This document shows positions 1 to 64,000 of a DNA stretch of 64,000 nucleotides, one piece after another; the first letter of the stretch is position 1; each line of letters opens with the position of its first letter. Position numbers and translations under genes: made by a program. The DNA is from Bacteroidota bacterium (lineage in GTDB: Bacteria > Bacteroidota > Bacteroidia > CAILMK01 > JACPUW01), in NCBI GenBank assembly GCA_016192035.1, contig JACPUW010000023.1, positions 1-64,000 on the forward strand. Direction: 5' to 3'. Below the pieces are notes generated by a model, which was not told where the DNA came from, searched no databases, and saw only the letters and a program-made list of their open reading frames with translations.

Positions 1-357
1 CGTGGCCCGGCGCGTGATGGGGGAGTAGCGGAAAAACTGCTTCTCCACGGTCATGGGCACGTCTATATAGGTGTATTTTTCTGGTATAAGCATGGCCAGC
101 CCTTCGGGGTCATACACCGCGCGGCAGGAGCGAAGCACGCTCAGGTTCACGCCGGTTTTTAGAAAGAGGTCCTTTTTCAGTGGCCTGTACTTGGTGAGCC
201 CAAACCCATAGCCCTGGTTCAGGGTGGAGGCGAGCGAGCGGTAGTCGGGGCAAAGGGTGGTGACGCCCCGGTTGATGTTGAATCCCACGTCCTGGGCCTT
301 GATGGAACCGAGGAGTGCGATGGTCAGGAGTGCGATGGTGAGGGTTACTGTTTTCAT
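1..357 (-). CDS. Outer-membrane beta-barrel protein, partial (3' end beyond window)
   Basis: The first 119 codons of a protein that runs off the left edge. It opens with a classical signal peptide (MKTVTLTIALLTIALLGS, cleavage probably after IKAQ) and continues with alternating polar and aromatic segments such as GYGFGLTKYRPL and LFLKTGVNLSVL, typical of beta-barrel outer-membrane proteins of the PorT or OMP_b-brl families. The ATG at 357 is chosen because it directly precedes the signal peptide. Inferred role: a small envelope barrel, substrate unknown. The barrel assignment is by sequence character only, since no diagnostic motif lies in the visible part. Confidence 0.7.
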   Translation of the reverse strand, partial: MKTVTLTIALLTIALLGSIKAQDVGFNINRGVTTLCPDYRSLASTLNQGYGFGLTKYRPLKKDLFLKTGVNLSVLRSCRAVYDPEGLAMLIPEKYTYIDVPMTVEKQFFRYSPITRRAT

Positions 358-841
358 GGTGGTTGTATTTTGTTTTTGATTGCGAGACAAAGGTGTGGTC
401 GCCGACCTGACATTCCCAAATTGAAACATAAGAATTATATTGAGAATGTTCTCTAAAAAGGATTTCTGTATGTGAGCTGCGGAATTCCGTATGTGAACGG
501 TGCTGGGCTAGGCCGCCGCCGGTATGGGCTATCACATGTTCATATTGGTCTAACCAAACCATGCTTTTGTCTAAACTGCCAACCATTTGCCGAACCCAAT
601 TGACGCGAGGCTGCACACTTTCCATAATAGAGGTTACCACGTAAAGTAACCAAACCAAAATGTTCAGTGAATGGCGTTTACCTACACGTGTACTCGCGGA
701 GTTGCCAACTCATCGTCTTGAAGGTTAAATAGATGTTTAACAATATGATACAAGCTTCTACATGCGGCAGACACCCCGTCCTAGCCCTTCCTTTGATGGC
801 CTATTCACTACTTTCGCCCGTCAAAATCCATAGCTAGTCAA
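358..841. other. Intergenic region, 484 bp, between divergent barrel gene and etfB
   Basis: No convincing gene. It contains a 6-bp inverted repeat GGTTAC/GTAACC at 632-651, a direct repeat GTATGTGA about 475-482 and 501-508, and the string TAACCAAACCA twice (near 550 and 647). A near -7 element TACTTTCG at 809-816 (one mismatch to TAnnTTTG) could serve etfB. The open frame on the minus strand here has no recognisable domain and is probably noise or an old remnant. Confidence 0.4.
632..651. repeat. Inverted repeat GGTTAC-N8-GTAACC
   Basis: Perfect 6-bp arms at 632-637 and 646-651 around an 8-nt centre in the intergenic region upstream of etfB. No T-run follows, so a terminator is unlikely. 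It may be a regulator site or chance. Confidence 0.3.
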
Positions 842-1576
842 ATGAAAGTATTGGTATGCATAAGCCAGACGCCTGATACCACGACCAAAATCGTGTTTAA
901 GGCAGACGGCAGCGGTGTGGATTACACCAATGTCAAGTTTATAGTTAACCCCTATGACGAACATGCCCTGGCTAAAGCCATGGAGTTAAAAGAGCAACAA
1001 GGGGCAGAGATTACTGTAATCAATGTGGGTAAGGCCGATGCTGAACAATCCCTTCGCAAATGCTTTGCTGTGGGTGCCGATTTGGGCATACGCGTGGATG
1101 CCGAGCCCGTGAGCGGTACCCAGGTTGCTAAACTAATTGCGGACGTTGCCAAGGAAAGGTCGTATGATTTAATATTTACCGGTAGGGAATCAATAGATTA
1201 CAACGGTGGCATGGTAGGCGAGCTCCTTGGGGGATTGCTGGGGATTCCTTCGGTGGGCTATTGTGGCAAACTAGAATTGAATGGCAATGCGGCAACCTGT
1301 ACCCGGTTTATCGATGGTGGGGAAGAAACTGTCAAGGTTGAACTGCCACTTGTGGTAAGCGCCGTCAAAGAACTGGGTGAACCCAGGATACCCAATATGC
1401 GGGGCATTATGCAGGCCCGCACCAAGCCTATTGAGGTAATAGCCGATAGCGAAAATTCCCTTCCCGCAGAGGTGCGCTACGAATCACCCAAGGGCAAGGC
1501 CGGATGTGTCTATATTGATGCCGCCGAAGCAGGTAAACTCATTGATATCCTTCACAACGAACGAAAACTGTTTTAA
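842..1576 (+). CDS. etfB: Electron transfer flavoprotein, beta subunit
   Basis: 244 aa, the normal length for EtfB. The protein is the small, AMP-binding subunit of the soluble ETF heterodimer that carries electrons from acyl-CoA and other dehydrogenases to the quinone pool. Seen: N-terminal strand MKVLVCISQTPD, the NPYDEHALAKAMELKE segment and the C-terminal family signature EPRIPNMRGIMQARTKP. The next gene is etfA, one nucleotide after the stop, so the pair is co-transcribed and probably translationally coupled. No ETF-quinone oxidoreductase or acyl-CoA dehydrogenase lies in the window. Confidence 0.95.
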   Translation: MKVLVCISQTPDTTTKIVFKADGSGVDYTNVKFIVNPYDEHALAKAMELKEQQGAEITVINVGKADAEQSLRKCFAVGADLGIRVDAEPVSGTQVAKLIADVAKERSYDLIFTGRESIDYNGGMVGELLGGLLGIPSVGYCGKLELNGNAATCTRFIDGGEETVKVELPLVVSAVKELGEPRIPNMRGIMQARTKPIEVIADSENSLPAEVRYESPKGKAGCVYIDAAEAGKLIDILHNERKLF

Positions 1577-1577
1577 T

Positions 1578-2540
1578 ATGTCGGTACTTGTTTACATAGA
1601 AAACTGGAATGGACAGTTTAAAAAACAAACCAAGGAATTGCTCGCCTATGCTACAGATGTTGCCGCAGCATTGGGCCATGAATTGGTGGGATTATCCATT
1701 GGATCAGCCAGTGATGAGGCCCTAAGGGAATTATCGGCCTTTGGACTAGGTAAGACATTGGTGGTTAGGGGCCAAGCTTTTGACAAGTTTACATCGATAA
1801 ACTATGCCAATGCGCTGGAAACGGCTGTGGACCATACAGGTGCCAAGACGGTAATCATGGGCAATACCTACAACGGAAAGTCCATGGCACCAAGGCTTAC
1901 GGCCACACTGGATGCATCATTGGCCACTTCGGTTATATCCCTGCCTGACTTATCACAAGGTTTTGTAGTGAAACGCTCGGTATTTTCCAGCAAAGGGTAC
2001 GCCTACGTGGATTTACGTAATGGCTATAAGGTGCTCACGCTTACGGTAAACAGCTATTCCATAAAGGAAAACCCTGCTGGTTTTTCATTGGAAGATATTA
2101 CGCCATTGGTGGCCGTAAATGACAAGGTGAGCGTAGTGGGCAGCGAACTGCAATCAGGTAAGGTGCCACTCACCGAAGCAGAACTTGTGGTTTCGGGTGG
2201 GCGAGGGCTCAAGGGACCTGAAAACTGGGGCATGATTGAGGAATTGGCCGATTTGCTGGGAGCGGGTACTGCATGTTCCAAACCGGTATCCGATGTGGGT
2301 TGGCGTCCGCACTCTGAGCACGTGGGGCAAACAGGAATCACCATTGGCCCAAATCTTTACTTAGCCATAGGTATATCAGGGGCCATTCAGCACCTGGCCG
2401 GGGTGAGCTCCAGCAAGGTTATCTGCGTGGTGAACAAAGACCCGGAAGCGCCATTCTTTGCCGCAGCCGACTACGGTATAGTAGGCGATGCTTTTGAAGT
2501 GGTGCCAAAGCTCATAGAAGCGGTGAAAAGCCTCCATTAA
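1578..2540 (+). CDS. etfA: Electron transfer flavoprotein, alpha subunit
   Basis: 320 aa from the ATG at 1578. A longer reading from 1506 would overlap etfB and add residues with no family counterpart, so it was rejected. The FAD-binding C-terminal domain is clear: VVSGGRGLKGPENW, then GAGTACSKPVSDVGW, HVGQTGITIGPNLYLAIGISGAIQH and VCVVNKDPEAPFF-like (ICVVNKDPEAPFFAAADYG). This subunit holds the FAD that accepts electrons from dehydrogenases. It follows etfB by one nucleotide and is followed 18 bp later by the bifunctional nuclease gene. Confidence 0.95.
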   Translation: MSVLVYIENWNGQFKKQTKELLAYATDVAAALGHELVGLSIGSASDEALRELSAFGLGKTLVVRGQAFDKFTSINYANALETAVDHTGAKTVIMGNTYNGKSMAPRLTATLDASLATSVISLPDLSQGFVVKRSVFSSKGYAYVDLRNGYKVLTLTVNSYSIKENPAGFSLEDITPLVAVNDKVSVVGSELQSGKVPLTEAELVVSGGRGLKGPENWGMIEELADLLGAGTACSKPVSDVGWRPHSEHVGQTGITIGPNLYLAIGISGAIQHLAGVSSSKVICVVNKDPEAPFFAAADYGIVGDAFEVVPKLIEAVKSLH

Positions 2541-2558
2541 AACCCTACCGGCAATCGC

Positions 2559-3188
2559 ATGGACAAAAAGGAACTCAAGATCCTCGGAATTTCAGCAGGA
2601 CATACCGCTGCATCTTATACCCTGATCCTGGAAGAGATAGGCGGCAACAGAAAACTGCCCATTGTTATCGGGGCGTCTGAAGCCCAGTCCATAGCCGTAC
2701 AGATAGAGCGCATAAAACCTATCCGCCCCATGACCCACGACCTAATGAAAGCCGTGCTTGATGGGTTTGGGATAGTGCTGAGGGAGGTAGTCATTTCCAA
2801 ACTGGAAGACAGCATCTTTTACGCTGATTTGGTGGTGGAACAAGCTGGAGATGAAAAAATCATAGATGCCCGTACCAGCGATGCCATTGGCATGGCCTTG
2901 CGTTTTTCTTGTCCTATTTACACCCATGAAGCCATCCTTCGTGAAGCAGGTATTATTCTGAGCGACAAGGATAGCGAGCAACTGGGTATGGGAGAACTTG
3001 GCCCTGCTGATGACATGGAATCGGAGCCAACCGATGAAATAGACGACATGATAGAGCACATAGAAAATGACGATCTCGCCGATTTGTCGGTTACGGAGCT
3101 TGAAAAAATGCTCTCCGATGCCATAAATGAAGAAAACTATGACTTGGCCGCCCGTATTCGCGATGAGCTTAATAACCGAAAGGGATGA
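2559..3188 (+). CDS. Bifunctional nuclease family protein (DUF151) with C-terminal UVR domain
   Basis: 209 aa. Residues 1 to about 135 match the bifunctional nuclease (BFN/DUF151) fold: LPIVIGASEAQSIAVQIE, PMTHDLMKAVLDGFG and the ARTSDAIGMALRFSCPIY segment. An acidic linker (about 145-170) leads to a UVR-type helical hairpin near 172-207 (LEKMLSDAINEENYDLAARIRDEL), as in UvrB/UvrC and ClpC. The BFN domain family was named for weak RNase and DNase activity in plants; the role in bacteria is not settled. It sits between etfA and a nucleoside transporter in one + strand cluster. I am sure of the domains, not of the function. Confidence 0.85.
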   Translation: MDKKELKILGISAGHTAASYTLILEEIGGNRKLPIVIGASEAQSIAVQIERIKPIRPMTHDLMKAVLDGFGIVLREVVISKLEDSIFYADLVVEQAGDEKIIDARTSDAIGMALRFSCPIYTHEAILREAGIILSDKDSEQLGMGELGPADDMESEPTDEIDDMIEHIENDDLADLSVTELEKMLSDAINEENYDLAARIRDELNNRKG

Positions 3189-3217
3189 GTGCCGACCTAA
3201 GTAATCATAGGCCATAG

Positions 3218-4540
3218 ATGGAGGCGGTATGGCTTGTCCTGCGCGCCTTGTTGGCTACGGGGGTGTTCCTGGGGCTGGCTTACTTGTTCAGCACCAATAG
3301 GGCTAAAGTCAATGGCAGACAAGTGGCATGGGGAATTGGCCTTCAGTTGTTGTTTGCCTTCCTAGTGCTCAAAGTACCTATGGTAAAAGAAGGCTTTTCA
3401 GCCTTGGCAAGTGGGTTCAACGCCATGCTTACCGTGGCTGATGAAGGTTCGCGATTTTTATTTGGCAATTTGGTGGATCCCACTCAATCATGGGGTTATC
3501 TCTTTGCATTTAAGGTGCTCCCCACGGTTGTGTTCTTTTCTGCCCTTATGTCACTGTTCTACTATCTGGGCATTATGCAGCGGGTGGTGTATGTCTTTGC
3601 TTGGGCCATGGGCAAGACCATGAAACTATCAGGTGCGGAAAGCCTGGCAGCTGCTGCCAACATTTTTGTGGGCCAAACCGAGGCACCGATCATGGTTAAG
3701 CCCTATATACCCAGTATGACCCAAAGCGAGATAATGGCCCTAATGACCGGGGGCATGGCCACCATAGCCGGTGCCGTGCTGGCTACCTATATCGGTTTTC
3801 TGGGCGACAACTGGGCTACCGTGAGCGGGGTGCCCGTTGAGGAGGCACGCCAACTTTTTGCTACCCACTTGCTTTGTGCCTCAATTATTTCGGCACCTGC
3901 CGCTCTTTTGTTTGCCAAGATTATGGTTCCTGAAACTGAGGTTGTCAACCAATCATTGACTATCAATAAAGAAAAGACCGGGCTGAATATCCTGGATGCC
4001 ATAGCCAATGGAACTGGCCAAGGAATCAAATTGGCCGTAAATATTGGCGCCATGCTATTGGTTTTCACCGCGCTCATATACGGTATAAATGCATTTCTAG
4101 GTTGGTTGGGGGACTTTGCAGATATCAATGAATGGGTACTTCAAGCCAGTGACGGCAAGTTTTCACAACTTTCCACCCAGTTTCTCCTTGGCTACGCCAT
4201 GACCCCTGTGGCCTGGCTCCTGGGGGTGCCAAATGGCGATTTGGCATATGTGGGCATGCTACTTGGCGAGAAAACCATGCTGAACGAGTTTTATGCTTAC
4301 GCCAGCCTGGCCGATCTGCTCCGCGAGGGCGCTATAGTACATGAAAAATCTGTGGTTATCGCAACCTACGCCCTTTGCGGTTTTGCCAATTTCGCTTCCA
4401 TTGGTATTCAAATAGGTGGTATTGGTGTATTGGCTCCGGGCAAGCAGCTGCTTTTGAGTCAGTTGGGTTTAAGGGCCCTGATGGCAGGCACCTTGGCTTG
4501 CCTAATGACCGCCGTTATTGCGGGTCTTTTGGTCAACTAA
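3218..4540 (+). CDS. Concentrative nucleoside transporter, NupC/CNT family
   Basis: 440 aa polytopic inner-membrane protein. The CNT signature is intact: GAESLAAAANIFVGQTEAP followed by MVKPYIPSMTQSE, where the Glu, Asn and GQTEAP residues form the nucleoside and cation site. The C-terminal core also fits, with LCGFANFASIGIQIGGIG. It imports nucleosides with Na+ or H+. ATG at 3218 is 29 bp after the nuclease gene stop, so it probably ends the etfBA transcript. The adenine deaminase at 14014-15642 could share a purine salvage role but is not linked. Confidence 0.92.
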   Translation: MEAVWLVLRALLATGVFLGLAYLFSTNRAKVNGRQVAWGIGLQLLFAFLVLKVPMVKEGFSALASGFNAMLTVADEGSRFLFGNLVDPTQSWGYLFAFKVLPTVVFFSALMSLFYYLGIMQRVVYVFAWAMGKTMKLSGAESLAAAANIFVGQTEAPIMVKPYIPSMTQSEIMALMTGGMATIAGAVLATYIGFLGDNWATVSGVPVEEARQLFATHLLCASIISAPAALLFAKIMVPETEVVNQSLTINKEKTGLNILDAIANGTGQGIKLAVNIGAMLLVFTALIYGINAFLGWLGDFADINEWVLQASDGKFSQLSTQFLLGYAMTPVAWLLGVPNGDLAYVGMLLGEKTMLNEFYAYASLADLLREGAIVHEKSVVIATYALCGFANFASIGIQIGGIGVLAPGKQLLLSQLGLRALMAGTLACLMTAVIAGLLVN

Positions 4541-4657
4541 GGCTTGGTTCCCTAGGGATATGGTGCTTTGTTTTTTGGAACATTGGCGTGCCATTGCCAT
4601 ACGCTGCCAAGCGCAGCCAATTCTATGGCCTTCTCCACAAGAAATTTCAGAAATGGT

Positions 4658-4888
4658 TCATTTGCAAGGTTCCAGCCTTATGATATGTACTGGACAGTTT
4701 TTGGCGGCTTGTTGATTGGCTTCTAGTTCGTCTAGGCCCACCACTATACGGCAATAGCCATTCTTTTGAGATGCACCTATTAGGGTACTCTTTCCGTCGG
4801 TGCGGTCCATGCGCCAGCGGTGCGGAGCCGCTTCTACACAGGCATGGCAACCTATGCACTTGGCACGCAGTTGGGTTATGCGCAGCAT
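4658..4888 (-). CDS. Small 4Fe-4S ferredoxin
   Basis: 76 aa from the ATG at 4888. That start overlaps the stop of the upstream U32 gene as TGATG, a normal coupling arrangement; a GTG 15 nt further upstream is possible but less likely. Seen: CIGCHACVEAAP near the N-terminus and NCPVHII near the C-terminus. The cysteine spacing is that of a single-cluster ferredoxin (CxxCxxC is partly replaced, with a distant CP). It is probably a soluble electron carrier or cluster donor for the U32 protein encoded just upstream. The cysteine count looks low for two clusters. Confidence 0.75.
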   Translation of the reverse strand: MLRITQLRAKCIGCHACVEAAPHRWRMDRTDGKSTLIGASQKNGYCRIVVGLDELEANQQAAKNCPVHIIRLEPCK

Positions 4889-6147
4889 CAAGCCTTTAGC
4901 CACTTAAAGAGCCTGTCGCTTGGCCTCACTTTTTCTGGAACCGGCATGGAAAACACATCGCCCTTGCGCACCTTGTCCACGGGCTTGCCGTCCACCCGCA
5001 TTTCAGTTACCTGGTGGTAAATCACCCCTGTGGTGGGGCCGTTTATTACCACTTCATCGCCCACCGTCAGTTCCCCGGCCTCCAGTTCAAATTCACCTAC
5101 CCCCAGTTTATCAAAATACTTCACCCCCTTGCCCAGGTGCCACTTTCTGTGGCTCGCTTTTGAACCATAGGAATCGTTCCATTCGCCCATGGTTTTGCCC
5201 AGGTAGTAGCCCTCCCAAAACCCCCGGTTGAAAACCGTTTCCAACCGCGCATTCCAGTGCTTGATCTTTTCTTCGGAGTAGGTTCCATCTTTCAGAGAGT
5301 CAATAGCTTCTCTATAGCATTGGGTGCTTACGTGCACGTATTCGGGCGATCGGCCACGGCCCTCAATTTTAAGCACGGAAACACCGGCATCCAGCACTTG
5401 GTCCAGAAATCCGATGGTGCATAAGTCCTTGGCCGACATGATGTACTCATTGTCAATTTCCAGTTCATAGCCTTCTTCCTTGTCGGTTACCACATAGGAG
5501 CGGCGGCAATTCTGCACGCAGGCGCCCCGGTTGGCCGATGCTTGGTGGGTGTGTAGGCTTAGATAGCATTTTCCCGACACTGCCATGCACAGTGCGCCAT
5601 GGGCAAATACCTCAATTTGCACCAAATGTCCATTGGGCCCGGTAATCTTTCTTCGGGCAATTTCTTTGGTAATTTGTTTTACCTGCATGAGGCTCAGTTC
5701 GCGAGAGAGCACCATGGTATTGGCAAAGTGGGCATAAAATGCCACTGTTTCTACATTGGTAATATTTGCCTGCGTGGAAATATGCACCTCCATGCCCATT
5801 TGGTGGGCATACATGATGGCTGCGTGGTCGGCTGCTATGATGGCACTTATGCCCGCGTTTTTGGCCTTGTCCACTATGCTCTTCATCAAGCGCAGGTCAT
5901 GGTCATACAGTATGGTATTCAGTGTAATATAGGTTTTTATACCATACTCCATACCTATGGCGGCCACGTCTTCCAGATCGTTTAGGGTAAAATTCATAGT
6001 GCTTCGGGCCCTCATATTGAGTTGCTCCACACCGAAATACACCGAATTGGCCCCTGCTTTTACGGCAGCCATTAGGCTGTCGCGTCCACCTGCCGGAGAC
6101 ATGAGCTCTACACTTGATCTGATTCTCTGGGCTTGCTGCTCGGGCAT
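4888..6147 (-). CDS. U32 peptidase-family protein, TrhP/YegQ-like tRNA U34 hydroxylation factor
   Basis: 419 aa. The N-terminus reads VELMSPAGGRDSLMAAVKAGANSVYFG, the hallmark of U32 proteins, and the centre has the Cys-rich stretch SGKCYLSL...NRGACVQNCRRSY thought to hold an iron-sulfur cluster. EGRGRSPEYV matches the conserved U32 core. Despite the peptidase name, the E. coli and Bacillus members of this size (YegQ/TrhP) make 5-hydroxyuridine at tRNA position 34 and need prephenate. Length fits TrhP better than the larger rRNA enzyme RlhA. It overlaps a chorismate mutase gene by 40 nt upstream and a ferredoxin gene downstream, which supports the TrhP reading. Confidence 0.82.
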   Translation of the reverse strand: MPEQQAQRIRSSVELMSPAGGRDSLMAAVKAGANSVYFGVEQLNMRARSTMNFTLNDLEDVAAIGMEYGIKTYITLNTILYDHDLRLMKSIVDKAKNAGISAIIAADHAAIMYAHQMGMEVHISTQANITNVETVAFYAHFANTMVLSRELSLMQVKQITKEIARRKITGPNGHLVQIEVFAHGALCMAVSGKCYLSLHTHQASANRGACVQNCRRSYVVTDKEEGYELEIDNEYIMSAKDLCTIGFLDQVLDAGVSVLKIEGRGRSPEYVHVSTQCYREAIDSLKDGTYSEEKIKHWNARLETVFNRGFWEGYYLGKTMGEWNDSYGSKASHRKWHLGKGVKYFDKLGVGEFELEAGELTVGDEVVINGPTTGVIYHQVTEMRVDGKPVDKVRKGDVFSMPVPEKVRPSDRLFKWLKA

Positions 6148-6518
6148 GTTATCTGGTTTTGCACCTGCAAAGATTCTTGATGAATGCGTGTATAGATGTC
6201 TATTATCAAACCAGTGGGAAGCCCTAGTTGGCTGCCCAATAGACTCCTATTCACCAGAAGCCAAGCCAAACGATCTGATTGATAAGCGGGTAACCCCATG
6301 TCAATTTTTTGTTGCCCAATTTCCTTTACCAAGTCCATGCGCTGGGCCAGCAAGCCAAGAATTCCGCGGTCTAGTACATCAATTTGATTGCGAAGGTCTT
6401 CTATCCCTTTTTTCACCCTGGGTTTTAATTTTTCTGTAGAAGGTTTTGGCCGGTGCATGGACGGCAAAGGTATTTCATGCACAATAGGTGCCTTGCAATT
6501 GGCTGTTTCTGTCCTCAT
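6108..6518 (-). CDS. Chorismate mutase, AroQ type
   Basis: 136 aa, monofunctional. After a basic, proline-rich N-terminal extension of about 38 residues comes the AroQ helix IEDLRNQIDVLDRGILGLLAQRM, then LVKEIGQQK with the active-site Arg and Lys pattern of the family. It converts chorismate to prephenate. No DAHP synthase, prephenate dehydratase or dehydrogenase is nearby, so this is not a phenylalanine/tyrosine operon. Instead the gene overlaps the TrhP-like gene by 40 nt, suggesting that prephenate is supplied locally for tRNA hydroxylation. Divergently transcribed from the VTC gene. Confidence 0.85.
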   Translation of the reverse strand: MRTETANCKAPIVHEIPLPSMHRPKPSTEKLKPRVKKGIEDLRNQIDVLDRGILGLLAQRMDLVKEIGQQKIDMGLPAYQSDRLAWLLVNRSLLGSQLGLPTGLIIDIYTRIHQESLQVQNQITCPSSKPRESDQV

Positions 6519-6568
6519 TGTATAGGCTTGTCGGAATTGCTGCCAGACCAGGCGTTAGGGCAGTACAT

Positions 6569-6576
6569 TACTTTTG
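6569..6576 (+). promoter_or_regulatory. Bacteroidota -7 element TAcTTTTG for the VTC operon
   Basis: TACTTTTG followed by CC matches TAnnTTTG. It lies 15 nt upstream of the ATG at 6591, giving a very short leader. A TTG at 6537-6539 is 29 nt upstream, longer than the usual 17-23 nt spacer, so the -33 box is uncertain. Confidence 0.5.
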
Positions 6577-6590
6577 CCTGTTCCTTCGCT

Positions 6591-7346
6591 ATGGCTAATT
6601 GGCAGCACATAATCAATGGTTTACCCACTAGGCACTTGGCCGAAATGGGTGAGTCATTTCTACACCGTTATGACCGCAAATTTTTGGTTCGGCCCGGCAA
6701 TTTTGACTTGGTAGTACAAGCCATACCAATTGATTACCAGGTGATGCACAACGGGGTTTCTCACATTTCACAGTATGTTACCCAATACTTTGACACACCT
6801 GATTATAAACTATACCATGCACTGCACCGGGGCAAGTTGCCCCGGTATAAAGTGCGCAAGCGGCTATACAGGGATACCCTTACTGCCTTTTTGGAAGTGA
6901 AGGTGAAAAGCACCAAAGGAGATACCCAAAAACACAGGATGAAAACCGCAGCCTATGACCTAGACCTATTAAGTGGGGATGAGTTGCGATGGGTAGGAAC
7001 TTATGCGCTTGACAAGCAAAATTATGTGCCTACTTTGCGCACTGAGTTTAGCCGCTTGGCCTTGTGTGGCCCACTCATGTCAGAGCGATGGACCTTTGAT
7101 ATGGACATGGTATCGACCCAGCTAAGCACCGGACAACGTGCGGGCTACGGCGACCTGGTGATTGCGGAGCAAAAAACTTTGTTGGGGCAAAATGGGTCTC
7201 CATTAAAGGCCGCCATTGGTCCATTTTTAATTCCAATCAAAGGTTTTGGCAAGTATGGCACAGGCATGGCGCGTACCTTTCCGGGCCTTAAAAGTGGTTT
7301 AATAGCTGACAGATTGCGATATATAGACAAACTTATTGTACAATGA
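6591..7346 (+). CDS. VTC-domain (polyphosphate polymerase-fold) protein
   Basis: 251 aa from ATG 6591; a longer frame from 6453 was rejected because it overlaps the divergent chorismate mutase start. The triphosphate-tunnel motifs are present in order: RYDRKFLV, YFDTPDY, RYKVRKRLY with its basic cluster, FLEVKVK (LExK), TLRTEFSRLAL, WTFDMDM, LVIAEQKT and GFGKYGTGM. These Arg, Lys and Glu residues line the polyphosphate and metal tunnel in yeast Vtc4. The bacterial members pair with DUF4956 membrane proteins, as here (4-nt overlap with the next gene). Whether it makes polyphosphate is unproven. Confidence 0.85.
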   Translation: MANWQHIINGLPTRHLAEMGESFLHRYDRKFLVRPGNFDLVVQAIPIDYQVMHNGVSHISQYVTQYFDTPDYKLYHALHRGKLPRYKVRKRLYRDTLTAFLEVKVKSTKGDTQKHRMKTAAYDLDLLSGDELRWVGTYALDKQNYVPTLRTEFSRLALCGPLMSERWTFDMDMVSTQLSTGQRAGYGDLVIAEQKTLLGQNGSPLKAAIGPFLIPIKGFGKYGTGMARTFPGLKSGLIADRLRYIDKLIVQ

Positions 7347-7906
7347 ACTTGGTCATTCCATTTGCCCTATTAACCCTGGCACTCTTTGTTGTGGTGGGTC
7401 TTCTATACTACCGAAACACCAGAAACAAAGACTTCGTGTTTACGTATTTCATGATAGGGGTGGTGGTGTTTTTTATCTGTAAGGTGCTTAATTCCAGTAG
7501 TCCCGACATAGGCCTGGCCATTGGTTTATTTGCCATATTCGGTATCATCCGCTACCGCACCGACGCCATTCCCATTAGGGAAATGACCTATTTGTTTATT
7601 GTCATTGGGCTGTCGGTAGTCAATGCCTTTTGGCCTGAAGAACGCGGCATAGGCTTTCCTCAAATTTTTGCCAATGTTGCCATTGTAACTGCTGCGGCAA
7701 TAATGGAAACTTTTTCGAACCGTGGGCTTGGCAAAAAGAAAACCTTGATTTACGACAAATTGGAACTCTTGCATCCAGATAAGTTTGCATTGCTTCAAGA
7801 AGATGTGCAAGCCAGGACAGGTTTGGCAATTACTAAAGTGAACATTGTGCGCATAGACTTACTAAAGGAAATTGCGGAAATAACGGTGTACTATAGCAAG
7901 GAATAA
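7343..7906 (+). CDS. DUF4956 membrane protein
   Basis: 187 aa. Four probable transmembrane helices occupy about residues 1-115 (LVIPFALLTLALFVVVGLL, FTYFMIGVVVFFICK, IGLAIGLFAIFGIIRYR, YLFIVIGLSVVNAFW), followed by a cytosolic ferredoxin-like tail ending VNIVRIDLLKEIAEITVYY. The segment FGIIRYRTDAIPIREMTYLF is the DUF4956 signature. The ATG overlaps the VTC stop by 4 nt. Family function is unknown; the constant pairing with VTC-fold proteins suggests a two-part membrane complex. Confidence 0.85.
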   Translation: MNLVIPFALLTLALFVVVGLLYYRNTRNKDFVFTYFMIGVVVFFICKVLNSSSPDIGLAIGLFAIFGIIRYRTDAIPIREMTYLFIVIGLSVVNAFWPEERGIGFPQIFANVAIVTAAAIMETFSNRGLGKKKTLIYDKLELLHPDKFALLQEDVQARTGLAITKVNIVRIDLLKEIAEITVYYSKE

Positions 7907-7907
7907 A

Positions 7908-8618
7908 TTGTCAATCCATTGTGAAATAGGTGCTTTGTTTCGAAAATCCATATTATTGGCAATCCTTCTCCCAGCCTTGTTAAGTGGGCTGCAAGCGCAA
8001 GATTCACTGAATATTGGCGCCTGGGGCTCCTTGGCCATTTCAACTAAGTTATTGCCAGGGCTTAAGATTAGCCTAGAGGCAGCGGCAAGGACCGGATTCC
8101 AACCCCAAGACCATACTTTTTTTGGACAATTTGGGGCTAAATGGCAGCTAACCAAACATATATATCTTAGCCCCCGACTGCGGGTGGGTTATCTTTATGG
8201 CCCTACGGTGTTCCAACGTTGGTTTGTGGCATTGGGTCATTCATTTGAACCTGAAAGGTTTACCATCACTTCGCGGCTGGCTTTTCAGTACCGGGTATCG
8301 CACTATACTGACTTTGATGTGCACATGCACCGCGACCACTGGCGGTGGCGCAGCGGCTTGGGGTATGATATACCTCACTGGAAGGCAGATCCTGAGGTTG
8401 AAATTGAGTTATTTGCCAAATTGAACCGGCGCCAGCCAGTGGAAATGGACCTTCTAAGGGTGAAACTGGGTACTGAGCTCAGCCTGTATGACCACCTGGA
8501 TGGAAAACTTTTCACCCTGTGGGACCTAGACCCCAGTTCTGGGTTTGGCCTGGATAGGCTGGTACTGGGTTTTGAATTGGGCTATAAACTTGCCCGTAAG
8601 GCCAAAACGGAGAGCTAA
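7908..8618 (+). CDS. DUF2490-like outer-membrane barrel protein
   Basis: About 230 aa with signal peptide FRKSILLAILLPALLSGLQAQ. The mature part resembles DUF2490 proteins: NIGAWGSLAISTKLLPGLKISLEAAARTG, FFGQFGAKWQLTKHIYLSPRLRVGYLYG, and repeated aromatic-ended strands. No ATG is in frame; TTG at 7908 directly after the DUF4956 stop, or TTG at 7935 just before the signal peptide, are the candidate starts. Probably an outer-membrane barrel made with the VTC/DUF4956 pair. Confidence 0.72.
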   Translation: MSIHCEIGALFRKSILLAILLPALLSGLQAQDSLNIGAWGSLAISTKLLPGLKISLEAAARTGFQPQDHTFFGQFGAKWQLTKHIYLSPRLRVGYLYGPTVFQRWFVALGHSFEPERFTITSRLAFQYRVSHYTDFDVHMHRDHWRWRSGLGYDIPHWKADPEVEIELFAKLNRRQPVEMDLLRVKLGTELSLYDHLDGKLFTLWDLDPSSGFGLDRLVLGFELGYKLARKAKTES

Positions 8619-8622
8619 TGTC

Positions 8623-11082
8623 ATGAACAGACCCGCTTTACATAACACAGTATGTGTTTGTTGCATCATGCTGGCATCCTTACTACACACCTACGGGCAA
8701 GCAACCACAGTGATGGTGGGCCAGGTAAGCGATTTGTCATCCGGAAGGCCAATTTCAGGAGCAGAAATCCGGGTTAAGGGAACAGGCCATATGGCGCACA
8801 GCAACAGCGATGGCTGGTACCGGTTAACTATACAAGGTACAGGGAATGCCCTGGATTCCTTTGGGTTTGTTGGGCATGTATTGGTTTGGGATTCATTGGA
8901 AATGATGGAGTTGCAGATTTGGTCACTAAAGGGCCAATTGGTATATGAAGGGAATTTGACCGGTGGGCCAGGCCTGTGGTGCCTTCCAAACATGCATAGC
9001 GGTGTTTATCTGCTGGTTATTTCATACGGTGGCCAGCACTACCCCTTGATGGCCGCATCACTGGGCAATGAACTAATGATCGTGCAGCCATCGGCGCCCT
9101 TTATCCGGGCCCAAACAGACTTGACCGATACTATAGAAGTCCGTGCCCAGGGCTACAATACCAGGTATTTGGCCAGGACTAGGGCTACCGGTACCCAGCA
9201 TGTAAAATTGCTGCCACAAGGTGCCAAATACCTAGACTATCTCCCCGAACTGTTTGATACCACCGACTATGGCCTGCTGGCGGGTGCGCCTTCACGTTCA
9301 CTGCTCGGACAAGTAGCGTCCATAAAGGTGGTGTATGATTTTGATCGAGGGCTCATGTACTATATTAATGCCAACAAGTATCAATTACACTATGATTTCT
9401 GCAAGGAGGTACTTGGCTATGATCAAGGAATCTATAGGTTTAACCTAACTCAATATCCCCGCTCGGCAGAACGCATGTACTACTTGGGCGATCTAAACTA
9501 TTACCGCGACCTGGACAGGTTTGTGTTTCAGTTTGTGGCGAGCAATGAGTTTGGATGTGGTGAGATAGCAGATTTTTTTGCGGCCATCAAAGCCACATCT
9601 TTCTTTGCCAATCGACTGGTTTTCTACTCGATAAAGCAAGAATGGGATAACTGTGCCCAGATAGGCTATATAGATACGGAAACACTATATGGAGGACAGA
9701 ACTACCTGGGGCTCAATACAGGTTTTGCCTATGGCTACCTTAGGGTAGTGCAGCCCTTTGAATTGCCCAGTACGTATTTAAGCAAGCGCGATATAGTGGT
9801 TTACAATGGTTTGCCGAACGACATGCCGGTAGTGGCTGGCCTGGTTACCACTGAATTTCAGACCCCATTGAGCCACATCAATATACTTAGCCACAGCCGG
9901 GGCACGCCCAATATGACTTTGCGGAATGCCTTGGAAAATCCCCAAGTGATGGGCAAACTGGGCCAATTGGTATATCTGGAGGTAACAAACAATGACTATG
10001 TGTTGCGCAAGGCCAATTTGGCTGAAGCTGAGGTATTTTGGGCAAGCAAGGAGCCAAAAGGCACGGCAGTGCCGGCTTTTGACCTGTCAGTTTCAGGCCT
10101 GGTAGATCTGAATAAAGCCAACTACCGGCACGTGGGCACCATAGGTTCAAAGGCTGCCAATTTTGCCGAAATGATGAAGGTGCGCATGGACCATGGCACC
10201 GTCCCCCTGCCCGAAATGGCGTTTGCCATTCCTTTTTATTACTACCAACAGCATTTGGTGCGCCACGGCATAGATAAGGCCATCAATCAGGCGCTACAGT
10301 CACAGGCATTTAGGCAAAAACCCAGTTTCCGCCAAAAAAGATTGGCCCAACTGCGCGATACCATCATTGCCACGGAGCTTGACCCAGGGTTGCGCCAAGC
10401 GGTGATGGATAAAATGGGAAATTATTTGGTTTTCAAACGGTTCCGTTTTAGATCATCTACCAATGCGGAAGATTTGAACGGTTTTTCAGGTGCGGGGCTC
10501 TATTCATCGGCCACGGCCCAGGCCCATGATGCGGACCAAACCGCTGACTGGGCCATAAAAAGCGTTTGGGCAGGGCTGTGGAATTGGCGGGCATTTGAGG
10601 AAAGATCTTATTACGGCATTGATCATGGGCAATGTATGATGGGTGTGTTGGTGCACCGTGCTTTCCCTAGTGAAGATGCCAATGGGGTGCTCATAACCAC
10701 CAACTTATATAACGCCAATGATGGGATCATAATCAATGCCCAATACAGCGACCTGAGTATTGTGAGGCCCAGCCCTGGCCTTATCCATGAGCAAATTATG
10801 GTGTATAGATATGCTGTGGACCCACTATCAAAATATACCATAGAATACCTGAGTTTCTCCAATGCCCCTGGCCTAAAGTGGGAGACGGTGCTTACCAAGG
10901 GTGAAGTGACTGAATTAATGGATTATGCGCTGGCCATTAAAGCGCACTTTTACTATAATGTATTGCCTCAGTGCACATGCAGTTTGGAGGATTTTGCACT
11001 CGACATAGAATTTAAAGTGGACTCTGAAGTGAAAAACAGGAAGGTGTACGTAAAACAGGTGAGGCCCTATGGCCAGTATTAG
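8623..11082 (+). CDS. Secreted PEP/pyruvate-binding (dikinase-like) protein
   Basis: 819 aa from ATG 8623 (4 nt after the previous stop). Seen in order: signal peptide, about 1-26, ending TYGQ; a carboxypeptidase-regulatory-like domain, about 28-75 (GRPISGAEIRVKGTG); a segment like a T9SS sorting domain, about 95-145 (MHSGVYLLVIS); an unassigned middle; a PEP-utiliser phosphohistidine swivel domain, about 385-440, with the candidate phospho-accepting His418 in TPLSHINILSHSRGTPN; then a PPDK/PpsA-type ATP-grasp domain, about 503-815 (GTIGSKAANFAEM, RFRSSTNAEDL, DIEFKVD, KQVRPY). The swivel precedes the ATP-grasp domain, opposite to PEP synthase and like plant glucan, water dikinases. No PEP-binding TIM barrel is present. 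The substrate, and how ATP would be reached outside the cytoplasm, are unknown. Confidence 0.78.
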   Translation: MNRPALHNTVCVCCIMLASLLHTYGQATTVMVGQVSDLSSGRPISGAEIRVKGTGHMAHSNSDGWYRLTIQGTGNALDSFGFVGHVLVWDSLEMMELQIWSLKGQLVYEGNLTGGPGLWCLPNMHSGVYLLVISYGGQHYPLMAASLGNELMIVQPSAPFIRAQTDLTDTIEVRAQGYNTRYLARTRATGTQHVKLLPQGAKYLDYLPELFDTTDYGLLAGAPSRSLLGQVASIKVVYDFDRGLMYYINANKYQLHYDFCKEVLGYDQGIYRFNLTQYPRSAERMYYLGDLNYYRDLDRFVFQFVASNEFGCGEIADFFAAIKATSFFANRLVFYSIKQEWDNCAQIGYIDTETLYGGQNYLGLNTGFAYGYLRVVQPFELPSTYLSKRDIVVYNGLPNDMPVVAGLVTTEFQTPLSHINILSHSRGTPNMTLRNALENPQVMGKLGQLVYLEVTNNDYVLRKANLAEAEVFWASKEPKGTAVPAFDLSVSGLVDLNKANYRHVGTIGSKAANFAEMMKVRMDHGTVPLPEMAFAIPFYYYQQHLVRHGIDKAINQALQSQAFRQKPSFRQKRLAQLRDTIIATELDPGLRQAVMDKMGNYLVFKRFRFRSSTNAEDLNGFSGAGLYSSATAQAHDADQTADWAIKSVWAGLWNWRAFEERSYYGIDHGQCMMGVLVHRAFPSEDANGVLITTNLYNANDGIIINAQYSDLSIVRPSPGLIHEQIMVYRYAVDPLSKYTIEYLSFSNAPGLKWETVLTKGEVTELMDYALAIKAHFYYNVLPQCTCSLEDFALDIEFKVDSEVKNRKVYVKQVRPYGQY

Positions 11083-11099
11083 GCAAGGCCATGGTCCTT

Positions 11100-11825
11100 T
11101 TACAACTTGCCAAGCAGGTGGAACAGATCGTCCACCGCTGGTTTTAATTGGCTTACAAACCCCTCGGCTTCAAATATGGCTGCCATTCCCCCGTAGTGCG
11201 CGTCGCGTCCCTCGGTCATTTTCATAAATCCCTGTGAAGATATCATGGTCTCGGGCTCGGTGCTTTCGGGGTTGTAAAACTGTGATTTGTACGCCGCCAA
11301 GGATGCTTTCTTCTTATTGGCATAGCCCCTTATGTCCACTAGGATATCGGGTTCCAAATGCTTGAACTGTATGTAGTGAAACAACTTGTGGCCCCGCCAG
11401 GCATCCTGTGCTTTATTGCCCAGGGTGGTTTCTATTTTGGCCAGTCCGGCCAAAAAATTGGCCCGGCGCACCAAACTGGCCCCACGTCCGTGGTCAGGAT
11501 GGCGGTCTTCTGGGGCGTTGGCTATCACTATTTCAGGCTTATAATGCCGAATGACTCGTATGATCTCCAATAAGTTGTCATCATTGTGCGCAAAAAAACC
11601 GTCGGGCATGCCCAGGTTTTGGCGCACCTGCACGCCCAGTGCCAGGCGTGCTGCCTCTGCTTCTTCCATCCGTATCTCTACCGTGCCCCGGGTGCTTAGG
11701 TCGGAGTGCGTAAGGTCTATGATACCAACTTTATATCCCTTATCCACGTGTTTGGCCAGGGTTCCGCCTGCCCCTAGTTCCACATCGTCGGGGTGTGCCC
11801 CAAAAGCCAGTATGTTCAGCTTCAT
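11100..11825 (-). CDS. bshB1: Bacillithiol biosynthesis deacetylase BshB1
   Basis: 241 aa LmbE-fold zinc deacetylase that removes acetate from GlcNAc-malate to give GlcN-malate, the second step of bacillithiol synthesis. Seen: AFGAHPDDVELGAGG (zinc ligands His and Asp, catalytic Asp), NAPEDRHPDHGRGASLV with the third zinc His, and the BshB1-type C-terminus with YKSQFYNPES and GRDAHYGGMAAIFEAEGF. bshA and bshC are not in the window. Convergent with the dikinase-like gene, 17 bp apart. Confidence 0.93.
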   Translation of the reverse strand: MKLNILAFGAHPDDVELGAGGTLAKHVDKGYKVGIIDLTHSDLSTRGTVEIRMEEAEAARLALGVQVRQNLGMPDGFFAHNDDNLLEIIRVIRHYKPEIVIANAPEDRHPDHGRGASLVRRANFLAGLAKIETTLGNKAQDAWRGHKLFHYIQFKHLEPDILVDIRGYANKKKASLAAYKSQFYNPESTEPETMISSQGFMKMTEGRDAHYGGMAAIFEAEGFVSQLKPAVDDLFHLLGKL

Positions 11826-12071
11826 CTTGGTTTCTGTTGTTTTTTTTGTGTGTACACTGCATTTCTTGCATTAACCCGTGTTGTTGCCATTCTTATGGTT
11901 TGACGGATTTGGCAATGCATGAAACGCGCTGGTAATGTGCGTGTTGTTGGGATATTAATGCCCCGATAGGGGCAAATTTACGTAGCCCAGCCGCCTGTGG
12001 ATACTGGGTAGCCAAGTGCAAATAGGGGTACGGATTGATGAACCTGCCTCCAATTTTCTCATTAAAAAAAA

Positions 12072-12611
12072 TCATGGTGATACCCTAGGTAGCACCCTTT
12101 GCCCCAAATATTTGGCCGCCAGTTTTCTATATCGTTCGGCGTTGTCGGTTATTGACAGGATTTCTTGCGGTAGAAGGGGTCTCACCACTTTGCCAGGGCT
12201 GCCCAGCACTAGGGAGTTTGGTGGAATATGGCTCCCGCCGGTTATCAGCGTGTGCGCGCCTATAATGCAGTTGTCACCCACCACGGCCCCACTCATCACG
12301 GTTGCCCTCATACCTACCAGTACGTTGTTGCCCAGTGTGCAGCCATGTATGATGGCCGAATGCCCCAACACACAGCCCATGCCCACTTGGCATGACGCAT
12401 CGTGGTCCACATGCACCACCGCGCAGTCTTGTACATTGCTTCCTTGGCCAATTTGAATGGAGGCTATGTCGCCTCGGATCACGGCGTTAAACCACACCGA
12501 GACGTGGTTGCCAAGTTCCACTTGCCCAAGTACTTGGGCGCCAGGGGCAATATACACTTCCATCCCTCTTTTTACCTGTGCCAACAAGGTGAGGTGGTAA
12601 TCACTGGTCAT
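12072..12611 (-). CDS. Gamma-carbonic-anhydrase-like hexapeptide-repeat protein
   Basis: 179 aa from ATG 12611; an ATG at 12668 is also open but would overlap the divergent hutI start. Left-handed beta-helix repeats run through most of the protein (GAQVLGQVELG, IQIGQGSNVQDCAVVH, GMGCVLGHSAIIHGCTLG). Three zinc-ligand histidines of the gamma-class appear to be present: VVHVDHDAS, LGHSAIIHG. The family includes Cam, CaiE/PaaY and YrdA proteins, so carbonic anhydrase activity is possible but not assured. Confidence 0.8.
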   Translation of the reverse strand: MTSDYHLTLLAQVKRGMEVYIAPGAQVLGQVELGNHVSVWFNAVIRGDIASIQIGQGSNVQDCAVVHVDHDASCQVGMGCVLGHSAIIHGCTLGNNVLVGMRATVMSGAVVGDNCIIGAHTLITGGSHIPPNSLVLGSPGKVVRPLLPQEILSITDNAERYRKLAAKYLGQRVLPRVSP

Positions 12612-12666
12612 ATGCGGTGTCAATGAACGGTTGTAGCCCCAAATATGCCTTTTATTTGCGCCAAAC

Positions 12667-13899
12667 ATGCCAGTGAAAGACGGATTATTTGTGCAAATAC
12701 GCGAACTACTACAGGTTCAACCTACTGAAGTACAGCGTGTGCGTGGTGCCGACATGGCGCATCTGCCCCGTCTGGCCAACGCTTGGCTTTTGGTACTGGA
12801 TGGAATCATAGCCGACTATGGCACCATGGACCAATTGCCTGAATCGACGGTGCCCATTCATGACTGTACGGATAGGTACATACTGCCCGCCCTAGTGGAC
12901 TCCCATACGCATTTGGTTTTTCCGGGATGGCGAGAGGAAGAGTTTGTTATGCGCCTAAAAGGTTTAGACTATGAGGCCATAGCCAAGGCCGGAGGTGGCA
13001 TACTAAACACTGCCAACAAATTGGCGGCAATGGATGAGGAAATGCTATATGAGGATGCACTGGCCAGGGCCCAGGTGCTTATGAATAGCGGTACCGGTGC
13101 CATAGAAATAAAAAGTGGGTATGGCCTGAGCATGGAATCAGAGCTGAAAATGCTCAGGGTGATACGCAGGCTTAAAGATAACCTGCCCATAGAGGTACGG
13201 GCTACTTTTTTGGGTGCCCACGCCATACCCGCTCGTTACCAACATTATCCTGAAGGCTATGTGGATGAAATCATAGGCCAAATGCTGCCCAGGGTGGCGG
13301 GAGAGGGCTTGGCCGACTACATAGATGTGTTCTGCGAACGGGGATATTTCAGCCCGGTCCATATGGATCGGATACTGGAGGCAGGTGCAGCTTATGGCCT
13401 GAAAGCCAAGGTGCATGTAAACCAGTTTAGCAGTATGGGCGGATTGGAGGTGGCCCTGAAGCACCAGGCGCTCAGCGTGGACCACCTAGAGGTAATGGCA
13501 ACGGGTGATCTGGAATTGTTGGCGGGCAGCAATACGATACCGGTGGCCTTGCCAGGATGCAGCTTTTTTTTGGGAATACCCTATGCGCCTGCCCGACAAA
13601 TGATTGATATGGGAATGCCCTTGGTCTTGGCCACCGATTACAACCCTGGATCGTCGCCATCTGGCAATATGCCATTTGTGCTGTCACTGGCCTGCATCAA
13701 ATTGAAAATGACCCCAAACGAGGCCATTCATGCCGCCACCATCAATGCGGCTGCTGCATTGGAGCTGAACGATGACATGGGCTCTATATCGCGGGGAAAG
13801 AAAGCCAAGCTCATCATAACCAAGCCTATGCCCAGCCTGGAGTACTGGATGTATGCTTTTGGCAATGGTGCGGATATGGTGCAAGAATTGGTGGTATAG
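12667..13899 (+). CDS. hutI: Imidazolonepropionase
   Basis: 410 aa amidohydrolase that opens 4-imidazolone-5-propionate to formimino-glutamate in histidine breakdown. Seen: metal-site motif VDSHTHLVFPGWREEEF, then YEAIAKAGGGILNT, IEIKSGYGLSMESELKMLR, HVNQFSSMGG, SVDHLEVM, and ATDYNPGSSPSGNMPF. These are the HutI-specific blocks. No hutH, hutU or formiminoglutamase lies nearby, so the rest of the pathway must be elsewhere. Divergent from the hexapeptide gene with a short shared promoter region. Confidence 0.93.
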   Translation: MPVKDGLFVQIRELLQVQPTEVQRVRGADMAHLPRLANAWLLVLDGIIADYGTMDQLPESTVPIHDCTDRYILPALVDSHTHLVFPGWREEEFVMRLKGLDYEAIAKAGGGILNTANKLAAMDEEMLYEDALARAQVLMNSGTGAIEIKSGYGLSMESELKMLRVIRRLKDNLPIEVRATFLGAHAIPARYQHYPEGYVDEIIGQMLPRVAGEGLADYIDVFCERGYFSPVHMDRILEAGAAYGLKAKVHVNQFSSMGGLEVALKHQALSVDHLEVMATGDLELLAGSNTIPVALPGCSFFLGIPYAPARQMIDMGMPLVLATDYNPGSSPSGNMPFVLSLACIKLKMTPNEAIHAATINAAAALELNDDMGSISRGKKAKLIITKPMPSLEYWMYAFGNGADMVQELVV

Positions 13900-14013
13900 T
13901 GTTTGGCTTGACACTAAATAGGAATCGGTAGTGCTTGTAAATGAGATGGTATTGGAGTTTTATGGCCAGTGATTAAATGCTCCTTGCCTACCCGGTGAGC
14001 GGTTAATACGGGT

Positions 14014-15642
14014 CTAATGGCCAATATTCACGAACGCAAACTTTTCCCCGTCAAACAGGCCTTTGTCGCTGAGTTTTAACTTAGGAATGACCAATAGGGC
14101 CAAAAAGGAAAGGGTCATGTACGGGGCAGCCAGGCCGCAGCCCAATATTTCTTTTACCCATTGGTCTATCTTTTCATATTGATAAGCAACCTCATGGCCG
14201 GGGTCCATGCTCATGAGTCCCGCCACAGGCAGTGGCATTACAAATTGTTCATTTCCGCAGGCCGCAGCTATGCCTCCCTGGGCCTGCACCAATGCGTTAA
14301 TGGCTGCACAGAGGTCTATGTCATTGCAGCCCATGGCTATGATATTGTGGCTATCGTGGGCCACGGTTGATGCAATGGCCCCCTGGCGCAGGCCGCTTCC
14401 GTGCACCACTGCCACTGCCGGCGGTGTAGGGTGGTATCGGTTAATCACGGCAATCTTGAGCAAATCATTTGATGTTTGCGCATGGAATAAGCCCCCTGAA
14501 TGTTCAAAATCAACCTTATTGGTAATTATCTGGCCCTCTAGTATGCCAATGGCGGGTATAGTGCCCGCAGGGTAGGCCACGGCCAGTTGTGCTGGGTTTA
14601 TGGCTTGGCAATTAAAGCGGTTAATGGGTTTGATAGGATCAGGCAGCCGGGGAATAAGGCATTTTCCATTGCTAGCTACGTGTACACCTGCTATATAGGT
14701 ATCTTTTGCCTGCCAATTTTTTGGATCGCTCATCACCACCAGGTCGGCAGGATCGCCGGGCTGCAGAAGGCCATTGTCCAAGCCATAGTGGCGCACGGGG
14801 TGTAAAGTGCAGGCCCGCAGCAAGGCCATCATGTCCTTGCCCTTGGCCGCGCCGCGCCTAAGCAGTGCATCCAGGTGGCCTTTTACCAGGTCATCGGGGT
14901 GTTTGTCGTCCGAGCAAAACATCAACCGGTGAGGCCATGTGTCAATCAGGTCTATGAGTTCGTCAAAATTTTTGGCCGCGCTGCCTTCACGTATCAATAT
15001 ATACATGCCACACTCGAGTTTATCTATGGCCTCTTCTATGGTGGCGCACTCATGGTCGGTACTTATCCCAGCATCGGCATAGGCCTTGGCTTGGCTACCC
15101 CTCAAGCCAGGCGCGTGTCCGTCAATCGGTTTGCCCAGTTCCTTGGCATGTGCCAGTTTCTTTAGCACTTCGGGGTTGCCCATAAGTACCCCAGGGTAGT
15201 TCATCATTTCGGTGAGGTAGCGTATCTCGGGCCGTTCCAGCAGTTTTCGGACCTCGGCAGGCCCAAGTAGGGCGCCTGATGTTTCAAACGCGGTGGCCGG
15301 CACGCATGAAGGTGCTCCGAAATTGAAATAAAAGGGTGATTTCTTGGCATTTTCAATCATAAAATCCACCCCTTCCAAGCCGCAAACATTGGCTATTTCA
15401 TGGGGGTCGCTCACACTGGCCACTGTTCCATGCACCACTGCCAGCCTGGCAAATTCGGTGGGCACCAGCATAGAACTCTCTATATGTACATGGGCGTCAA
15501 CCAGCCCGGGCACTATCCAATCGGTGTTTTCGGTGTGGTGTGCCTGTATGGAAACTATGCGCCCATTTTCCCAGTATATGCTGCCCATAACTATCTGGCC
15601 GCTTACTACATCCACTATATGTCCCTGGGCGGATCCGTTCAT
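14014..15642 (-). CDS. ade: Adenine deaminase
   Basis: 542 aa, typical length for bacterial Ade (amidohydrolase superfamily), which converts adenine to hypoxanthine and ammonia. Seen: GLVDAHVHIESSML (metal ligands), VSDPHEIANVCG, KPIDGHAPGLRG, GISTDHECAT, MFCSDDKHPDDL and NRYHPTPPAVAVVHGSGL. Its start overlaps the plsC stop by 4 nt, so it is the last gene of the DMT transporter-plsC-ade operon. The combination is not a recognised pathway; the transporter could carry a purine-related metabolite, but that is only a guess. Confidence 0.93.
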   Translation of the reverse strand: MNGSAQGHIVDVVSGQIVMGSIYWENGRIVSIQAHHTENTDWIVPGLVDAHVHIESSMLVPTEFARLAVVHGTVASVSDPHEIANVCGLEGVDFMIENAKKSPFYFNFGAPSCVPATAFETSGALLGPAEVRKLLERPEIRYLTEMMNYPGVLMGNPEVLKKLAHAKELGKPIDGHAPGLRGSQAKAYADAGISTDHECATIEEAIDKLECGMYILIREGSAAKNFDELIDLIDTWPHRLMFCSDDKHPDDLVKGHLDALLRRGAAKGKDMMALLRACTLHPVRHYGLDNGLLQPGDPADLVVMSDPKNWQAKDTYIAGVHVASNGKCLIPRLPDPIKPINRFNCQAINPAQLAVAYPAGTIPAIGILEGQIITNKVDFEHSGGLFHAQTSNDLLKIAVINRYHPTPPAVAVVHGSGLRQGAIASTVAHDSHNIIAMGCNDIDLCAAINALVQAQGGIAAACGNEQFVMPLPVAGLMSMDPGHEVAYQYEKIDQWVKEILGCGLAAPYMTLSFLALLVIPKLKLSDKGLFDGEKFAFVNIGH

Positions 15643-16370
15643 TTTCTCAGTTTGGTAAGGGCCTCATTGATCAGGTTTTTCACCGTATCGCGCAGTGCTT
15701 CGGTGTCGCTTATTGCATAGCCTTCAGTTGAAATTGGGGTTAACCATTGGTAAACAAGCTTGCCCGGCCTTAGGGCAAAGCCACGCGCCGGACATAGTGC
15801 ATTTGTATTGGCAATAACCAGGATGGCAATGGGTTTCTTGCTTTCTATGGCCAGCCTAAACGCACCGTCATAGAATCTGGCTGTGGGTTCAGCCGAAATA
15901 TTTCGAGTGCCTTCAGGGTAAATAAATAGGGATACCCCTTGGGCCAGCACCTCCTTCATGCGCTCCATGCTTTGCTGCCTGGCCTTGGGGTTTTGTCGGT
16001 CCACTGTTAGGTATATGTTTCTTATAATCCACCCCAACAGCGGCACCCTACCCAGCTCGGCCTTGGAAAGGAAACGAAAGGCTACCGGGCTCGCCACGGC
16101 GCAAAGCGGTATGTCAAGAGCTGACAAATGATTGGAAACCAGCACATAGGATTCGCCCTTGCGCAGCGGGGTAGGTGCTATGCGCCGGGTACGAATGCCT
16201 GTGAATAAAAATATTCCACGGGCCCAGATACGCGAAACCCCGTGTACGTTCACTATGGCCTTGTCACCCCAAATGGCTATGGCTACTATATAAAAGGGCA
16301 GGGCCAGCAACATGAGTAGTGTAAAAACCACCATGCCCCAGACAGCCCAAAAACCTTGCAACCACTTCAT
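15639..16370 (-). CDS. plsC: 1-acyl-sn-glycerol-3-phosphate acyltransferase (PlsC family)
   Basis: 243 aa with an N-terminal membrane helix (VVFTLLMLLALPFYIVAIAIW). The catalytic box is SNHLSALDIP (NHxxxxD), followed by FRFLSKAELGRVPLLGW, and the third block FIYPEGTRN. It acylates lysophosphatidic acid to phosphatidic acid at the inner membrane. Starts at ATG 16370, sharing one nucleotide with the stop of the upstream transporter. Confidence 0.88.
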   Translation of the reverse strand: MKWLQGFWAVWGMVVFTLLMLLALPFYIVAIAIWGDKAIVNVHGVSRIWARGIFLFTGIRTRRIAPTPLRKGESYVLVSNHLSALDIPLCAVASPVAFRFLSKAELGRVPLLGWIIRNIYLTVDRQNPKARQQSMERMKEVLAQGVSLFIYPEGTRNISAEPTARFYDGAFRLAIESKKPIAILVIANTNALCPARGFALRPGKLVYQWLTPISTEGYAISDTEALRDTVKNLINEALTKLRK

Positions 16371-17251
16371 TATCTATATAATTTTCGCTCTTTTTTATTG
16401 ATCAAATACACGGCGGTAAGCACTGCCAAAAGCCCAAGCACATGCCACATGCCAATCTTTTCGCCATCGGCCAGGCCCCAGGCCATGGCTACTACTGGAA
16501 TTAGGTAAGTAACCGAACTGGCAAATACTGCACTGGATAACTGTATAATACGGTTAAACAAAATCATGGCGACAGCGGTACCTACAAAACCCAACACGGA
16601 TATGGCAGCCAGGCTTACGTAGGCTTGTTTGCTAAGGTGAAACATATCAATGGGTTCAAACAAGGGCAGGTAAAACAGCAGCGGAATCATAGAGAGCCCA
16701 ATGGGAATGGCCGCTGTGGCAAGAGGGTTGAACCGCGTGAGCCTGGCTTTCAGGGTGTTTACACTTATGGCATAACATATCGTGGCCAGCAAGACCAATA
16801 GGCCATACCAAACATTGCTCGGTTTTTCGGCCCCCGATGTATAAATGAGTACAATGGCACCCACCAAACCCACTCCTACCCCTACGGCTTTGGCACGGGG
16901 GGTATGCACCTTAAACAAAAGAAAACCCACCACCAGGGTAAATAAGGGAACCAAGCTATTGAGCATGGCAGTAAAGGCACTGCCCAACTGGGTTTGGGCA
17001 AAGGCAAAGAGAAAATAGGGTATGCCGTTGCCGCAAAAGGCCACTATGGCCATGGGAAACCAATCAGATTTCCGCATTTGGCGTAAAAACTTGATGGTAA
17101 AAGGCATGAGTGCCATGCCAGCTATTATGAGCCGCAGGCTGGCCAATTGGGTAGGCGAAAATCCTTTAAGCCCTTCTTTCATAAGTATAAAAGAGGAACC
17201 CCAGATAAGGGCTAAGATACCCAATAACACAAACCGTAATGGATTCTGCAA
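16370..17251 (-). CDS. EamA-type drug/metabolite transporter
   Basis: 293 aa with about ten transmembrane helices in two EamA repeats. Seen: ALIWGSSFILMKEGLKGFSP at the start of repeat one, and VWYGLLVLLATICYAISVN at the start of repeat two. The N-terminus has no ATG in frame; TTG at 17251 gives a complete first helix and is taken as the start. First gene of the operon with plsC and ade. Substrate unknown. Confidence 0.85.
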   Translation of the reverse strand: MQNPLRFVLLGILALIWGSSFILMKEGLKGFSPTQLASLRLIIAGMALMPFTIKFLRQMRKSDWFPMAIVAFCGNGIPYFLFAFAQTQLGSAFTAMLNSLVPLFTLVVGFLLFKVHTPRAKAVGVGVGLVGAIVLIYTSGAEKPSNVWYGLLVLLATICYAISVNTLKARLTRFNPLATAAIPIGLSMIPLLFYLPLFEPIDMFHLSKQAYVSLAAISVLGFVGTAVAMILFNRIIQLSSAVFASSVTYLIPVVAMAWGLADGEKIGMWHVLGLLAVLTAVYLINKKERKLYR

Positions 17252-17294
17252 GATGGCTTTTTAAGAGCCTGCGAAGTAAGTGTATGGCTGCCCA

Positions 17295-17330
17295 TTGGGG
17301 CCGGTAGGGTGTAATATTCAATTACATTTG
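17295..17330 (+). promoter_or_regulatory. Candidate promoter of the AlkD-like gene
   Basis: TACATTTG at 17323-17330 fits the -7 consensus TAnnTTTG. TTG at 17295-17297 is 25 nt upstream, slightly longer than usual. The ATG of the gene is at 17371. Confidence 0.4.
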
Positions 17331-17370
17331 AACCTAAGGTTGTCTTGCCAGGATCTTGATAATCTGTTAT

Positions 17371-18045
17371 ATGCATTATACATCATCGCTTTACACCCAT
17401 ATGGCCGCCCATGCCAATCCCGAATTGGCCTTGCCAATGGAGCGCTACATGCGCAACAAGTTTCCCTTTTTCGGTATAAAGACACCAAACCGGGAGGCAC
17501 TGGTGAGGGAGTTCTTGAACAACAACGGTAAACCTGAGCAGGGAACCCTTGACCAGGTGTGCCGCGAATGCTGGGCCATGCCCCAACGGGAGATGCAGTA
17601 TGTGGCCATGAAACTGTGCCTTACCATGCATAGGCAATGGGACGGTCATACCATAGGGCTTATGGAGTGGATGGCCACCACCAAACCCTGGTGGGATACC
17701 GTGGATTTCATTGCGGGCAACCTAATGGGGAAATGGTTAAAAAACCGGAACGGCCAGATAAGATCCATTGTGCTTGAATGGCTTGATGGCCATGATATGT
17801 GGCTGTGGCGCTGCGCCATACTGTTTCAACTAAAGTACAAGTTGGAAACCGATACCGAACTGCTATCCATAGCCATACACCGGCTCAAACACCACCAAGA
17901 GTTTTTTATACAAAAAGCCATTGGCTGGGCACTGCGACAGTATGGCTACCACAACCCATCATGGGTAATCTCCTTTGTGGACAATACGGAACTGAAACCG
18001 CTCTCTAAGCGCGAGGCATTAAGAATTATTAAACCCAGGGTTTAG
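17371..18045 (+). CDS. DNA alkylation repair protein, AlkD-like HEAT-repeat glycosylase
   Basis: 224 aa, all-helical. The family pattern is clear: MRNKFPFFGIKTPNREAL, REMQYVAMKL, TTKPWWDTVDFIAGNLMG and EFFIQKAIGWALRQYG. AlkD-type proteins excise N3- and N7-alkylpurines by a non-flipping mechanism; the active-site Trp and Asp pair fits WWDTVD here. ATG 17371 chosen over an in-frame TTG five codons upstream. Monocistronic by context. Confidence 0.87.
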   Translation: MHYTSSLYTHMAAHANPELALPMERYMRNKFPFFGIKTPNREALVREFLNNNGKPEQGTLDQVCRECWAMPQREMQYVAMKLCLTMHRQWDGHTIGLMEWMATTKPWWDTVDFIAGNLMGKWLKNRNGQIRSIVLEWLDGHDMWLWRCAILFQLKYKLETDTELLSIAIHRLKHHQEFFIQKAIGWALRQYGYHNPSWVISFVDNTELKPLSKREALRIIKPRV

Positions 18046-18128
18046 CACGGGTTCATGCCCCACCTTTGCGGCTGCTCAAGCTGACCGGTTTCATGGAAAG
18101 CGGCTGACCGTCTATTTCTTTGGCATAC

Positions 18129-19034
18129 ATGCTTATACTAATTGCTTTTGCCTCCATAGCCCTTATATGTTTGGCCATATATCTCCCTGCCAAGTTTGGA
18201 AAAGATTTGGTGCATGTGCACCAGGTGTCGGTTCCTTTTGAAACGGGCGCTCTCTGGATGCCTGAGTTGGCCCAACTATATGGATTATTTGCGCATAGCG
18301 CAGCAATAGGGCCGGCAGTAGGAGGCAAGCAAGAGGTAAGGTTTCCGTTTTTGCCACATTTGGGCAAGTATGAGCTCTTTGCCATATATACACCCGCCGG
18401 AACCATTGTGTTTATGCAGGGCTACAAGGAACAGTTTAGGGTATCTGTAGCACATAAAGGTGCGGGTTTGGAATTTGAACTGGCTTATGAATCAACAAAT
18501 TGGTGGAAGGAAGGGCTCTTTAGGATGCAATGGGCCGGGGTGGTGCGCAAATTTGACCGCACAGTAGAGGCGCTGATGGCACAAATAAAGGAATCAGGGC
18601 CATCGTTGGCAGTGCCCGGCCCAAGTCTTCTGGTGGGGCCAGTAGAGGAGGTGTCATTGCCAAGCCGCCCATCGGTTTTGGCTGCATTTGAAATACCCGT
18701 GGCTGATTTGGAGCGCGCCACTTGGTTTTACAAAGGGGTTTTTGGTTTTGAATTTACCACCTACCGCAAAGGGCTCTTTTGGATAAGCCACTTTGGGTAT
18801 GCGCAGCAGCCGTTTATGGGGGCACTCATTTTTGGTCATGGCTACATACCTCAACCAAATGGGGCCTTGGCATTTATCCCTGTTCAATTAATGGGGCTGG
18901 CAAGGCAACTGGTGCTTGACCACGGAGGGCAATTGGTGGCTAACTATGTAAATGCCAATGGGAATGAAATTACAAAATTTATAGATAGCGAGGGCAATAT
19001 GGCGGCGTTGTTGGGTAATTTCACACAGGTGTAA
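18129..19034 (+). CDS. Membrane-anchored protein with SRPBCC-like and VOC domains
   Basis: 301 aa. Residues 1-17 form a membrane helix (LILIAFASIALICLAIYLP). Residues about 20-160 resemble a weak SRPBCC/START-like domain of the anchored type (YLPAKF..., then strands with FRVSVAHKG). Residues about 185-300 are a VOC (glyoxalase-fold) domain with FEIPVADLERATWFYKGVFGF and EITKFIDSEGNMAALLG. VOC metal ligands are not obvious (Phe and Glu positions only). I recognise the C-terminal fold but not the function. The ATG at 18129 begins the helix. Confidence 0.65.
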   Translation: MLILIAFASIALICLAIYLPAKFGKDLVHVHQVSVPFETGALWMPELAQLYGLFAHSAAIGPAVGGKQEVRFPFLPHLGKYELFAIYTPAGTIVFMQGYKEQFRVSVAHKGAGLEFELAYESTNWWKEGLFRMQWAGVVRKFDRTVEALMAQIKESGPSLAVPGPSLLVGPVEEVSLPSRPSVLAAFEIPVADLERATWFYKGVFGFEFTTYRKGLFWISHFGYAQQPFMGALIFGHGYIPQPNGALAFIPVQLMGLARQLVLDHGGQLVANYVNANGNEITKFIDSEGNMAALLGNFTQV

Positions 19035-19068
19035 TTGTCCTACAGAGCCTGCCCTACATCTACTTTTG
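19035..19068 (+). promoter_or_regulatory. Promoter of ald (TTG-N23-TAcTTTTG)
   Basis: TACTTTTG at 19061-19068 is followed by CACC, and TTG at 19035-19037 stands 23 nt upstream, within the range described for Bacteroidota housekeeping promoters. The leader to ATG 19101 is about 25 nt. Confidence 0.65.
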
Positions 19069-19100
19069 CACCTTTATTACCTCAATAAAAAGAATCAATT

Positions 19101-20216
19101 ATGATCATTGGTGTACCCAAGGAAATTAAGAACAACGAAAACAGGGTAGGGTTGACCCCAGCATCAGCCCAAGAATATGTCAAGCGCGGCCATTCAGTCT
19201 ATGTGCAATCAGGTGCAGGTGAAGGCAGTGGATTCTCTAACGAGCTGTATGAGAATGCCGGTGCCCAAATTTTGCCCAGTATAGAAGATGTATATGGCAT
19301 AGCTGAAATGATAGTGAAAGTAAAAGAGCCCATAGCCCCTGAATACGGGCTTATTAAGAAAGACCAACTGCTCTTTACGTATTTCCACTTTGCTGCCGAT
19401 GAAACCCTTACCAACGCCATGATAAAAAGTGGCGCAGTATGCCTAGCGTATGAAACAGTGGAAAAAGCTGACCGCTCACTGCCCCTATTGGTGCCCATGA
19501 GTGAAGTAGCCGGACGCATGGCCACCCAGCAGGGAGCCAAGTACTTGGAAAAACCCAGTGGAGGCAGGGGCATACTCCTGGGCGGGGTGCCAGGCGTGAT
19601 GCCTGCCAAGGTACTCATACTGGGAGGCGGAGTGGTAGGAACCCAGGCCGCCCATATGGCCGCAGGCATGGGGGCTGATGTCATTATCATGGATATATCC
19701 CTAGAGCGAATGCGCTACTTGGACGATGTGATGCCCAAAAATGTGCACACCATGATGTCAAACGAATATAATATCCGCAATTTGTTGCCTTCCATTGATT
19801 TACTCATAGGCGGGGTGCTGATACCTGGCGCCAAGGCCCCACACTTGGTTACTCGCAACATGTTGCCCGCCATGCGCCCAGGTTCTGTGATAGTGGACGT
19901 GGCAGTGGACCAAGGCGGTTGTGTGGAAACTTGTAAGCCCACCACACACGCCAACCCAACTTTTGTAGTGGACGGAGTGGTGCACTACTGCGTGGCAAAC
20001 ATGCCCGGCGCGGTGCCCTATACTTCTACCATAGCACTGAACAATGCCACCCTGCCTTACGGTTTACAATTGGCCGCCAAAGGATGGAAGCAGGCTTGCC
20101 AAGACAACAAGGATTTGGCATTGGGCCTGAACGTGGTAAAAGGAGATGTGGTGTATAGGGCTGTGAGTGATGCTTTTGCCTTGCCATATGTAGAAGTGTC
20201 AAAGCACTTGGACTAA
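19101..20216 (+). CDS. ald: Alanine dehydrogenase
   Basis: 371 aa, normal for Ald. Catalyses NAD-dependent oxidative deamination of L-alanine to pyruvate. Seen: IGVPKEIKNNENRVGLTPASA, the substrate region FTYFHFAADE with the catalytic His, MSEVAGRMATQQGA, KPSGGRGILLGGVPGV, the Rossmann loop LILGGGVVGTQAA and VDQGGCVETCKPTTH. A strong promoter precedes it and a GC-rich hairpin follows, so it is likely a single-gene unit. Confidence 0.95.
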   Translation: MIIGVPKEIKNNENRVGLTPASAQEYVKRGHSVYVQSGAGEGSGFSNELYENAGAQILPSIEDVYGIAEMIVKVKEPIAPEYGLIKKDQLLFTYFHFAADETLTNAMIKSGAVCLAYETVEKADRSLPLLVPMSEVAGRMATQQGAKYLEKPSGGRGILLGGVPGVMPAKVLILGGGVVGTQAAHMAAGMGADVIIMDISLERMRYLDDVMPKNVHTMMSNEYNIRNLLPSIDLLIGGVLIPGAKAPHLVTRNMLPAMRPGSVIVDVAVDQGGCVETCKPTTHANPTFVVDGVVHYCVANMPGAVPYTSTIALNNATLPYGLQLAAKGWKQACQDNKDLALGLNVVKGDVVYRAVSDAFALPYVEVSKHLD

Positions 20217-20250
20217 GTAGCCCAATTTTTTATCAAATAAGGATGTATGT

Positions 20251-20277
20251 AAGGCCGGCCCGCTATGCGCCGGCCTT
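20251..20277 (+). terminator. GC-rich hairpin after ald
   Basis: Perfect 9-bp arms AAGGCCGGC and GCCGGCCTT with a 9-nt loop, 35 bp past the ald stop. No clear T-run follows (ACTTGCATT), so this is a hairpin terminator candidate rather than a textbook intrinsic terminator. Confidence 0.5.
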
Positions 20278-20364
20278 ACTTGCATTAATACCCTAATATG
20301 ATGTAAGTCACCTTTGGGCAAGGAGTGGGGCTGGAATTTTGAACCACTAAAAACAATACCTATC

Positions 20365-21213
20365 ATGAAGAACATCTTAGTTCCAACCGATTTTTCAGCC
20401 GAGGCACAAACCGCCCTAATGGTAGCCGTGGACATGGCCAAGCGGTTTGATGGCAATGTGGTTTTACTCAACGTGGTGGATGCTCCCAGTGGCTCCGGTA
20501 TCAGTGCAATGGGGGGTGGCTCAGGCAGCAATTTGGACGATGTTTATACCATCAAGTTGATAGAGCGCATGCGCAGCGAATTGGCTGAAATGGTGGCTCC
20601 TTTTGGCCCTGACGCTCCCATACGTACCGAAATGGCCTTGGGCGACCTTCACGATATGGTGAATGAACGCATAGCCCTTGACATGATTGACCTGGTAATC
20701 ATGGGTACCAAGGGCGCCGATGGTTTCCAAGAAGTAATGGTTGGCTCAAATGCCGAAAAGGTAGTAAGGAGGGCTACATGTCCCGTACTCGCTGTAAAGA
20801 ATTCGGGACTGGATATAGCCCCTGACCATATAGCTTTTGCTTCAGACTTTACGGAGAATTATGACATCATTGCTCCAAAACTCATGGCTTTCCAACAAGT
20901 GTTTGGTGCAACCCTTCATTTACTTTTTGTAAATACCCCTAACAAGTTTGAACCTAGCAGCGAATCGAACAAACGGATGAAATCCTTTGCCGACCGCTAT
21001 CACCTGACCAACTATACCATGAATGTGTACAATCACCGTGACGAGGAGGATGGTATATTGGGTTTTGCCGAAGAACGGGACATGGACATCATAGCCGTGG
21101 CCACCCATAGCCGGCAGGGCCTGGCCCATCTCTTATCGGGAAGTATTGCCGAAGGGGTGGTAAACCACTCCCTGAAGCCTGTGCTTACTTTTAGTCTTAA
21201 GTATATCAAATAG
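20365..21213 (+). CDS. Universal stress protein, tandem Usp domains
   Basis: 282 aa from ATG 20365. Two Usp folds: about 1-145 (KNILVPTDFSAEAQTAL ... LVIMGTKGADGF ... GSNAEKVVRRATCPVLAV) and about 150-282 (HIAFASDFTENYD ... IIAVATHSRQGLAHLLSGSIAEGVVNHS). The second domain lacks some of the ATP-loop residues seen in the first. Such tandem proteins bind nucleotide and respond to stress; the exact role is not set. Confidence 0.88.
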   Translation: MKNILVPTDFSAEAQTALMVAVDMAKRFDGNVVLLNVVDAPSGSGISAMGGGSGSNLDDVYTIKLIERMRSELAEMVAPFGPDAPIRTEMALGDLHDMVNERIALDMIDLVIMGTKGADGFQEVMVGSNAEKVVRRATCPVLAVKNSGLDIAPDHIAFASDFTENYDIIAPKLMAFQQVFGATLHLLFVNTPNKFEPSSESNKRMKSFADRYHLTNYTMNVYNHRDEEDGILGFAEERDMDIIAVATHSRQGLAHLLSGSIAEGVVNHSLKPVLTFSLKYIK

Positions 21214-21454
21214 ATATGCGTTCGGTGCGGATGCATTTCACTTAAGTACGGGCCATAGGTATATACTATTTCGCATAGATGGCCCCTAGGCCAGGAACCA
21301 AAAAGTGCTATTCTAGGCGGTTTGGTATGTCCATATTTTTGGAAACTTGGTCGAATAGTTTGTTACCTGTTCACCCTTTGGTTTTTATTTGCCGATTGTC
21401 CATTGATAAGGCGTTAGCACCCAATGGCACAAGGCCAAAGAATAGAAAACCAAA

Positions 21455-24094
21455 ATGGCAGATGAAGACCGCTTAGCCCAGAGGGCCATCTTGCAAAGGA
21501 TGTTTGAAGCCTCGGTAGATGGGGTGAGCGTGATGGACTTGGCTACCCAAAGCTATATCATGGTAAATCCAGCCAAGCTGGCCATGATGGGTTATACCAA
21601 AGAGGAATACCTTGCCCTTAACCCGCTGGACACCATCATGGATATACAGGAAGGCGGGCGTGATAAGCATGATTTGGCACAGGAGCATTTATCTATTTTG
21701 TCCAGGCAGGGCTACCATAGCGGGCAACTCCTACTAAGGCGGAAGGATGGCAGTCCGCTGATCTGTTCGGTAAGCTCCCAACATATAGACCACCTGGGGC
21801 AATCAATGTTGGTAACCTTTATCAGGCCAATTGCGGATAAAGTGCTTATAGAGACAAAGATGCGTGAAGCCCAGTTGCTCAAGGACGCGCTCTTGGACAA
21901 TTCCTTTGACGGACTATTGCTATACAACATGTCAGTGGGCAAGTGGGTGGTGGCCAATCAAACGATAGCCTTACTAACAGGCTATGACCAGGAAGTGGTA
22001 CTCCAAATGCCAATAGACAAACTGTTTGTAGAAGATAGCAAGACGGGGCAGGCGGCTGGTGGCCTGCTTCACCACACCATAGGGTCACTGGCACCAGGCG
22101 GACGCTCGCGGTTTCTTCAGAAGGTTTGCAGGGTGGACGGCCATGCTTTTACGGCAGAAGTTAATGTGATGCGGCTTGAGGCTCCTGAAAACCATTTGGC
22201 CGTAGTGGCCATCAAGGATATATCCAAGTCTATAGAGCTATCAAGGCAATTAGAAGAAACCCGAAACAAATTCCAAGGCCTATTTGAACATTCGGTTTTG
22301 GGCCTGCTCACCATGAACCAAGAGTCCACTATTCAAATGGTGAACACTACCCTATGCCGCGTGTTGCAGCGCGAGAAGAAGGATTTGGTAGGCTTGAGTT
22401 TTGGCGAGTTCTTGTACGGCAAAGAAGCTGGCAAGGATAAAGTATTTCAAATCAATGATTTAATTGTTCAGAAAAAGGGTTTTGCCCTTGAGCGTGGCTA
22501 TACCCTTCCTGACGGACACCACATATGGCTCCGGTTTAGGAGCCGCCCCTTGTATGAAGCTTCGGTGGGCGAGTTTACCGTGTTGACCGCAGTAGAAGAC
22601 ATTACCGAAAGGAAACACATGACCGATAGGCTAGTGCTCAGCGAGTCAAAGCTCAAGGAGGCAGCAGGCATGGCAAAACTGGCGCACTGGACTCTGGATT
22701 ACAAGCTCAAGGTCTTTTCGCCTTCCAAGGATTTTTATGAACTGCTCGAGCTGGCGCCAGATATGGAACTGGGTTATGAAGTTTGGATGGGCCATGTGGC
22801 ACCTGAGGATCGGGAGCGGGTGCTCCTCAATTGGGAAGAAGCACTGGCCTCCCATAGGCCATTGTCCATAGAGTATGACCTGATAACCAATAGGGGAAAG
22901 CGCAAACATGTACAAGGTATGTACAAGGTAGTACTGGATACCGTAGGCGAAGTGGATCAAGTTTTTGGCATAGTGCAGGATATCACTGACAAACGGGTGG
23001 CCATGGAAGCACTTGCCGTGAGTGAAACACGGTTTAGGCGCTTGGCGGAAAATTCACCAAATGTGATGTTTAAGCTCCGGGTACACCCAGAAATAGCCAT
23101 AGAGTATGCCAGTCCGGCGGTAGAGCACATGTTCGGTTATTCGGTCCATGAATTATTGTCTCCCAATAGATTTCAGGAATTCAGGCTTATAGATAAAAAG
23201 CTGGCTGTAGTGATTGGCCGATACCTTATGGACGGCGAATGGGCCAAAAGTCTAATTTGCCAAATGCCCCGGGCCAATGGTACCCTGATTTGGGTGGAAG
23301 TGAAGTGCAGCCCTATCATCAACGATGGCGGTGAAATTGATGCATTTGAAGGGGTTATTGTGGACATTGACGCACTAAAGAGAAAGGAAGCTGAGCTACT
23401 TGAGCAAAAAGCCGATCTCATAGCCAAGAACAATGAACTGGAGCAGTTTACCTATATCGCTTCACATGACCTGCGGTCGCCGGTAGTCAACATTAACACG
23501 CTGCTGGGCATGTTGGATTTTGACAAAATGACTCAGGAAAACAAAGAGATATTCAATCGATTGGTTACCGCCTCGCACAAATTGTATGAAACCCTCCACG
23601 ATTTAATAGATGTGATATCTGTGGACAAAAGGACTACATCGCCTTTCGAAAAATTGAATATATCGCAAATTATCAATGATATACGTCTTCAATTAACCGA
23701 ACTGATAGACGAGACCGGCGCCCACATTCATGAGGATTTGAAAGTGAAAGACATGCGCTATGTAAGGGTGCACCTAAAGAGCATATTGCAAAACTTGATA
23801 ACGAATGCCATTAAATACCGATTGCCCAACAGGGCTCCCCATATACGGATTCAAACGGAGCAAACGGTTGATTTTGTAGTGATAAAAGTAAGTGACAATG
23901 GAATGGGCATGAACCTAGAAAGAATGGGAAGCCGGCTTTTCGGCATGTTTCAAGTGTTTCATGAGGGAAAGGGAGGCAAGGGATTGGGCCTTTACCTCAC
24001 CAAACGGCAGATAGAGCAATTTGGCGGAAAGATATATGTGGAAAGCACTCCCGGCCAGGGTACTACATTTAACATATATCTCAAAGAGCAGTAG
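21455..24094 (+). CDS. Cytosolic multi-PAS sensor histidine kinase
   Basis: 879 aa with no membrane segment. Five PAS-type modules are visible by their starts: about 10 (MFEASVDGVSVMDLATQSYIMVN), 135 (LLDNSFDGLLLYNMS), 265 (FQGLFEHSVLGLLTMNQ), 395 (AHWTLDYKLKVFSPSKDFYELL, PAS_3-like) and 525 (RFRRLAENSPNVMFKL). Then the HisKA-like H-box IASHDLRSP with His671, N-box LITNAIKYR, G1 DNGMGM and G2 GGKGLGLYLTK. It should autophosphorylate at His671 in response to a cytosolic signal; no response regulator lies in the window. Confidence 0.88.
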   Translation: MADEDRLAQRAILQRMFEASVDGVSVMDLATQSYIMVNPAKLAMMGYTKEEYLALNPLDTIMDIQEGGRDKHDLAQEHLSILSRQGYHSGQLLLRRKDGSPLICSVSSQHIDHLGQSMLVTFIRPIADKVLIETKMREAQLLKDALLDNSFDGLLLYNMSVGKWVVANQTIALLTGYDQEVVLQMPIDKLFVEDSKTGQAAGGLLHHTIGSLAPGGRSRFLQKVCRVDGHAFTAEVNVMRLEAPENHLAVVAIKDISKSIELSRQLEETRNKFQGLFEHSVLGLLTMNQESTIQMVNTTLCRVLQREKKDLVGLSFGEFLYGKEAGKDKVFQINDLIVQKKGFALERGYTLPDGHHIWLRFRSRPLYEASVGEFTVLTAVEDITERKHMTDRLVLSESKLKEAAGMAKLAHWTLDYKLKVFSPSKDFYELLELAPDMELGYEVWMGHVAPEDRERVLLNWEEALASHRPLSIEYDLITNRGKRKHVQGMYKVVLDTVGEVDQVFGIVQDITDKRVAMEALAVSETRFRRLAENSPNVMFKLRVHPEIAIEYASPAVEHMFGYSVHELLSPNRFQEFRLIDKKLAVVIGRYLMDGEWAKSLICQMPRANGTLIWVEVKCSPIINDGGEIDAFEGVIVDIDALKRKEAELLEQKADLIAKNNELEQFTYIASHDLRSPVVNINTLLGMLDFDKMTQENKEIFNRLVTASHKLYETLHDLIDVISVDKRTTSPFEKLNISQIINDIRLQLTELIDETGAHIHEDLKVKDMRYVRVHLKSILQNLITNAIKYRLPNRAPHIRIQTEQTVDFVVIKVSDNGMGMNLERMGSRLFGMFQVFHEGKGGKGLGLYLTKRQIEQFGGKIYVESTPGQGTTFNIYLKEQ

Positions 24095-24098
24095 GCGT

Positions 24099-25298
24099 TT
24101 ATGAGTTAATCCAGCGGGCTAGGCCGCTGTAGTCAGGTGTAATTTGGCCGTTTGTGCAAATGGTGGCCCTCTCTAGTAGCGGATTGTCCATGCCCTGCAT
24201 TAGCCGCGGTATCACCTCATCACATATTATTTGACCAAAGTCCTGGGAGGCGTCGCGCGGCAATTCGTTTGGTAGATTGCCTATGGCCATTACATCTATG
24301 CTTTCTGCCCCAAAGGGAATCGTAGGTTTGCCACTTGCTATGTCATATGCTAAGTATGGCTCAAGGCTGCTCGTTTGGCGGGTGGTAAGGGGCACACTTC
24401 CATTCACATCGCAGGTTATATCGGCTATCAGGCGAATAGAAAAGCGTGGGTCCGACATTTCAGCCAATTCAAAGAGACGGGGCGCGCGATAGTCCCAAAA
24501 CATGCCGTTGATAAGCACATGAGCTACCCGCGCATAAGGGGCAAATGCCGACAGGGTAGAGGATGGGTCGCGGTGAAATAGCGTGCGGTCAAAAGGGGAT
24601 CCACCCTTCAAGGTGTACAGGTGGGAGCTGTGCAGGGTGGCAAACACGCAGTGGTCATATTCGTTAGCCAAAAGATCATCAGGGCTTACTTCTTTTATGC
24701 CAGCCAAATGTAAAAGTTGGTGGGCACCCTGGCCCACCCGGCCCGTGCCTGTAAGCGCAATTTTTATTGGCGGTAACCGGAGTTGTTCATAGTGCTGCAC
24801 CAAGGCATCAAACGAACCCAATTTGTGGGGTGATGGCAGGTCAAATGCTTCCCATTTTTTTCCTATCATGCACAGGGCATAGTGGGCGCCCACTATGCCG
24901 GCCCACTTACCAAAACCAATCAGGCGCTGGCCCTGCTCATTGGTGAGCAACTCATAGTCCATAAGCGTGTTGTGCTTGTCCACAAATGCTTGTAGCATGG
25001 TCTTGTTGTGGGCCTGCAGCTTAGTGGTATGCGAAAAAATCAGGTACGCCTTGCCGGGGATAATTCTTTCGGGCGGTACTTCTTTGATTCCCAGCAGCAC
25101 CTGGCATTCGTCCAGGTCATCGCACACATCCACCCCAGCTTGTTCGTATTCAAGGTCGGAATAACACCTGTCCCCATAGGACTCTACTACCACTTGCAGG
25201 CCAGGCCATTGATCCATCAAACGCTGGCATTGCTTAGGGCTCAGGGCCACACGCACATCTGCAGGCACTTTATACTCGCGCAGTAAACCTATCTTCAT
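24099..25298 (-). CDS. AlaDh/PNT-fold dehydrogenase, saccharopine dehydrogenase (LYS1)-like
   Basis: 399 aa from ATG 25298. N-terminal AlaDh/PNT domain KIGLLREYKVPADVRVALSPKQC, with IKEVPPERIIPGKAYLIFSHTTKLQ; Rossmann loop IALTGTGRVGQGAHQLL; C-terminal VPLTTRQTSSLEPYLAYD. This resembles NAD-dependent saccharopine dehydrogenase (lysine-forming) and its bacterial relatives of uncertain substrate. A longer reading to 25499 was rejected since the promoter-like box at 25318 lies between. Tail-to-tail with the kinase gene, 4 bp apart. Confidence 0.8.
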   Translation of the reverse strand: MKIGLLREYKVPADVRVALSPKQCQRLMDQWPGLQVVVESYGDRCYSDLEYEQAGVDVCDDLDECQVLLGIKEVPPERIIPGKAYLIFSHTTKLQAHNKTMLQAFVDKHNTLMDYELLTNEQGQRLIGFGKWAGIVGAHYALCMIGKKWEAFDLPSPHKLGSFDALVQHYEQLRLPPIKIALTGTGRVGQGAHQLLHLAGIKEVSPDDLLANEYDHCVFATLHSSHLYTLKGGSPFDRTLFHRDPSSTLSAFAPYARVAHVLINGMFWDYRAPRLFELAEMSDPRFSIRLIADITCDVNGSVPLTTRQTSSLEPYLAYDIASGKPTIPFGAESIDVMAIGNLPNELPRDASQDFGQIICDEVIPRLMQGMDNPLLERATICTNGQITPDYSGLARWINS

Positions 25299-25317
25299 AC
25301 AGGGGGTAGATAAGGCG

Positions 25318-25325
25318 CAAAAGTA
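25318..25325 (-). promoter_or_regulatory. -7 element TACTTTTG for the LYS1-like gene
   Basis: On the minus strand the sequence is TACTTTTG followed by CGCC, 20 nt upstream of ATG 25298. No TTG is at a suitable distance upstream. Confidence 0.45.
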
Positions 25326-25383
25326 GCTTATAGGCAGGGTGAGGGTGGAGGGCTTGGGTTTGCATTGGGTTTCACCGGGCGGC

Positions 25384-25403
25384 CATGTGTTGCCAAACAC
25401 ATG
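25384..25403. repeat. Inverted repeat CATGTGTT-GCCA-AACACATG
   Basis: Perfect 8-bp arms with a 4-nt centre. It lies 86 bp upstream of the LYS1-like start and 200 bp upstream of the AlbA_2 start. Could be a regulator site for either gene. Confidence 0.45.
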
Positions 25404-25531
25404 AAAGAAAGGGGGGCGCCGGCATTTGGTTTCATCAGTAAAGGCTTGGCGTTTATATTTGCCCTGGCCAATAATAAACATGAACAATACCAGCCACATA
25501 GCCCGGACTGTCTTTCAGTGGGGATGGTATA

Positions 25532-25550
25532 ACCGGTTTTTAAAAACGGT
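25532..25550. repeat. Near-palindrome ACCG-g-TTTTTAAAAA-CGGT
   Basis: A 19-bp dyad with one extra G in the left arm, ending 53 bp before the ATG of the AlbA_2/winged-helix gene. Position and symmetry suit an autoregulatory operator. Confidence 0.4.
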
Positions 25551-25603
25551 GAATGTTTTGTTGCTAATTTGTAAAATAATTAAATGAAGCACGAGGATAG
25601 AAA

Positions 25604-27145
25604 ATGCCCGAGCAACAGAACATAGAATGTAAACAGAGCTGGCACGATGACTACTTAAAATGGGTGTGTGGATTTGCCAATGCCATAGGTGGTGTGATCT
25701 ATATAGGCAAGGATAACAAAGGAAATGTTGTTCACCTACCTGACCATGCAAAATTGCTGGAAGATATACCTAATAAAATCCGCAACACTATGGGGATAAT
25801 TTGTGATGTGCAGCTTGAAGATAATCAAGGGGATAAATATATCAGTATAAAGGTGAATCCCTATTCTATTGCGGTTTCATTAAGGGGCAGATATTATTAC
25901 CGTACGGGCAGCACTAAAATGGAACTAACTGGAGTTGAGCTAAATGAATTTCTATTGAAAAAGGCGGGTAAAACTTGGGATGATGTGGTAGAGGAAGGAG
26001 CTACAATGAAGCATATAGATCTTCCTAGTATTTCAAAATTTATATTGGATAGCAAAGAAAAGGGCCGTATGCCCGATACAAAAGGCTTGACGCCTTTTCA
26101 AGTCTTGGAAAAACTTCAACTTACCGAGGGTAGTAAATTAAAGCGTGCGGCCATTGTTCTTTTTGGGAAAGACCCCAACTGGTTTTATCCAAATATTCAA
26201 GTAAAAATTGGACGATTCGGAAAAGACTCCACGGATTTATTATTTCATGAAGTTGTAGAAGGCAATCTTGTTCAAATGCTTGAGGAGGTTCAGACCCAAT
26301 TGAACCACAAATTTTTAATCCGTCCGGTAGATTTTGTTGGTATGGTGCGTGTGGAGAGGGACGAATATCCTGTGGCAGCCCTACGAGAGATGCTGCTCAA
26401 TGCATTGGTTCACAGGGCATACATGGGGGCTCATGTTCAGTTGCGTGTATATGACGACAAACTTTCCATTTGGAATGAAGGGGGCTTGCCAATTGGGTTA
26501 ACCGTGGATGAATTGAAAGGAGAGCATAACTCACGCCCGCGAAACCCGAAAATCGCCAAAGCTTGTTTCATGGCTGGTTATATTGATACATGGGGCCGTG
26601 GTACTTTGAAAATTTACAATTCTTGTAAAGATCATGGCCTTCCTGCGCCTGTTATTATTGAAAAGGATGGCGGTTTTATGGTTTCTCTAATTAAAACACC
26701 CAAAATTGCTGATTACGGCAATCAATTTGTTGATTTTTATGGTGTTCGTGAAGAGGTGCAAGATGGTGGTCTTTACGGTGGTAGGGTGAGTGATCGGGAA
26801 GGTGGTCAATACGGTGGTCAATACGGTGGTCAATACGGTGGTCAATACGGTGGTCAAGTGATTGTTCGGGATGGTGGTCAAGATGGTGGTCAAGATGGTG
26901 GTCAAGATGGTGGTCAAGATGGTGGTCAAGGGGCTTTGTTAACAGATAGGCAAAGGGAAGTTCTTAATCTAATTCTTGCTAATCCTAAAATTACAAGAAA
27001 AGAACTCGCAAATCTTTTAGGTATTAATGAATCCGCTGTACAGAAACATACTGATGCATTAAAAAGGAAAAAAATTATAGACAGGTTGGGTGTTACTTCT
27101 GGACGGTGGAGAATTATTAGTATAAACAGTAATATCCTTAGATAA
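25604..27145 (+). CDS. AlbA_2/RecG-like ATP-binding regulator with Gly-Gly-Gln repeats
   Basis: 513 aa. Residues about 5-125 are a Schlafen AlbA_2 domain (ECKQSWHDDYLKWVCGFANAIGGVIYIGKD). Residues about 225-370 are the RecG-like HATPase_c_4 domain (REMLLNALVHRAYMGAHVQLRVYDDKLSIWNEGGLP, YIDTWGRGTLKI). A Gly-rich repeat follows at about 385-445 (GGQYGGQY, GGQDGGQD), then a winged helix (LTDRQREVLNLILANPKITRKELANLLGINESAV). Base composition is clearly more AT-rich than its neighbours, suggesting transfer. Probably a DNA-binding regulator; the family is also found near mobile and defence genes. Confidence 0.82.
   Translation: MPEQQNIECKQSWHDDYLKWVCGFANAIGGVIYIGKDNKGNVVHLPDHAKLLEDIPNKIRNTMGIICDVQLEDNQGDKYISIKVNPYSIAVSLRGRYYYRTGSTKMELTGVELNEFLLKKAGKTWDDVVEEGATMKHIDLPSISKFILDSKEKGRMPDTKGLTPFQVLEKLQLTEGSKLKRAAIVLFGKDPNWFYPNIQVKIGRFGKDSTDLLFHEVVEGNLVQMLEEVQTQLNHKFLIRPVDFVGMVRVERDEYPVAALREMLLNALVHRAYMGAHVQLRVYDDKLSIWNEGGLPIGLTVDELKGEHNSRPRNPKIAKACFMAGYIDTWGRGTLKIYNSCKDHGLPAPVIIEKDGGFMVSLIKTPKIADYGNQFVDFYGVREEVQDGGLYGGRVSDREGGQYGGQYGGQYGGQYGGQVIVRDGGQDGGQDGGQDGGQDGGQGALLTDRQREVLNLILANPKITRKELANLLGINESAVQKHTDALKRKKIIDRLGVTSGRWRIISINSNILR
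26801..26932 (+). repeat. 12-bp in-frame tandem repeats (GGTGGTCAATAC and GGTGGTCAAGAT)
   Basis: Four exact copies of GGTGGTCAATAC (26801-26848) plus a degenerate fifth, a 12-nt interruption at 26861-26872, then four exact copies of GGTGGTCAAGAT (26873-26920) plus a degenerate fifth. Each unit codes GGQY or GGQD, so gain or loss of units keeps the frame. Likely to vary between strains by replication slippage. Confidence 0.95.
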
Positions 27146-27326
27146 AATGTAAGAATGTGTTATGATGGTTAATTGTCTGTGGCTATTTGTGTTTCTTGTA
27201 TCAAACATTTAATTTATAGCCTTTTGCCAATGACTGCTCTCCGCGTTATCTATGCCCAATGGGTGGTATGTAATCTATTTTCCCTGCGTAATTGTCGTTT
27301 GGCCTGATTGTCCTGTAAGTCATAGC

Positions 27327-28319
27327 CTATGCTGAAAACTTGCCCCGTACTCCTTCGCTCAGGTTTACTATATAGGCCTGTTCTTCAAATTCATCAAACC
27401 CGTACACCTTGCGCCGGTGTGGCCAGAGCAATTCGGCTTTTCCTTCATTGGGGTGATATACTGTGGTATATAGTGTGCCAAATCCCCGTAAATAGTCGGT
27501 GTGGTACAGGGGGGGCCTAAAAAACTTATCCAGCATGGTATAGAAATTCTCGTGGGGATTCCACAAGCAGTGTTCTAGGTACTGCGCCCGCTCTAGGGTA
27601 CGGCTTAGCCGGGCATAGTCTTCCCACTCTACGTTGTGCTGGTGGTTGGTGGCAAAAGAGAGGTATGCTACTTCGGCTGGCCTGTCGGGTGCCAAATAAA
27701 CTGTTGCGTAGTGTCCTTTACTATCAAGCACTGTTACGTTATACTGCATATGCACGGGTATGCGCCTTAGGGTTTCCACTGCTTCTGGGCCGTTTGTGCA
27801 GGTTTCTAGGGCATAGCGCAGCAGGAGCGGCACCCCAAATCCTTTGCCATACACCTTGCGCCCGCCAAAGGAAAGGGAAAGGCACAGCCCATCGGCATTG
27901 ATGCCGTCAAGTGCGCCCCACAGGCAGTCGCTCATGGCCATTACTGGGCGTATCCAATTGGTTTTTAAAAATATGCCGTCAAAGAGTTTGGGTGCATAGT
28001 CGTAGTTGCGTATCAGGGCGTTTCGCCCGCGGGTCCAGGCCATTTGCGAACAACCGCTAAGGTAGGGAGGGGGGCTGTATAGGCTCAGGAACCGAGCGGC
28101 CAGGTCGGTGCCGCCAGAAAGCGCACATAGCTGCTCATATACTGGTAGTAGCTCTGGCATGTGTGCTTCAAGCGCTTCCACGCAGCTTAGATAGCCTGGC
28201 CTGGCCAGGTAGCCCTCGCTTAGGTACCACCGCTGGTAGTTGGGCCAGTACCGGGTAAACAGCGCTTGCCATTTTTCTCCCGGCCAGGCCTCCTCCAAGG
28301 CACTCATGGCTAAGAACAT
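27327..28319 (-). CDS. C45-family NTN hydrolase/acyltransferase
   Basis: 330 aa from ATG 28319. The autoprocessing family pattern is seen: LSGCSQMAW, where the Cys (residue 90 from this start) would be the nucleophile exposed by self-cleavage, GRNALIRNYDY, LWGALDGINADGLCLSLSFGG, RIPVHMQYNVTVLDSKG and FATNHQ. Relatives include acyl-CoA:6-aminopenicillanate acyltransferase and peptidoglycan or bile-salt amidases, all acting on linear amide bonds. Nine nt downstream of the ATP-grasp gene, so in one operon with it and the decarboxylase. Confidence 0.83.
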   Translation of the reverse strand: MFLAMSALEEAWPGEKWQALFTRYWPNYQRWYLSEGYLARPGYLSCVEALEAHMPELLPVYEQLCALSGGTDLAARFLSLYSPPPYLSGCSQMAWTRGRNALIRNYDYAPKLFDGIFLKTNWIRPVMAMSDCLWGALDGINADGLCLSLSFGGRKVYGKGFGVPLLLRYALETCTNGPEAVETLRRIPVHMQYNVTVLDSKGHYATVYLAPDRPAEVAYLSFATNHQHNVEWEDYARLSRTLERAQYLEHCLWNPHENFYTMLDKFFRPPLYHTDYLRGFGTLYTTVYHPNEGKAELLWPHRRKVYGFDEFEEQAYIVNLSEGVRGKFSA

Positions 28320-28328
28320 CAATATGGT

Positions 28329-29822
28329 TTACATCATTTTAAAGCCACCTATCTCGGGGCTTGTGGGTCTGCTGGTGTCTATGGGTATGCTTTTAAACTT
28401 ACCCCGTATGGCTTTTATCCATTTTTTGGCACGGGGGGTGAGTTGAAAATCGTCGGTCATGGCCCTGCCTCGCATTACCAATATTCCAAGGTCAGCGCCC
28501 TCATATTCATAGTCGCCTGCCTTGCTTATTCGCAGAAAAAACGCCTCGTTTTCCATCTCTACAGCCCGCCGGTGCGTATCCATTCGGTCAAAGCGTATCT
28601 CGCCTTCGTGGTTCATTTCCCATATGCCACTTAAGGGGGATTCGGTTATTAGGTTCACGCTATCGGCAGTGTGTTTTACTACCAGTTGGCACCAGGAATC
28701 TATATTCTCTTCCCTGGCCCATCGCTGGTTTAGCTGCTTCACGCTTAGCTCGTAGTCTTGGCCCATCCACTCTAGCACATGGAATAAAAATAGTGGTGCA
28801 TCGCTAAGGGCAAACACGGCATGATTGGTGATGGAACTGGCTCCTGTTACCCTGGGGTTCAACTCGCCCAGGTACAGCTTATTGGTATTTTCCTCTATTA
28901 GGAAATCCAGTTCAAAATATCCACGGTATCCTTCTTTGCGAAGTGCGTCTCCAAATTTTTGGGTATAGCGCCGGGCCTTTTCGCGTATGCCTTTTGTAAA
29001 GGTACCGGCAAAGATCTCATTTCCGCACCAACCCCCCTTGTATGGGGTAAGTTCTTTGAAACCAACCAACTCTGTCATTAGCGGTGCTACTATGGTTCCG
29101 TGCCGGGTTACGCAGGCTTCTATGGCCGCGCCTCGGCATTTTATCCGCTTCATGATTTTCACTTCTTTTTCCCCGGCTATTTCATGGGCGTGTTTTTCAA
29201 AGTCTTCTTTGGTGGAAATGAAAAAAGTGGTATGCCCTGAATCTCCGTAGGGTGTCTGTACCACCCAGTCTTTTCCCAGGCCCTTGGCGGCCTTGCTGAG
29301 TGCGTCCCATGAGTCCACCTTGGCCAGTACGTTGGGCACGGAGGGCACACCGGCTTCATTGCCTATCCTGGTGGTGTTTACCTTGTTGTCTAAATAGTTT
29401 CTCAGGGCTGCAGGAGGGAAAGCCACCTCCAAGCCTATTTTTTTGGCCAGTTGTTCGGTGCGCTCGTTAAACATGAGAAACAGGGCTTTTCCTTTTTCTT
29501 TTCCTTTGGAGCGGCTTTTTATATAATCTATTACTTCCTTGTGTTCCAGTAAGTAATTGTTTATATCTTCTATGCTGGTAAACTCGTCATGAGGCATTTC
29601 ACCTGGCGAAAACACGTTGGGGTGCAAGCCGTCAAAACACTGTATGTAGCAAATAAACTTAAACCCTTTAATCCATTCATCGGCACCCAGTAGGTTAAAA
29701 TTGGTGGCGCTGATAAAATACACGGGGGTTTCGTTGCGGTAGAAAAAGCGGCGGATATCGGATATGCCTTTTAGTTTACCGGTTTTCACTTGCTCTGGTG
29801 AAGTAGTGGTTTTGTTTGCCAT
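28329..29822 (-). CDS. ATP-grasp ligase, biotin carboxylase-like fold
   Basis: 497 aa. The ATP-grasp core includes VVQTPYGDSGHTTFFIS (the Gly-rich lid loop), VKIMKRIKCRGAAIEACVTRHG, FELDFLIEEN and the metal-site motif LGELNPRVTGASS. Such ligases join a carboxylate to an amine or thiol through an acyl phosphate. Automated naming would give biotin carboxylase, but no carboxyltransferase or biotin carrier is present. It lies between a PLP decarboxylase and a C45 hydrolase, so an amine made by the decarboxylase may be its co-substrate. Confidence 0.8.
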   Translation of the reverse strand: MANKTTTSPEQVKTGKLKGISDIRRFFYRNETPVYFISATNFNLLGADEWIKGFKFICYIQCFDGLHPNVFSPGEMPHDEFTSIEDINNYLLEHKEVIDYIKSRSKGKEKGKALFLMFNERTEQLAKKIGLEVAFPPAALRNYLDNKVNTTRIGNEAGVPSVPNVLAKVDSWDALSKAAKGLGKDWVVQTPYGDSGHTTFFISTKEDFEKHAHEIAGEKEVKIMKRIKCRGAAIEACVTRHGTIVAPLMTELVGFKELTPYKGGWCGNEIFAGTFTKGIREKARRYTQKFGDALRKEGYRGYFELDFLIEENTNKLYLGELNPRVTGASSITNHAVFALSDAPLFLFHVLEWMGQDYELSVKQLNQRWAREENIDSWCQLVVKHTADSVNLITESPLSGIWEMNHEGEIRFDRMDTHRRAVEMENEAFFLRISKAGDYEYEGADLGILVMRGRAMTDDFQLTPRAKKWIKAIRGKFKSIPIDTSRPTSPEIGGFKMM

Positions 29823-29843
29823 ATCTTAATGATTTTGTTCTGA

Positions 29844-32591
29844 TTATGATTTTTTTATTAGATTTTTGACTTCGTTGCCTGCCTCCCCACTGGGGCCTAG
29901 GAGTGCTTGCTTGAATACCAGTAATCCCAATTCGGCCTTGTACCCATGTATTTCCTTCACGTCCAGTTTTATCATAAAGTTGAGTATGTCGGCGCTTACT
30001 ATTTGGCCGGGCACCAATATAGGGAAGCCTGGAGGGTAGGGTATCACAAAATTGGCCGAAACAGGCACTCTACCGTTGGACAGGGCTTCTTGGCATTCTG
30101 CCAGGCCTAAGTGTTCGCAGTGTTCCTCATCATACACCATAAAAAATGCTTTGCGCAAGTCGCCCTCCAAGGCTGATGGGTGATCTTTGAAATAGGGGTG
30201 AAATGCACTGAAATCGGGCAGGGGAGGACATTCCTCTACCAAATTCCGCACCTTTTTGTCTAGTAGCCGCAATTCATCACGGCTCATGGACCTCTGTGCA
30301 TCGTCCAGTTGCTTGGCTATGCGCACCAGTACCCCGGTTAGGTAGGCGGTGCTGCTTCGGGTAGTGCCTATATTAGCCATGAACAACACTGAATTGCGCG
30401 TGGTCTTGTTCACCTGTATGCCAAATTGGTCCATTAGGTACTTGCTCTTGAATTCGTCGCCATTTACCCCTGTATTGCCTATGAAAATATTCATCTTGGT
30501 GGGGTCTAGTACAAATTCGTCGCCTTCCCATGCTGTGTCCAGTTCGTTCCAGCCGTGGCTGGGGTCGTAGTACATGGTGAGCCCTGATGGCCTGTATTTT
30601 TTCGGAATCAAATCCTCTATCACCAGTACCTTGAAGTACTTGTTCAGCAGGGGATTGTTTATTATTTTGTCGCGCAGCGACATGCTCATTTCCACGCTCT
30701 TGTCCACCAGTTCGTAGCCTTCAAACATCATTTGCCTGCGCCCTATGTCCAGTGAGGCCAGTATTTGGTAGTTTGCTGAGGTAGAGGTATGGGTCATAAA
30801 TGCCTCCTTAAATGATTCTTCCGATTTGCGCTTAAAATCTTCGTCATATACATGGATCATAGATCCTTGGCGCATAGATGTGAGCGTTTTGTGGGTTGAC
30901 TGTGTGCTGTACACCCGTATGCTGACTTGGTCGGGGTTTACCATGGCTGTCTGCTGTTTGGCCGTGGCGGCGGCGTACCTGGCGCGGTACTGACCTGACC
31001 GAAACTTGTCTTGGAGTACCCGTGCACTGTACATGGCCGTGCGGGTCCTAAAAATTTTGGTAAAACGCGCATAGGCAAACCATGCTTCGTCCCACATAAA
31101 AATCATATCGGGTTTTATGGCCAGTACCTCTTCCATTACCCGTTGCACATTGTACACTATACCGTCAAAGGTGCAATTGGTGAGCAGCAGCATTTTCACC
31201 CTTTCCAACTTTCCTTCGGCCTTTAGACCAAGAAGTTTCTCCTTGATATGGGCAAGTGGTACCGCGCCATACATGGTGTAGTCTGATAGGGGGTATGAAT
31301 CTAAATACACGGGATAGGCTCCTGATAGCACCATGGCATAGTGGTGTGATTTGTGGCAATCGCGGTCTATGAGCACAATATCGCCAGGCTTTACCAGGCC
31401 TTGCAGCACGATTTTGTTGGCGGTAGATGTGCCGTTTGTAACAAAGAAAGTATGCTGTGAACCAAAGGCTTCGGCGGCCAGGTGCATGGCTTTTTTTAGT
31501 GAGCCGGTGGGTTGCAGCAGTGAATCAAGGCCGCCTGTGGTGGCTGATGTTTCGGCCAAGAATAGGTTTCGGCCATAAAAGTCGCCCATATCCCTTATCC
31601 AGTGGCTCTTAAAAACAGAATTGCCACGAGAGATAGGCATGGCGTGAAAAACCCCTGTGGGCCGTTTGCTGTAGTCAACCAGTGCCTTGAAAAATGGGGC
31701 ATCATACCGCTCCTGAATGGCCCGCCGAATGCTTAGATGGGCTTCTTGCACATCTTCTTGCCGGTAAAAAATGCGCCTAAACAAGTCTAGCGTTTCTGTG
31801 TCGGTTTGATCAAGGGTGCGGTCGGTCACAAAGAATATGTCCAACTCAGGCCTAAACTGTTGTATTTTCCTGCCCAGGAGCAGGGCCAGGCTGTCCTCGT
31901 TTTCCTTGCTGTGGTCACACTTGAGTATGTCGTAGATAAATGGTTTGAGCCCCACAACGGAATGCTCTGACGAAAAACCAACCCCGTAGCGTATCATCAC
32001 GCTCTGTATGTTGTAATTAAACTTTAGTGCTATGAGGGCGTCCTGAAAGGACCGCACAAAAACCACGTCATATTGTATTGGGTCGTTGGGATCTTTTATT
32101 CGCAGGAATTTTTCGCGGAGCTCGTCTTCTTCGGTCAGGCTTAGGTTGTCCACAAACAGCAGTTCGAAGTAGTGAAAATCCACATTCCCCTCTCGCTGGT
32201 CATCGTGTGTGTCACCATTGCCATTGCCATTTTCCATATGTAGTGTTGGCCGAACCCTTCTTTGTCGGTAACTCTCACTGCTTATGTCCTTTACTAGGTC
32301 GGAAGCCAGCTTGTTAAACGAGGTGAAATCCAGACGCTGGGCATAGGCAAGAAGTTGGTCCATGACATGACGCGTGGGATAGGCCCAGTAGCGCTCTATG
32401 CAGCCCAGTTGCTGCAGCAGTTTTTCTAGTTCATGGCCTAGCTGTACATGTGATTTTTTATGGCTTAGGTGTATGTGGTACGCGCTCGTTTCTTTCATCC
32501 GGTTCCACAAGTCCACCCGGTACTGGTTCACATTGTAATAATCTTTCGCGCTGATTTTGTGCCATTTAGGTAGGCTTTCGTTTTCACTCAT
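29844..32591 (-). CDS. PLP-dependent Orn/Lys/Arg-type decarboxylase
   Basis: 915 aa, larger than the 710-755 aa of E. coli inducible decarboxylases because of a divergent N-terminal region of about 140 residues and a hydrophilic linker (about 118-136, ENGNGNGDTHDDQ). Seen: a receiver-like wing domain (about 140-290), FVTNGTSTANKIVLQGLV, DRDCHKSHHYAMVLSGAYPVYL, MWDEAWFAY with the PLP Asp501 and YSTQSTHKTLTSMRQGSM with the PLP Lys568. It should make an amine such as agmatine, cadaverine or putrescine. First gene of the three-gene operon. Confidence 0.85.
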   Translation of the reverse strand: MSENESLPKWHKISAKDYYNVNQYRVDLWNRMKETSAYHIHLSHKKSHVQLGHELEKLLQQLGCIERYWAYPTRHVMDQLLAYAQRLDFTSFNKLASDLVKDISSESYRQRRVRPTLHMENGNGNGDTHDDQREGNVDFHYFELLFVDNLSLTEEDELREKFLRIKDPNDPIQYDVVFVRSFQDALIALKFNYNIQSVMIRYGVGFSSEHSVVGLKPFIYDILKCDHSKENEDSLALLLGRKIQQFRPELDIFFVTDRTLDQTDTETLDLFRRIFYRQEDVQEAHLSIRRAIQERYDAPFFKALVDYSKRPTGVFHAMPISRGNSVFKSHWIRDMGDFYGRNLFLAETSATTGGLDSLLQPTGSLKKAMHLAAEAFGSQHTFFVTNGTSTANKIVLQGLVKPGDIVLIDRDCHKSHHYAMVLSGAYPVYLDSYPLSDYTMYGAVPLAHIKEKLLGLKAEGKLERVKMLLLTNCTFDGIVYNVQRVMEEVLAIKPDMIFMWDEAWFAYARFTKIFRTRTAMYSARVLQDKFRSGQYRARYAAATAKQQTAMVNPDQVSIRVYSTQSTHKTLTSMRQGSMIHVYDEDFKRKSEESFKEAFMTHTSTSANYQILASLDIGRRQMMFEGYELVDKSVEMSMSLRDKIINNPLLNKYFKVLVIEDLIPKKYRPSGLTMYYDPSHGWNELDTAWEGDEFVLDPTKMNIFIGNTGVNGDEFKSKYLMDQFGIQVNKTTRNSVLFMANIGTTRSSTAYLTGVLVRIAKQLDDAQRSMSRDELRLLDKKVRNLVEECPPLPDFSAFHPYFKDHPSALEGDLRKAFFMVYDEEHCEHLGLAECQEALSNGRVPVSANFVIPYPPGFPILVPGQIVSADILNFMIKLDVKEIHGYKAELGLLVFKQALLGPSGEAGNEVKNLIKKS

Positions 32592-32706
32592 ATAGGACTT
32601 GCAGGGTGTATAGGGGCAAAAAGTAAGAATATTTTATATACTCCGCCATACTGGACAGTTCATTTCGCTTTCTTTGTCCACTTGGCCTCCCTTTTCGATA
32701 GCCCTG

Positions 32707-33369
32707 TCACACTATCTTTTCCCCGTTTAGGTTGGTGACCAAATATTGGCTCATGGCATCAAAAAACGGGCGAAGCAATTTGAACCCAACGTCCACATGA
32801 CCTGCAAAACTGGGGTCTATCACTTCTTGATCACTTACTTGGTGTGTTACCACATAGCGGCGCATCCTTAGTAGGTCTATGTCTTTGTGGTCTTTGTTAA
32901 AACCCTTGGGGTACGACTTTAGGGGGTTGCCATCTAGCTGTCCCCAGTACTGCCTGAAAGCCACGCTTGTGATGGCTAGCCGCAATGGGGCTGAGTCTAG
33001 GGCTATTTGTTGGCGCAGGTGCTTGAGGTCTTCGGGATTTGGCTGCCAAAATCCGCCGCCAAGAAATGAGCCGCCAGGTACTATGTGCAAGTAGTATCCC
33101 CCGCGCAAGTGGTCGTCGTTACGTCTAAATGCAACTCCAAAATTGGTCTTATATGGCGATTTGTCTTTGGAAAAACGTACATCACGGTTTAGGCGGAAAA
33201 TATGTGGATTGGGTTCAATGGCATCATGCTGCAGCATTAGGCCTGCTATGTTGGCTGTGAGCTGGCGCACTGCTTTTAATGACTCTTCATACCGCGTTCG
33301 GTTGGCCTCAAACCAATCCCGCTGATTGTGGGCCTGCAACTCGCGCAAATAATCCAAAACAAGGTTCAT
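32707..33369 (-). CDS. DUF2461 domain protein
   Basis: 220 aa. Matches the DUF2461 pattern: LRELQAHNQRDWFEANRTRYEE, NPHIFRLNRDVRFSKDKSPYKTNFG, GGYYLHIVPGGSFLGGGFW. The function of the family is unknown; conserved charged residues suggest an enzyme. It stands 43 bp after the PBP1A stop on the same strand. Confidence 0.85.
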   Translation of the reverse strand: MNLVLDYLRELQAHNQRDWFEANRTRYEESLKAVRQLTANIAGLMLQHDAIEPNPHIFRLNRDVRFSKDKSPYKTNFGVAFRRNDDHLRGGYYLHIVPGGSFLGGGFWQPNPEDLKHLRQQIALDSAPLRLAITSVAFRQYWGQLDGNPLKSYPKGFNKDHKDIDLLRMRRYVVTHQVSDQEVIDPSFAGHVDVGFKLLRPFFDAMSQYLVTNLNGEKIV

Positions 33370-33412
33370 GTTGATTTATTTAGAGATTGTGTGATAGGTC
33401 TTTGTGCCCACC

Positions 33413-35725
33413 TTATTCCAAAAATTCAAAAATGCTTCGCAGTATTTTCTTTCTCCGGTTCCGGCGCTCAATGCGGTCATCGCTCATGTTCTTGTCGCGC
33501 ATGTTATTAAAGAACTTTTCTATTCCGCTATCTTCCACAAAGTCTTCGCAGTCAAGCATCTCTGCCAAATCAGGCTCAAGGGGGGCAAACATTTGTCGGG
33601 TGTAGCGGTTGGCTGCTGTGTCTTTGTTCAGGGTTTGCATCCATAGGGCAAAAATGGGCAAGGCCATGTGCGCCCCCTGTCCGTAGCGGCTGCTCCTAAA
33701 GTGTATGGATGGCTGGTCGGCCCCCACCCACACCCCTGCGGTCATGGTGGGCGTGAATCCTACAAACCAGCCATCGCTATATCCCTGTGAAGTGCCTGTT
33801 TTGCCCGCTAGGTCGTTGTTTAGCCTGTATTCTTTGCGCAGCTTAACGGCAGTGCCACGATCCACCACGGCCCTGAGCAATTCTACCATGATCCGGGCAT
33901 GGTCTTGGTCCATGGCACGGATGCCTTCTTCCCAAACGGCTTGGTATAGTGTTTCCCCATTCTTGTCTTCTATTTTATCTATGAGCCTCATGGGCACATT
34001 CATTCCTTCATTTGCCATGGTGCTATAGGCTTTTACTAGTTCAAGTAGGCTAAGGTCGGCTACCCCCAGTGCTATGGACGGAAGGGCAGGTATGGGATTT
34101 TCTATGCCCAATTTGGCCGCCAACTCTATTACCTGTTCTTTCTTGGCCTTGTATAGAAGGTCCACGGCTACGGTATTTACCGACTGGGCCAGCGCCCCGG
34201 CCATGCTGTACTTGCCCCCATATGTATTGTTGTAGTTGTCTGGTTGCCAGTTGTAATCGGAATAGGCTATCTGGTCGTTCCTGAAATATTGGCAGGGCTT
34301 GTACCCTGCCTCTAGGGCCGCGGCATAAACAATGGGCTTGAACGTGCTGGCTACCTGTCTTCTTGCCCTAAGGTAGTCAAATTTAAAGTGCTCATAGTTA
34401 GGAGATCCTACCCATGTGAGCACAGCCCCACTGTGATTCTCCACGGCCAGGAATCCCGCTTTAAGCTGAAACAACAAGTGCTTGATAGAATCAAGTGGCG
34501 ATGAACGCACCAGGCGGGGCCTGTCGGCATAGTACATGGCCATGGGCACGGGCTTGCCAAAAATCTTGGCTATTTGGTCTAGGTCCAGGCCCTTTTTTTT
34601 CAGGTATTTATATCTGGCCGATTGGCTTATGGCCTGTTGCAAAAGGCCTGGTTCGTTGCCCCAGGGCCTTGCCCTTCCCCAGTCGCCCTCTAGCTGCCGC
34701 TGCAACAAAGCAATATGTGTATGCATGGCTTGTTCAGCCGCACGTTGCAGGGATTGGTCTATGGTAGAATAGATGCGCAGGCCGTCGTTTCTCACATCGT
34801 AGGGCTTTCCGTCACGCTTGGTCTTGCCTTCTAGCAGTTTTTCCGTTTCTCGGGCTATGGCCAGCAGGTAGTGGGGCTGGTGGTTGCTCAAACTGGCCAG
34901 GTTATAGTCTATTTCAAGCGGCAGCGCGCACAATTTGTTGTGCTCGGCCTCTTCCAGGTACCCGTTGCGGGCCATCTGGCCAAACACGATGTTGCGGCGG
35001 CCACGCGATGCGTCAGGATGCAGTCGGGGGTTGTAGGTGGTATTGGCCTTGAGCAAGCCCACCAGTACCGCAGATTCTTCTATCTGCAATTTTTCAGGTG
35101 CCTTTGAAAAAAAACGGTCGCTAGCTGCGTCTATACCGTAGATATTCTCACCAAAAGGAACGGTATTCAGGTAGAGCTCCAGTATTTTGTCCTTGTCGTA
35201 CAGGCGTTCAAGCCTACGGGCGGCCACCAGCTCCTTTAGCTTTTCTATGACCAGGCCAAAACTGCGCTTTTGTCTTCTTCCAAAGGTGTTTTTGATAAGT
35301 TGCTGGCTTATGGTGCTGCCGCCTCCAGCCTGTTGGCCGCCCAGCACACCTTTTACCAAAACCCGGCCCAGTGCCCGAAAATCCACCCCGCGATGTTTGT
35401 AAAACCGCTCATCTTCAGTAGCTAATAAGGCTTGCACCAGGTGGGTGGGCAGTGATTTAAAAGGCACATAACTCCGGTTTACCTCAAATAACTTTCCCAA
35501 AACCGCCCCATTGCGGTCATATACATCACTTGCCTGAAGGGCCTCTAGGTTGCTCAGGTCTGCGCGGTTGGGTATGGCGCCAAATACACCAGCAAACAAG
35601 AAAAAGAAAAAGAGTAAGAAAAGGGCGATGGCACTGGATGATACGTAAATGACCCATCGCCAAAATGGCTTTTTGTCTTTAACCCATTGGTGTGTTCGTG
35701 TGGTTACATGGGTAAGCATTGCCAT
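33413..35725 (-). CDS. Penicillin-binding protein 1A (bifunctional glycosyltransferase/transpeptidase)
   Basis: 770 aa. One N-terminal membrane helix (VIYVSSSAIALFLLFFFFLFAGVFG). GT51 domain, about 75-250: LLATEDERFYKHRGVD with the catalytic Glu, GGSTISQQLIKNTFGR and KILELYLNTVPFG. Transpeptidase domain, about 400-720: active-site Ser in STFKPIVYAAALE (SxxK), SVNTVA (SxN) and KTGTSQGYSDGWFVGFTP (KTG). Builds and cross-links peptidoglycan in the periplasm. Confidence 0.94.
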   Translation of the reverse strand: MAMLTHVTTRTHQWVKDKKPFWRWVIYVSSSAIALFLLFFFFLFAGVFGAIPNRADLSNLEALQASDVYDRNGAVLGKLFEVNRSYVPFKSLPTHLVQALLATEDERFYKHRGVDFRALGRVLVKGVLGGQQAGGGSTISQQLIKNTFGRRQKRSFGLVIEKLKELVAARRLERLYDKDKILELYLNTVPFGENIYGIDAASDRFFSKAPEKLQIEESAVLVGLLKANTTYNPRLHPDASRGRRNIVFGQMARNGYLEEAEHNKLCALPLEIDYNLASLSNHQPHYLLAIARETEKLLEGKTKRDGKPYDVRNDGLRIYSTIDQSLQRAAEQAMHTHIALLQRQLEGDWGRARPWGNEPGLLQQAISQSARYKYLKKKGLDLDQIAKIFGKPVPMAMYYADRPRLVRSSPLDSIKHLLFQLKAGFLAVENHSGAVLTWVGSPNYEHFKFDYLRARRQVASTFKPIVYAAALEAGYKPCQYFRNDQIAYSDYNWQPDNYNNTYGGKYSMAGALAQSVNTVAVDLLYKAKKEQVIELAAKLGIENPIPALPSIALGVADLSLLELVKAYSTMANEGMNVPMRLIDKIEDKNGETLYQAVWEEGIRAMDQDHARIMVELLRAVVDRGTAVKLRKEYRLNNDLAGKTGTSQGYSDGWFVGFTPTMTAGVWVGADQPSIHFRSSRYGQGAHMALPIFALWMQTLNKDTAANRYTRQMFAPLEPDLAEMLDCEDFVEDSGIEKFFNNMRDKNMSDDRIERRNRRKKILRSIFEFLE

Positions 35726-35767
35726 GGGCTAGGAGTTTGTGTGCCCCGGTATTAGGGGCAAAGCAAA

Positions 35768-35795
35768 TTTGCACTATCCCGTGGTATGGTGCAAA
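35768..35795. repeat. Inverted repeat TTTGCAC-N14-GTGCAAA
   Basis: Perfect 7-bp arms at 35768-35774 and 35789-35795 in the 81-bp gap between the fhs stop and the PBP1A start. It could end the fhs transcript or regulate PBP1A; no long T-run supports an intrinsic terminator. Confidence 0.35.
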
Positions 35796-35806
35796 CCACA
35801 TCTGGC

Positions 35807-37474
35807 CTAAAACAAGCCTTGGATATTGCCATTTTCATCAATGTCAATAAATTCAGCCGAAGGGGTAGCGGGCAGTCCAGGCATGCGCATCATTTCGCCT
35901 GTGATGGGTACCAAAAAGCCCGCACCGGCGGCCACCTCTATTTCCCTTACGGTAATATTAAAACCGGTAGGCCTTCCTATCAGGTCGGGGTTGTCTGATA
36001 AGGACTTCTGGGTTTTTGCCATACAAACAGGCAGGTGATCCAGGCCCAAATCGGTTATGCGCTTCAAGTCTGCCTTGGCCTGTGCTCCGTATTCTACCTT
36101 GTCGGCACCGTATATCTTGGTGGCTATGGTGTGGATTTTATCCATTACAGGCGCATCCCAGCTATACAGTGGGGTAAACGTTCCCGTTGCCGAATCGGCG
36201 GTGGCCGCTACCAAGATTGCCAATTCTTCGGCTCCTTCTCCACCCTTGGCCCATACTTCGGCCACTGCAGCCCGCACACCATGGTGTGCGCATCGGGCCT
36301 TTACCAGGGCTATTTCTTCATCTGTATCGGTAATAAACTTGTTTATGGCCACTACGGGCTGTAAACCAAATTGTTTCACATTTTCCAGGTGTTTTTCCAG
36401 GTTTACCAACCCGCGTTCTACGGCAGCTGGGTTGGCATCTTTTATAGTCTTTAGGTCAGCCCCACCGTGGTATTTAAGCGCACGAATAGTGGCCACTACC
36501 ACCACCGCACTGGGTGATAGACCTGCACTCACGCACTTTATATCCAAGAACTTTTCTGCACCCAGGTCAGCGCCGAAACCCGCTTCGGTTACTACGTAGG
36601 GGCTTAAGGAAAGGCCCATCTTGGTGGCTACCACGGTATTGGTGCCCTGTGCGATATTGGCAAACGGGCCACCATGAATAATGGCGGGGGTGCCTTCTAT
36701 GGTCTGTACCAGGTTGGGCTTTATGGCGTCCTTAAGCAGTGCGGTCATGGCTCCGTGTGCCTTTAAATCCCTGGCATACACCGGTTTTTTATCGTGGGTA
36801 AAACCTATGAAGATATTTCCTAAGCGCTGCTTTAGGTCCTGCAGGTTTTTTGAAAGGCAGAGTATGGCCATGATTTCTGAGGCGGCGGTTATGTCAAACC
36901 CGGATTCCCTGGGTATTCCTTGGGCCGTGCCGCCCAGGCCTATCACAATCTTGCGCAGGGAGCGGTCATTCATGTCCATCACCCGCTTCCAGGCTATGGT
37001 CCTCGGGTCAAGCCCCACAGTGCGTGATTTTGATTGTATATTGTTGTCAATGAGGGCGGCCAGTAAGTTGTGCGCCTTTTCTATGGCGGCAAAATCTCCT
37101 GTAAAGTGTAGGTTTATGTCTTCCATGGGCAGCACTTGGCTGTATCCTCCTCCAGCCGCGCCCCCCTTTATGCCAAATACGGGGCCTAAAGATGGTTCCC
37201 TAAGTACCACGGTGGTTTTCTTTCCTATGCGGTTCATTCCCTGGGTTAGGCCAATGGAAATAGTGGTTTTGCCCTCACCGGCCGGAGTGGGCGATATGGC
37301 CGTTACCAAAACCAGTTTATGTTGCTTAACTTTATTATCATCAATCAAATGCAGGGGTAGCTTGGCCTTGTATCGTCCGTAGTACTCCAAGTCGTTTTCT
37401 TCCACTTGCAGTTGGGAGGCTATTTCCCTAATGTGTTTCAGGGTAGCCCGTTGTGCTATTTCTATATCGGTCAT
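35807..37474 (-). CDS. fhs: Formate-tetrahydrofolate ligase
   Basis: 555 aa from ATG 37474, which follows a good promoter; a longer frame to 37510 would include the promoter itself. ATP-dependent synthesis of 10-formyl-THF from formate. Seen: AISPTPAGEGKTTISIGL (P-loop), REPSLGPVFGIKGGAAGGGYSQV, MEDINLHFTGD, RESGFDITAASEIMAILCL and VVAINKFITDTDEE. All the family blocks are intact. Confidence 0.96.
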   Translation of the reverse strand: MTDIEIAQRATLKHIREIASQLQVEENDLEYYGRYKAKLPLHLIDDNKVKQHKLVLVTAISPTPAGEGKTTISIGLTQGMNRIGKKTTVVLREPSLGPVFGIKGGAAGGGYSQVLPMEDINLHFTGDFAAIEKAHNLLAALIDNNIQSKSRTVGLDPRTIAWKRVMDMNDRSLRKIVIGLGGTAQGIPRESGFDITAASEIMAILCLSKNLQDLKQRLGNIFIGFTHDKKPVYARDLKAHGAMTALLKDAIKPNLVQTIEGTPAIIHGGPFANIAQGTNTVVATKMGLSLSPYVVTEAGFGADLGAEKFLDIKCVSAGLSPSAVVVVATIRALKYHGGADLKTIKDANPAAVERGLVNLEKHLENVKQFGLQPVVAINKFITDTDEEIALVKARCAHHGVRAAVAEVWAKGGEGAEELAILVAATADSATGTFTPLYSWDAPVMDKIHTIATKIYGADKVEYGAQAKADLKRITDLGLDHLPVCMAKTQKSLSDNPDLIGRPTGFNITVREIEVAAGAGFLVPITGEMMRMPGLPATPSAEFIDIDENGNIQGLF

Positions 37475-37507
37475 GGGGTAATGGTGTAGGGGGTAATTGA
37501 AAGGGGG

Positions 37508-37539
37508 CAAATATAGCTGGCCAGGGGGGTGCGGTGCAA
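37508..37539 (-). promoter_or_regulatory. Promoter of fhs (TTG-N21-TATATTTG)
   Basis: On the minus strand TTG (37537-37539) is followed after 21 nt by TATATTTG (37508-37515) and then CCCC. It fits the Bacteroidota consensus in both boxes and lies 33 nt upstream of the chosen ATG. Confidence 0.65.
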
Positions 37540-37556
37540 GGGGGATGCGGCGGGTT

Positions 37557-38060
37557 TCATTCCCCTTGGGCCAGTGCCTTAAACGCGGGCACCTTTTCGT
37601 TAATCAATACAAAGGATAAATTGTAATGGCTTATGAACCAGCCATTATTGCTTTTTGTGAGTACTCCGCTTCCTCGGCAGGGGCCCATGTCGGTGGCCAG
37701 CAGTTCGTGAAACCAAGCCACATCCCTGCCTGGAGATAGAAAGCATTCCCTTTGGCTGGAGGCAAAAGACCAGGCCGAGGGCCTATTAAAGGCGTCTTTC
37801 GACCAGTCCCTGAGTTCATCGCGCAGCCACCGCTCGCCAGGGTCGGTTCCCAAATACACCGCATCGGGAGCCATGGCGCCAAAAAAGGCTTCTTCATTTG
37901 CCATAGCCGATGCCTGGTGCCATTTCGTCACCAATTCATTGATTGCCAACAAATCCATAGAATCGTCTTGACCAAATTCGTCAAGCGTTGGGGTTTTAAT
38001 CCATGATTGGCCACAGGCGGAAACCAGTGCGGCAAGTAAGAAAAAGGTGAACAGGTGCAT
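37557..38060 (-). CDS. NTF2/SnoaL-like lipoprotein
   Basis: 167 aa with a lipoprotein signal (LFTFFLLAALVSAC, lipobox LVSAC). The mature part fits the SnoaL_3/NTF2-like fold: INELVTKWHQASAMANEEAFFGAMAPDAVYLGTDPGERW at the start and VLTKSNNGWFISHYNLSFVL at the end. These domains often hydrolyse or bind small ligands; here only the fold is known. Divergent from ccmB. Confidence 0.8.
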   Translation of the reverse strand: MHLFTFFLLAALVSACGQSWIKTPTLDEFGQDDSMDLLAINELVTKWHQASAMANEEAFFGAMAPDAVYLGTDPGERWLRDELRDWSKDAFNRPSAWSFASSQRECFLSPGRDVAWFHELLATDMGPCRGSGVLTKSNNGWFISHYNLSFVLINEKVPAFKALAQGE

Positions 38061-38131
38061 GTGACTGAAATTGTGAGGGGCTAATGTAGCCTTTGTACCG
38101 GTCTTTGGCCCTTTGGCCCATCTTTGCGGCT

Positions 38132-38788
38132 ATGTGGCTCTCAACGGTTTGGTTTCTGGTGCGCAAGGATTTGCTGCTGGAGTGGCGCGAAAAAAACGCC
38201 ATTAGTGCCATTGCTATGTATGTGCTATGCACCTGTTTTGTTGTGTATCAAGTGTTTGTGTCGGTTGAGCCTAAAGCTTGGATAGCCCTATATTGGATAG
38301 TGGCCTTGTTTGCCGCCATCAATGCCGCCGCCAGGGCCTTTGTGCAAGAGCAGGGCCACACCAAACTGTACTACTATCAACTCGTGGGCCCGCAGGTAAT
38401 GATACTTTCTAAAGTGCTTTTTAACAGCGCATTGATGTTGCTTCTGTCTTTGCTCACCACCGCTGTCTTTGCCCTTTTGCTGGGGTTTCCTCACCAAGGG
38501 CTAGGCATGTGGTTTACCATAAGTGCGTTGGGTGGGCTAGGCTTGGGCATTAGCTTTACCATGATAGCTGCCATAGCATCAAAAGCCACCAATTCGGGGG
38601 TACTCATGGCCATTTTAGGACTGCCGGTAGTTATTCCTCAGTTGCTGGTGTTGGTTCAGGTATCTTCCAAGGCGTTATTGGTACTTCCTTTTTCTGTTAT
38701 TTACAAAGATTTAATAGGCCTATTGGCCATAGATGCCGTGGCCCTGGCCGTAGCCCTGGTCTTCTTTCCTTTTATATGGCGGGACTGA
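38132..38788 (+). CDS. ccmB: Haem exporter membrane subunit CcmB
   Basis: 218 aa from ATG 38132; TTG at 38093 is an alternative with a less usual N-terminus. Start FLVRKDLLLEWREKNA is the CcmB signature and six helices follow, with NAAARAFVQEQGHTKLYYYQLVGPQ between. Works with the CcmA ATPase to release holo-CcmE in cytochrome c maturation. ccmA is not in the window. Confidence 0.9.
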   Translation: MWLSTVWFLVRKDLLLEWREKNAISAIAMYVLCTCFVVYQVFVSVEPKAWIALYWIVALFAAINAAARAFVQEQGHTKLYYYQLVGPQVMILSKVLFNSALMLLLSLLTTAVFALLLGFPHQGLGMWFTISALGGLGLGISFTMIAAIASKATNSGVLMAILGLPVVIPQLLVLVQVSSKALLVLPFSVIYKDLIGLLAIDAVALAVALVFFPFIWRD

Positions 38789-38820
38789 CAAAGTCAAAAC
38801 TGCCTAGCCCCCACAGGGGT

Positions 38821-38828
38821 TAATTTTG
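38821..38828 (+). promoter_or_regulatory. -7 element TAATTTTG upstream of ccmC
   Basis: TAATTTTG fits TAnnTTTG and is 32 nt before the ccmC start. No TTG at the proper distance. It could provide a separate promoter for ccmC-ccmF. Confidence 0.4.
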
Positions 38829-38860
38829 CCCTTCTGTTTTACCCCGCAAAGCGCAACTTA

Positions 38861-39529
38861 TTGAAGCGAGCATACTGGAAAATGGCAGCGGCCCTGCTCT
38901 TGGTTTATACCGTGGTGGTGGGCTTAATGGGGCCTATACCACAGCGTGAAATACTATACGAAACCATAAGGAACCTGTATTTCCATGTGCCCATGTGGTT
39001 TGCCATGATTTTCCTTTTTATTGCCTCTATGGTCCATGCGGTTCGCTACCTATATACTTCAAAACCTGAATTTGACACCTGGTCGGTGGAGTTTGCCAAT
39101 ATAGGCTTGTTATTTGGTTTTCTGGGTATTACCACGGGTATGATATGGGCACAGTTTACCTGGGGGGCTTGGTGGAGCTTTGATCCCAAGCAAAACGGCG
39201 CGGCCATTACCCTGCTCCTCTACCTGGCCTATATGGTGCTGCGCAATTCCATTGGCGATCCCAAAACAAAGGGACGTGTTTCGGCGGTGTACAATGTATT
39301 TGCCTTTTTTGCCATGGTACCACTCATTTTTATTCTGCCCCGGCTTACCGAATCGCTCCACCCTGGGGCTGAAGGAAATCCAGGGTTTAATTCCTATGAC
39401 CTGGACGGGGATATGCGCAGGGTTTTTTATCCTGCCGTGTTGGGGTGGGCCATGCTGGCGGTGTGGATGGTACAGTTGAGGGTAAGGCTGAAAATGGTAA
39501 AAGAACATCTTTATGAAAACAGTATATAG
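38861..39529 (+). CDS. ccmC: Haem transporter/interaction protein CcmC
   Basis: 222 aa. TTG at 38861 is favoured because the N-terminus MKRAYWKMAAALLLVYT matches relatives; ATG at 38882 is the alternative. Six helices; haem-handling WWD-type motif WGAWWSFDPKQNGAA and conserved FHVPMWFAM and SLHPGAEGNPG. It loads haem onto CcmE at the periplasmic face. Overlaps the ccmD-like gene by 17 nt. Confidence 0.92.
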   Translation: MKRAYWKMAAALLLVYTVVVGLMGPIPQREILYETIRNLYFHVPMWFAMIFLFIASMVHAVRYLYTSKPEFDTWSVEFANIGLLFGFLGITTGMIWAQFTWGAWWSFDPKQNGAAITLLLYLAYMVLRNSIGDPKTKGRVSAVYNVFAFFAMVPLIFILPRLTESLHPGAEGNPGFNSYDLDGDMRRVFYPAVLGWAMLAVWMVQLRVRLKMVKEHLYENSI

Positions 39530-39734
39530 CCTCGTATTGTTAATGGGTGTACCCCTAGCGGCATTGGCTGAGTATGAACCGGTATCCTGGGACCAAACCT
39601 TTAGGCAAAGCGGTAAGATTTACGTAGTCCTTGCGGTGGTATTGCTCATTTTGTTGTCTTTGCTGGCCTACCTCTTCACCCAAGAACGTAGGATAGCCAA
39701 AATGGAAAAGGAATTAAACCAAAAGAAACCATGA
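39513..39734 (+). CDS. CcmD-like small membrane protein
   Basis: 73 aa. An N-terminal signal-like helix (SLVLLMGVPLAALA), then one transmembrane helix (KIYVVLAVVLLILLSLLAYLF) and a charged tail (TQERRIAKMEKEL). Size, topology and place between ccmC and ccmE identify it as the CcmD equivalent, which keeps CcmC and CcmE together. Overlaps ccmE by 4 nt (ATGA). Confidence 0.8.
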   Translation: MKTVYSLVLLMGVPLAALAEYEPVSWDQTFRQSGKIYVVLAVVLLILLSLLAYLFTQERRIAKMEKELNQKKP

Positions 39735-40135
39735 AGAAAGGAGGAATAGTAGCCCTACTGGTCATAGCCGTTGCCGTAGCCATTATGATGGTTACCCTGG
39801 GCGATACCAGTACCTATGTCACTTTTCAAACCGCCAAGGACAACCCTGGCGTGGAGTTTCATGTGGTAGGCAAATTGTTGGCGCACAAACCACAAGAATA
39901 TGATCCTGTAAAAGATCCAAACTACTATTCATTTTATATGGCCGATAGCCTGAAGAATGAAATGAAAGTGGTGTACCTGGATGCCAAGCCCATAGACATA
40001 GAGCGGGCCGAACGGGTAGTAGTGATAGGAAAAGCGGTGAACGATAGTGAATTTCACGCGGGCACCATCCTGCAAAAGTGTCCTTCCAAGTACAAGGATG
40101 AGGGGCTGGTGGGCACGAAAAGTAGTTCATACTAG
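39731..40135 (+). CDS. ccmE: Haem chaperone CcmE, CxxxY variant
   Basis: 134 aa with an N-terminal membrane anchor (VALLVIAVAVAIMMVTLG) and OB-fold (VEFHVVGKLL, KNEMKVVYL, ERVVVIGKAV). At the haem-attachment position it has LQKCPSKY, that is CxxxY, instead of the HxxxY of E. coli. The CxxxY type is known from archaea, Desulfovibrio and other bacteria whose system I lacks CcmH. No ccmH or ccmG is seen here. Confidence 0.9.
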   Translation: MKKGGIVALLVIAVAVAIMMVTLGDTSTYVTFQTAKDNPGVEFHVVGKLLAHKPQEYDPVKDPNYYSFYMADSLKNEMKVVYLDAKPIDIERAERVVVIGKAVNDSEFHAGTILQKCPSKYKDEGLVGTKSSSY

Positions 40136-40138
40136 CCC

Positions 40139-42589
40139 ATGGAAATACAGTATGTTGGTGAACGCTTATGGCTGGGCAATCTGGGTTATTTGTTTGTTAC
40201 ACTGTCATTTGGAGCGGCACTGCTCAGTGCCCTTTCCTATGGCCTGTCCATTAGGCCTGCCTGGGCTCACTGGCGCGGCATGGGGCGTGGTGCCTTTTAT
40301 GTGCACACGGTAGGTGTTACAGGTGTGGTGTCCGTACTGGGCTACCTTATAGCCAACCACTTCTACGAATACCACTATGTATGGTCGCATTCGTCCAACG
40401 AATTGCCCTTTGAGTACATGTTGGCCTGCTTCTGGGAAGGACAGGAGGGCAGTTTCCTGCTTTGGTGTTTGTGGCAGGCACTGCTCGGACTGGTCCTTAT
40501 GCGGGTTGCCCGCCAGCATGAATCGGGCGTGATGCTGGTATTGGCTCTGGCGCAGGTAATGCTTGCTGCCATGCTACTGGGCCTAGATCTCTGGGGCGAT
40601 GATGCCAAGGAGCTGGGCATGAATCCATTTAGGTTGTTGCGGCACGAGATGGAGGCCCCCATTTTTTCACAGGCCAACTATCTTTCCATGATTAGCGATG
40701 GTTCTGGGCTTAATCCTTTGCTCCAGAACTACTGGAACGTGATACACCCACCGGTCTTGTTCTTGGGGTTTGCCCTTACCATTGTTCCTTTTGCCTTTTT
40801 AATTGACGGCCTACTGACCAAGCAAGTGGGTGCCTCAGCCTTGGCCGCCCTGCCTTGGACAGGAGTTGGTGTTGGAATTCTGGGATTGGGCATTTTAATG
40901 GGCGGTGCCTGGGCCTATGAAGCCCTGTCATTTGGTGGTTTCTGGGCGTGGGACCCAGTGGAAAACGCCGTGCTGGTGCCCTGGATGGTCATGGTGGCGG
41001 GCCTTCATACGCTCATTATCTATAAAAACACCGGTAAAGCACTGCCATTCACCATTCTGCTGCTGGCCTTGTCATTTATCCTCATTCTATATTCCACTTT
41101 CCTCACCCGCAGTGGGGTGCTGGGCGATGCATCTGTCCATTCATTTACCGACCTGGGCCTATCGGGGCAACTCATGCTTTTCTTGGGGCTCTTTATATGC
41201 CTATTCCTAGCTGTTTTTGGCATCAATTATCGGCATATTCCGGTGGTGAAATCTTCAGATCAGTTGTCGTCCAGGGAGTTGTGGATGTTTGTGGGTAGTT
41301 TGCTCCTGCTGGTAGCTGCTTTTCAGGTCATTTTTTCCACTTCCATTCCAGTGATGAATAAGGTGGTCAATGCCTTATATGCCCTTTTCAATATTGATAA
41401 GACTTTTGCCAAGGCGCCGCCAGTGGATCCCATAGCGCACTACAACCAATTTCAAATTCCTTTTGCCATTCTCATAGCCTTGCTCACAGGTGCAGCGCAG
41501 TACTTTAAATACCGAAAGACCGGCAAGGACATATGGAAAACAGTGTTGCGGTCGGTGCTCATTTCCATGCCCATAACCGCTGCCATGGTGTGGGCCGCTC
41601 ATATAGATAAAGCCCTCCATATTGCCTTAATGGCCACATCGGTGTATGCCCTGGTGGGCAACATTGAAATATTGGCCCCATTGGCCAAAATGGGCAAGAT
41701 TCGATTTGCCGGGGCTGGAATTGGCCATATTGGCCTGGCACTAATCCTATTGGGTAGCTTGATTTCCAACGGAAAAAAGCAGGTGATGTCACGCAATGAT
41801 GCGGGCATTGATTTCGGCGAAGGTTTCACAGGCGACGAAAAAGTGCAGAACGTGTTGCTTCCCAAGGGAAAACCTGTGAAAATGGCCGGGTATTTTGTTA
41901 CTTACCATACCGACTCTTTTGTGGCACCAAACCACTACTATAAAGTGGAATACAAGAAGGTGGACGAAGCCACCGGGCAGATAGACAAGAGGTTTTACCT
42001 ATATCCCAAAGTACAGATCAACGACAACATGGGCTTGGTAAGCGACCCGAGCATACGCCGCACCCTGGGCTGGGACCTTTATACTCATGTCACATCGGTG
42101 CCTACCGGCGAAGAAAAATCGAAATGGGAAGAAGCTGAGCATTTTACCGTCAAGATTGGTGACAAGATTGATTACAAGGATTACACCGTAGAAGTGCTGG
42201 GCATAGACCTAGCTCCCGGGCCACCAACAGGCATAGACTTGGAAACAGACAGCCTGTACCTAACCGCCTTGAGGCTCCGTGTGGTGAAAGGGGACAAGGA
42301 ATTAGAAATGGCGCCGTATTTCATTATTCAAGGAAGCCAATTGCAGCGTCCCGCTGCCGTGTCTGACCTACTGGGACTTACCGCTTTTTTTGTCAACATT
42401 CAAACAGAAACCAAAGATTTTGTCATTGCCCTATCGGCCAAGACTGATCAATCACCTGATTATATCATCATGAAAGCCATGATGTTTCCTATGATTAACC
42501 TTCTTTGGCTTGGATCGGTGTTGCTTTTTGTGGGCAGCATATTGGCCGCATACCGAAGGTTTTCCGAATTAAAAAGACGGTCAAATTGA
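40139..42589 (+). CDS. ccmF: Haem lyase subunit CcmF (CcsA/NrfE family)
   Basis: 816 aa, about fifteen transmembrane helices. Seen: WEGQEGSFLLWCLWQ, NPLLQNYWNVIHPPVLFLGF with the conserved His, and the haem-binding WWD-type motif GGFWAWDPVENAVLVPW; TFLTRSGVLGDASVHSF follows. A large periplasmic domain fills about 535-770. It ligates haem to apocytochromes c. Target cytochromes include the seven-haem protein at 61548. Confidence 0.93.
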   Translation: MEIQYVGERLWLGNLGYLFVTLSFGAALLSALSYGLSIRPAWAHWRGMGRGAFYVHTVGVTGVVSVLGYLIANHFYEYHYVWSHSSNELPFEYMLACFWEGQEGSFLLWCLWQALLGLVLMRVARQHESGVMLVLALAQVMLAAMLLGLDLWGDDAKELGMNPFRLLRHEMEAPIFSQANYLSMISDGSGLNPLLQNYWNVIHPPVLFLGFALTIVPFAFLIDGLLTKQVGASALAALPWTGVGVGILGLGILMGGAWAYEALSFGGFWAWDPVENAVLVPWMVMVAGLHTLIIYKNTGKALPFTILLLALSFILILYSTFLTRSGVLGDASVHSFTDLGLSGQLMLFLGLFICLFLAVFGINYRHIPVVKSSDQLSSRELWMFVGSLLLLVAAFQVIFSTSIPVMNKVVNALYALFNIDKTFAKAPPVDPIAHYNQFQIPFAILIALLTGAAQYFKYRKTGKDIWKTVLRSVLISMPITAAMVWAAHIDKALHIALMATSVYALVGNIEILAPLAKMGKIRFAGAGIGHIGLALILLGSLISNGKKQVMSRNDAGIDFGEGFTGDEKVQNVLLPKGKPVKMAGYFVTYHTDSFVAPNHYYKVEYKKVDEATGQIDKRFYLYPKVQINDNMGLVSDPSIRRTLGWDLYTHVTSVPTGEEKSKWEEAEHFTVKIGDKIDYKDYTVEVLGIDLAPGPPTGIDLETDSLYLTALRLRVVKGDKELEMAPYFIIQGSQLQRPAAVSDLLGLTAFFVNIQTETKDFVIALSAKTDQSPDYIIMKAMMFPMINLLWLGSVLLFVGSILAAYRRFSELKRRSN

Positions 42590-42594
42590 TCGAC

Positions 42595-43356
42595 ATGCGC
42601 ATAGGATTGGTGGGCGCGGGCAATACGGCCTGGCAATTGGGCCACCACCTAGCCAAGAACCGCGTGCCGCTCGCATATGTTACCGCCCGAAATTCTTCCA
42701 GGCTTGATGAATTGGCTGCTGTGCTGCAGTGCCCAAGATTGGCTTGGGGTCAAGATTTGCCCCATTGCCAGGGTGTGTTGCTCTGTGTGAGCGACGATGC
42801 CATAGGAGAAGTCTCGGCAAGTGCCTGTGTCAAATCTGATTGGATGGCACATTGCAGCGGATCGCAGCGCATGGATGCCCTTAGGGGAAACCAATCGAGA
42901 GGCGTGTTTTACCCATTGCAAACCATGACATGGGGAAGGCCCCTGCCTGCTGGATCAATATCCATTTGCATAGAAGCCGCCAGCCCAGAGGTGGAAACCG
43001 CCCTACTTGGCCTTGCATCGGCCTGTGGTTTTCAATCTACCGTACTGGATAGCCCTACCCGCCAAAAAATCCATGTAGCGGCTGTGGTAGTCAACAATTT
43101 TGTGAACCACTTGCTGGGCAAGGCAGAAGGACTCCTGCAGCGCGAAGGTTTGCCCAGGGAGCTATTGTTTGGGCTGGCCAGTGAGACCCTGCTCAAATAC
43201 CAGTCTATGGGCGCACTGCAGGCCCAAACCGGGCCCGCCAGACGGGGCGACGGGAAAATCATAGGAAACCATGAATCCATGCTGGCCCATGATCCCGAAT
43301 TATTGGCCATCTATCAAAGCATTACCCAATCCATAATTAAAGCCCATAGCCTGTGA
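42595..43356 (+). CDS. Rossmann-fold DUF2520 oxidoreductase
   Basis: 253 aa from ATG 42595. N-terminal dinucleotide fold RIGLVGAGNTAWQLGHHLA; DUF2520 helical part with GVFYPLQTMTWGRPL, KIHVAAVVVNNFVNHLLG and TGPARRGDGKII. Related to pyrroline-5-carboxylate reductase and F420-dependent NADP reductase folds; substrate not known. Followed by four genes overlapping or within a few nt. Confidence 0.87.
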   Translation: MRIGLVGAGNTAWQLGHHLAKNRVPLAYVTARNSSRLDELAAVLQCPRLAWGQDLPHCQGVLLCVSDDAIGEVSASACVKSDWMAHCSGSQRMDALRGNQSRGVFYPLQTMTWGRPLPAGSISICIEAASPEVETALLGLASACGFQSTVLDSPTRQKIHVAAVVVNNFVNHLLGKAEGLLQREGLPRELLFGLASETLLKYQSMGALQAQTGPARRGDGKIIGNHESMLAHDPELLAIYQSITQSIIKAHSL

Positions 43357-43868
43357 GTGTTATTGACAAGTTTAAGGAAATTAGGATTTTGCTATTTGAT
43401 ATGGACGGGGTACTCACCGATGGAACGGTGCTGGTAACCCCCACGGAACTCCTGCGCACCATGCATACCCGTGACGGATCGGCCATAACCCGGGCGGTGA
43501 AACAGGGGTTTGAGCTGGGTATTATTTCTGCCGGTTTTTCCCAGTCGGCCCATGATCGGTTCGTGGGCTTCGGTATGCAGCATATCTATATGGAAGCCAA
43601 GCCAAAGTGGCCCGTATTTAAACAAATACTGGCCATCACCGGATTCCAACCTGCACAGGTGCTTTATATGGGCGATGACATAGCCGATATGCAATGCCTA
43701 CACGCTGCGGGCATAGGTGTAGCGCCCCATGATGCCTGCCAAGACGTGTTGGCCATGGCCGACCATATAACACAACATAGGGGAGGGCATGGTGCGGTTA
43801 GGGAAGTAATAGAGCTGGTGCTCAGGTCTCAAGGAAAATGGGAACTGCCCTCCCTGACACATGATTAA
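43353..43868 (+). CDS. HAD phosphatase, KdsC-like
   Basis: 171 aa, start GTG 43353 overlapping the previous stop. HAD motif 1 is LLFDMDGVLTDGTV, motif 2 GIISAGFS, motif 4 YMGDDIADMQCLHAAG. This capless C0 type is that of KdsC (Kdo-8-phosphate phosphatase) and YrbI. No other Kdo genes are nearby, so the substrate could differ. Overlaps the UbiA gene by 8 nt. Confidence 0.86.
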   Translation: MSVIDKFKEIRILLFDMDGVLTDGTVLVTPTELLRTMHTRDGSAITRAVKQGFELGIISAGFSQSAHDRFVGFGMQHIYMEAKPKWPVFKQILAITGFQPAQVLYMGDDIADMQCLHAAGIGVAPHDACQDVLAMADHITQHRGGHGAVREVIELVLRSQGKWELPSLTHD

Positions 43869-44727
43869 GGCATTCTTCATAAGCACCCGCGCCGGCAATC
43901 TTTTCGTTATGGCGCTCACCCAAGTGCTGGCATACCAACTACTCCAAGAGGCGGTGGATTTGTCTATCGTACTGGCTGCCATAGCTACCATGTGCATTGG
44001 CTTGTGCGGATACATAGCAAATGATTGGTTTGACCGGAGCATAGACCAAATTAACCGGCCCGGCAGGAATGTTTTTCACCTGCCCTGGATTGGCCAAAGG
44101 GCTTGGTACTTATTCGCCATATCCGGGGTGCTGGGCATGGGCATGGGCGCTTGGCTGGGGCCCTGGTTGCTGACCCTATGCGCAGGTACTTGGGCCTTGC
44201 TCATGCTGTATGCCCGGTGGCTCAAGGGCAGCCCCTTTATGGGCAACATCACTATTTCGGCCCTTCATTCAGTGCTCTTTGCCATGCCGGCCCTGTTGGC
44301 ACAGGGCATTGATTGGCGTGTTTTGGGATTCAATGGCCGGTTTTTTTTGGTTATGGCGGGTTTTGCCTTTGCCACTGCCTGGTTTAGGGAATGGGCCAAG
44401 GATATGGAAGACCTGGCTGGTGACCGCGCGGCAGGTTTGCGCACGGCAGCGGTGATGTACCCTGTGTCCATCTCCAAGGCAGGAATGGCGGTTATTGGAT
44501 TGGCCATTGTCTTGGCTATCATCATATTTATTGTTGGACTGCATATCCCTTCCTTTTATGGTCGGCAGGGGGTGTTGGTGTATTACTACCTGTTTCTTAT
44601 GCTGCCCATGTGCTTGCGCTCCATGGTCATGCTGGCTGGGGCCCAAAACCAACATGATTGGCATAAACTAGCCACATGGCTTAAGATTGTCATGTTTGCC
44701 GGTGTGATTTCTATGGCTATTAAATAA
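43861..44727 (+). CDS. UbiA-family prenyltransferase
   Basis: 288 aa with seven to nine helices. The first Asp-rich motif is ANDWFDRSIDQINRP and the second KDMEDLAGDRAAGLRT; both bind the prenyl diphosphate through Mg2+. Closest in style to (geranylgeranyl)glycerol-phosphate or menaquinone-type transferases, the acceptor cannot be told from sequence. In a run KdsC-like, UbiA, Maf. Confidence 0.86.
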   Translation: MIKAFFISTRAGNLFVMALTQVLAYQLLQEAVDLSIVLAAIATMCIGLCGYIANDWFDRSIDQINRPGRNVFHLPWIGQRAWYLFAISGVLGMGMGAWLGPWLLTLCAGTWALLMLYARWLKGSPFMGNITISALHSVLFAMPALLAQGIDWRVLGFNGRFFLVMAGFAFATAWFREWAKDMEDLAGDRAAGLRTAAVMYPVSISKAGMAVIGLAIVLAIIIFIVGLHIPSFYGRQGVLVYYYLFLMLPMCLRSMVMLAGAQNQHDWHKLATWLKIVMFAGVISMAIK

Positions 44728-44729
44728 TT

Positions 44730-45299
44730 ATGCTTCAAGATATTAATATTATACTCGGCTCCAAATCACCCCGTAGGGCTGAGATATTAAGGGCTGCCGG
44801 TTTTGATTTCAAGGTAGAGGTGCATGAGGTGGATGAGCGCAATACCCCTCCATTGACACCATATGCCCTGGCTGGGCACTTGGCCCATAAGAAATCTATG
44901 GGGTTTCGCCCGCTGCAAGAAAAAGAACTGCTCATCACCTGCGACACGGTGGTGGACTTAGACGGAAAGCTCCTTGGCAAGCCTGATGACTACCAAGATG
45001 CCGTTCGGATGCTTGGCTTACTGAGTGGAAGGTCTCATTTGGTGCACAGCGGATTGTGCCTTCGCACCCTTCACAAACAGTATCTGCATACCGATTCCAC
45101 CGAAGTGAAGTTCGGGCTGCTAAAGCCACAAGACATAGAGCGGTATGTGGGTGAGGGTTTGGCAGATGACAAGGCTGGGGCATATGGTATTCAAGACTGG
45201 CTGGGAATGATGGGGGTATCCTATATTAGCGGCTCGTATTTCAACGTGATGGGTTTGCCCATTCACTTACTTTACCAAGCGCTTAACCAATTTCTTTAA
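44730..45299 (+). CDS. maf: Maf-family nucleoside triphosphate pyrophosphatase
   Basis: 189 aa. LGSKSPRRAEILRAAGFDF (SxRR motif) at the start, ITCDTVVDLDGKLLGKP with the active-site Asp, GLADDKAGAYGIQD near the end. Hydrolyses dTTP, UTP and modified nucleotides to monophosphates. Three nt after the UbiA stop. Confidence 0.93.
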   Translation: MLQDINIILGSKSPRRAEILRAAGFDFKVEVHEVDERNTPPLTPYALAGHLAHKKSMGFRPLQEKELLITCDTVVDLDGKLLGKPDDYQDAVRMLGLLSGRSHLVHSGLCLRTLHKQYLHTDSTEVKFGLLKPQDIERYVGEGLADDKAGAYGIQDWLGMMGVSYISGSYFNVMGLPIHLLYQALNQFL

Positions 45300-45302
45300 C
45301 AC

Positions 45303-45686
45303 ATGTTGACAGGAAAGGATTTTATTCTTATTGGTGCCATATTGGGCTTATTGGCAGTGGTGATCGGGGCTTTGGGGGCACACTGGTTAAGGCCTTTGAT
45401 GAATGAACCTGAAATGGCCAGCTTCTCCACCGCTAGTACCTACCATTTGGTGCATGCGGTCATGCTGGTTTTTATGGGTTATTATGTGCGCCGCAAATCG
45501 GGCAGCCGGGGCTTGCGTATTAGTTCTTATGCCTTTATGTTCGGTACCGTACTCTTTTCGGGCACCCTGTATATGCGCTCCCTGTTTCACGCGGAGTGGA
45601 TTTCGTTTCTAACCCCGGTGGGGGGCTTGTCACTCATCATAGGTTGGGGAGCCCTGGGTGTTTATGCCCTTTTGGGCAGGATATAA
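45303..45686 (+). CDS. DUF423/TMEM256 family membrane protein
   Basis: 127 aa, four helices. Family pattern GALGAHWLRPLM, FSTASTYHLVHAVMLVFMGYY, LFSGTLYMRSL and FLTPVGGLSLIIGWGALGVYAL is plain. No function is established. Last gene of the ccm-to-maf + strand series; convergent with the CAP gene. Confidence 0.9.
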   Translation: MLTGKDFILIGAILGLLAVVIGALGAHWLRPLMNEPEMASFSTASTYHLVHAVMLVFMGYYVRRKSGSRGLRISSYAFMFGTVLFSGTLYMRSLFHAEWISFLTPVGGLSLIIGWGALGVYALLGRI

Positions 45687-45688
45687 GG

Positions 45689-46180
45689 CTACTCTAGGTA
45701 GCTGGCAAAGATTTGGGTGAAGTAATACACCCCGTCGTCACTCTTTGAAACCCCCATCCCCGTTATGTCAAAATCTTCGTTCAGAATGTTTTCCTTGTGC
45801 GAAGGACTCTTTATCCAGCCGTCAAACACCTTGTCTGCCGGGTCATCATAGCCCTTGTTAAAGGCCACGTTTTCGGCCACCATTTCCACTTCTATGTTTT
45901 CAAATATCAAATCGGCGCGCTCCTCCCAGCCCCGGTGGCCAAAAGCCCTGGCGCCCTGGGCCATCTTTAGGCTGTGTTCGCGGGCCAACTCTTGCATATA
46001 GGGTATGGACTTTAGCTCGCCCATACCCTTTTTTTCTCGGTACTGGTTTATAAGTTCAAGTGTAAGTGTTTCCAGTTCAAGCAGTTCTTTGGTGGAGCCC
46101 ACCATAGCTGTACTTGGTGCAAAACCGCACCATATACCCAGGCATAGCACCAGCGATATGGCTAATATGGGGTTGCGCAT
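45689..46180 (-). CDS. CAP-domain (SCP-like) secreted protein
   Basis: 163 aa with signal peptide (ILAISLVLCLGIWCGF). CAP motifs: LELINQYREKKGMGELKSI, AREHSLKMAQGARAFGHRGWEER, VAENVAFNKG, DGWIKSPSHKENILNEDFDITGMGV and VYYFTQIFA. The His and Glu of the CAP cavity are present. Found widely in bacteria, role unclear. Confidence 0.88.
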   Translation of the reverse strand: MRNPILAISLVLCLGIWCGFAPSTAMVGSTKELLELETLTLELINQYREKKGMGELKSIPYMQELAREHSLKMAQGARAFGHRGWEERADLIFENIEVEMVAENVAFNKGYDDPADKVFDGWIKSPSHKENILNEDFDITGMGVSKSDDGVYYFTQIFASYLE

Positions 46181-46241
46181 TGATGGGGCAAATTAAATGG
46201 AAGAAAAGCGGTATAGACAGATAATTTGCCGAAATAACATC

Positions 46242-47042
46242 TTATTGGTTAAACTGTACCTTGTGTACAGCCACGCCCTGCGCCGAGCGCACCACCACGG
46301 CGTACAGCCCCGGGGCAAATGGTCGGGTATCTATGGTGCCAATGGCCCCGGCGAAGCTTCCTATCAACTGGCCGTTCAATCCAAGTATGTCTATTGCCAC
46401 CTCGTCGCCTTGCCATTCTATGGGATAGCTTATGTGCAGGAGCCCCAGGGTAGGATTGGGATATAGGATGGGTGCATTGCTGGCCATTTCTTCCAGGCCC
46501 ACGTAGGTGCTTATGGAGATTTCATCTACCCACAGTTTGCTGGACTTGCCAAGGCTGGAGGGGTAAAAGGCAACCTTGATAGAGTCGGCTGTTGCACTTT
46601 TCTTGAGTTTAAGTTGAAAGAACGTCCAGTCGGGATAGGTTTCCGAAAAGTATAATATTGACTCTGACTCAACCTTTTTGCCCTTTAGGTACTGCACTTT
46701 TACAAAAGCTTCGTCCTGGCCTACCAAATCGGATTTTACATAACCAATCAGCGCATCTTGGCTAAACTCGGCATAAGGAAGCATGGTAAAGACCCCCGAA
46801 TCGCCAAACGTGGGATTGAGTACCAGCATACTGTAGCTTCCTTCTTTGGCATCTGATGATTTAACCACGGGTTGGTCTTCGTTAAAGTAATCAAAGTCAG
46901 CGCGCCATCCGGTAGGTATGTCGCACTCACAGGCGGAATTGGCTTTCCAGTCCTCAAAACCGTTATTGGTAATGTTCTGGGCATTAGTTAAGTGGCTCAT
47001 GGCCATTCCAAGTAGGATAAGGGGTAAAAAGGGTTGTTTCAT
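46242..47042 (-). CDS. T9SS-secreted protein with C-terminal sorting domain
   Basis: 266 aa. Signal peptide (FLPLILLGMAMSHLTNAQ), a beta-rich PCMD/CBM-like domain (about 20-175, NGFEDWKANSACECDIPTGW ... VDEISIST), and the type A sorting domain at about 188-266: LYPNPTLGLLHISYP, IDILGLNGQLIGSF, FAPGLYAVVVRSAQG. Exported by the Por/T9SS and likely anchored or released at the surface. Shows that the host has a T9SS. Confidence 0.87.
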   Translation of the reverse strand: MKQPFLPLILLGMAMSHLTNAQNITNNGFEDWKANSACECDIPTGWRADFDYFNEDQPVVKSSDAKEGSYSMLVLNPTFGDSGVFTMLPYAEFSQDALIGYVKSDLVGQDEAFVKVQYLKGKKVESESILYFSETYPDWTFFQLKLKKSATADSIKVAFYPSSLGKSSKLWVDEISISTYVGLEEMASNAPILYPNPTLGLLHISYPIEWQGDEVAIDILGLNGQLIGSFAGAIGTIDTRPFAPGLYAVVVRSAQGVAVHKVQFNQ

Positions 47043-47367
47043 GGGATGTTTTTGTTAATTGAAAGCGAATGTAATGATAAGAACATTTTGCCAGGGTGCC
47101 CAGGTTGGGGCATTCGGTCAGGCTCAAGTTTCTATTGGCGCAAATTGTCGGGCTTAGTTTCCTTCTTTCTTTTCTTCAATCGCCTATTGCCCAATGTTTT
47201 GAAATTTTGATTGGCTAATTTTTAGACACAGGGCAATGCCCCGCCACAGTAAACCCTGTGCCATTGGTAACACCTCAGTGAGACATGCTCATCCAGTTTC
47301 AAACACCGTCATTGGGGGCTATGGTGAGTATTTTCAAAAGCCCAAATGGCCCCATATGTCCATGCCG
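47043..47367. other. Intergenic region, 325 bp, upstream of the T9SS cargo gene
   Basis: Near -7 element TACATTCG (minus, 47066-47073) for the sorting-domain gene; 7-bp inverted repeat CACAGGG/CCCTGTG at 47227-47260 with a 20-nt loop. No gene seen. Confidence 0.45.
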
Positions 47368-47838
47368 TCAATCATGGTTTTCCATCATGTATGTTAATAC
47401 CTTTTTGCACAGCATTTCTAGCATTTCTGCATCCACCATGTCAAAATAATTGGCTTCAATGTGGTCTATGTCAAGCACAAACGCACATTCTCCTTGCCAC
47501 ATGGCGGGTACCACTATTTCTGATCTGGGCTCGGGGTGGCAGGCTATGTAGCCCGGGTATTGCGCCACGTTGGGCACTATTACCGTCTTGCCTTCAAGTG
47601 CAGCATTGCCACATACCCCCTTGCCAAATGGTATAAAAAAACAGGGCAATTCACCTTGATAGGGGCCTATGGTAAGCTGCTGTTCGTGCTGGTGCATGTA
47701 AAACCCCACCCAAAAAAAGCCAAATTCCTTCTTTAGCATGGCGCATAGGTTCGCCATGTGTACATGGGTGGGCAGGGGTTCTATAAGCAGGGCTTCAAAC
47801 TGGGTATGGACTTGGCCGTATTGGTCTCGCTTGGTCAT
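47368..47838 (-). CDS. msrC: Free methionine-R-sulfoxide reductase (GAF domain)
   Basis: 156 aa from ATG 47838; a longer reading to 47904 starts at TTG and runs past the family N-terminus. GAF core FGFFWVGFYMH, then IPFGKGVCGNAALEG with the first Cys, YPGYIACHPEPRSEIVVPAM with the catalytic Cys and Ser/Glu. Matches the fRMsr (MsrC) family, which reduces free Met-R-sulfoxide with thioredoxin. Divergent from leuS. Confidence 0.88.
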   Translation of the reverse strand: MTKRDQYGQVHTQFEALLIEPLPTHVHMANLCAMLKKEFGFFWVGFYMHQHEQQLTIGPYQGELPCFFIPFGKGVCGNAALEGKTVIVPNVAQYPGYIACHPEPRSEIVVPAMWQGECAFVLDIDHIEANYFDMVDAEMLEMLCKKVLTYMMENHD

Positions 47839-47909
47839 GGGCTTATATATAGTAGCTATGGCGGGCTGCCAGATAGCTGGGCTATTTTCGCGCGAAATTA
47901 TCAATTCAG

Positions 47910-50702
47910 ATGGTCGAGATCGATTTCGCTGGCATTGAAGCGAAATGGCAATCCTTTTGGCAAAACGAAGGCACCTTTAGGGCGCATGAGGGAACTGGAA
48001 AACCCAAATACTATGTGCTCACCATGTTTCCCTACCCCAGCGGCAAGGGCCTGCATGTGGGCCATCCCCTAAGCTATGTGGCGGCTGACATAGTGGCCCG
48101 CTACCATCGCCACAAGGGTTTTGAGGTCCTGCATCCCATGGGTTTCGACGCTTTTGGCCTGCCCGCTGAACAATACGCCATACAAACGGGCAAGCACCCC
48201 GCCCATACTACCGCCGAGAACATAGCTACCTATAAGAAACAGTTGGAAATATTGGGACTGAGCTATGACTGGCAAAGGGAGGTGCGCACCTGCGATCCTG
48301 CTTATTATAGATGGACCCAGTGGATATTCCTGCGCCTGTTTCATGCCTATTTCGACCCCAAAACAAAAGCCGCCCGCCCTATTGCCGAACTTGTGGCACA
48401 TTTTGATAATCAAGGGACAAAAGGTATTTCATTTGCCCACCCTTTTTCGGCAGAAAGCTGGAGAGGCATGAGCCCACTGGAGAAAGAAGAGATGCTCCAG
48501 CATTTTAGGCTGGCCTACCTGGCTTGGTCAGACGTAAACTGGTGTGAGGCATTGGGTACCGTACTGGCCAATGATGAGGTAATCAATGGTTTGTCAGAGC
48601 GGGGCGGACATCCCGTTACCAAGAAGCGCATGAGGCAGTGGTACTTGCGCATTTCGGCCTATGCCGAGCGGCTGCTCCAGGGGCTTGAAACCATAGACTG
48701 GCCCGAGCCCCTTAAAGACATGCAGCGCAACTGGATAGGCAAAAGCGTAGGCGCAGAGTTGGCTTTTCCACTTTTGGGGCCTGATGGCACACCCACAGGG
48801 AAGTCAATCACCGTGTTTACCACCAGGCCCGATACGGTGTTTGGTGTGGGTTTTATGGTGGTGGCTCCTGAGAGTGAGTGGGTAAGGGTATGCACACAGC
48901 CCCAGCAGGCGGCTGAAATTGACGCCTATTTAGATTATGTGCGCTCGCGCTCCGAGCGCGAACGCCTGTCGGAAGTAAAGCGGGTAACGGGTGCATTTAC
49001 TGGTTCATACGTGCATCATCCCTTTACCGGCCAGCCCATACCCGTTTATACATCGGAATATGTGTTGGGTTCCTACGGCACCGGCGCCATTATGGGGGTA
49101 CCGGGCCACGATGCCCGCGACCATGCCTTTGCGCTCAAATTTGGTCTCCCCATATTGAGGGTGGTGCAGGGGCCCGCCGATACCGGGCTGCCATACGAAG
49201 GCAGGGAAGGGGTGATGGTACATTCACAAATACTGGAGGGCCTAGAGGTAGGGGCGGCCATAGAAAAGGCTATCAGTGAAATAGAAAGTAAAGGACTGGG
49301 ACGCAGGAGGGTAAATTACCGCATGAGGGATGCCGGATTTTCGCGGCAGCGATACTGGGGTGAACCCATTCCCGTGGTATTTGATGGCGAAAGGCCCGTG
49401 GCCCTGGCCGAATGCGAATTGCCGCTTGAACTGCCCCAGGTGGATTCATTTAAGCCCACAGGAACGGGAAAATCACCACTGGCCCATGCACGGGACTGGC
49501 TGCAAGCGGGCGGGGGCCTGGTGCGCGAAACCGATACCATGCCCGGGTACGCCGGGTCTAGTTGGTACTGGCTCAGATATATGGATCCAAGCAATGACCA
49601 GGAGTTTGCCAGCCGGCAAAAGGTGGACTACTGGCAGCAAGTGGACCTGTATATAGGAGGGGCTGAACATGCCGTGGGCCACCTGCTCTATGCCCGTTTG
49701 TGGCAAAAAGTGCTGTTTGACATGGGATTGGTGGGGTGTGACGAGCCTTTTAAGAAAATGGTGAACCAGGGTATGATCCAAGGGGCTTCCAAGTTGGTGG
49801 GGCGCGTGGTAGATCAGGATTCTAAAGCCGTTACCTATGTTTCGGCGGGTTTGCAGGCCCAGTATGCCATAACCGACCATGTACATGTGGACGTGGCCCT
49901 TGTGGGCGCCAATGATGAGGTGGACTTGGATGCATTTGGCAAGGAAAGGGGTGATGGTGCCCAAATTTCTTTTGCCCTGGAAGATGGTAAACTGCTATGC
50001 CATACGGAAATAGAGAAAATGAGCAAACGCTGGCTAAATGTGGTAAACCCTGAAACCATAGTAGGCAGGTACGGCGCCGATACTTTTAGGATGTATGTCA
50101 TGTTCCTGGGCCCTATCACCGATTCAAAGCCCTGGAATACCCACGGCATAGAAGGGGTATATAAGTTCTTGCGAAAGTTTTGGAACCTATTCTACAACCG
50201 TCAAGGCCTGTTTGAAGCAGCTGAAGGCCCTGCCCCGCAACAGGCACTTAAAGCCCTGCATACCTGCATACAGCGGGTGGGTGCCGACCTCGCCAAGCTG
50301 TCGCTCAACACCTGTGTGAGCCACTTTATGATTTGTGTGAACGAACTCCATTCCATAGGGTCAAACCAAAGGGAAGTGCTTGAACCATTGGTAGTACTGC
50401 TTTCCCCTTTTGCGCCGCACCTATGTGAAGAACTATGGGAATCCCTGGGCCACAAGCCTTCCATAAGCCAGGTGGCCTACCCACAGGTTGACCAAAAGTA
50501 CCTGGAAGAAGCATTCGTGGAGTATCCTGTAATGATCAATGGAAAACTCAGGGCTAAGGTGATGCTGGCCAATGGAATAGATAGGGATGGCGCACTGGCA
50601 TTGGCACTGGCCGATGAGCACGTAAAAAAATGGGTGGGCCAGGGCACGCTTAAGAATGCCATATTTGTGCCCGGGCGCATAATAAATCTGGTAGTGGCCT
50701 AG
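47910..50702 (+). CDS. leuS: Leucyl-tRNA synthetase
   Basis: 930 aa, class I. HIGH motif in HVGHPLSYVAADIVARY, CP1 editing domain about 230-450 (TTRPDTVFGVGFMVVAPE, GTGAIMGVPGHDARDHAFA), and KMSKS region EKMSKRWLNVVNPETIV, where Arg replaces the second Ser. Anticodon-binding domain at about 700-860. Essential for translation; monocistronic or with the zinc-ribbon gene. Confidence 0.96.
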   Translation: MVEIDFAGIEAKWQSFWQNEGTFRAHEGTGKPKYYVLTMFPYPSGKGLHVGHPLSYVAADIVARYHRHKGFEVLHPMGFDAFGLPAEQYAIQTGKHPAHTTAENIATYKKQLEILGLSYDWQREVRTCDPAYYRWTQWIFLRLFHAYFDPKTKAARPIAELVAHFDNQGTKGISFAHPFSAESWRGMSPLEKEEMLQHFRLAYLAWSDVNWCEALGTVLANDEVINGLSERGGHPVTKKRMRQWYLRISAYAERLLQGLETIDWPEPLKDMQRNWIGKSVGAELAFPLLGPDGTPTGKSITVFTTRPDTVFGVGFMVVAPESEWVRVCTQPQQAAEIDAYLDYVRSRSERERLSEVKRVTGAFTGSYVHHPFTGQPIPVYTSEYVLGSYGTGAIMGVPGHDARDHAFALKFGLPILRVVQGPADTGLPYEGREGVMVHSQILEGLEVGAAIEKAISEIESKGLGRRRVNYRMRDAGFSRQRYWGEPIPVVFDGERPVALAECELPLELPQVDSFKPTGTGKSPLAHARDWLQAGGGLVRETDTMPGYAGSSWYWLRYMDPSNDQEFASRQKVDYWQQVDLYIGGAEHAVGHLLYARLWQKVLFDMGLVGCDEPFKKMVNQGMIQGASKLVGRVVDQDSKAVTYVSAGLQAQYAITDHVHVDVALVGANDEVDLDAFGKERGDGAQISFALEDGKLLCHTEIEKMSKRWLNVVNPETIVGRYGADTFRMYVMFLGPITDSKPWNTHGIEGVYKFLRKFWNLFYNRQGLFEAAEGPAPQQALKALHTCIQRVGADLAKLSLNTCVSHFMICVNELHSIGSNQREVLEPLVVLLSPFAPHLCEELWESLGHKPSISQVAYPQVDQKYLEEAFVEYPVMINGKLRAKVMLANGIDRDGALALALADEHVKKWVGQGTLKNAIFVPGRIINLVVA

Positions 50703-50737
50703 CCATGAACAATGTATAGCCCTTTTTTATGTAAGTG

Positions 50738-51298
50738 ATGAAAGACCAATTCTCGGAAATTCCACCGCATTTCTACGATACCCTCACAGGGGCACCCATT
50801 CAGGAGTGCAAGCTCTGTGGCAAGAATCTATATTTTGGAAATGAACAGTATGTCATTGAAAAAGCCCTGCACAAGACTGAGGTAATTTTTGAACATGCTG
50901 TCTGCCTGCCCTGTGCCGAAAAAATGCGCGGGCAGTTGTCCAGGGTTTCCCTGCGCAACATTGACCTCTTTTTGCTGGCCAACGCCCGTTTTTACCAAAG
51001 GGCCGAAAGGCTTAGGGATCTGGAGTTTGACACGGATACCTGGTTGAAAAACTGCATAGTGAACGACACCACCCGACAGGATGAAAGCGAATACCAAATT
51101 GTGGGTTTGTTTAAGGGTAGCAGGATGGTACAAGGGCAGTTTCCCTACATGATAGGAGGAAAGGCCCTGGATGCACTACAGGAAAGCCTGTCGCAAGAAA
51201 CTAAGGACACGCTTGACAGGTTTAAGGACGATTTCTTCAATGTGCCGCCTGAATTGGAGCACCTTTTCCGCGACCCCAAGTTTACCCTGTTGGTGTAG
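50738..51298 (+). CDS. Hypothetical protein with two CxxC zinc-ribbon motifs
   Basis: 186 aa from ATG 50738. CKLCGK at residues 24-29 and CLPCAE at 56-61 could bind one zinc ion. The rest is helical and charged, ending PELEHLFRDPKFTLLV. I do not recognise the family. Located 35 bp after leuS, probably co-transcribed. Confidence 0.75.
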   Translation: MKDQFSEIPPHFYDTLTGAPIQECKLCGKNLYFGNEQYVIEKALHKTEVIFEHAVCLPCAEKMRGQLSRVSLRNIDLFLLANARFYQRAERLRDLEFDTDTWLKNCIVNDTTRQDESEYQIVGLFKGSRMVQGQFPYMIGGKALDALQESLSQETKDTLDRFKDDFFNVPPELEHLFRDPKFTLLV

Positions 51299-51299
51299 C

Positions 51300-52241
51300 C
51301 TAGGCCATTTGTTGCTCCATATAATCATAAAAAACCCCTTCTTTCATTGCGTAATCGCTGTAATACAGTTGGTTGAATTGTCCTAAACCTAGTATGTAGC
51401 GGGCAAGTAGCACAGAAACCACTATGAGGTCAGACCGATACGCCACCATGCCGGGCACATCGAGCAATTCGCCTTTGGTGCTGCGCACTATTAGCTCTGA
51501 AAGTTCCTTGAAATGGGCGATGGGTATTTCATGCGCCCTGGAAAACTCGGGGAACGGCAGGTTGCGGATATTTAGATAATCCATCTTGGAAAGGGTTTCA
51601 AAACAGCCGGCCGAGCCCACCATCACCCGGGGTTTGTGCTGTTTAATCGCTTGGGCAACCCCCGTGAGCCTCTCCTGAAAGAAAGCATGAAGACGGGCCA
51701 TTTCTTCCTGGCACATAGGATCGCACTGGTGATAGGCCTTGGCCAGGCGAAGCCCGCCCAGGGGCAGGCTTTGGCTCCAGAGTATCTGTTTCTTGCTGCC
51801 TATGATTACTTCTGAACTGCCGCCTCCAATATCCAATATGAGATACGGCTTGTTTCCCGGTTTATAGGCATGTATCACGCCCTTAAATATCAATTCCGCT
51901 TCGCGCTGGCCGGTTATGATTTCTATGTCGTGGTGCAGGATTTTACTGCCCTCCTCCACAAAATTTCGCCCGTTGGCGGCATCCCTGAATACCGAGGTGC
52001 CAAATGCCAGCACCGTGTCCACGCCAAGCTCATCAATGAGTGCCTTGTAGTCCTTGAGGCAGCGGATACCCCGCGCCAAGGCTTCAGGTTCTATATGGTT
52101 GTCCACCAGCCCGCCCTGTGCCATGCGCACGTGACTTTGCTTGCTAAACAATTCAAAACCATTGCCTTTTTGGTCAATGCCTTTGATAAGGAGATGAAAG
52201 GTGTTGCTCCCCAGGTCTATAATGGCTACATGTCCGCGCAA
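51300..52241 (-). CDS. Ppx/GppA family phosphatase
   Basis: 313 aa. ASKHA-fold motifs IIDLGSNTFHLLI and LDIGGGSSEVIIG; also FGTSVFRDAANG and VGSAGCFETLSKM. Short form without the C-terminal HD domain of E. coli Ppx, as is common in Bacteroidota. Hydrolyses polyphosphate or pppGpp. The first codon is TTG 52241; no ATG fits. Confidence 0.88.
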   Translation of the reverse strand: MRGHVAIIDLGSNTFHLLIKGIDQKGNGFELFSKQSHVRMAQGGLVDNHIEPEALARGIRCLKDYKALIDELGVDTVLAFGTSVFRDAANGRNFVEEGSKILHHDIEIITGQREAELIFKGVIHAYKPGNKPYLILDIGGGSSEVIIGSKKQILWSQSLPLGGLRLAKAYHQCDPMCQEEMARLHAFFQERLTGVAQAIKQHKPRVMVGSAGCFETLSKMDYLNIRNLPFPEFSRAHEIPIAHFKELSELIVRSTKGELLDVPGMVAYRSDLIVVSVLLARYILGLGQFNQLYYSDYAMKEGVFYDYMEQQMA

Positions 52242-52361
52242 TGGATGGATATAGGTTTACGGCAGGATTGGGATTTGAAATCAAATGATTTCTACAAAGG
52301 AACTGTTTTGGGGTTATGGAATTGTAAAATGCAGGCCTTATTTGCTGCACCTCTTCATGCT

Positions 52362-52386
52362 CCCTATGGCCATGAGTCACATAGGG
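52362..52386. repeat. Inverted repeat CCCTATG-N11-CATAGGG
   Basis: Perfect 7-bp arms in the 235-bp region between the SUMF1-like gene and ppx (both minus). No T-run on either side; may be a weak terminator of the upstream gene. Confidence 0.35.
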
Positions 52387-52476
52387 CATAACGCCCTTCT
52401 TATCAATAAGGAATCCCACTCCGCAAATCGGTTTTAAACTGGAGCATGGAAGCCTGCAACTGCCTGTATAGCAAGC

Positions 52477-53082
52477 TTATTTCAAATCGCAGGCCAAACG
52501 GAAGGCCACGGGAAGATGGGCCAGCCCTTTATCCTCTATGCCTTCTGTGGTCCATTCGGGCAGGTGGGATTGCAGATGGTAGAAATGATTGCCCGATTTC
52601 CTTCCCTTGAGCACCTGAGGGCCCATTTTTTCGGTTTCCTTTGAACCATATCTCGAAGTTAAGGCCATGTCCAATTCTGCCTTGCTGGGTAGCCTACACG
52701 CTATGGGGTCACCGCCCATTTTGGTGTAATAACTTGGAAACCAATCGGCAAACGCGGCAATTTGTGCTTCGTTCAGTCCAATCACGGGCATTAGGCGCTG
52801 CTCCAGATCCTTTATTAGGTGATGGTCATTCCATATCCCTATGCCAAAATCATAGTGTGCATACCAAGTGGCGCTATCGGGCAGGTATTTGCGCGGGTGT
52901 TTTTCGCGCATTTCGTAGAGAAACCAATCATAGGTTTCTACCACCACAAACTCTTTTTGGAGCCAAAGGCCGGGACCTATGGGCAGGGCGCCATAAATGC
53001 TTTTTTTGGGCGATGAAGCCGAAACCAGGAAGGCCAGCATGGGCAGCACCAGGGCCAAGCGGTATTTTGTTAAAAAGTCCAT
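52477..53082 (-). CDS. Small SUMF1/FGE-like secreted protein
   Basis: 201 aa from ATG 53082 with a signal peptide (YRLALVLPMLAFLVSAS). Pieces of the formylglycine-generating enzyme-sulfatase fold: FVVVETYDWFLYEMREK, LNEAQIAAFADWFPSYY, CRLPSKAELDMAL, LPEWTTEGI and LPVAFRLACD. Much shorter than true FGE; T9SS components GldJ/GldK belong to this fold but are longer. Function not known. Confidence 0.6.
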   Translation of the reverse strand: MDFLTKYRLALVLPMLAFLVSASSPKKSIYGALPIGPGLWLQKEFVVVETYDWFLYEMREKHPRKYLPDSATWYAHYDFGIGIWNDHHLIKDLEQRLMPVIGLNEAQIAAFADWFPSYYTKMGGDPIACRLPSKAELDMALTSRYGSKETEKMGPQVLKGRKSGNHFYHLQSHLPEWTTEGIEDKGLAHLPVAFRLACDLK

Positions 53083-53180
53083 GTATATTGTCCCGTTACC
53101 AAGTCTATGGTGAGCGTAGCGTTTGTAAGTACCCATGTGAAATCCTTTATTTTGTCAAAAATAAGCGTTTTTGTAAAGGC

Positions 53181-53188
53181 CAAATATA
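53181..53188 (-). promoter_or_regulatory. -7 element TATATTTG for the SUMF1-like gene
   Basis: Minus-strand TATATTTG about 99 nt before ATG 53082. No TTG at the right spacing, so weak. Confidence 0.3.
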
Positions 53189-53298
53189 CCCATTCCATCA
53201 GCAGTTTCATTTATTTGGGTGCATTATCAAGGCAATGCGTGTGGTTATTTATTGTATGGTGCGGAGAGTTATAGCGCCAAACTTTCGCACCTGTGCTT

Positions 53299-53847
53299 CT
53301 ATTTACCCCCAGTTAACGCCTGCCAAAACCACCATATGGCAATCCCGGCAGCCACTGCCACATTGAGCGAATGCTTGGTGCCCGCCTGGGGTATATCCAA
53401 AGCGTGGTCCAATAGGGGCATACAGGCATCACTTATGCCATCTACCTCATTGCCCAGCACCAAGGCATACTTGGGCCCGGCAAGCAGCGGATTTCCGAAA
53501 TCCTGGATATGGGTGCTACCCGTGGTAAGCTCCAATCCCACAATCACATATCCTTGTTCCTTAAGTTCTTCAAGTGCCAGAAGGGTTTGTTGGCGGTAAC
53601 TCCAGGCCACCGATTCGGTAGCCCCAAGTGCGGTGCGCTGTATTTCGCGGTGGGGCGGTTGGGCGCATATGCCGCATAGTATCAATTTTTCCACAGCAAA
53701 GGCATCGCAGGTGCGAAACACCGAGCCTATATTGTGCATACTCCTAAGATTGTCAAGCACCACCACCAGGGGAATCTTGGCCGTGGCCCTAAACTCATCC
53801 ACAGACAGCCTGCCCAGTTCGCTGGGCTTTAGTTTGCGCAATACCAT
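53299..53847 (-). CDS. TrmH-family (SpoU) RNA methyltransferase
   Basis: 182 aa SPOUT protein. Motif 1 VVVLDNLRSMHNIGSVFRTCDAF, motif 2 YALVLGNEVDGISD, motif 3 DIPQAGTKHSLNVAVAAGIAIW. 2'-O-methylates ribose in tRNA or rRNA; the target cannot be told. Divergent from mutS, 53 bp apart. Confidence 0.9.
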   Translation of the reverse strand: MVLRKLKPSELGRLSVDEFRATAKIPLVVVLDNLRSMHNIGSVFRTCDAFAVEKLILCGICAQPPHREIQRTALGATESVAWSYRQQTLLALEELKEQGYVIVGLELTTGSTHIQDFGNPLLAGPKYALVLGNEVDGISDACMPLLDHALDIPQAGTKHSLNVAVAAGIAIWWFWQALTGGK

Positions 53848-53900
53848 AGAGTAATACCTTCACGCAATATTAAACCCTAACGCCGCCGGACTACCGGCAT

Positions 53901-56519
53901 ATGGAAGTGGATACCAAGCAGGAGAAAAAATATGCCGAAACCCCACTCATGCGCCAGTTCTACGCGCTCAAACAAAAATATCCTGATGCGCTCCTGCTCT
54001 TTAGGGTAGGCGATTTCTATGAAACCTTTGGCGATGATGCCATAAAAACGGCTGACATACTGGGCATTACCCTGACTAAACGCGCCAATGGGGCGGCCAG
54101 CCATGTGGAACTTGCCGGGTTTCCCTACCATGCCCTGGATACCTATTTGCCCAAACTGGTGCGCTCGGGCACTCGGGTAGCGGTGTGCGACCAACTGGAA
54201 GACCCTAAGGCTACCACCAAAATAGTGAAACGGGGAGTTACACAGGTGCTTTCGCCCGGCACTGCCTCCCTTGACAAGACCCTGGACCAGCGGGCCAACA
54301 ATTTTCTGGCAGCCATTCACTTTGGCCATACCGATATTGGGGTTGCGTTTTGCGACCTATCCACCGGCGAATTTTACCTGGGCCAAGGGAGCACCGATTT
54401 TGTGGATACACTGCTTCAATCACTCAATCCATCAGAAGTACTGCACTCCAAGGCCAAGCAGGCGGAGTTTTCACAGCGCTTTGGCAATAAGGTATATACC
54501 TATTTTTTGGAAGACTGGCTTTTTAGCTTGGACTATGCCCGTGAAAAACTGCTCTTTCATTTTAAAACCCAAACCCTTAAAGGCTATGGGGTTGACGACC
54601 TGACGGAGGGTATAGTGGCGGCGGGCGTGGTGCTCCACTACCTAAACGACAACAAGTACGAACAACTGCGGCACCTCCTGTCATTGCGGCGGCTCCAGGC
54701 CGATGATGCCGTGTGGCTTGACCGATTCACGGTGCGCAACCTGGAACTGGTGGCCCCGGCCCACCCTGATGGCAAGTGCCTGGTAGATGTGCTTGACAGT
54801 ACCCTTACCCCTATGGGGGGGCGGCAGCTTAGAAAGTGGATCCTAATGCCGCTCAAGGATATAGCCGGCATTGAACGTAGGCAGAAAGTGGTGGCCACCC
54901 TGCTTCACGAGCCTTTTGGCGAACAAGTGATGCGCTTGCTCAGGCCCATGGGCGACCTGGAACGGCTTATCTCTAAGGTGGCCATGCAGCGCGTTAATCC
55001 CCGTGAACTGGGCCATATCAAGCGGGCTCTCGATGCGGCATCGCAACTAAAAACCTGCCTTGAAGTCCACGAACAGGCTGAAGTGAAGGCCCTTGCCGAC
55101 CAAATGCACCATTGCCAGCATGTAAGGCAGCGCATACAAGAAGTGCTCACTGACGACCCACCGCTGCAAACCAACAAGGGCGGCCTGATCCGCGAAGGGG
55201 TACTTGCCGAGTTGGACGAATACCGAAACCTGGCCCTAAAGGGTAAGGACTATTTGGTGGAATTGCAGCGGAAAGAGATGTTGGAATCTGGCATCAACAG
55301 CCTTAAAATTGGGTTTAACAATGTGTTTGGCTACTACTTGGAAGTGCGCAACACCCACAAGGACAAGGTGCCGCCCCACTGGGTGCGCAAACAAACCCTG
55401 GTGGGCGCCGAGCGGTACATAACCCCTGAACTCAAGGCCTATGAGGAAAAGATCCTATTGGCTGAAGAAAAGTACCTGGAGCTGGAGCAACGGGTGTTTG
55501 GTGAATTGGTGAACGAACTGGCCGACTATATAGAACCCATACAGCAAAACTCCAATGTGGTGGCCAAACTTGATGTCTTACTGTCGTTTGCCAGGGTGGC
55601 CACCGCCAACGGCTATGTATGCCCATTGATGGACGACAGCCGGCAACTGGACATAAAGGACGGGCGGCACCCCGTGATAGAAAAGGCATTGCCCCTGGGC
55701 CAAGAGTATGTGCCCAATGACGTGTTTCTGGACAATGATAGCCAACAGTTGGTCATACTCACCGGCCCCAACATGTCAGGCAAGAGTGCCTATTTGCGGC
55801 AAACGGCCCTAATGGTACTCATGGCGCAGATGGGGAGCTACGTGCCCGCTTCATCAGCCCGTATAGGATTGATTGACAAGATTTTTACCCGCGTGGGCGC
55901 CAGCGATAACCTGAGTGCCGGTGAATCCACCTTCATGGTTGAAATGACCGAAACGGCCAGCATACTCAATAATTTCACCCCCAGGAGCCTTATTCTCCTT
56001 GATGAAATTGGCAGGGGCACCAGCACGTATGATGGGGTATCCATAGCCTGGGCCATAACCGAATACTTGGCAGGCCATCCCTATAGGCCCAAGACCATTT
56101 TTGCCACTCACTACCACGAACTCAATGAGATAGCCGAGCAGCACGAAAAGGTGCGGAATTACCACGTAACGGTTAAAGAAGTAAAAGGACAAGTGGTGTT
56201 TATACGAAAGCTGCAGCCCGGGGGCAGCGCACATAGCTTTGGTATCCATGTGGCCAAGCTGGCCGGGGTGCCCCAAACGGTGGTGAACAGGGCCAATGAC
56301 CTGCTGGCACTTCTGGAAGATAAACAGGTGGACATAAGGCAAAAAGACCTCCTCAAAAAGGCCCCGAGGCACCTACAGATGAACTTGTTTGAAATGGAAG
56401 ACCCCACTTGGGCACGTGTGCGCGAAGAATTGTTGAAACTGGATGTAAACAGCACCACGCCCATGGAAGCCCTTATGAAAATTAGCTACCTAAAGAGCCT
56501 TTTGGCCAAGAAAGCCTAG
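53901..56519 (+). CDS. mutS: DNA mismatch repair protein MutS
   Basis: 872 aa. Mismatch-binding motif LLFRVGDFYETFGDDA (Phe-x-Glu wedge), lever and clamp domains, Walker A LTGPNMSGKSAYLRQ, Walker B LILLDEIGRGTSTYDG, His switch FATHYHELNEIAE. Full-length MutS1. Recognises mispairs and recruits MutL. Confidence 0.97.
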   Translation: MEVDTKQEKKYAETPLMRQFYALKQKYPDALLLFRVGDFYETFGDDAIKTADILGITLTKRANGAASHVELAGFPYHALDTYLPKLVRSGTRVAVCDQLEDPKATTKIVKRGVTQVLSPGTASLDKTLDQRANNFLAAIHFGHTDIGVAFCDLSTGEFYLGQGSTDFVDTLLQSLNPSEVLHSKAKQAEFSQRFGNKVYTYFLEDWLFSLDYAREKLLFHFKTQTLKGYGVDDLTEGIVAAGVVLHYLNDNKYEQLRHLLSLRRLQADDAVWLDRFTVRNLELVAPAHPDGKCLVDVLDSTLTPMGGRQLRKWILMPLKDIAGIERRQKVVATLLHEPFGEQVMRLLRPMGDLERLISKVAMQRVNPRELGHIKRALDAASQLKTCLEVHEQAEVKALADQMHHCQHVRQRIQEVLTDDPPLQTNKGGLIREGVLAELDEYRNLALKGKDYLVELQRKEMLESGINSLKIGFNNVFGYYLEVRNTHKDKVPPHWVRKQTLVGAERYITPELKAYEEKILLAEEKYLELEQRVFGELVNELADYIEPIQQNSNVVAKLDVLLSFARVATANGYVCPLMDDSRQLDIKDGRHPVIEKALPLGQEYVPNDVFLDNDSQQLVILTGPNMSGKSAYLRQTALMVLMAQMGSYVPASSARIGLIDKIFTRVGASDNLSAGESTFMVEMTETASILNNFTPRSLILLDEIGRGTSTYDGVSIAWAITEYLAGHPYRPKTIFATHYHELNEIAEQHEKVRNYHVTVKEVKGQVVFIRKLQPGGSAHSFGIHVAKLAGVPQTVVNRANDLLALLEDKQVDIRQKDLLKKAPRHLQMNLFEMEDPTWARVREELLKLDVNSTTPMEALMKISYLKSLLAKKA

Positions 56520-56631
56520 CCTACTGCCGATATGTTACCAATTGCCTGGGCCGGTTAAGGATTTGGTAATGCAGGAATAGGAATGGATAAATTCTTGGCA
56601 ATTAGTTTGTTGCTCAATGCGTTGACTCGCC

Positions 56632-56649
56632 GTTAACCTAGGGGTTAAC
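56632..56649. promoter_or_regulatory. Palindrome GTTAACC-TAGG-GGTTAAC, candidate operator
   Basis: Perfect 7-bp arms with 4-nt centre, about 65 bp upstream of the -7 element of the Na/Pi cotransporter gene. Distance fits an activator site. Confidence 0.45.
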
Positions 56650-56693
56650 TATACGGTGTGCAGGGTGGGCCAAGGGTCTTAACAAACTTAATG

Positions 56694-56721
56694 TTGCGGT
56701 AACCGCGCCCTTATACTTTTG
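56694..56721 (+). promoter_or_regulatory. Promoter of Na/Pi cotransporter (TTG-N17-TACTTTTG)
   Basis: TTG 56694-56696, 17 nt, then TACTTTTG 56714-56721 and CGCC. ATG at 56747, leader about 20 nt. Matches both consensus boxes. Confidence 0.7.
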
Positions 56722-56746
56722 CGCCAAATGTCAATAAGCGCGCATC

Positions 56747-58594
56747 ATGAAGCTTGATAAGCACCTTTGGATCATGGTTTTAGCAATGCTCTTGTTCACG
56801 GGGATGGCTTTTGCTAACACGGGTAGCAGCGCTGTGGCCGATCACGAGGGTATCTATAGCTTTTCGGAGTTTTTGCGCCTGCTGGGCTCCCTGGGGCTTT
56901 TTCTTTTTGGCATGAAATTCATGAGCGAAGGCGTGCAAAAGGCGGCCGGAAACAAGCTCAGGAAGATACTTAAGGCCGTTACCTCAAATAAGGTATTGGG
57001 CATCATTACCGGTGTGGCAGTTACCTCACTTGTTCAGTCATCATCGGCCACCACGGTTATGGTGGTGAGCTTTACCAATGCCGGCTTGTTTTCACTTGCC
57101 GAGGCAGTCAGCGTCATCATGGGGGCCAACATAGGTACCACGGTCACAGGCTGGATCGTTGCCGCCGTGGGCAAGTTTGAAGTGTCAGACTTTGCACTGC
57201 CCGTATTGGGTATCGCTTTTCCTTTCCTCTTCATGGCCAACGAGCAGTTAAAGAACTGGGCGGAGTTTGTCATAGGTTTCGCACTGTTGTTCTTTGGCTT
57301 GGGCGAATTGAAAGACAGCATTCCCAACATCAATGACCACCCAGAGGTATTGGAGTTTGTAAGCGGATGGTCAAGCATGGGCTTTGCCTCCTTGCTGCTC
57401 TTTATAGGTGTGGGCACCGTGCTCACCATTGTGGTGCAATCATCTTCGGCCAGTATGGCCATAACCATTGCCCTGCTCAGTGAGGGGTGGATAGATTTTC
57501 CCACGGGAGCGGCCATGATACTGGGTGAAAACATAGGTACTACCATAACGGCGCAGTTGGCGGCACTCATAGCCAATATCAATGCCAAACGGGCGGCCAT
57601 GGCCCATACCATGTTCAATGTGGTAGGGGTACTTTGGATGCTGGTGTTGTTTAGGCCATTTTTGCACATGGTGCAATGGTTAATGGTGGCTACCAGTAGT
57701 TTGTATTGCAATGTGTTTGGGCAAGGTTGTGACATAGACCCCCAAACGATTGATATTTTCAGTAGCGATGCCGAAATGCTCACCACCTTGGGGCCGGTGG
57801 GCCTGGCCGTGTTTCACACTACTTTCAACGTGGCTAACGTATTGTTGTTGGTATGGTTTTCGGGGCTTCTGGTAAAGGGGGTAAAGCTTATTGTACCGGG
57901 CAAGGGCCAGAAAAAATCTGATGTGCTCAAGTATTTAGATTCAGGTTTGATGGCCACTCCTGAACTGGCCGTGATTGAAGCCCAAAAGGAGGTGTACGAG
58001 TTTGGGCAACTCACCCATAAAATGTTCAAGACCAATTTGGTGCTTTTATTCCGTTCAGACGAACGGAAGTTGCCTAAGGCCAGCAAAAAGATACTCGCCT
58101 TTGAGGATGAGTGCGATGAAAAGGAAAGGGAAATTGCGCGGTTTTTGGCTGATCTGAGCATGAACAACCTAAGCAAGGCCACCGCGCTCAAGGTGAGACA
58201 GATATGGTCAATCATCAATGACCTGGAGCGCATAGGCGACCTGAACGAGAAAATCATGCTGAGCCTGGGCAAACGCGATGACATTCCTGAGTTTAACGAA
58301 CAAACCTTGCAGGCCATAAAAACACTTACCGACAAGGTGGACGATGGTTTTGAAATGATGCTCAACATACTGGACCGCGAGGAACAGACCAAATACAGCT
58401 TGGACCAGGTACGCCATATGGAATTGTCGGTGAACGAGATACGCGACACCCTGCGCAATGCTTTTTTCATAGAAATAGAAAATGAAGCCATTTCATTCCA
58501 AACCGGCCTTCTTGCCATGGAAGTGGTGTCGAACCTGGAGAAAATTGCCGACCATATCTATGGCATAAACCTGGATATGCTTGACATAAACTAG
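56747..58594 (+). CDS. Na+/phosphate cotransporter with PhoU-like domain
   Basis: 615 aa. Signal peptide or first helix (WIMVLAMLLFTGMAFA), then two inverted PNaS repeats carrying LVQSSSATTVMVVSF and VVQSSSASMAITIAL (QSSS motifs), GANIGTTVTGW and GENIGTTITAQL. From about 420 a helical PhoU-like domain (KASKKILAFEDECDEKEREI, NDLERIGDLNEKIML, NLEKIADHIYGINLD). Same plan as YjbB/NptA. Exchanges inorganic phosphate. Confidence 0.93.
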   Translation: MKLDKHLWIMVLAMLLFTGMAFANTGSSAVADHEGIYSFSEFLRLLGSLGLFLFGMKFMSEGVQKAAGNKLRKILKAVTSNKVLGIITGVAVTSLVQSSSATTVMVVSFTNAGLFSLAEAVSVIMGANIGTTVTGWIVAAVGKFEVSDFALPVLGIAFPFLFMANEQLKNWAEFVIGFALLFFGLGELKDSIPNINDHPEVLEFVSGWSSMGFASLLLFIGVGTVLTIVVQSSSASMAITIALLSEGWIDFPTGAAMILGENIGTTITAQLAALIANINAKRAAMAHTMFNVVGVLWMLVLFRPFLHMVQWLMVATSSLYCNVFGQGCDIDPQTIDIFSSDAEMLTTLGPVGLAVFHTTFNVANVLLLVWFSGLLVKGVKLIVPGKGQKKSDVLKYLDSGLMATPELAVIEAQKEVYEFGQLTHKMFKTNLVLLFRSDERKLPKASKKILAFEDECDEKEREIARFLADLSMNNLSKATALKVRQIWSIINDLERIGDLNEKIMLSLGKRDDIPEFNEQTLQAIKTLTDKVDDGFEMMLNILDREEQTKYSLDQVRHMELSVNEIRDTLRNAFFIEIENEAISFQTGLLAMEVVSNLEKIADHIYGINLDMLDIN

Positions 58595-58673
58595 GCATAA
58601 AAGGGGAAGGTAAGGAGTAGTGCTAGACCGGTCAAAATGTTTGTTGCACCGAAAAATCGGTGTAAACTTCAAA

Positions 58674-58681
58674 TACATTTG
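58674..58681 (+). promoter_or_regulatory. -7 element TACATTTG upstream of the TPR gene
   Basis: Exact TAnnTTTG, 25 nt before ATG 58706. The nearest TTG (58644) is 27 nt away, too far for a typical -33 box. Confidence 0.4.
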
Positions 58682-58705
58682 TCTTTAATAAAATTGCTGC
58701 TTGCT

Positions 58706-59887
58706 ATGTTAAGCTATACATACCACCCTGATAAAGTGACGGATGACAAGCACCTAGAGGGTAAGGCGCGTTGCCGGAAACCTGCCCATACCGTTGGGCC
58801 CCAATGGTTGGGCTTATGGTGGAAGATGATGCCCTTGTTGTTCTTATTGCCTTGCCACCCAGTTTTTGGGCAACAAAAGGAAGCAGCCGAAAAATTGGTG
58901 ATGGAAGGGGTGGAGTACCACGACAAAGGCGACTACGAAGGTGCCATTAGGAAATATGACCAAGCCCTGCAACTTGACAAGGACAACATGTACGCGCTGG
59001 CCGAGAAGGCCATGTCACTGTTGATGTTAAAGAAATACCAAGAGGCCATAGATTGCTGCGAAAGGGTCTTTGGCCTTTATCAAGGGCATAAGGCCCTGGA
59101 AGGTGTCTATATAACCTGTGGAACCGCATACGACGGCTTGTTAAACCCAGGGAAGGCCTTGGCGACCTATGATGCGGGTATCCGGCTTTTTCCCAGCTCT
59201 CATATGTTGTATTTTAACAAAGGGATTACCCTCATCAGTTTGAATAACACCGTGGAAGCTGCCCATTGCTTTGAGCAATCGGCTGCACGAAACCCCTCAC
59301 ATGCCAGCAGTCATAACGCCATTGCCCGTATCTGCCTAGGCCAAAAGACAAAGATTCCTTCCTTAATGGCCTTGGGCCGTTTTTTGGTTTTGGAACCTCA
59401 GGGTGTAAGGGCTACCCAGAATCTTGAACTGCTACGATTACTCATGAATGCCAATACCGAAGAAACGGGTACGAATAAGGTATCTATAGAAATAACTGAG
59501 GGCTTGTTGGCCAAAAACAATCCTGATGGCACACCGGTAGAGAACAATTTTGCCATGACCGAACTAATGCTGGGCATTATGGCTGCCATAGACCACGACA
59601 AGAAATTCAAGAAGGAAACAGAGGCAGAGAGGCTTGTCAGAAAATTTGAAACAATTTGTACCTCACTGAGCGAAGCACAGGGCGAAGGGGTAGGATTTTA
59701 CTGGGACTACTACGTGCCTTATTATCTGGAAATGAAAGAGAAAGGATTGATTGAAACCTTTGTTCATATCATCTTATTGCCATCAGGTCAATCTGATGTA
59801 AAAAAGTGGATTAAGTCCCATGAAAAAGAGATTGAGGAGTTTTATGACTGGTCAAGTGCTTTCCAGTGGCCAGCATCCTTTGAATAG
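58706..59887 (+). CDS. Tetratricopeptide-repeat protein, probably exported
   Basis: 393 aa from ATG 58706; the hydrophobic signal-like stretch MMPLLFLLPCHPVFGQ begins 40 residues later, so ATG 58826 is a good alternative start. Four or more TPR units, such as GVEYHDKGDYEGAIRKYDQALQ, YALAEKAMSLLMLKKYQEAI and LNNTVEAAHCFEQSA. The C-terminal 170 residues have no recognised fold. Likely a periplasmic scaffold. Confidence 0.75.
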   Translation: MLSYTYHPDKVTDDKHLEGKARCRKPAHTVGPQWLGLWWKMMPLLFLLPCHPVFGQQKEAAEKLVMEGVEYHDKGDYEGAIRKYDQALQLDKDNMYALAEKAMSLLMLKKYQEAIDCCERVFGLYQGHKALEGVYITCGTAYDGLLNPGKALATYDAGIRLFPSSHMLYFNKGITLISLNNTVEAAHCFEQSAARNPSHASSHNAIARICLGQKTKIPSLMALGRFLVLEPQGVRATQNLELLRLLMNANTEETGTNKVSIEITEGLLAKNNPDGTPVENNFAMTELMLGIMAAIDHDKKFKKETEAERLVRKFETICTSLSEAQGEGVGFYWDYYVPYYLEMKEKGLIETFVHIILLPSGQSDVKKWIKSHEKEIEEFYDWSSAFQWPASFE

Positions 59888-59952
59888 GGATAACCGCAAA
59901 CCGGTGCAACCACAGGGCCAAGGATTTGGGGCATTTTCTATCCTGTGTAGGG

Positions 59953-60648
59953 CTAATCGCTTAATTCCCAATTGATAGGTGCTATGCCATGTGCAGCCAG
60001 GTAGCTGTTGCACTTGGAGAAATGACCACAGCCCAAAAAACCCCTGTGGGCAGATAGCGGCGATGGGTGGGGTGCCTCAAGCACCTGGTGTTTTGTGTGA
60101 TCAATTATTGATTTTTTGGCGCGGGCATAGTTGCCCCACAGCATGAATACCAAGTGCTTGCGCTGCGCCGAAAGGCGGGCTATGGCTGTATCGGTAAACG
60201 ATTCCCAACCCTGGCCCTTGTGCGAAGCGGCTTGGTGCGCTTCCACGGTAAGCACTGAGTTGAGCAGAAAAACACCCTGGCTGGCCCAGCTGCTCAGGTC
60301 ACCATGGGGAGGTGGGGCCATGCCCAGGTCACGTGTCAACTCTTTGTAAATATTCTGTAAACTGGGTGGTATATCCACCGGTTTGGGCACCGAAAAACAG
60401 AGCCCATGGGCCTGCCCGGGGCCGTGGTAGGGGTCTTGACCCAGTATCACGCATTTCACCTGGCCAAAAGGGCACAGGTCAAAAGCCCTGAATATGTCGC
60501 TTCCCTTGGGATACACCAACTTACCCGCCTGCTTTTCTGTGTGTAGGAATGCCCGCAACGATTGGAATGAGTATGACGCAAAGGCATCTTCCAATTGGGC
60601 CAGCCAGCTTTCCTCTATTCTTGGTTTGCGTACCTTGCCTTTGGCCAT
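59953..60648 (-). CDS. ung: Uracil-DNA glycosylase, family 1
   Basis: 231 aa. Catalytic [19 protein letters not shown] (Asp in QDPYH), [24 protein letters not shown] and the minor-groove loop [19 protein letters not shown]. Removes uracil from DNA. Convergent with the TPR gene; head-to-head with the MBL gene. Confidence 0.96.
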
Positions 60649-60683
60649 TCTGTACTTTTGTGCTATAGCCCAAAATTACGTGA

Positions 60684-61481
60684 TTGCAATCCTCAAACCC
60701 CGAGCATGAACCTTTTTCAGTGAGCTTTTTGGGCACGGGAACCTCACATGGCATTCCTGTAATAAGCTGTGGATGCGTGGTATGCGCATCAACAGACCCG
60801 CGCGACCGCCGCTGGCGCAGCTCCCTGCTTATCCGTTCGGGCAGCACCGCTATTGCCATAGACTGCGGCCCCGATTTTAGGGAGCAAATGCTGCGCGAAA
60901 AAGTGGACCGCCTGGATGCCGTGGTGCTTACCCATGAGCACCGCGACCACTTGGCCGGTATAGACGACCTAAGGGTGTTTAACTATCATAGTCAAGGAGA
61001 TTTCCCCCTATACTGCACCCATGCCGTGGAAGAACAAGTGCGCCAGGGTTGGCGCTATGCATTTAAGCCCTCGCCGTATCCGGGTATTCCACAACTCGGT
61101 TTTGTGCCAATTGAAAATGAAAGGTTTACCATAGGTGAGCTACACATATTGCCCATTCCGGTGCTACACTACCGGCTTCCGGTTTTGGGCTTTCGCATAG
61201 GGCCTTTTGCCTATATCACCGATGTGAGCCATATTCCCGACTCATCATTCCAACTGCTGGAAGGGGTAGATACCATCGTGCTGGGTGCCCTGCGAAAAAC
61301 ACCGCACCTGGCCCATTTTTCGCTCACTCAAGCCATGGAAGCTGCCCGCAAAACAAGGGCTAGGCAGGCGTATTTCATTCATATGTCGCATGATATGGGG
61401 CTCCACCGTAAGGTAGAAGCCGAATTGCCGCCAGGCATGAACCTGAGTTATGATGGGCTCACCTTGCACTTTGGCCGCTAG
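60684..61481 (+). CDS. MBL-fold metallohydrolase, PhnP/RNase Z-like
   Basis: About 253-265 aa. SFLGTGTSHGIPVISCGCVVC at the start, metal motif VVLTHEHRDHLAGIDDLR, YITDVSHIPD, and HFSLTQAMEAA. PhnP-like phosphodiesterases have the same Cys pair. No ATG in frame; TTG 60684 or GTG 60720 are candidates, the latter placing the first strand at the very N-terminus. Confidence 0.87.
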   Translation: MQSSNPEHEPFSVSFLGTGTSHGIPVISCGCVVCASTDPRDRRWRSSLLIRSGSTAIAIDCGPDFREQMLREKVDRLDAVVLTHEHRDHLAGIDDLRVFNYHSQGDFPLYCTHAVEEQVRQGWRYAFKPSPYPGIPQLGFVPIENERFTIGELHILPIPVLHYRLPVLGFRIGPFAYITDVSHIPDSSFQLLEGVDTIVLGALRKTPHLAHFSLTQAMEAARKTRARQAYFIHMSHDMGLHRKVEAELPPGMNLSYDGLTLHFGR

Positions 61482-61547
61482 GCGTTTTGGCTCTTTGTTA
61501 GCCCATATCCGCCCATATTTCTGCCCTGTAGTGGTTATTTGCGCCTT

Positions 61548-63452
61548 GTGAACCGAAGGGTACTTCTTTATTTAACCGCCGCGCTGGGATTGGCCCTGGT
61601 GGGCTACCTAAGCTGGTGGAGAATAGGGGAGGCCAACCGCAATCCGGAGCCCGTGTACTTAAATCATGACCCCAAGGTGAAGTATGTGGGCAGCGAGGCA
61701 TGTCGTGATTGCCATGCGGGCATCTATCAGTCGTTTATGCAAACGGGTATGGGCCAGTCTTTTGGTTTGGCCAATCCTGCCAAGAGCAGCATCAAGTGGC
61801 CCGTAGAGGCTATATACGACACCCTTTCAGGATACTACTACCAGCCCAAATGGGTAGGGCAGGACTTGTTTTTATATGAATACAGGTTAGCCCATGCCGA
61901 CACTTCCTACCGCCGCATGGAAAAGGTGGATTATATAGTTGGTTCTGGGCAACATACCAATTCGCATATCCAAGACCGCAACGGATACCTGTACCAAATG
62001 CCATTTACCTATTACACCCAAAGGGGCTTGATGGGTTTGCCACCCGGGTTTGAAGGCGGCCACAATAGCCGCTACGCCCGTGCCCTGGGCATGGAGTGCA
62101 TTTCTTGCCACAACGACCTGCCAAGCCATGTGCCGGGCTCTTTTAACAAATTTGAAAATGTCCCATTGGGCATTGGGTGTGAGCGGTGCCATGGCCCCGG
62201 ACAAGCCCATGTGGAGGCCAAGCTGCGCGGTGAATGGGTGGATACCGACAAAGGGCCCGACGCTACCATAGTGAACCCGGCAAAACTGCCTTACAAACTG
62301 CAAACCGATGTGTGCCAACGGTGTCATTTGCAGGGAAATGCCCTGCTAAAGCCAGGAAAGGATTGGGCTGATTTTAGACCGGGCATGGCCCTGTCACAGG
62401 TCATGGACATATATATGCCGGTACTGGCACAGGCCAAAGGGAGTTTTGTGATGGCCTCTCACCCTCATAGGCTCAAGATGAGCCAATGTTTTAAGGGCCA
62501 GGGGCTAACCTGCATTACCTGCCACGACCCGCACAAAGGGGTAACCCAAACAAAGGGAGCGCATTATGATGCGGCGTGTGCTACATGCCACGGCAGTAAG
62601 CCAAAGAAATGCAGCCATAGCCTGGGCCAGGCTAACTGCGTGGGGTGCCACATGAAAAAAAGCCATACGGTGGACATACCCCATGTAAGCGTAACTGACC
62701 ATTATATAAGAATATATGAGGAAGGTGAAGCGGCAAGTAATGAGAAACAGGGTTTTACGGGCTTACAGTGCCTGACATCAGCAGCCCCGGGGCCTGAGAG
62801 TAAGGCCAGGGCGTATTTGAATTTTTATGAAAAGTTTGAGGCCCGGCCGGTATTTCTGGACTCTGCCCGGCATTACTTGGCAGGTTTGCCCCAGCCTGAG
62901 CACCCGCAGGTTTGGATACACTACCATTTTCTTAGGGCTGACCACCGCGCCCTGGTAGGCATTGCGGCCGGTGCTGATCAAAAAGACTTTGAACCCCATG
63001 ATTACTACCGCATAGCCACCGCCCACAGGGCACTGGGCCAGGTATCAGGGGCGGTAATTTATATGGAAAAAGCCCTGAACTTGATGCCGCTTCACCATGA
63101 GTACCGGGTGCAACTGGCGCAGGATATGATGGTGCTGGGGCGGCTAGAGGAAGCCAGGGGCCATCTCCTTATGGTACTTGCCGAACTGCCCCTGCACGAG
63201 GAAGCCATGAATGCAATGGGATTTGGCTATTTGCTTGTAAATGATTTGGATGCGGCTGAGGACTGGTTCCATAAAGTGCTGGCGCAGGACCCCCTGCACG
63301 AACAGGCCATGACCAACCTGGCCAAAGTGGCACTGGGCAGGGACAGGCTTGACCAAGCCAATAATTGGCTGCTAAGGGTTCTTGAAGCGCACCCCGATGC
63401 CGCGAATGCCAGAATTTTGTGGGATCGAATCAATGCCAAAAAAACCAAATAG
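61548..63452 (+). CDS. Seven-haem cytochrome c with C-terminal TPR repeats
   Basis: 634 aa from GTG 61548 (TTG 61539 also possible). A signal anchor (VLLYLTAALGLALVGYLSWW), then seven CxxCH sites: CRDCH, CISCH, CERCH, CQRCH, CITCH, CATCH and CVGCH between about 50 and 370. From about 480 two to four TPR units (YRIATAHRALGQVSGAVIYMEKALNL, GRLEEARGHLLMVL, NDLDAAEDWFHKVL). Resembles the cytochrome c554/DmsE-like-TPR proteins. Periplasmic electron transfer; partner unknown. Adjacent to mltG (no gap). Confidence 0.88.
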   Translation: MNRRVLLYLTAALGLALVGYLSWWRIGEANRNPEPVYLNHDPKVKYVGSEACRDCHAGIYQSFMQTGMGQSFGLANPAKSSIKWPVEAIYDTLSGYYYQPKWVGQDLFLYEYRLAHADTSYRRMEKVDYIVGSGQHTNSHIQDRNGYLYQMPFTYYTQRGLMGLPPGFEGGHNSRYARALGMECISCHNDLPSHVPGSFNKFENVPLGIGCERCHGPGQAHVEAKLRGEWVDTDKGPDATIVNPAKLPYKLQTDVCQRCHLQGNALLKPGKDWADFRPGMALSQVMDIYMPVLAQAKGSFVMASHPHRLKMSQCFKGQGLTCITCHDPHKGVTQTKGAHYDAACATCHGSKPKKCSHSLGQANCVGCHMKKSHTVDIPHVSVTDHYIRIYEEGEAASNEKQGFTGLQCLTSAAPGPESKARAYLNFYEKFEARPVFLDSARHYLAGLPQPEHPQVWIHYHFLRADHRALVGIAAGADQKDFEPHDYYRIATAHRALGQVSGAVIYMEKALNLMPLHHEYRVQLAQDMMVLGRLEEARGHLLMVLAELPLHEEAMNAMGFGYLLVNDLDAAEDWFHKVLAQDPLHEQAMTNLAKVALGRDRLDQANNWLLRVLEAHPDAANARILWDRINAKKTK

Positions 63453-64000
63453 ATGAACAGGTGGCTAAGGATGGGCACCCTACTCGCGCTGGCGGGTATA
63501 TGCCTTGGGGGTACGTATGCTTGGTTGATTAGTGCCGTAGTGGCCAAGGAGGGTACGCTCTACATAAAAACGGGCACTAGCTATGAGCTGCTGGTACAGC
63601 AGATGGAGACAGAAGGATTTCTGACAGAAAATAAGCGCTTTGACCTGCTGGCCAAAGTCATGAGGTACCACCAAAGGGTGAAACCCGGTAAATATGCTAT
63701 AGCGCAGGGTATGAGTGTGTTTGGCTTGGTGCGCAAGTTGCGTTCTGGAAATGCCGAAACCGTTAAGGTATCTTTTCACAACGTGAGGGACCTGGCCGTA
63801 CTGGCCGGTAGGGTAGCCCCACAGATAGAAGCCGATTCTGTGGAAATACTCACTGCCCTGGAGAATGAGCGCCTATGGCTGGAGCTGGATGCCAAAGGGC
63901 CTGTGTTTTGCCACATAGTGCCCAATACCTATGAGTTTTATTGGAACACCTCAGGTGAGGCTTTTGTGGCCCGGATGGTGAAAGAAAGCCGGTCTTTCTG
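63453..64000 (+). CDS. mltG: Endolytic transglycosylase MltG, partial (3' end beyond window)
   Basis: 182 codons visible. N-terminal anchor (GTLLALAGICLGGTYAWLISAVV), LysM-like domain with YELLVQQMETEGFL, KPGKYAIAQGMSVFGLVRKLRSG, and the start of the YceG domain IVPNTYEFYWNTSGEAFVARM. Cleaves nascent glycan strands, ending their growth. ATG follows directly on the stop TAG of the cytochrome gene. Confidence 0.92.
   Translation, partial: MNRWLRMGTLLALAGICLGGTYAWLISAVVAKEGTLYIKTGTSYELLVQQMETEGFLTENKRFDLLAKVMRYHQRVKPGKYAIAQGMSVFGLVRKLRSGNAETVKVSFHNVRDLAVLAGRVAPQIEADSVEILTALENERLWLELDAKGPVFCHIVPNTYEFYWNTSGEAFVARMVKESRSF

Follow-up and report, generated by a model that had tools for sequence, protein, structure and literature searches.

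What the VTC/DUF4956 module does is a poorly understood matter, although the grouping of VTC, DUF4956, and CotH genes is already known. In the window (the whole stretch of 64,000 nucleotides analyzed here), the module shares an operon with a predicted exported enzyme of another kind, a GWD-like dikinase. The question raised by this locus is what such an enzyme would gain from VTC and DUF4956. We found no description of this pairing in the literature searched, which dealt with DUF4956, bacterial GWD, and CotH with VTC and had most subscription journals outside its scope. Reading from sequence, we propose that the function is likely extracytoplasmic phosphorylation served by the VTC/DUF4956 module.

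Four genes form one transcription-unit-like block

The operon comprises four genes on the plus strand that encode, from 5' to 3', the VTC protein, DUF4956, a DUF2490 barrel, and the dikinase-like protein (Table 1). VTC and DUF4956 overlap by 4 nt, and the two gaps that follow measure 1 nt and 4 nt. This tight spacing argues for a single transcription unit. An earlier note on this DNA had described the block with these spacings as one four-gene unit, which gene coordinates and Pfam matches confirm at this locus. The note had also placed a -7 element ahead of the first gene. The sequence TACTTTTG is indeed present, but it is weak evidence: the window contains 29 copies of the pattern TANNTTTG, whereas chance predicts 49, so the motif by itself is no proof of a promoter. 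On the minus strand, a divergent upstream ORF (6108-6518) has what looks by eye like a chorismate mutase-like domain.

Table 1. Genes of the operon and the candidate element upstream
Feature	Position	Strand	Length	Evidence and properties
Candidate Bacteroidota -7 element TACTTTTG	6569-6576	+		Pattern TANNTTTG; 14 nt before the VTC ATG; weak evidence
VTC-domain protein	6591-7346	+	251 aa	PF09359, E 6e-18; predicted cytosolic triphosphate-tunnel fold
DUF4956 membrane protein	7343-7906	+	187 aa	PF16316, E 6e-45; 5 predicted TM helices, C-terminal alpha/beta domain
DUF2490 predicted outer-membrane beta-barrel	7908-8618	+	236 aa	PF10677, E 5e-12; TTG start
GWD-like dikinase (P0004)	8623-11082	+	819 aa	PF01326 PPDK_N, E 6e-24, residues 506-816; predicted exported

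The VTC protein retains its tunnel residues, and DUF4956 matches no known channel fold

In an alignment of 15 VTC sequences, K30, R85, K87, R89, R91, E102, K104, K106, K114, R116, R155, E193, and K195 were invariant, and the family profile matched yeast Vtc4 (3g3q, E 2e-6). Together with the PF09359 match, this identifies a VTC/TTM domain that has the tunnel Lys and Arg residues and the metal-binding Glu. Such strict conservation of the tunnel fits a catalytic protein. In yeast, the VTC complex links the synthesis of polyphosphate to its passage across the membrane (PMC9911596).

The AF2 model of DUF4956 (pLDDT 74) agrees with five TM helices followed by a small alpha/beta domain, and the invariant R70, R72, and T73 form an RxRT segment between helices 3 and 4. 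A fold search of the model against the PDB gave no significant match and no known channel fold; the C-terminal domain showed a weak, nonsignificant resemblance to ACT-type regulatory domains. The DUF2490 barrel has a signal-like N-terminus, as read from its sequence. For Bacteroides thetaiotaomicron, a table of iron-dependent genes (PMC10434189) lists a DUF4956-DUF2490 pair (BT3498-BT3499) jointly, with a change of -7.6, so the two are probably co-expressed there.

A regulatory domain of the ACT type would suit an alternative in which VTC/DUF4956 works on the acceptor or in signalling. The module would sense phosphate or bind polyphosphate and regulate how a surface polymer is exported or assembled, and CotH or the dikinase would phosphorylate that polymer with leaked or released nucleotide. 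The location of CotH-VTC-DUF4956 beside Pel exopolysaccharide genes, to which they are accessory at Gram-positive loci (PMC7112168), points the same way. However, the strictly conserved tunnel residues fit catalysis, and we saw no polysaccharide synthase among the genes of the window operon. We consider this alternative unlikely.

The fourth gene encodes a GWD-like dikinase

The dikinase begins with a signal-like N-terminus, read from the sequence and modeled as a hydrophobic helix at residues 5 to 23. Two beta-sandwiches follow, one TTR/carboxypeptidase-regulatory-like and one T9SS-tail-like; no Pfam starch- or glucan-binding module was found in the protein. A middle domain (about 205-370) is conserved and has no Pfam match. 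Then come a phosphohistidine domain with the motif QTPLSHINILSHSRGTPN (H418) and an ATP-grasp domain (about 500-816), after which there is no further domain.

Among 27 dikinases from Bacteroidota, Myxococcota, and Fibrobacterota, H418, K510, R608, R610, E616, D617, D794, E796, Q812, and R814 were invariant. Alignment to PEP synthases equated K510 with the GGK motif, R610 with RSS, D794 and E796 with DIE, and Q812 and R814 with QxR. The earlier note had made its case depend on the Mg-ATP ligands; at the level of sequence, both the ATP-grasp motifs and the His motif are preserved. When the AF2 model (pLDDT 85.7) was searched with Foldseek, it matched the ATP domain of rifampin phosphotransferase (5hv6_A, TMt 0.76, E 4e-12) and also PEP synthase.

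PEP synthases are built from an N-terminal ATP-grasp, then a His domain, then a PEP/pyruvate barrel, and in plant GWD and PWD, a C-terminal PPDK_N-type ATP-grasp comes after the phosphohistidine domain. The protein was first described as a PEP-synthase-type enzyme. An exported-type protein with ATP-grasp and phosphohistidine domains is what we found, but the order is that of GWD, with H418 ahead of the ATP-grasp. We ruled out a PEP synthase or pyruvate dikinase, since the domain order is reversed and the PEP barrel is missing. The GWD1_pHisD profile (PF22973) matched 5 of the 27 relatives at E values up to 5 (best, 6e-4), and P0004 itself was unmatched.

The dikinase stands in the CotH slot

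Across Bacteroidia, the usual layout is VTC-DUF4956-DUF2490, often with CotH. We surveyed 66 VTC-DUF4956 loci from many Bacteroidia families and found DUF2490 within 6 kb in 52 and CotH in at least 27, the latter being a lower bound set by a strict home-made profile. VTC lay within 6 kb of DUF4956 in all 66 surveyed loci with DUF4956, some of which had been picked by VTC position; in the window, DUF4956 directly follows VTC. Among 395 Bacteroidia-class genomes, CotH was present in 199 of the 209 with DUF4956 versus 31 of the 186 without it. Both the genome counts and the many loci with CotH in or beside them bear out the association of VTC/DUF4956 with CotH that the earlier note had mentioned. 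In several CotH proteins, a T9SS sorting tail suggests a cell-surface location.

Genome G002, which belongs to the same family as the window genome, has VTC-DUF4956-DUF2490-CotH with 1-nt gaps (L166). Judged by gene order, the window dikinase occupies the CotH slot of this operon, the place that had been supposed for it. CotH is absent from the window operon, and the only CotH of the window genome lies on another contig (G000:C8).

Other arrangements were observed around these genes. Many Bacteroidia operons have a conserved putative lipoprotein of about 130 aa just before VTC (e.g., L167, 1688-2074), which is absent in the window; the carboxypeptidase-regulatory-like N-terminal domain of the window dikinase may belong to a similar fold class. 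G327 has a divergent form of the group (L266, 2891-8021) in which one strand encodes a DUF4956 from a different subfamily, a CotH of 977 aa that includes a beta-helix region, an ORF, and VTC. In G220 and G025 (L260, 5839-7442; L261, 6763-9871), DUF4956 occurs without VTC in the locus read and is next to two exported proteins, one of 341 aa and one a calcineurin-like/purple-acid-type phosphoesterase. These neighbors could be a third kind of DUF4956 partner.

Linkage is scattered, and co-occurrence is complete in the Bacteroidia sample

The majority of dikinase genes are not linked to VTC/DUF4956. The proposal that the four genes are kept together in related genomes therefore failed for most relatives, and we discarded a stable four-gene unit across relatives because only some are linked. 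Linked loci were nevertheless found in several clades. Four Kofleriaceae-type loci (L071, L073, L088, and L096) read VTC-DUF4956-dikinase with an exported lipoprotein of about 230 aa before the dikinase; in the fifth such locus, L081, the dikinase is transcribed divergently from the rest. Flavipsychrobacter has dikinase-VTC-DUF4956 (L075), and in Chryseobacterium, G085, and G110, the dikinase and DUF4956 genes converge. A tree of 101 dikinases requires no fewer than eight changes in the linked state. By this tree and these gene orders, physical linkage arose repeatedly, in Myxococcota, Flavipsychrobacter, and Chryseobacterium and its kin.

We called the dikinase at 300 bits or more in the 395 Bacteroidia-class genomes and found it in 21, from 20 genera. 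Despite the poor linkage, every one of these 21 had DUF4956, compared with 209 of 395 overall (hypergeometric p 9.5e-7); 18 had VTC (p 2e-4), both values ignoring shared ancestry, and 19 had CotH. Two control groups in the same sample behaved otherwise. DUF4956 accompanied the long PEPS-like exported proteins in 3 of 9 cases, which is no enrichment, and other PPDK_N proteins in 24 of 48, which is chance level. The former, proteins of about 1000 aa (L005 and L006), had been candidate members of the system and were excluded on this count. They and similar matches (L005, 1-3009; L006, 329-3232) form a separate exported PEP-synthase-like family in Bacteroidia with the His domain before the ATP-grasp. 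A Saprospiraceae bin (L028, 7971-14257) has two adjoining dikinase-family genes of 824 and 1237 aa on opposite strands.

Could the dikinase be a mere neighbor, joined to the operon by a recent chance fusion, with co-occurrence that stems from lineage or genome size? The many unlinked genes would suit this, as would the partial co-occurrence elsewhere: in 50 further dikinase genomes, many of them metagenome bins, DUF4956 was above the cutoff in 37, and the background in sampled Myxococcota was 53 of 113. The independent linkages in several clades, the exact use of the CotH slot in L166, and the chance-level result for related PPDK_N proteins all speak against it, and we regard a chance neighbor as very improbable.

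Three dikinase genomes in the Bacteroidia sample (G085, G110, and G230) keep DUF4956 and lack VTC, so VTC-made polyphosphate cannot be required in all cases, and the minimal unit may consist of DUF4956 and the dikinase. G085 and G110 also belong to the ten DUF4956 genomes that lack CotH, and their dikinase lies directly beside DUF4956 (L177 and L178). The retention of dikinase and DUF4956 without VTC also favors a role of the module in signalling or on the acceptor.

A proposed donor supply across the envelope

CotH and the GWD-like dikinase are unrelated, and they interchange in one operon slot. The shared module should therefore serve a step common to both, which suggests the donor side. Supplying a donor is the more economical common denominator, with a shared acceptor as the main rival. 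Whether the operon is an envelope phosphorylation system in which VTC/DUF4956 supplies a donor to the dikinase is, on the sequence evidence, an evenly balanced proposition. In such a system, VTC would convert cytosolic ATP into a high-energy phosphate, polyphosphate being the most likely product, and DUF4956 would carry that phosphate, or a nucleotide made with it, over the inner membrane. The DUF2490 barrel could give passage through the outer membrane to donor or substrate. The dikinase would take up a phosphoryl group on H418, with a nucleoside triphosphate or something equivalent as donor, and hand it on to a hydroxyl on an extracytoplasmic or surface polymer, most likely a glycan. Polyphosphate or a nucleotide as the donor, and a glycan or a protein as the acceptor, are both inferred. 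The intact motifs of VTC and dikinase, the recurrent linkage, the co-occurrence with DUF4956, and the presence of CotH with VTC and DUF4956 at Pel loci (PMC7112168) speak for the proposal. ATP-grasp enzymes use nucleotides and not polyphosphate, so a periplasmic nucleotide source would still be needed, which counts against the proposal. So do the many unlinked dikinase genes, the partial co-occurrence with DUF4956 in the 50 further genomes, the three dikinase genomes that lack VTC, and the failure of DUF4956 to match a known channel fold.

Another explanation would be phosphate storage or scavenging. VTC-DUF4956 would store polyphosphate on the outer side of the inner membrane, and its phosphate would be recycled or fixed, with no dedicated substrate, by the dikinase, by CotH, or by neighboring phosphatases. 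Some neighbors would agree with this: in L073, a Porin_O_P gene follows the dikinase; in L072, VTC adjoins a Na/Pi cotransporter; and in L260 and L261, the exported metallophosphoesterase is two genes from DUF4956. Yet such phosphate-linked neighbors were rare among the loci read, and a His-relay dikinase is a costly route to store phosphate, which makes this explanation improbable.

Returning to donor supply, we tentatively suggest its most general form, which is possible but somewhat unlikely: VTC-DUF4956-DUF2490 could be a trans-envelope phosphoryl-donor line, carrying polyphosphate or regenerated nucleotide, that powers an interchangeable exported CotH or GWD-like dikinase on surface polymers. 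If true, this would explain how ATP-type kinases work outside the bacterial cytoplasm, and two unrelated exported phosphotransferases on one module offer a handle on that use of ATP-type donors. Taken together, our data suggest that bacteria use a VTC/DUF4956 module to drive phosphorylation outside the cytoplasm and that starch-dikinase-like chemistry occurs on bacterial surfaces, and they give DUF4956, an uncharacterized family, a testable role.

Comparison with known systems

Like Vtc4 of the eukaryotic VTC complex, the window VTC (TTM) domain keeps the basic tunnel and catalytic residues, and it has a membrane partner likely to carry its product. Unlike that complex, it has no SPX domain, and DUF4956 replaces the VTC-type transmembrane domain.

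With the VTC-DUF4956-CotH group, the window operon shares the VTC and DUF4956 core plus an exported kinase and, with the Bacteroidia members, the DUF2490 barrel as well. It differs in having a GWD-like His-relay dikinase as its exported kinase, where the group has CotH, and, in contrast to the Gram-positive Pel loci, the operon has no Pel genes.

In its ATP-grasp, the dikinase shares the K, R, DIE, and QxR motifs of PEP synthase, pyruvate phosphate dikinase, and rifampin phosphotransferase, and like them it has a swivelling phosphohistidine domain. Unlike them, it is predicted to be exported, has the reverse domain order, and lacks both a PEP/pyruvate barrel and a rifampin-binding domain. Plant GWD1 and PWD resemble it in having the His domain before a C-terminal PPDK_N-type ATP-grasp and no PEP barrel. 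The Pfam match of the His domain to PF22973 is direct but weak and confined to 5 of the 27 relatives. In GWD, the His is loaded from the beta-phosphate of ATP, and glucan is then phosphorylated (PMC7569903). The window enzyme departs from the plant dikinases in being bacterial and predicted to be exported, with TTR-like and T9SS-tail-like beta-sandwiches in place of starch-binding domains.
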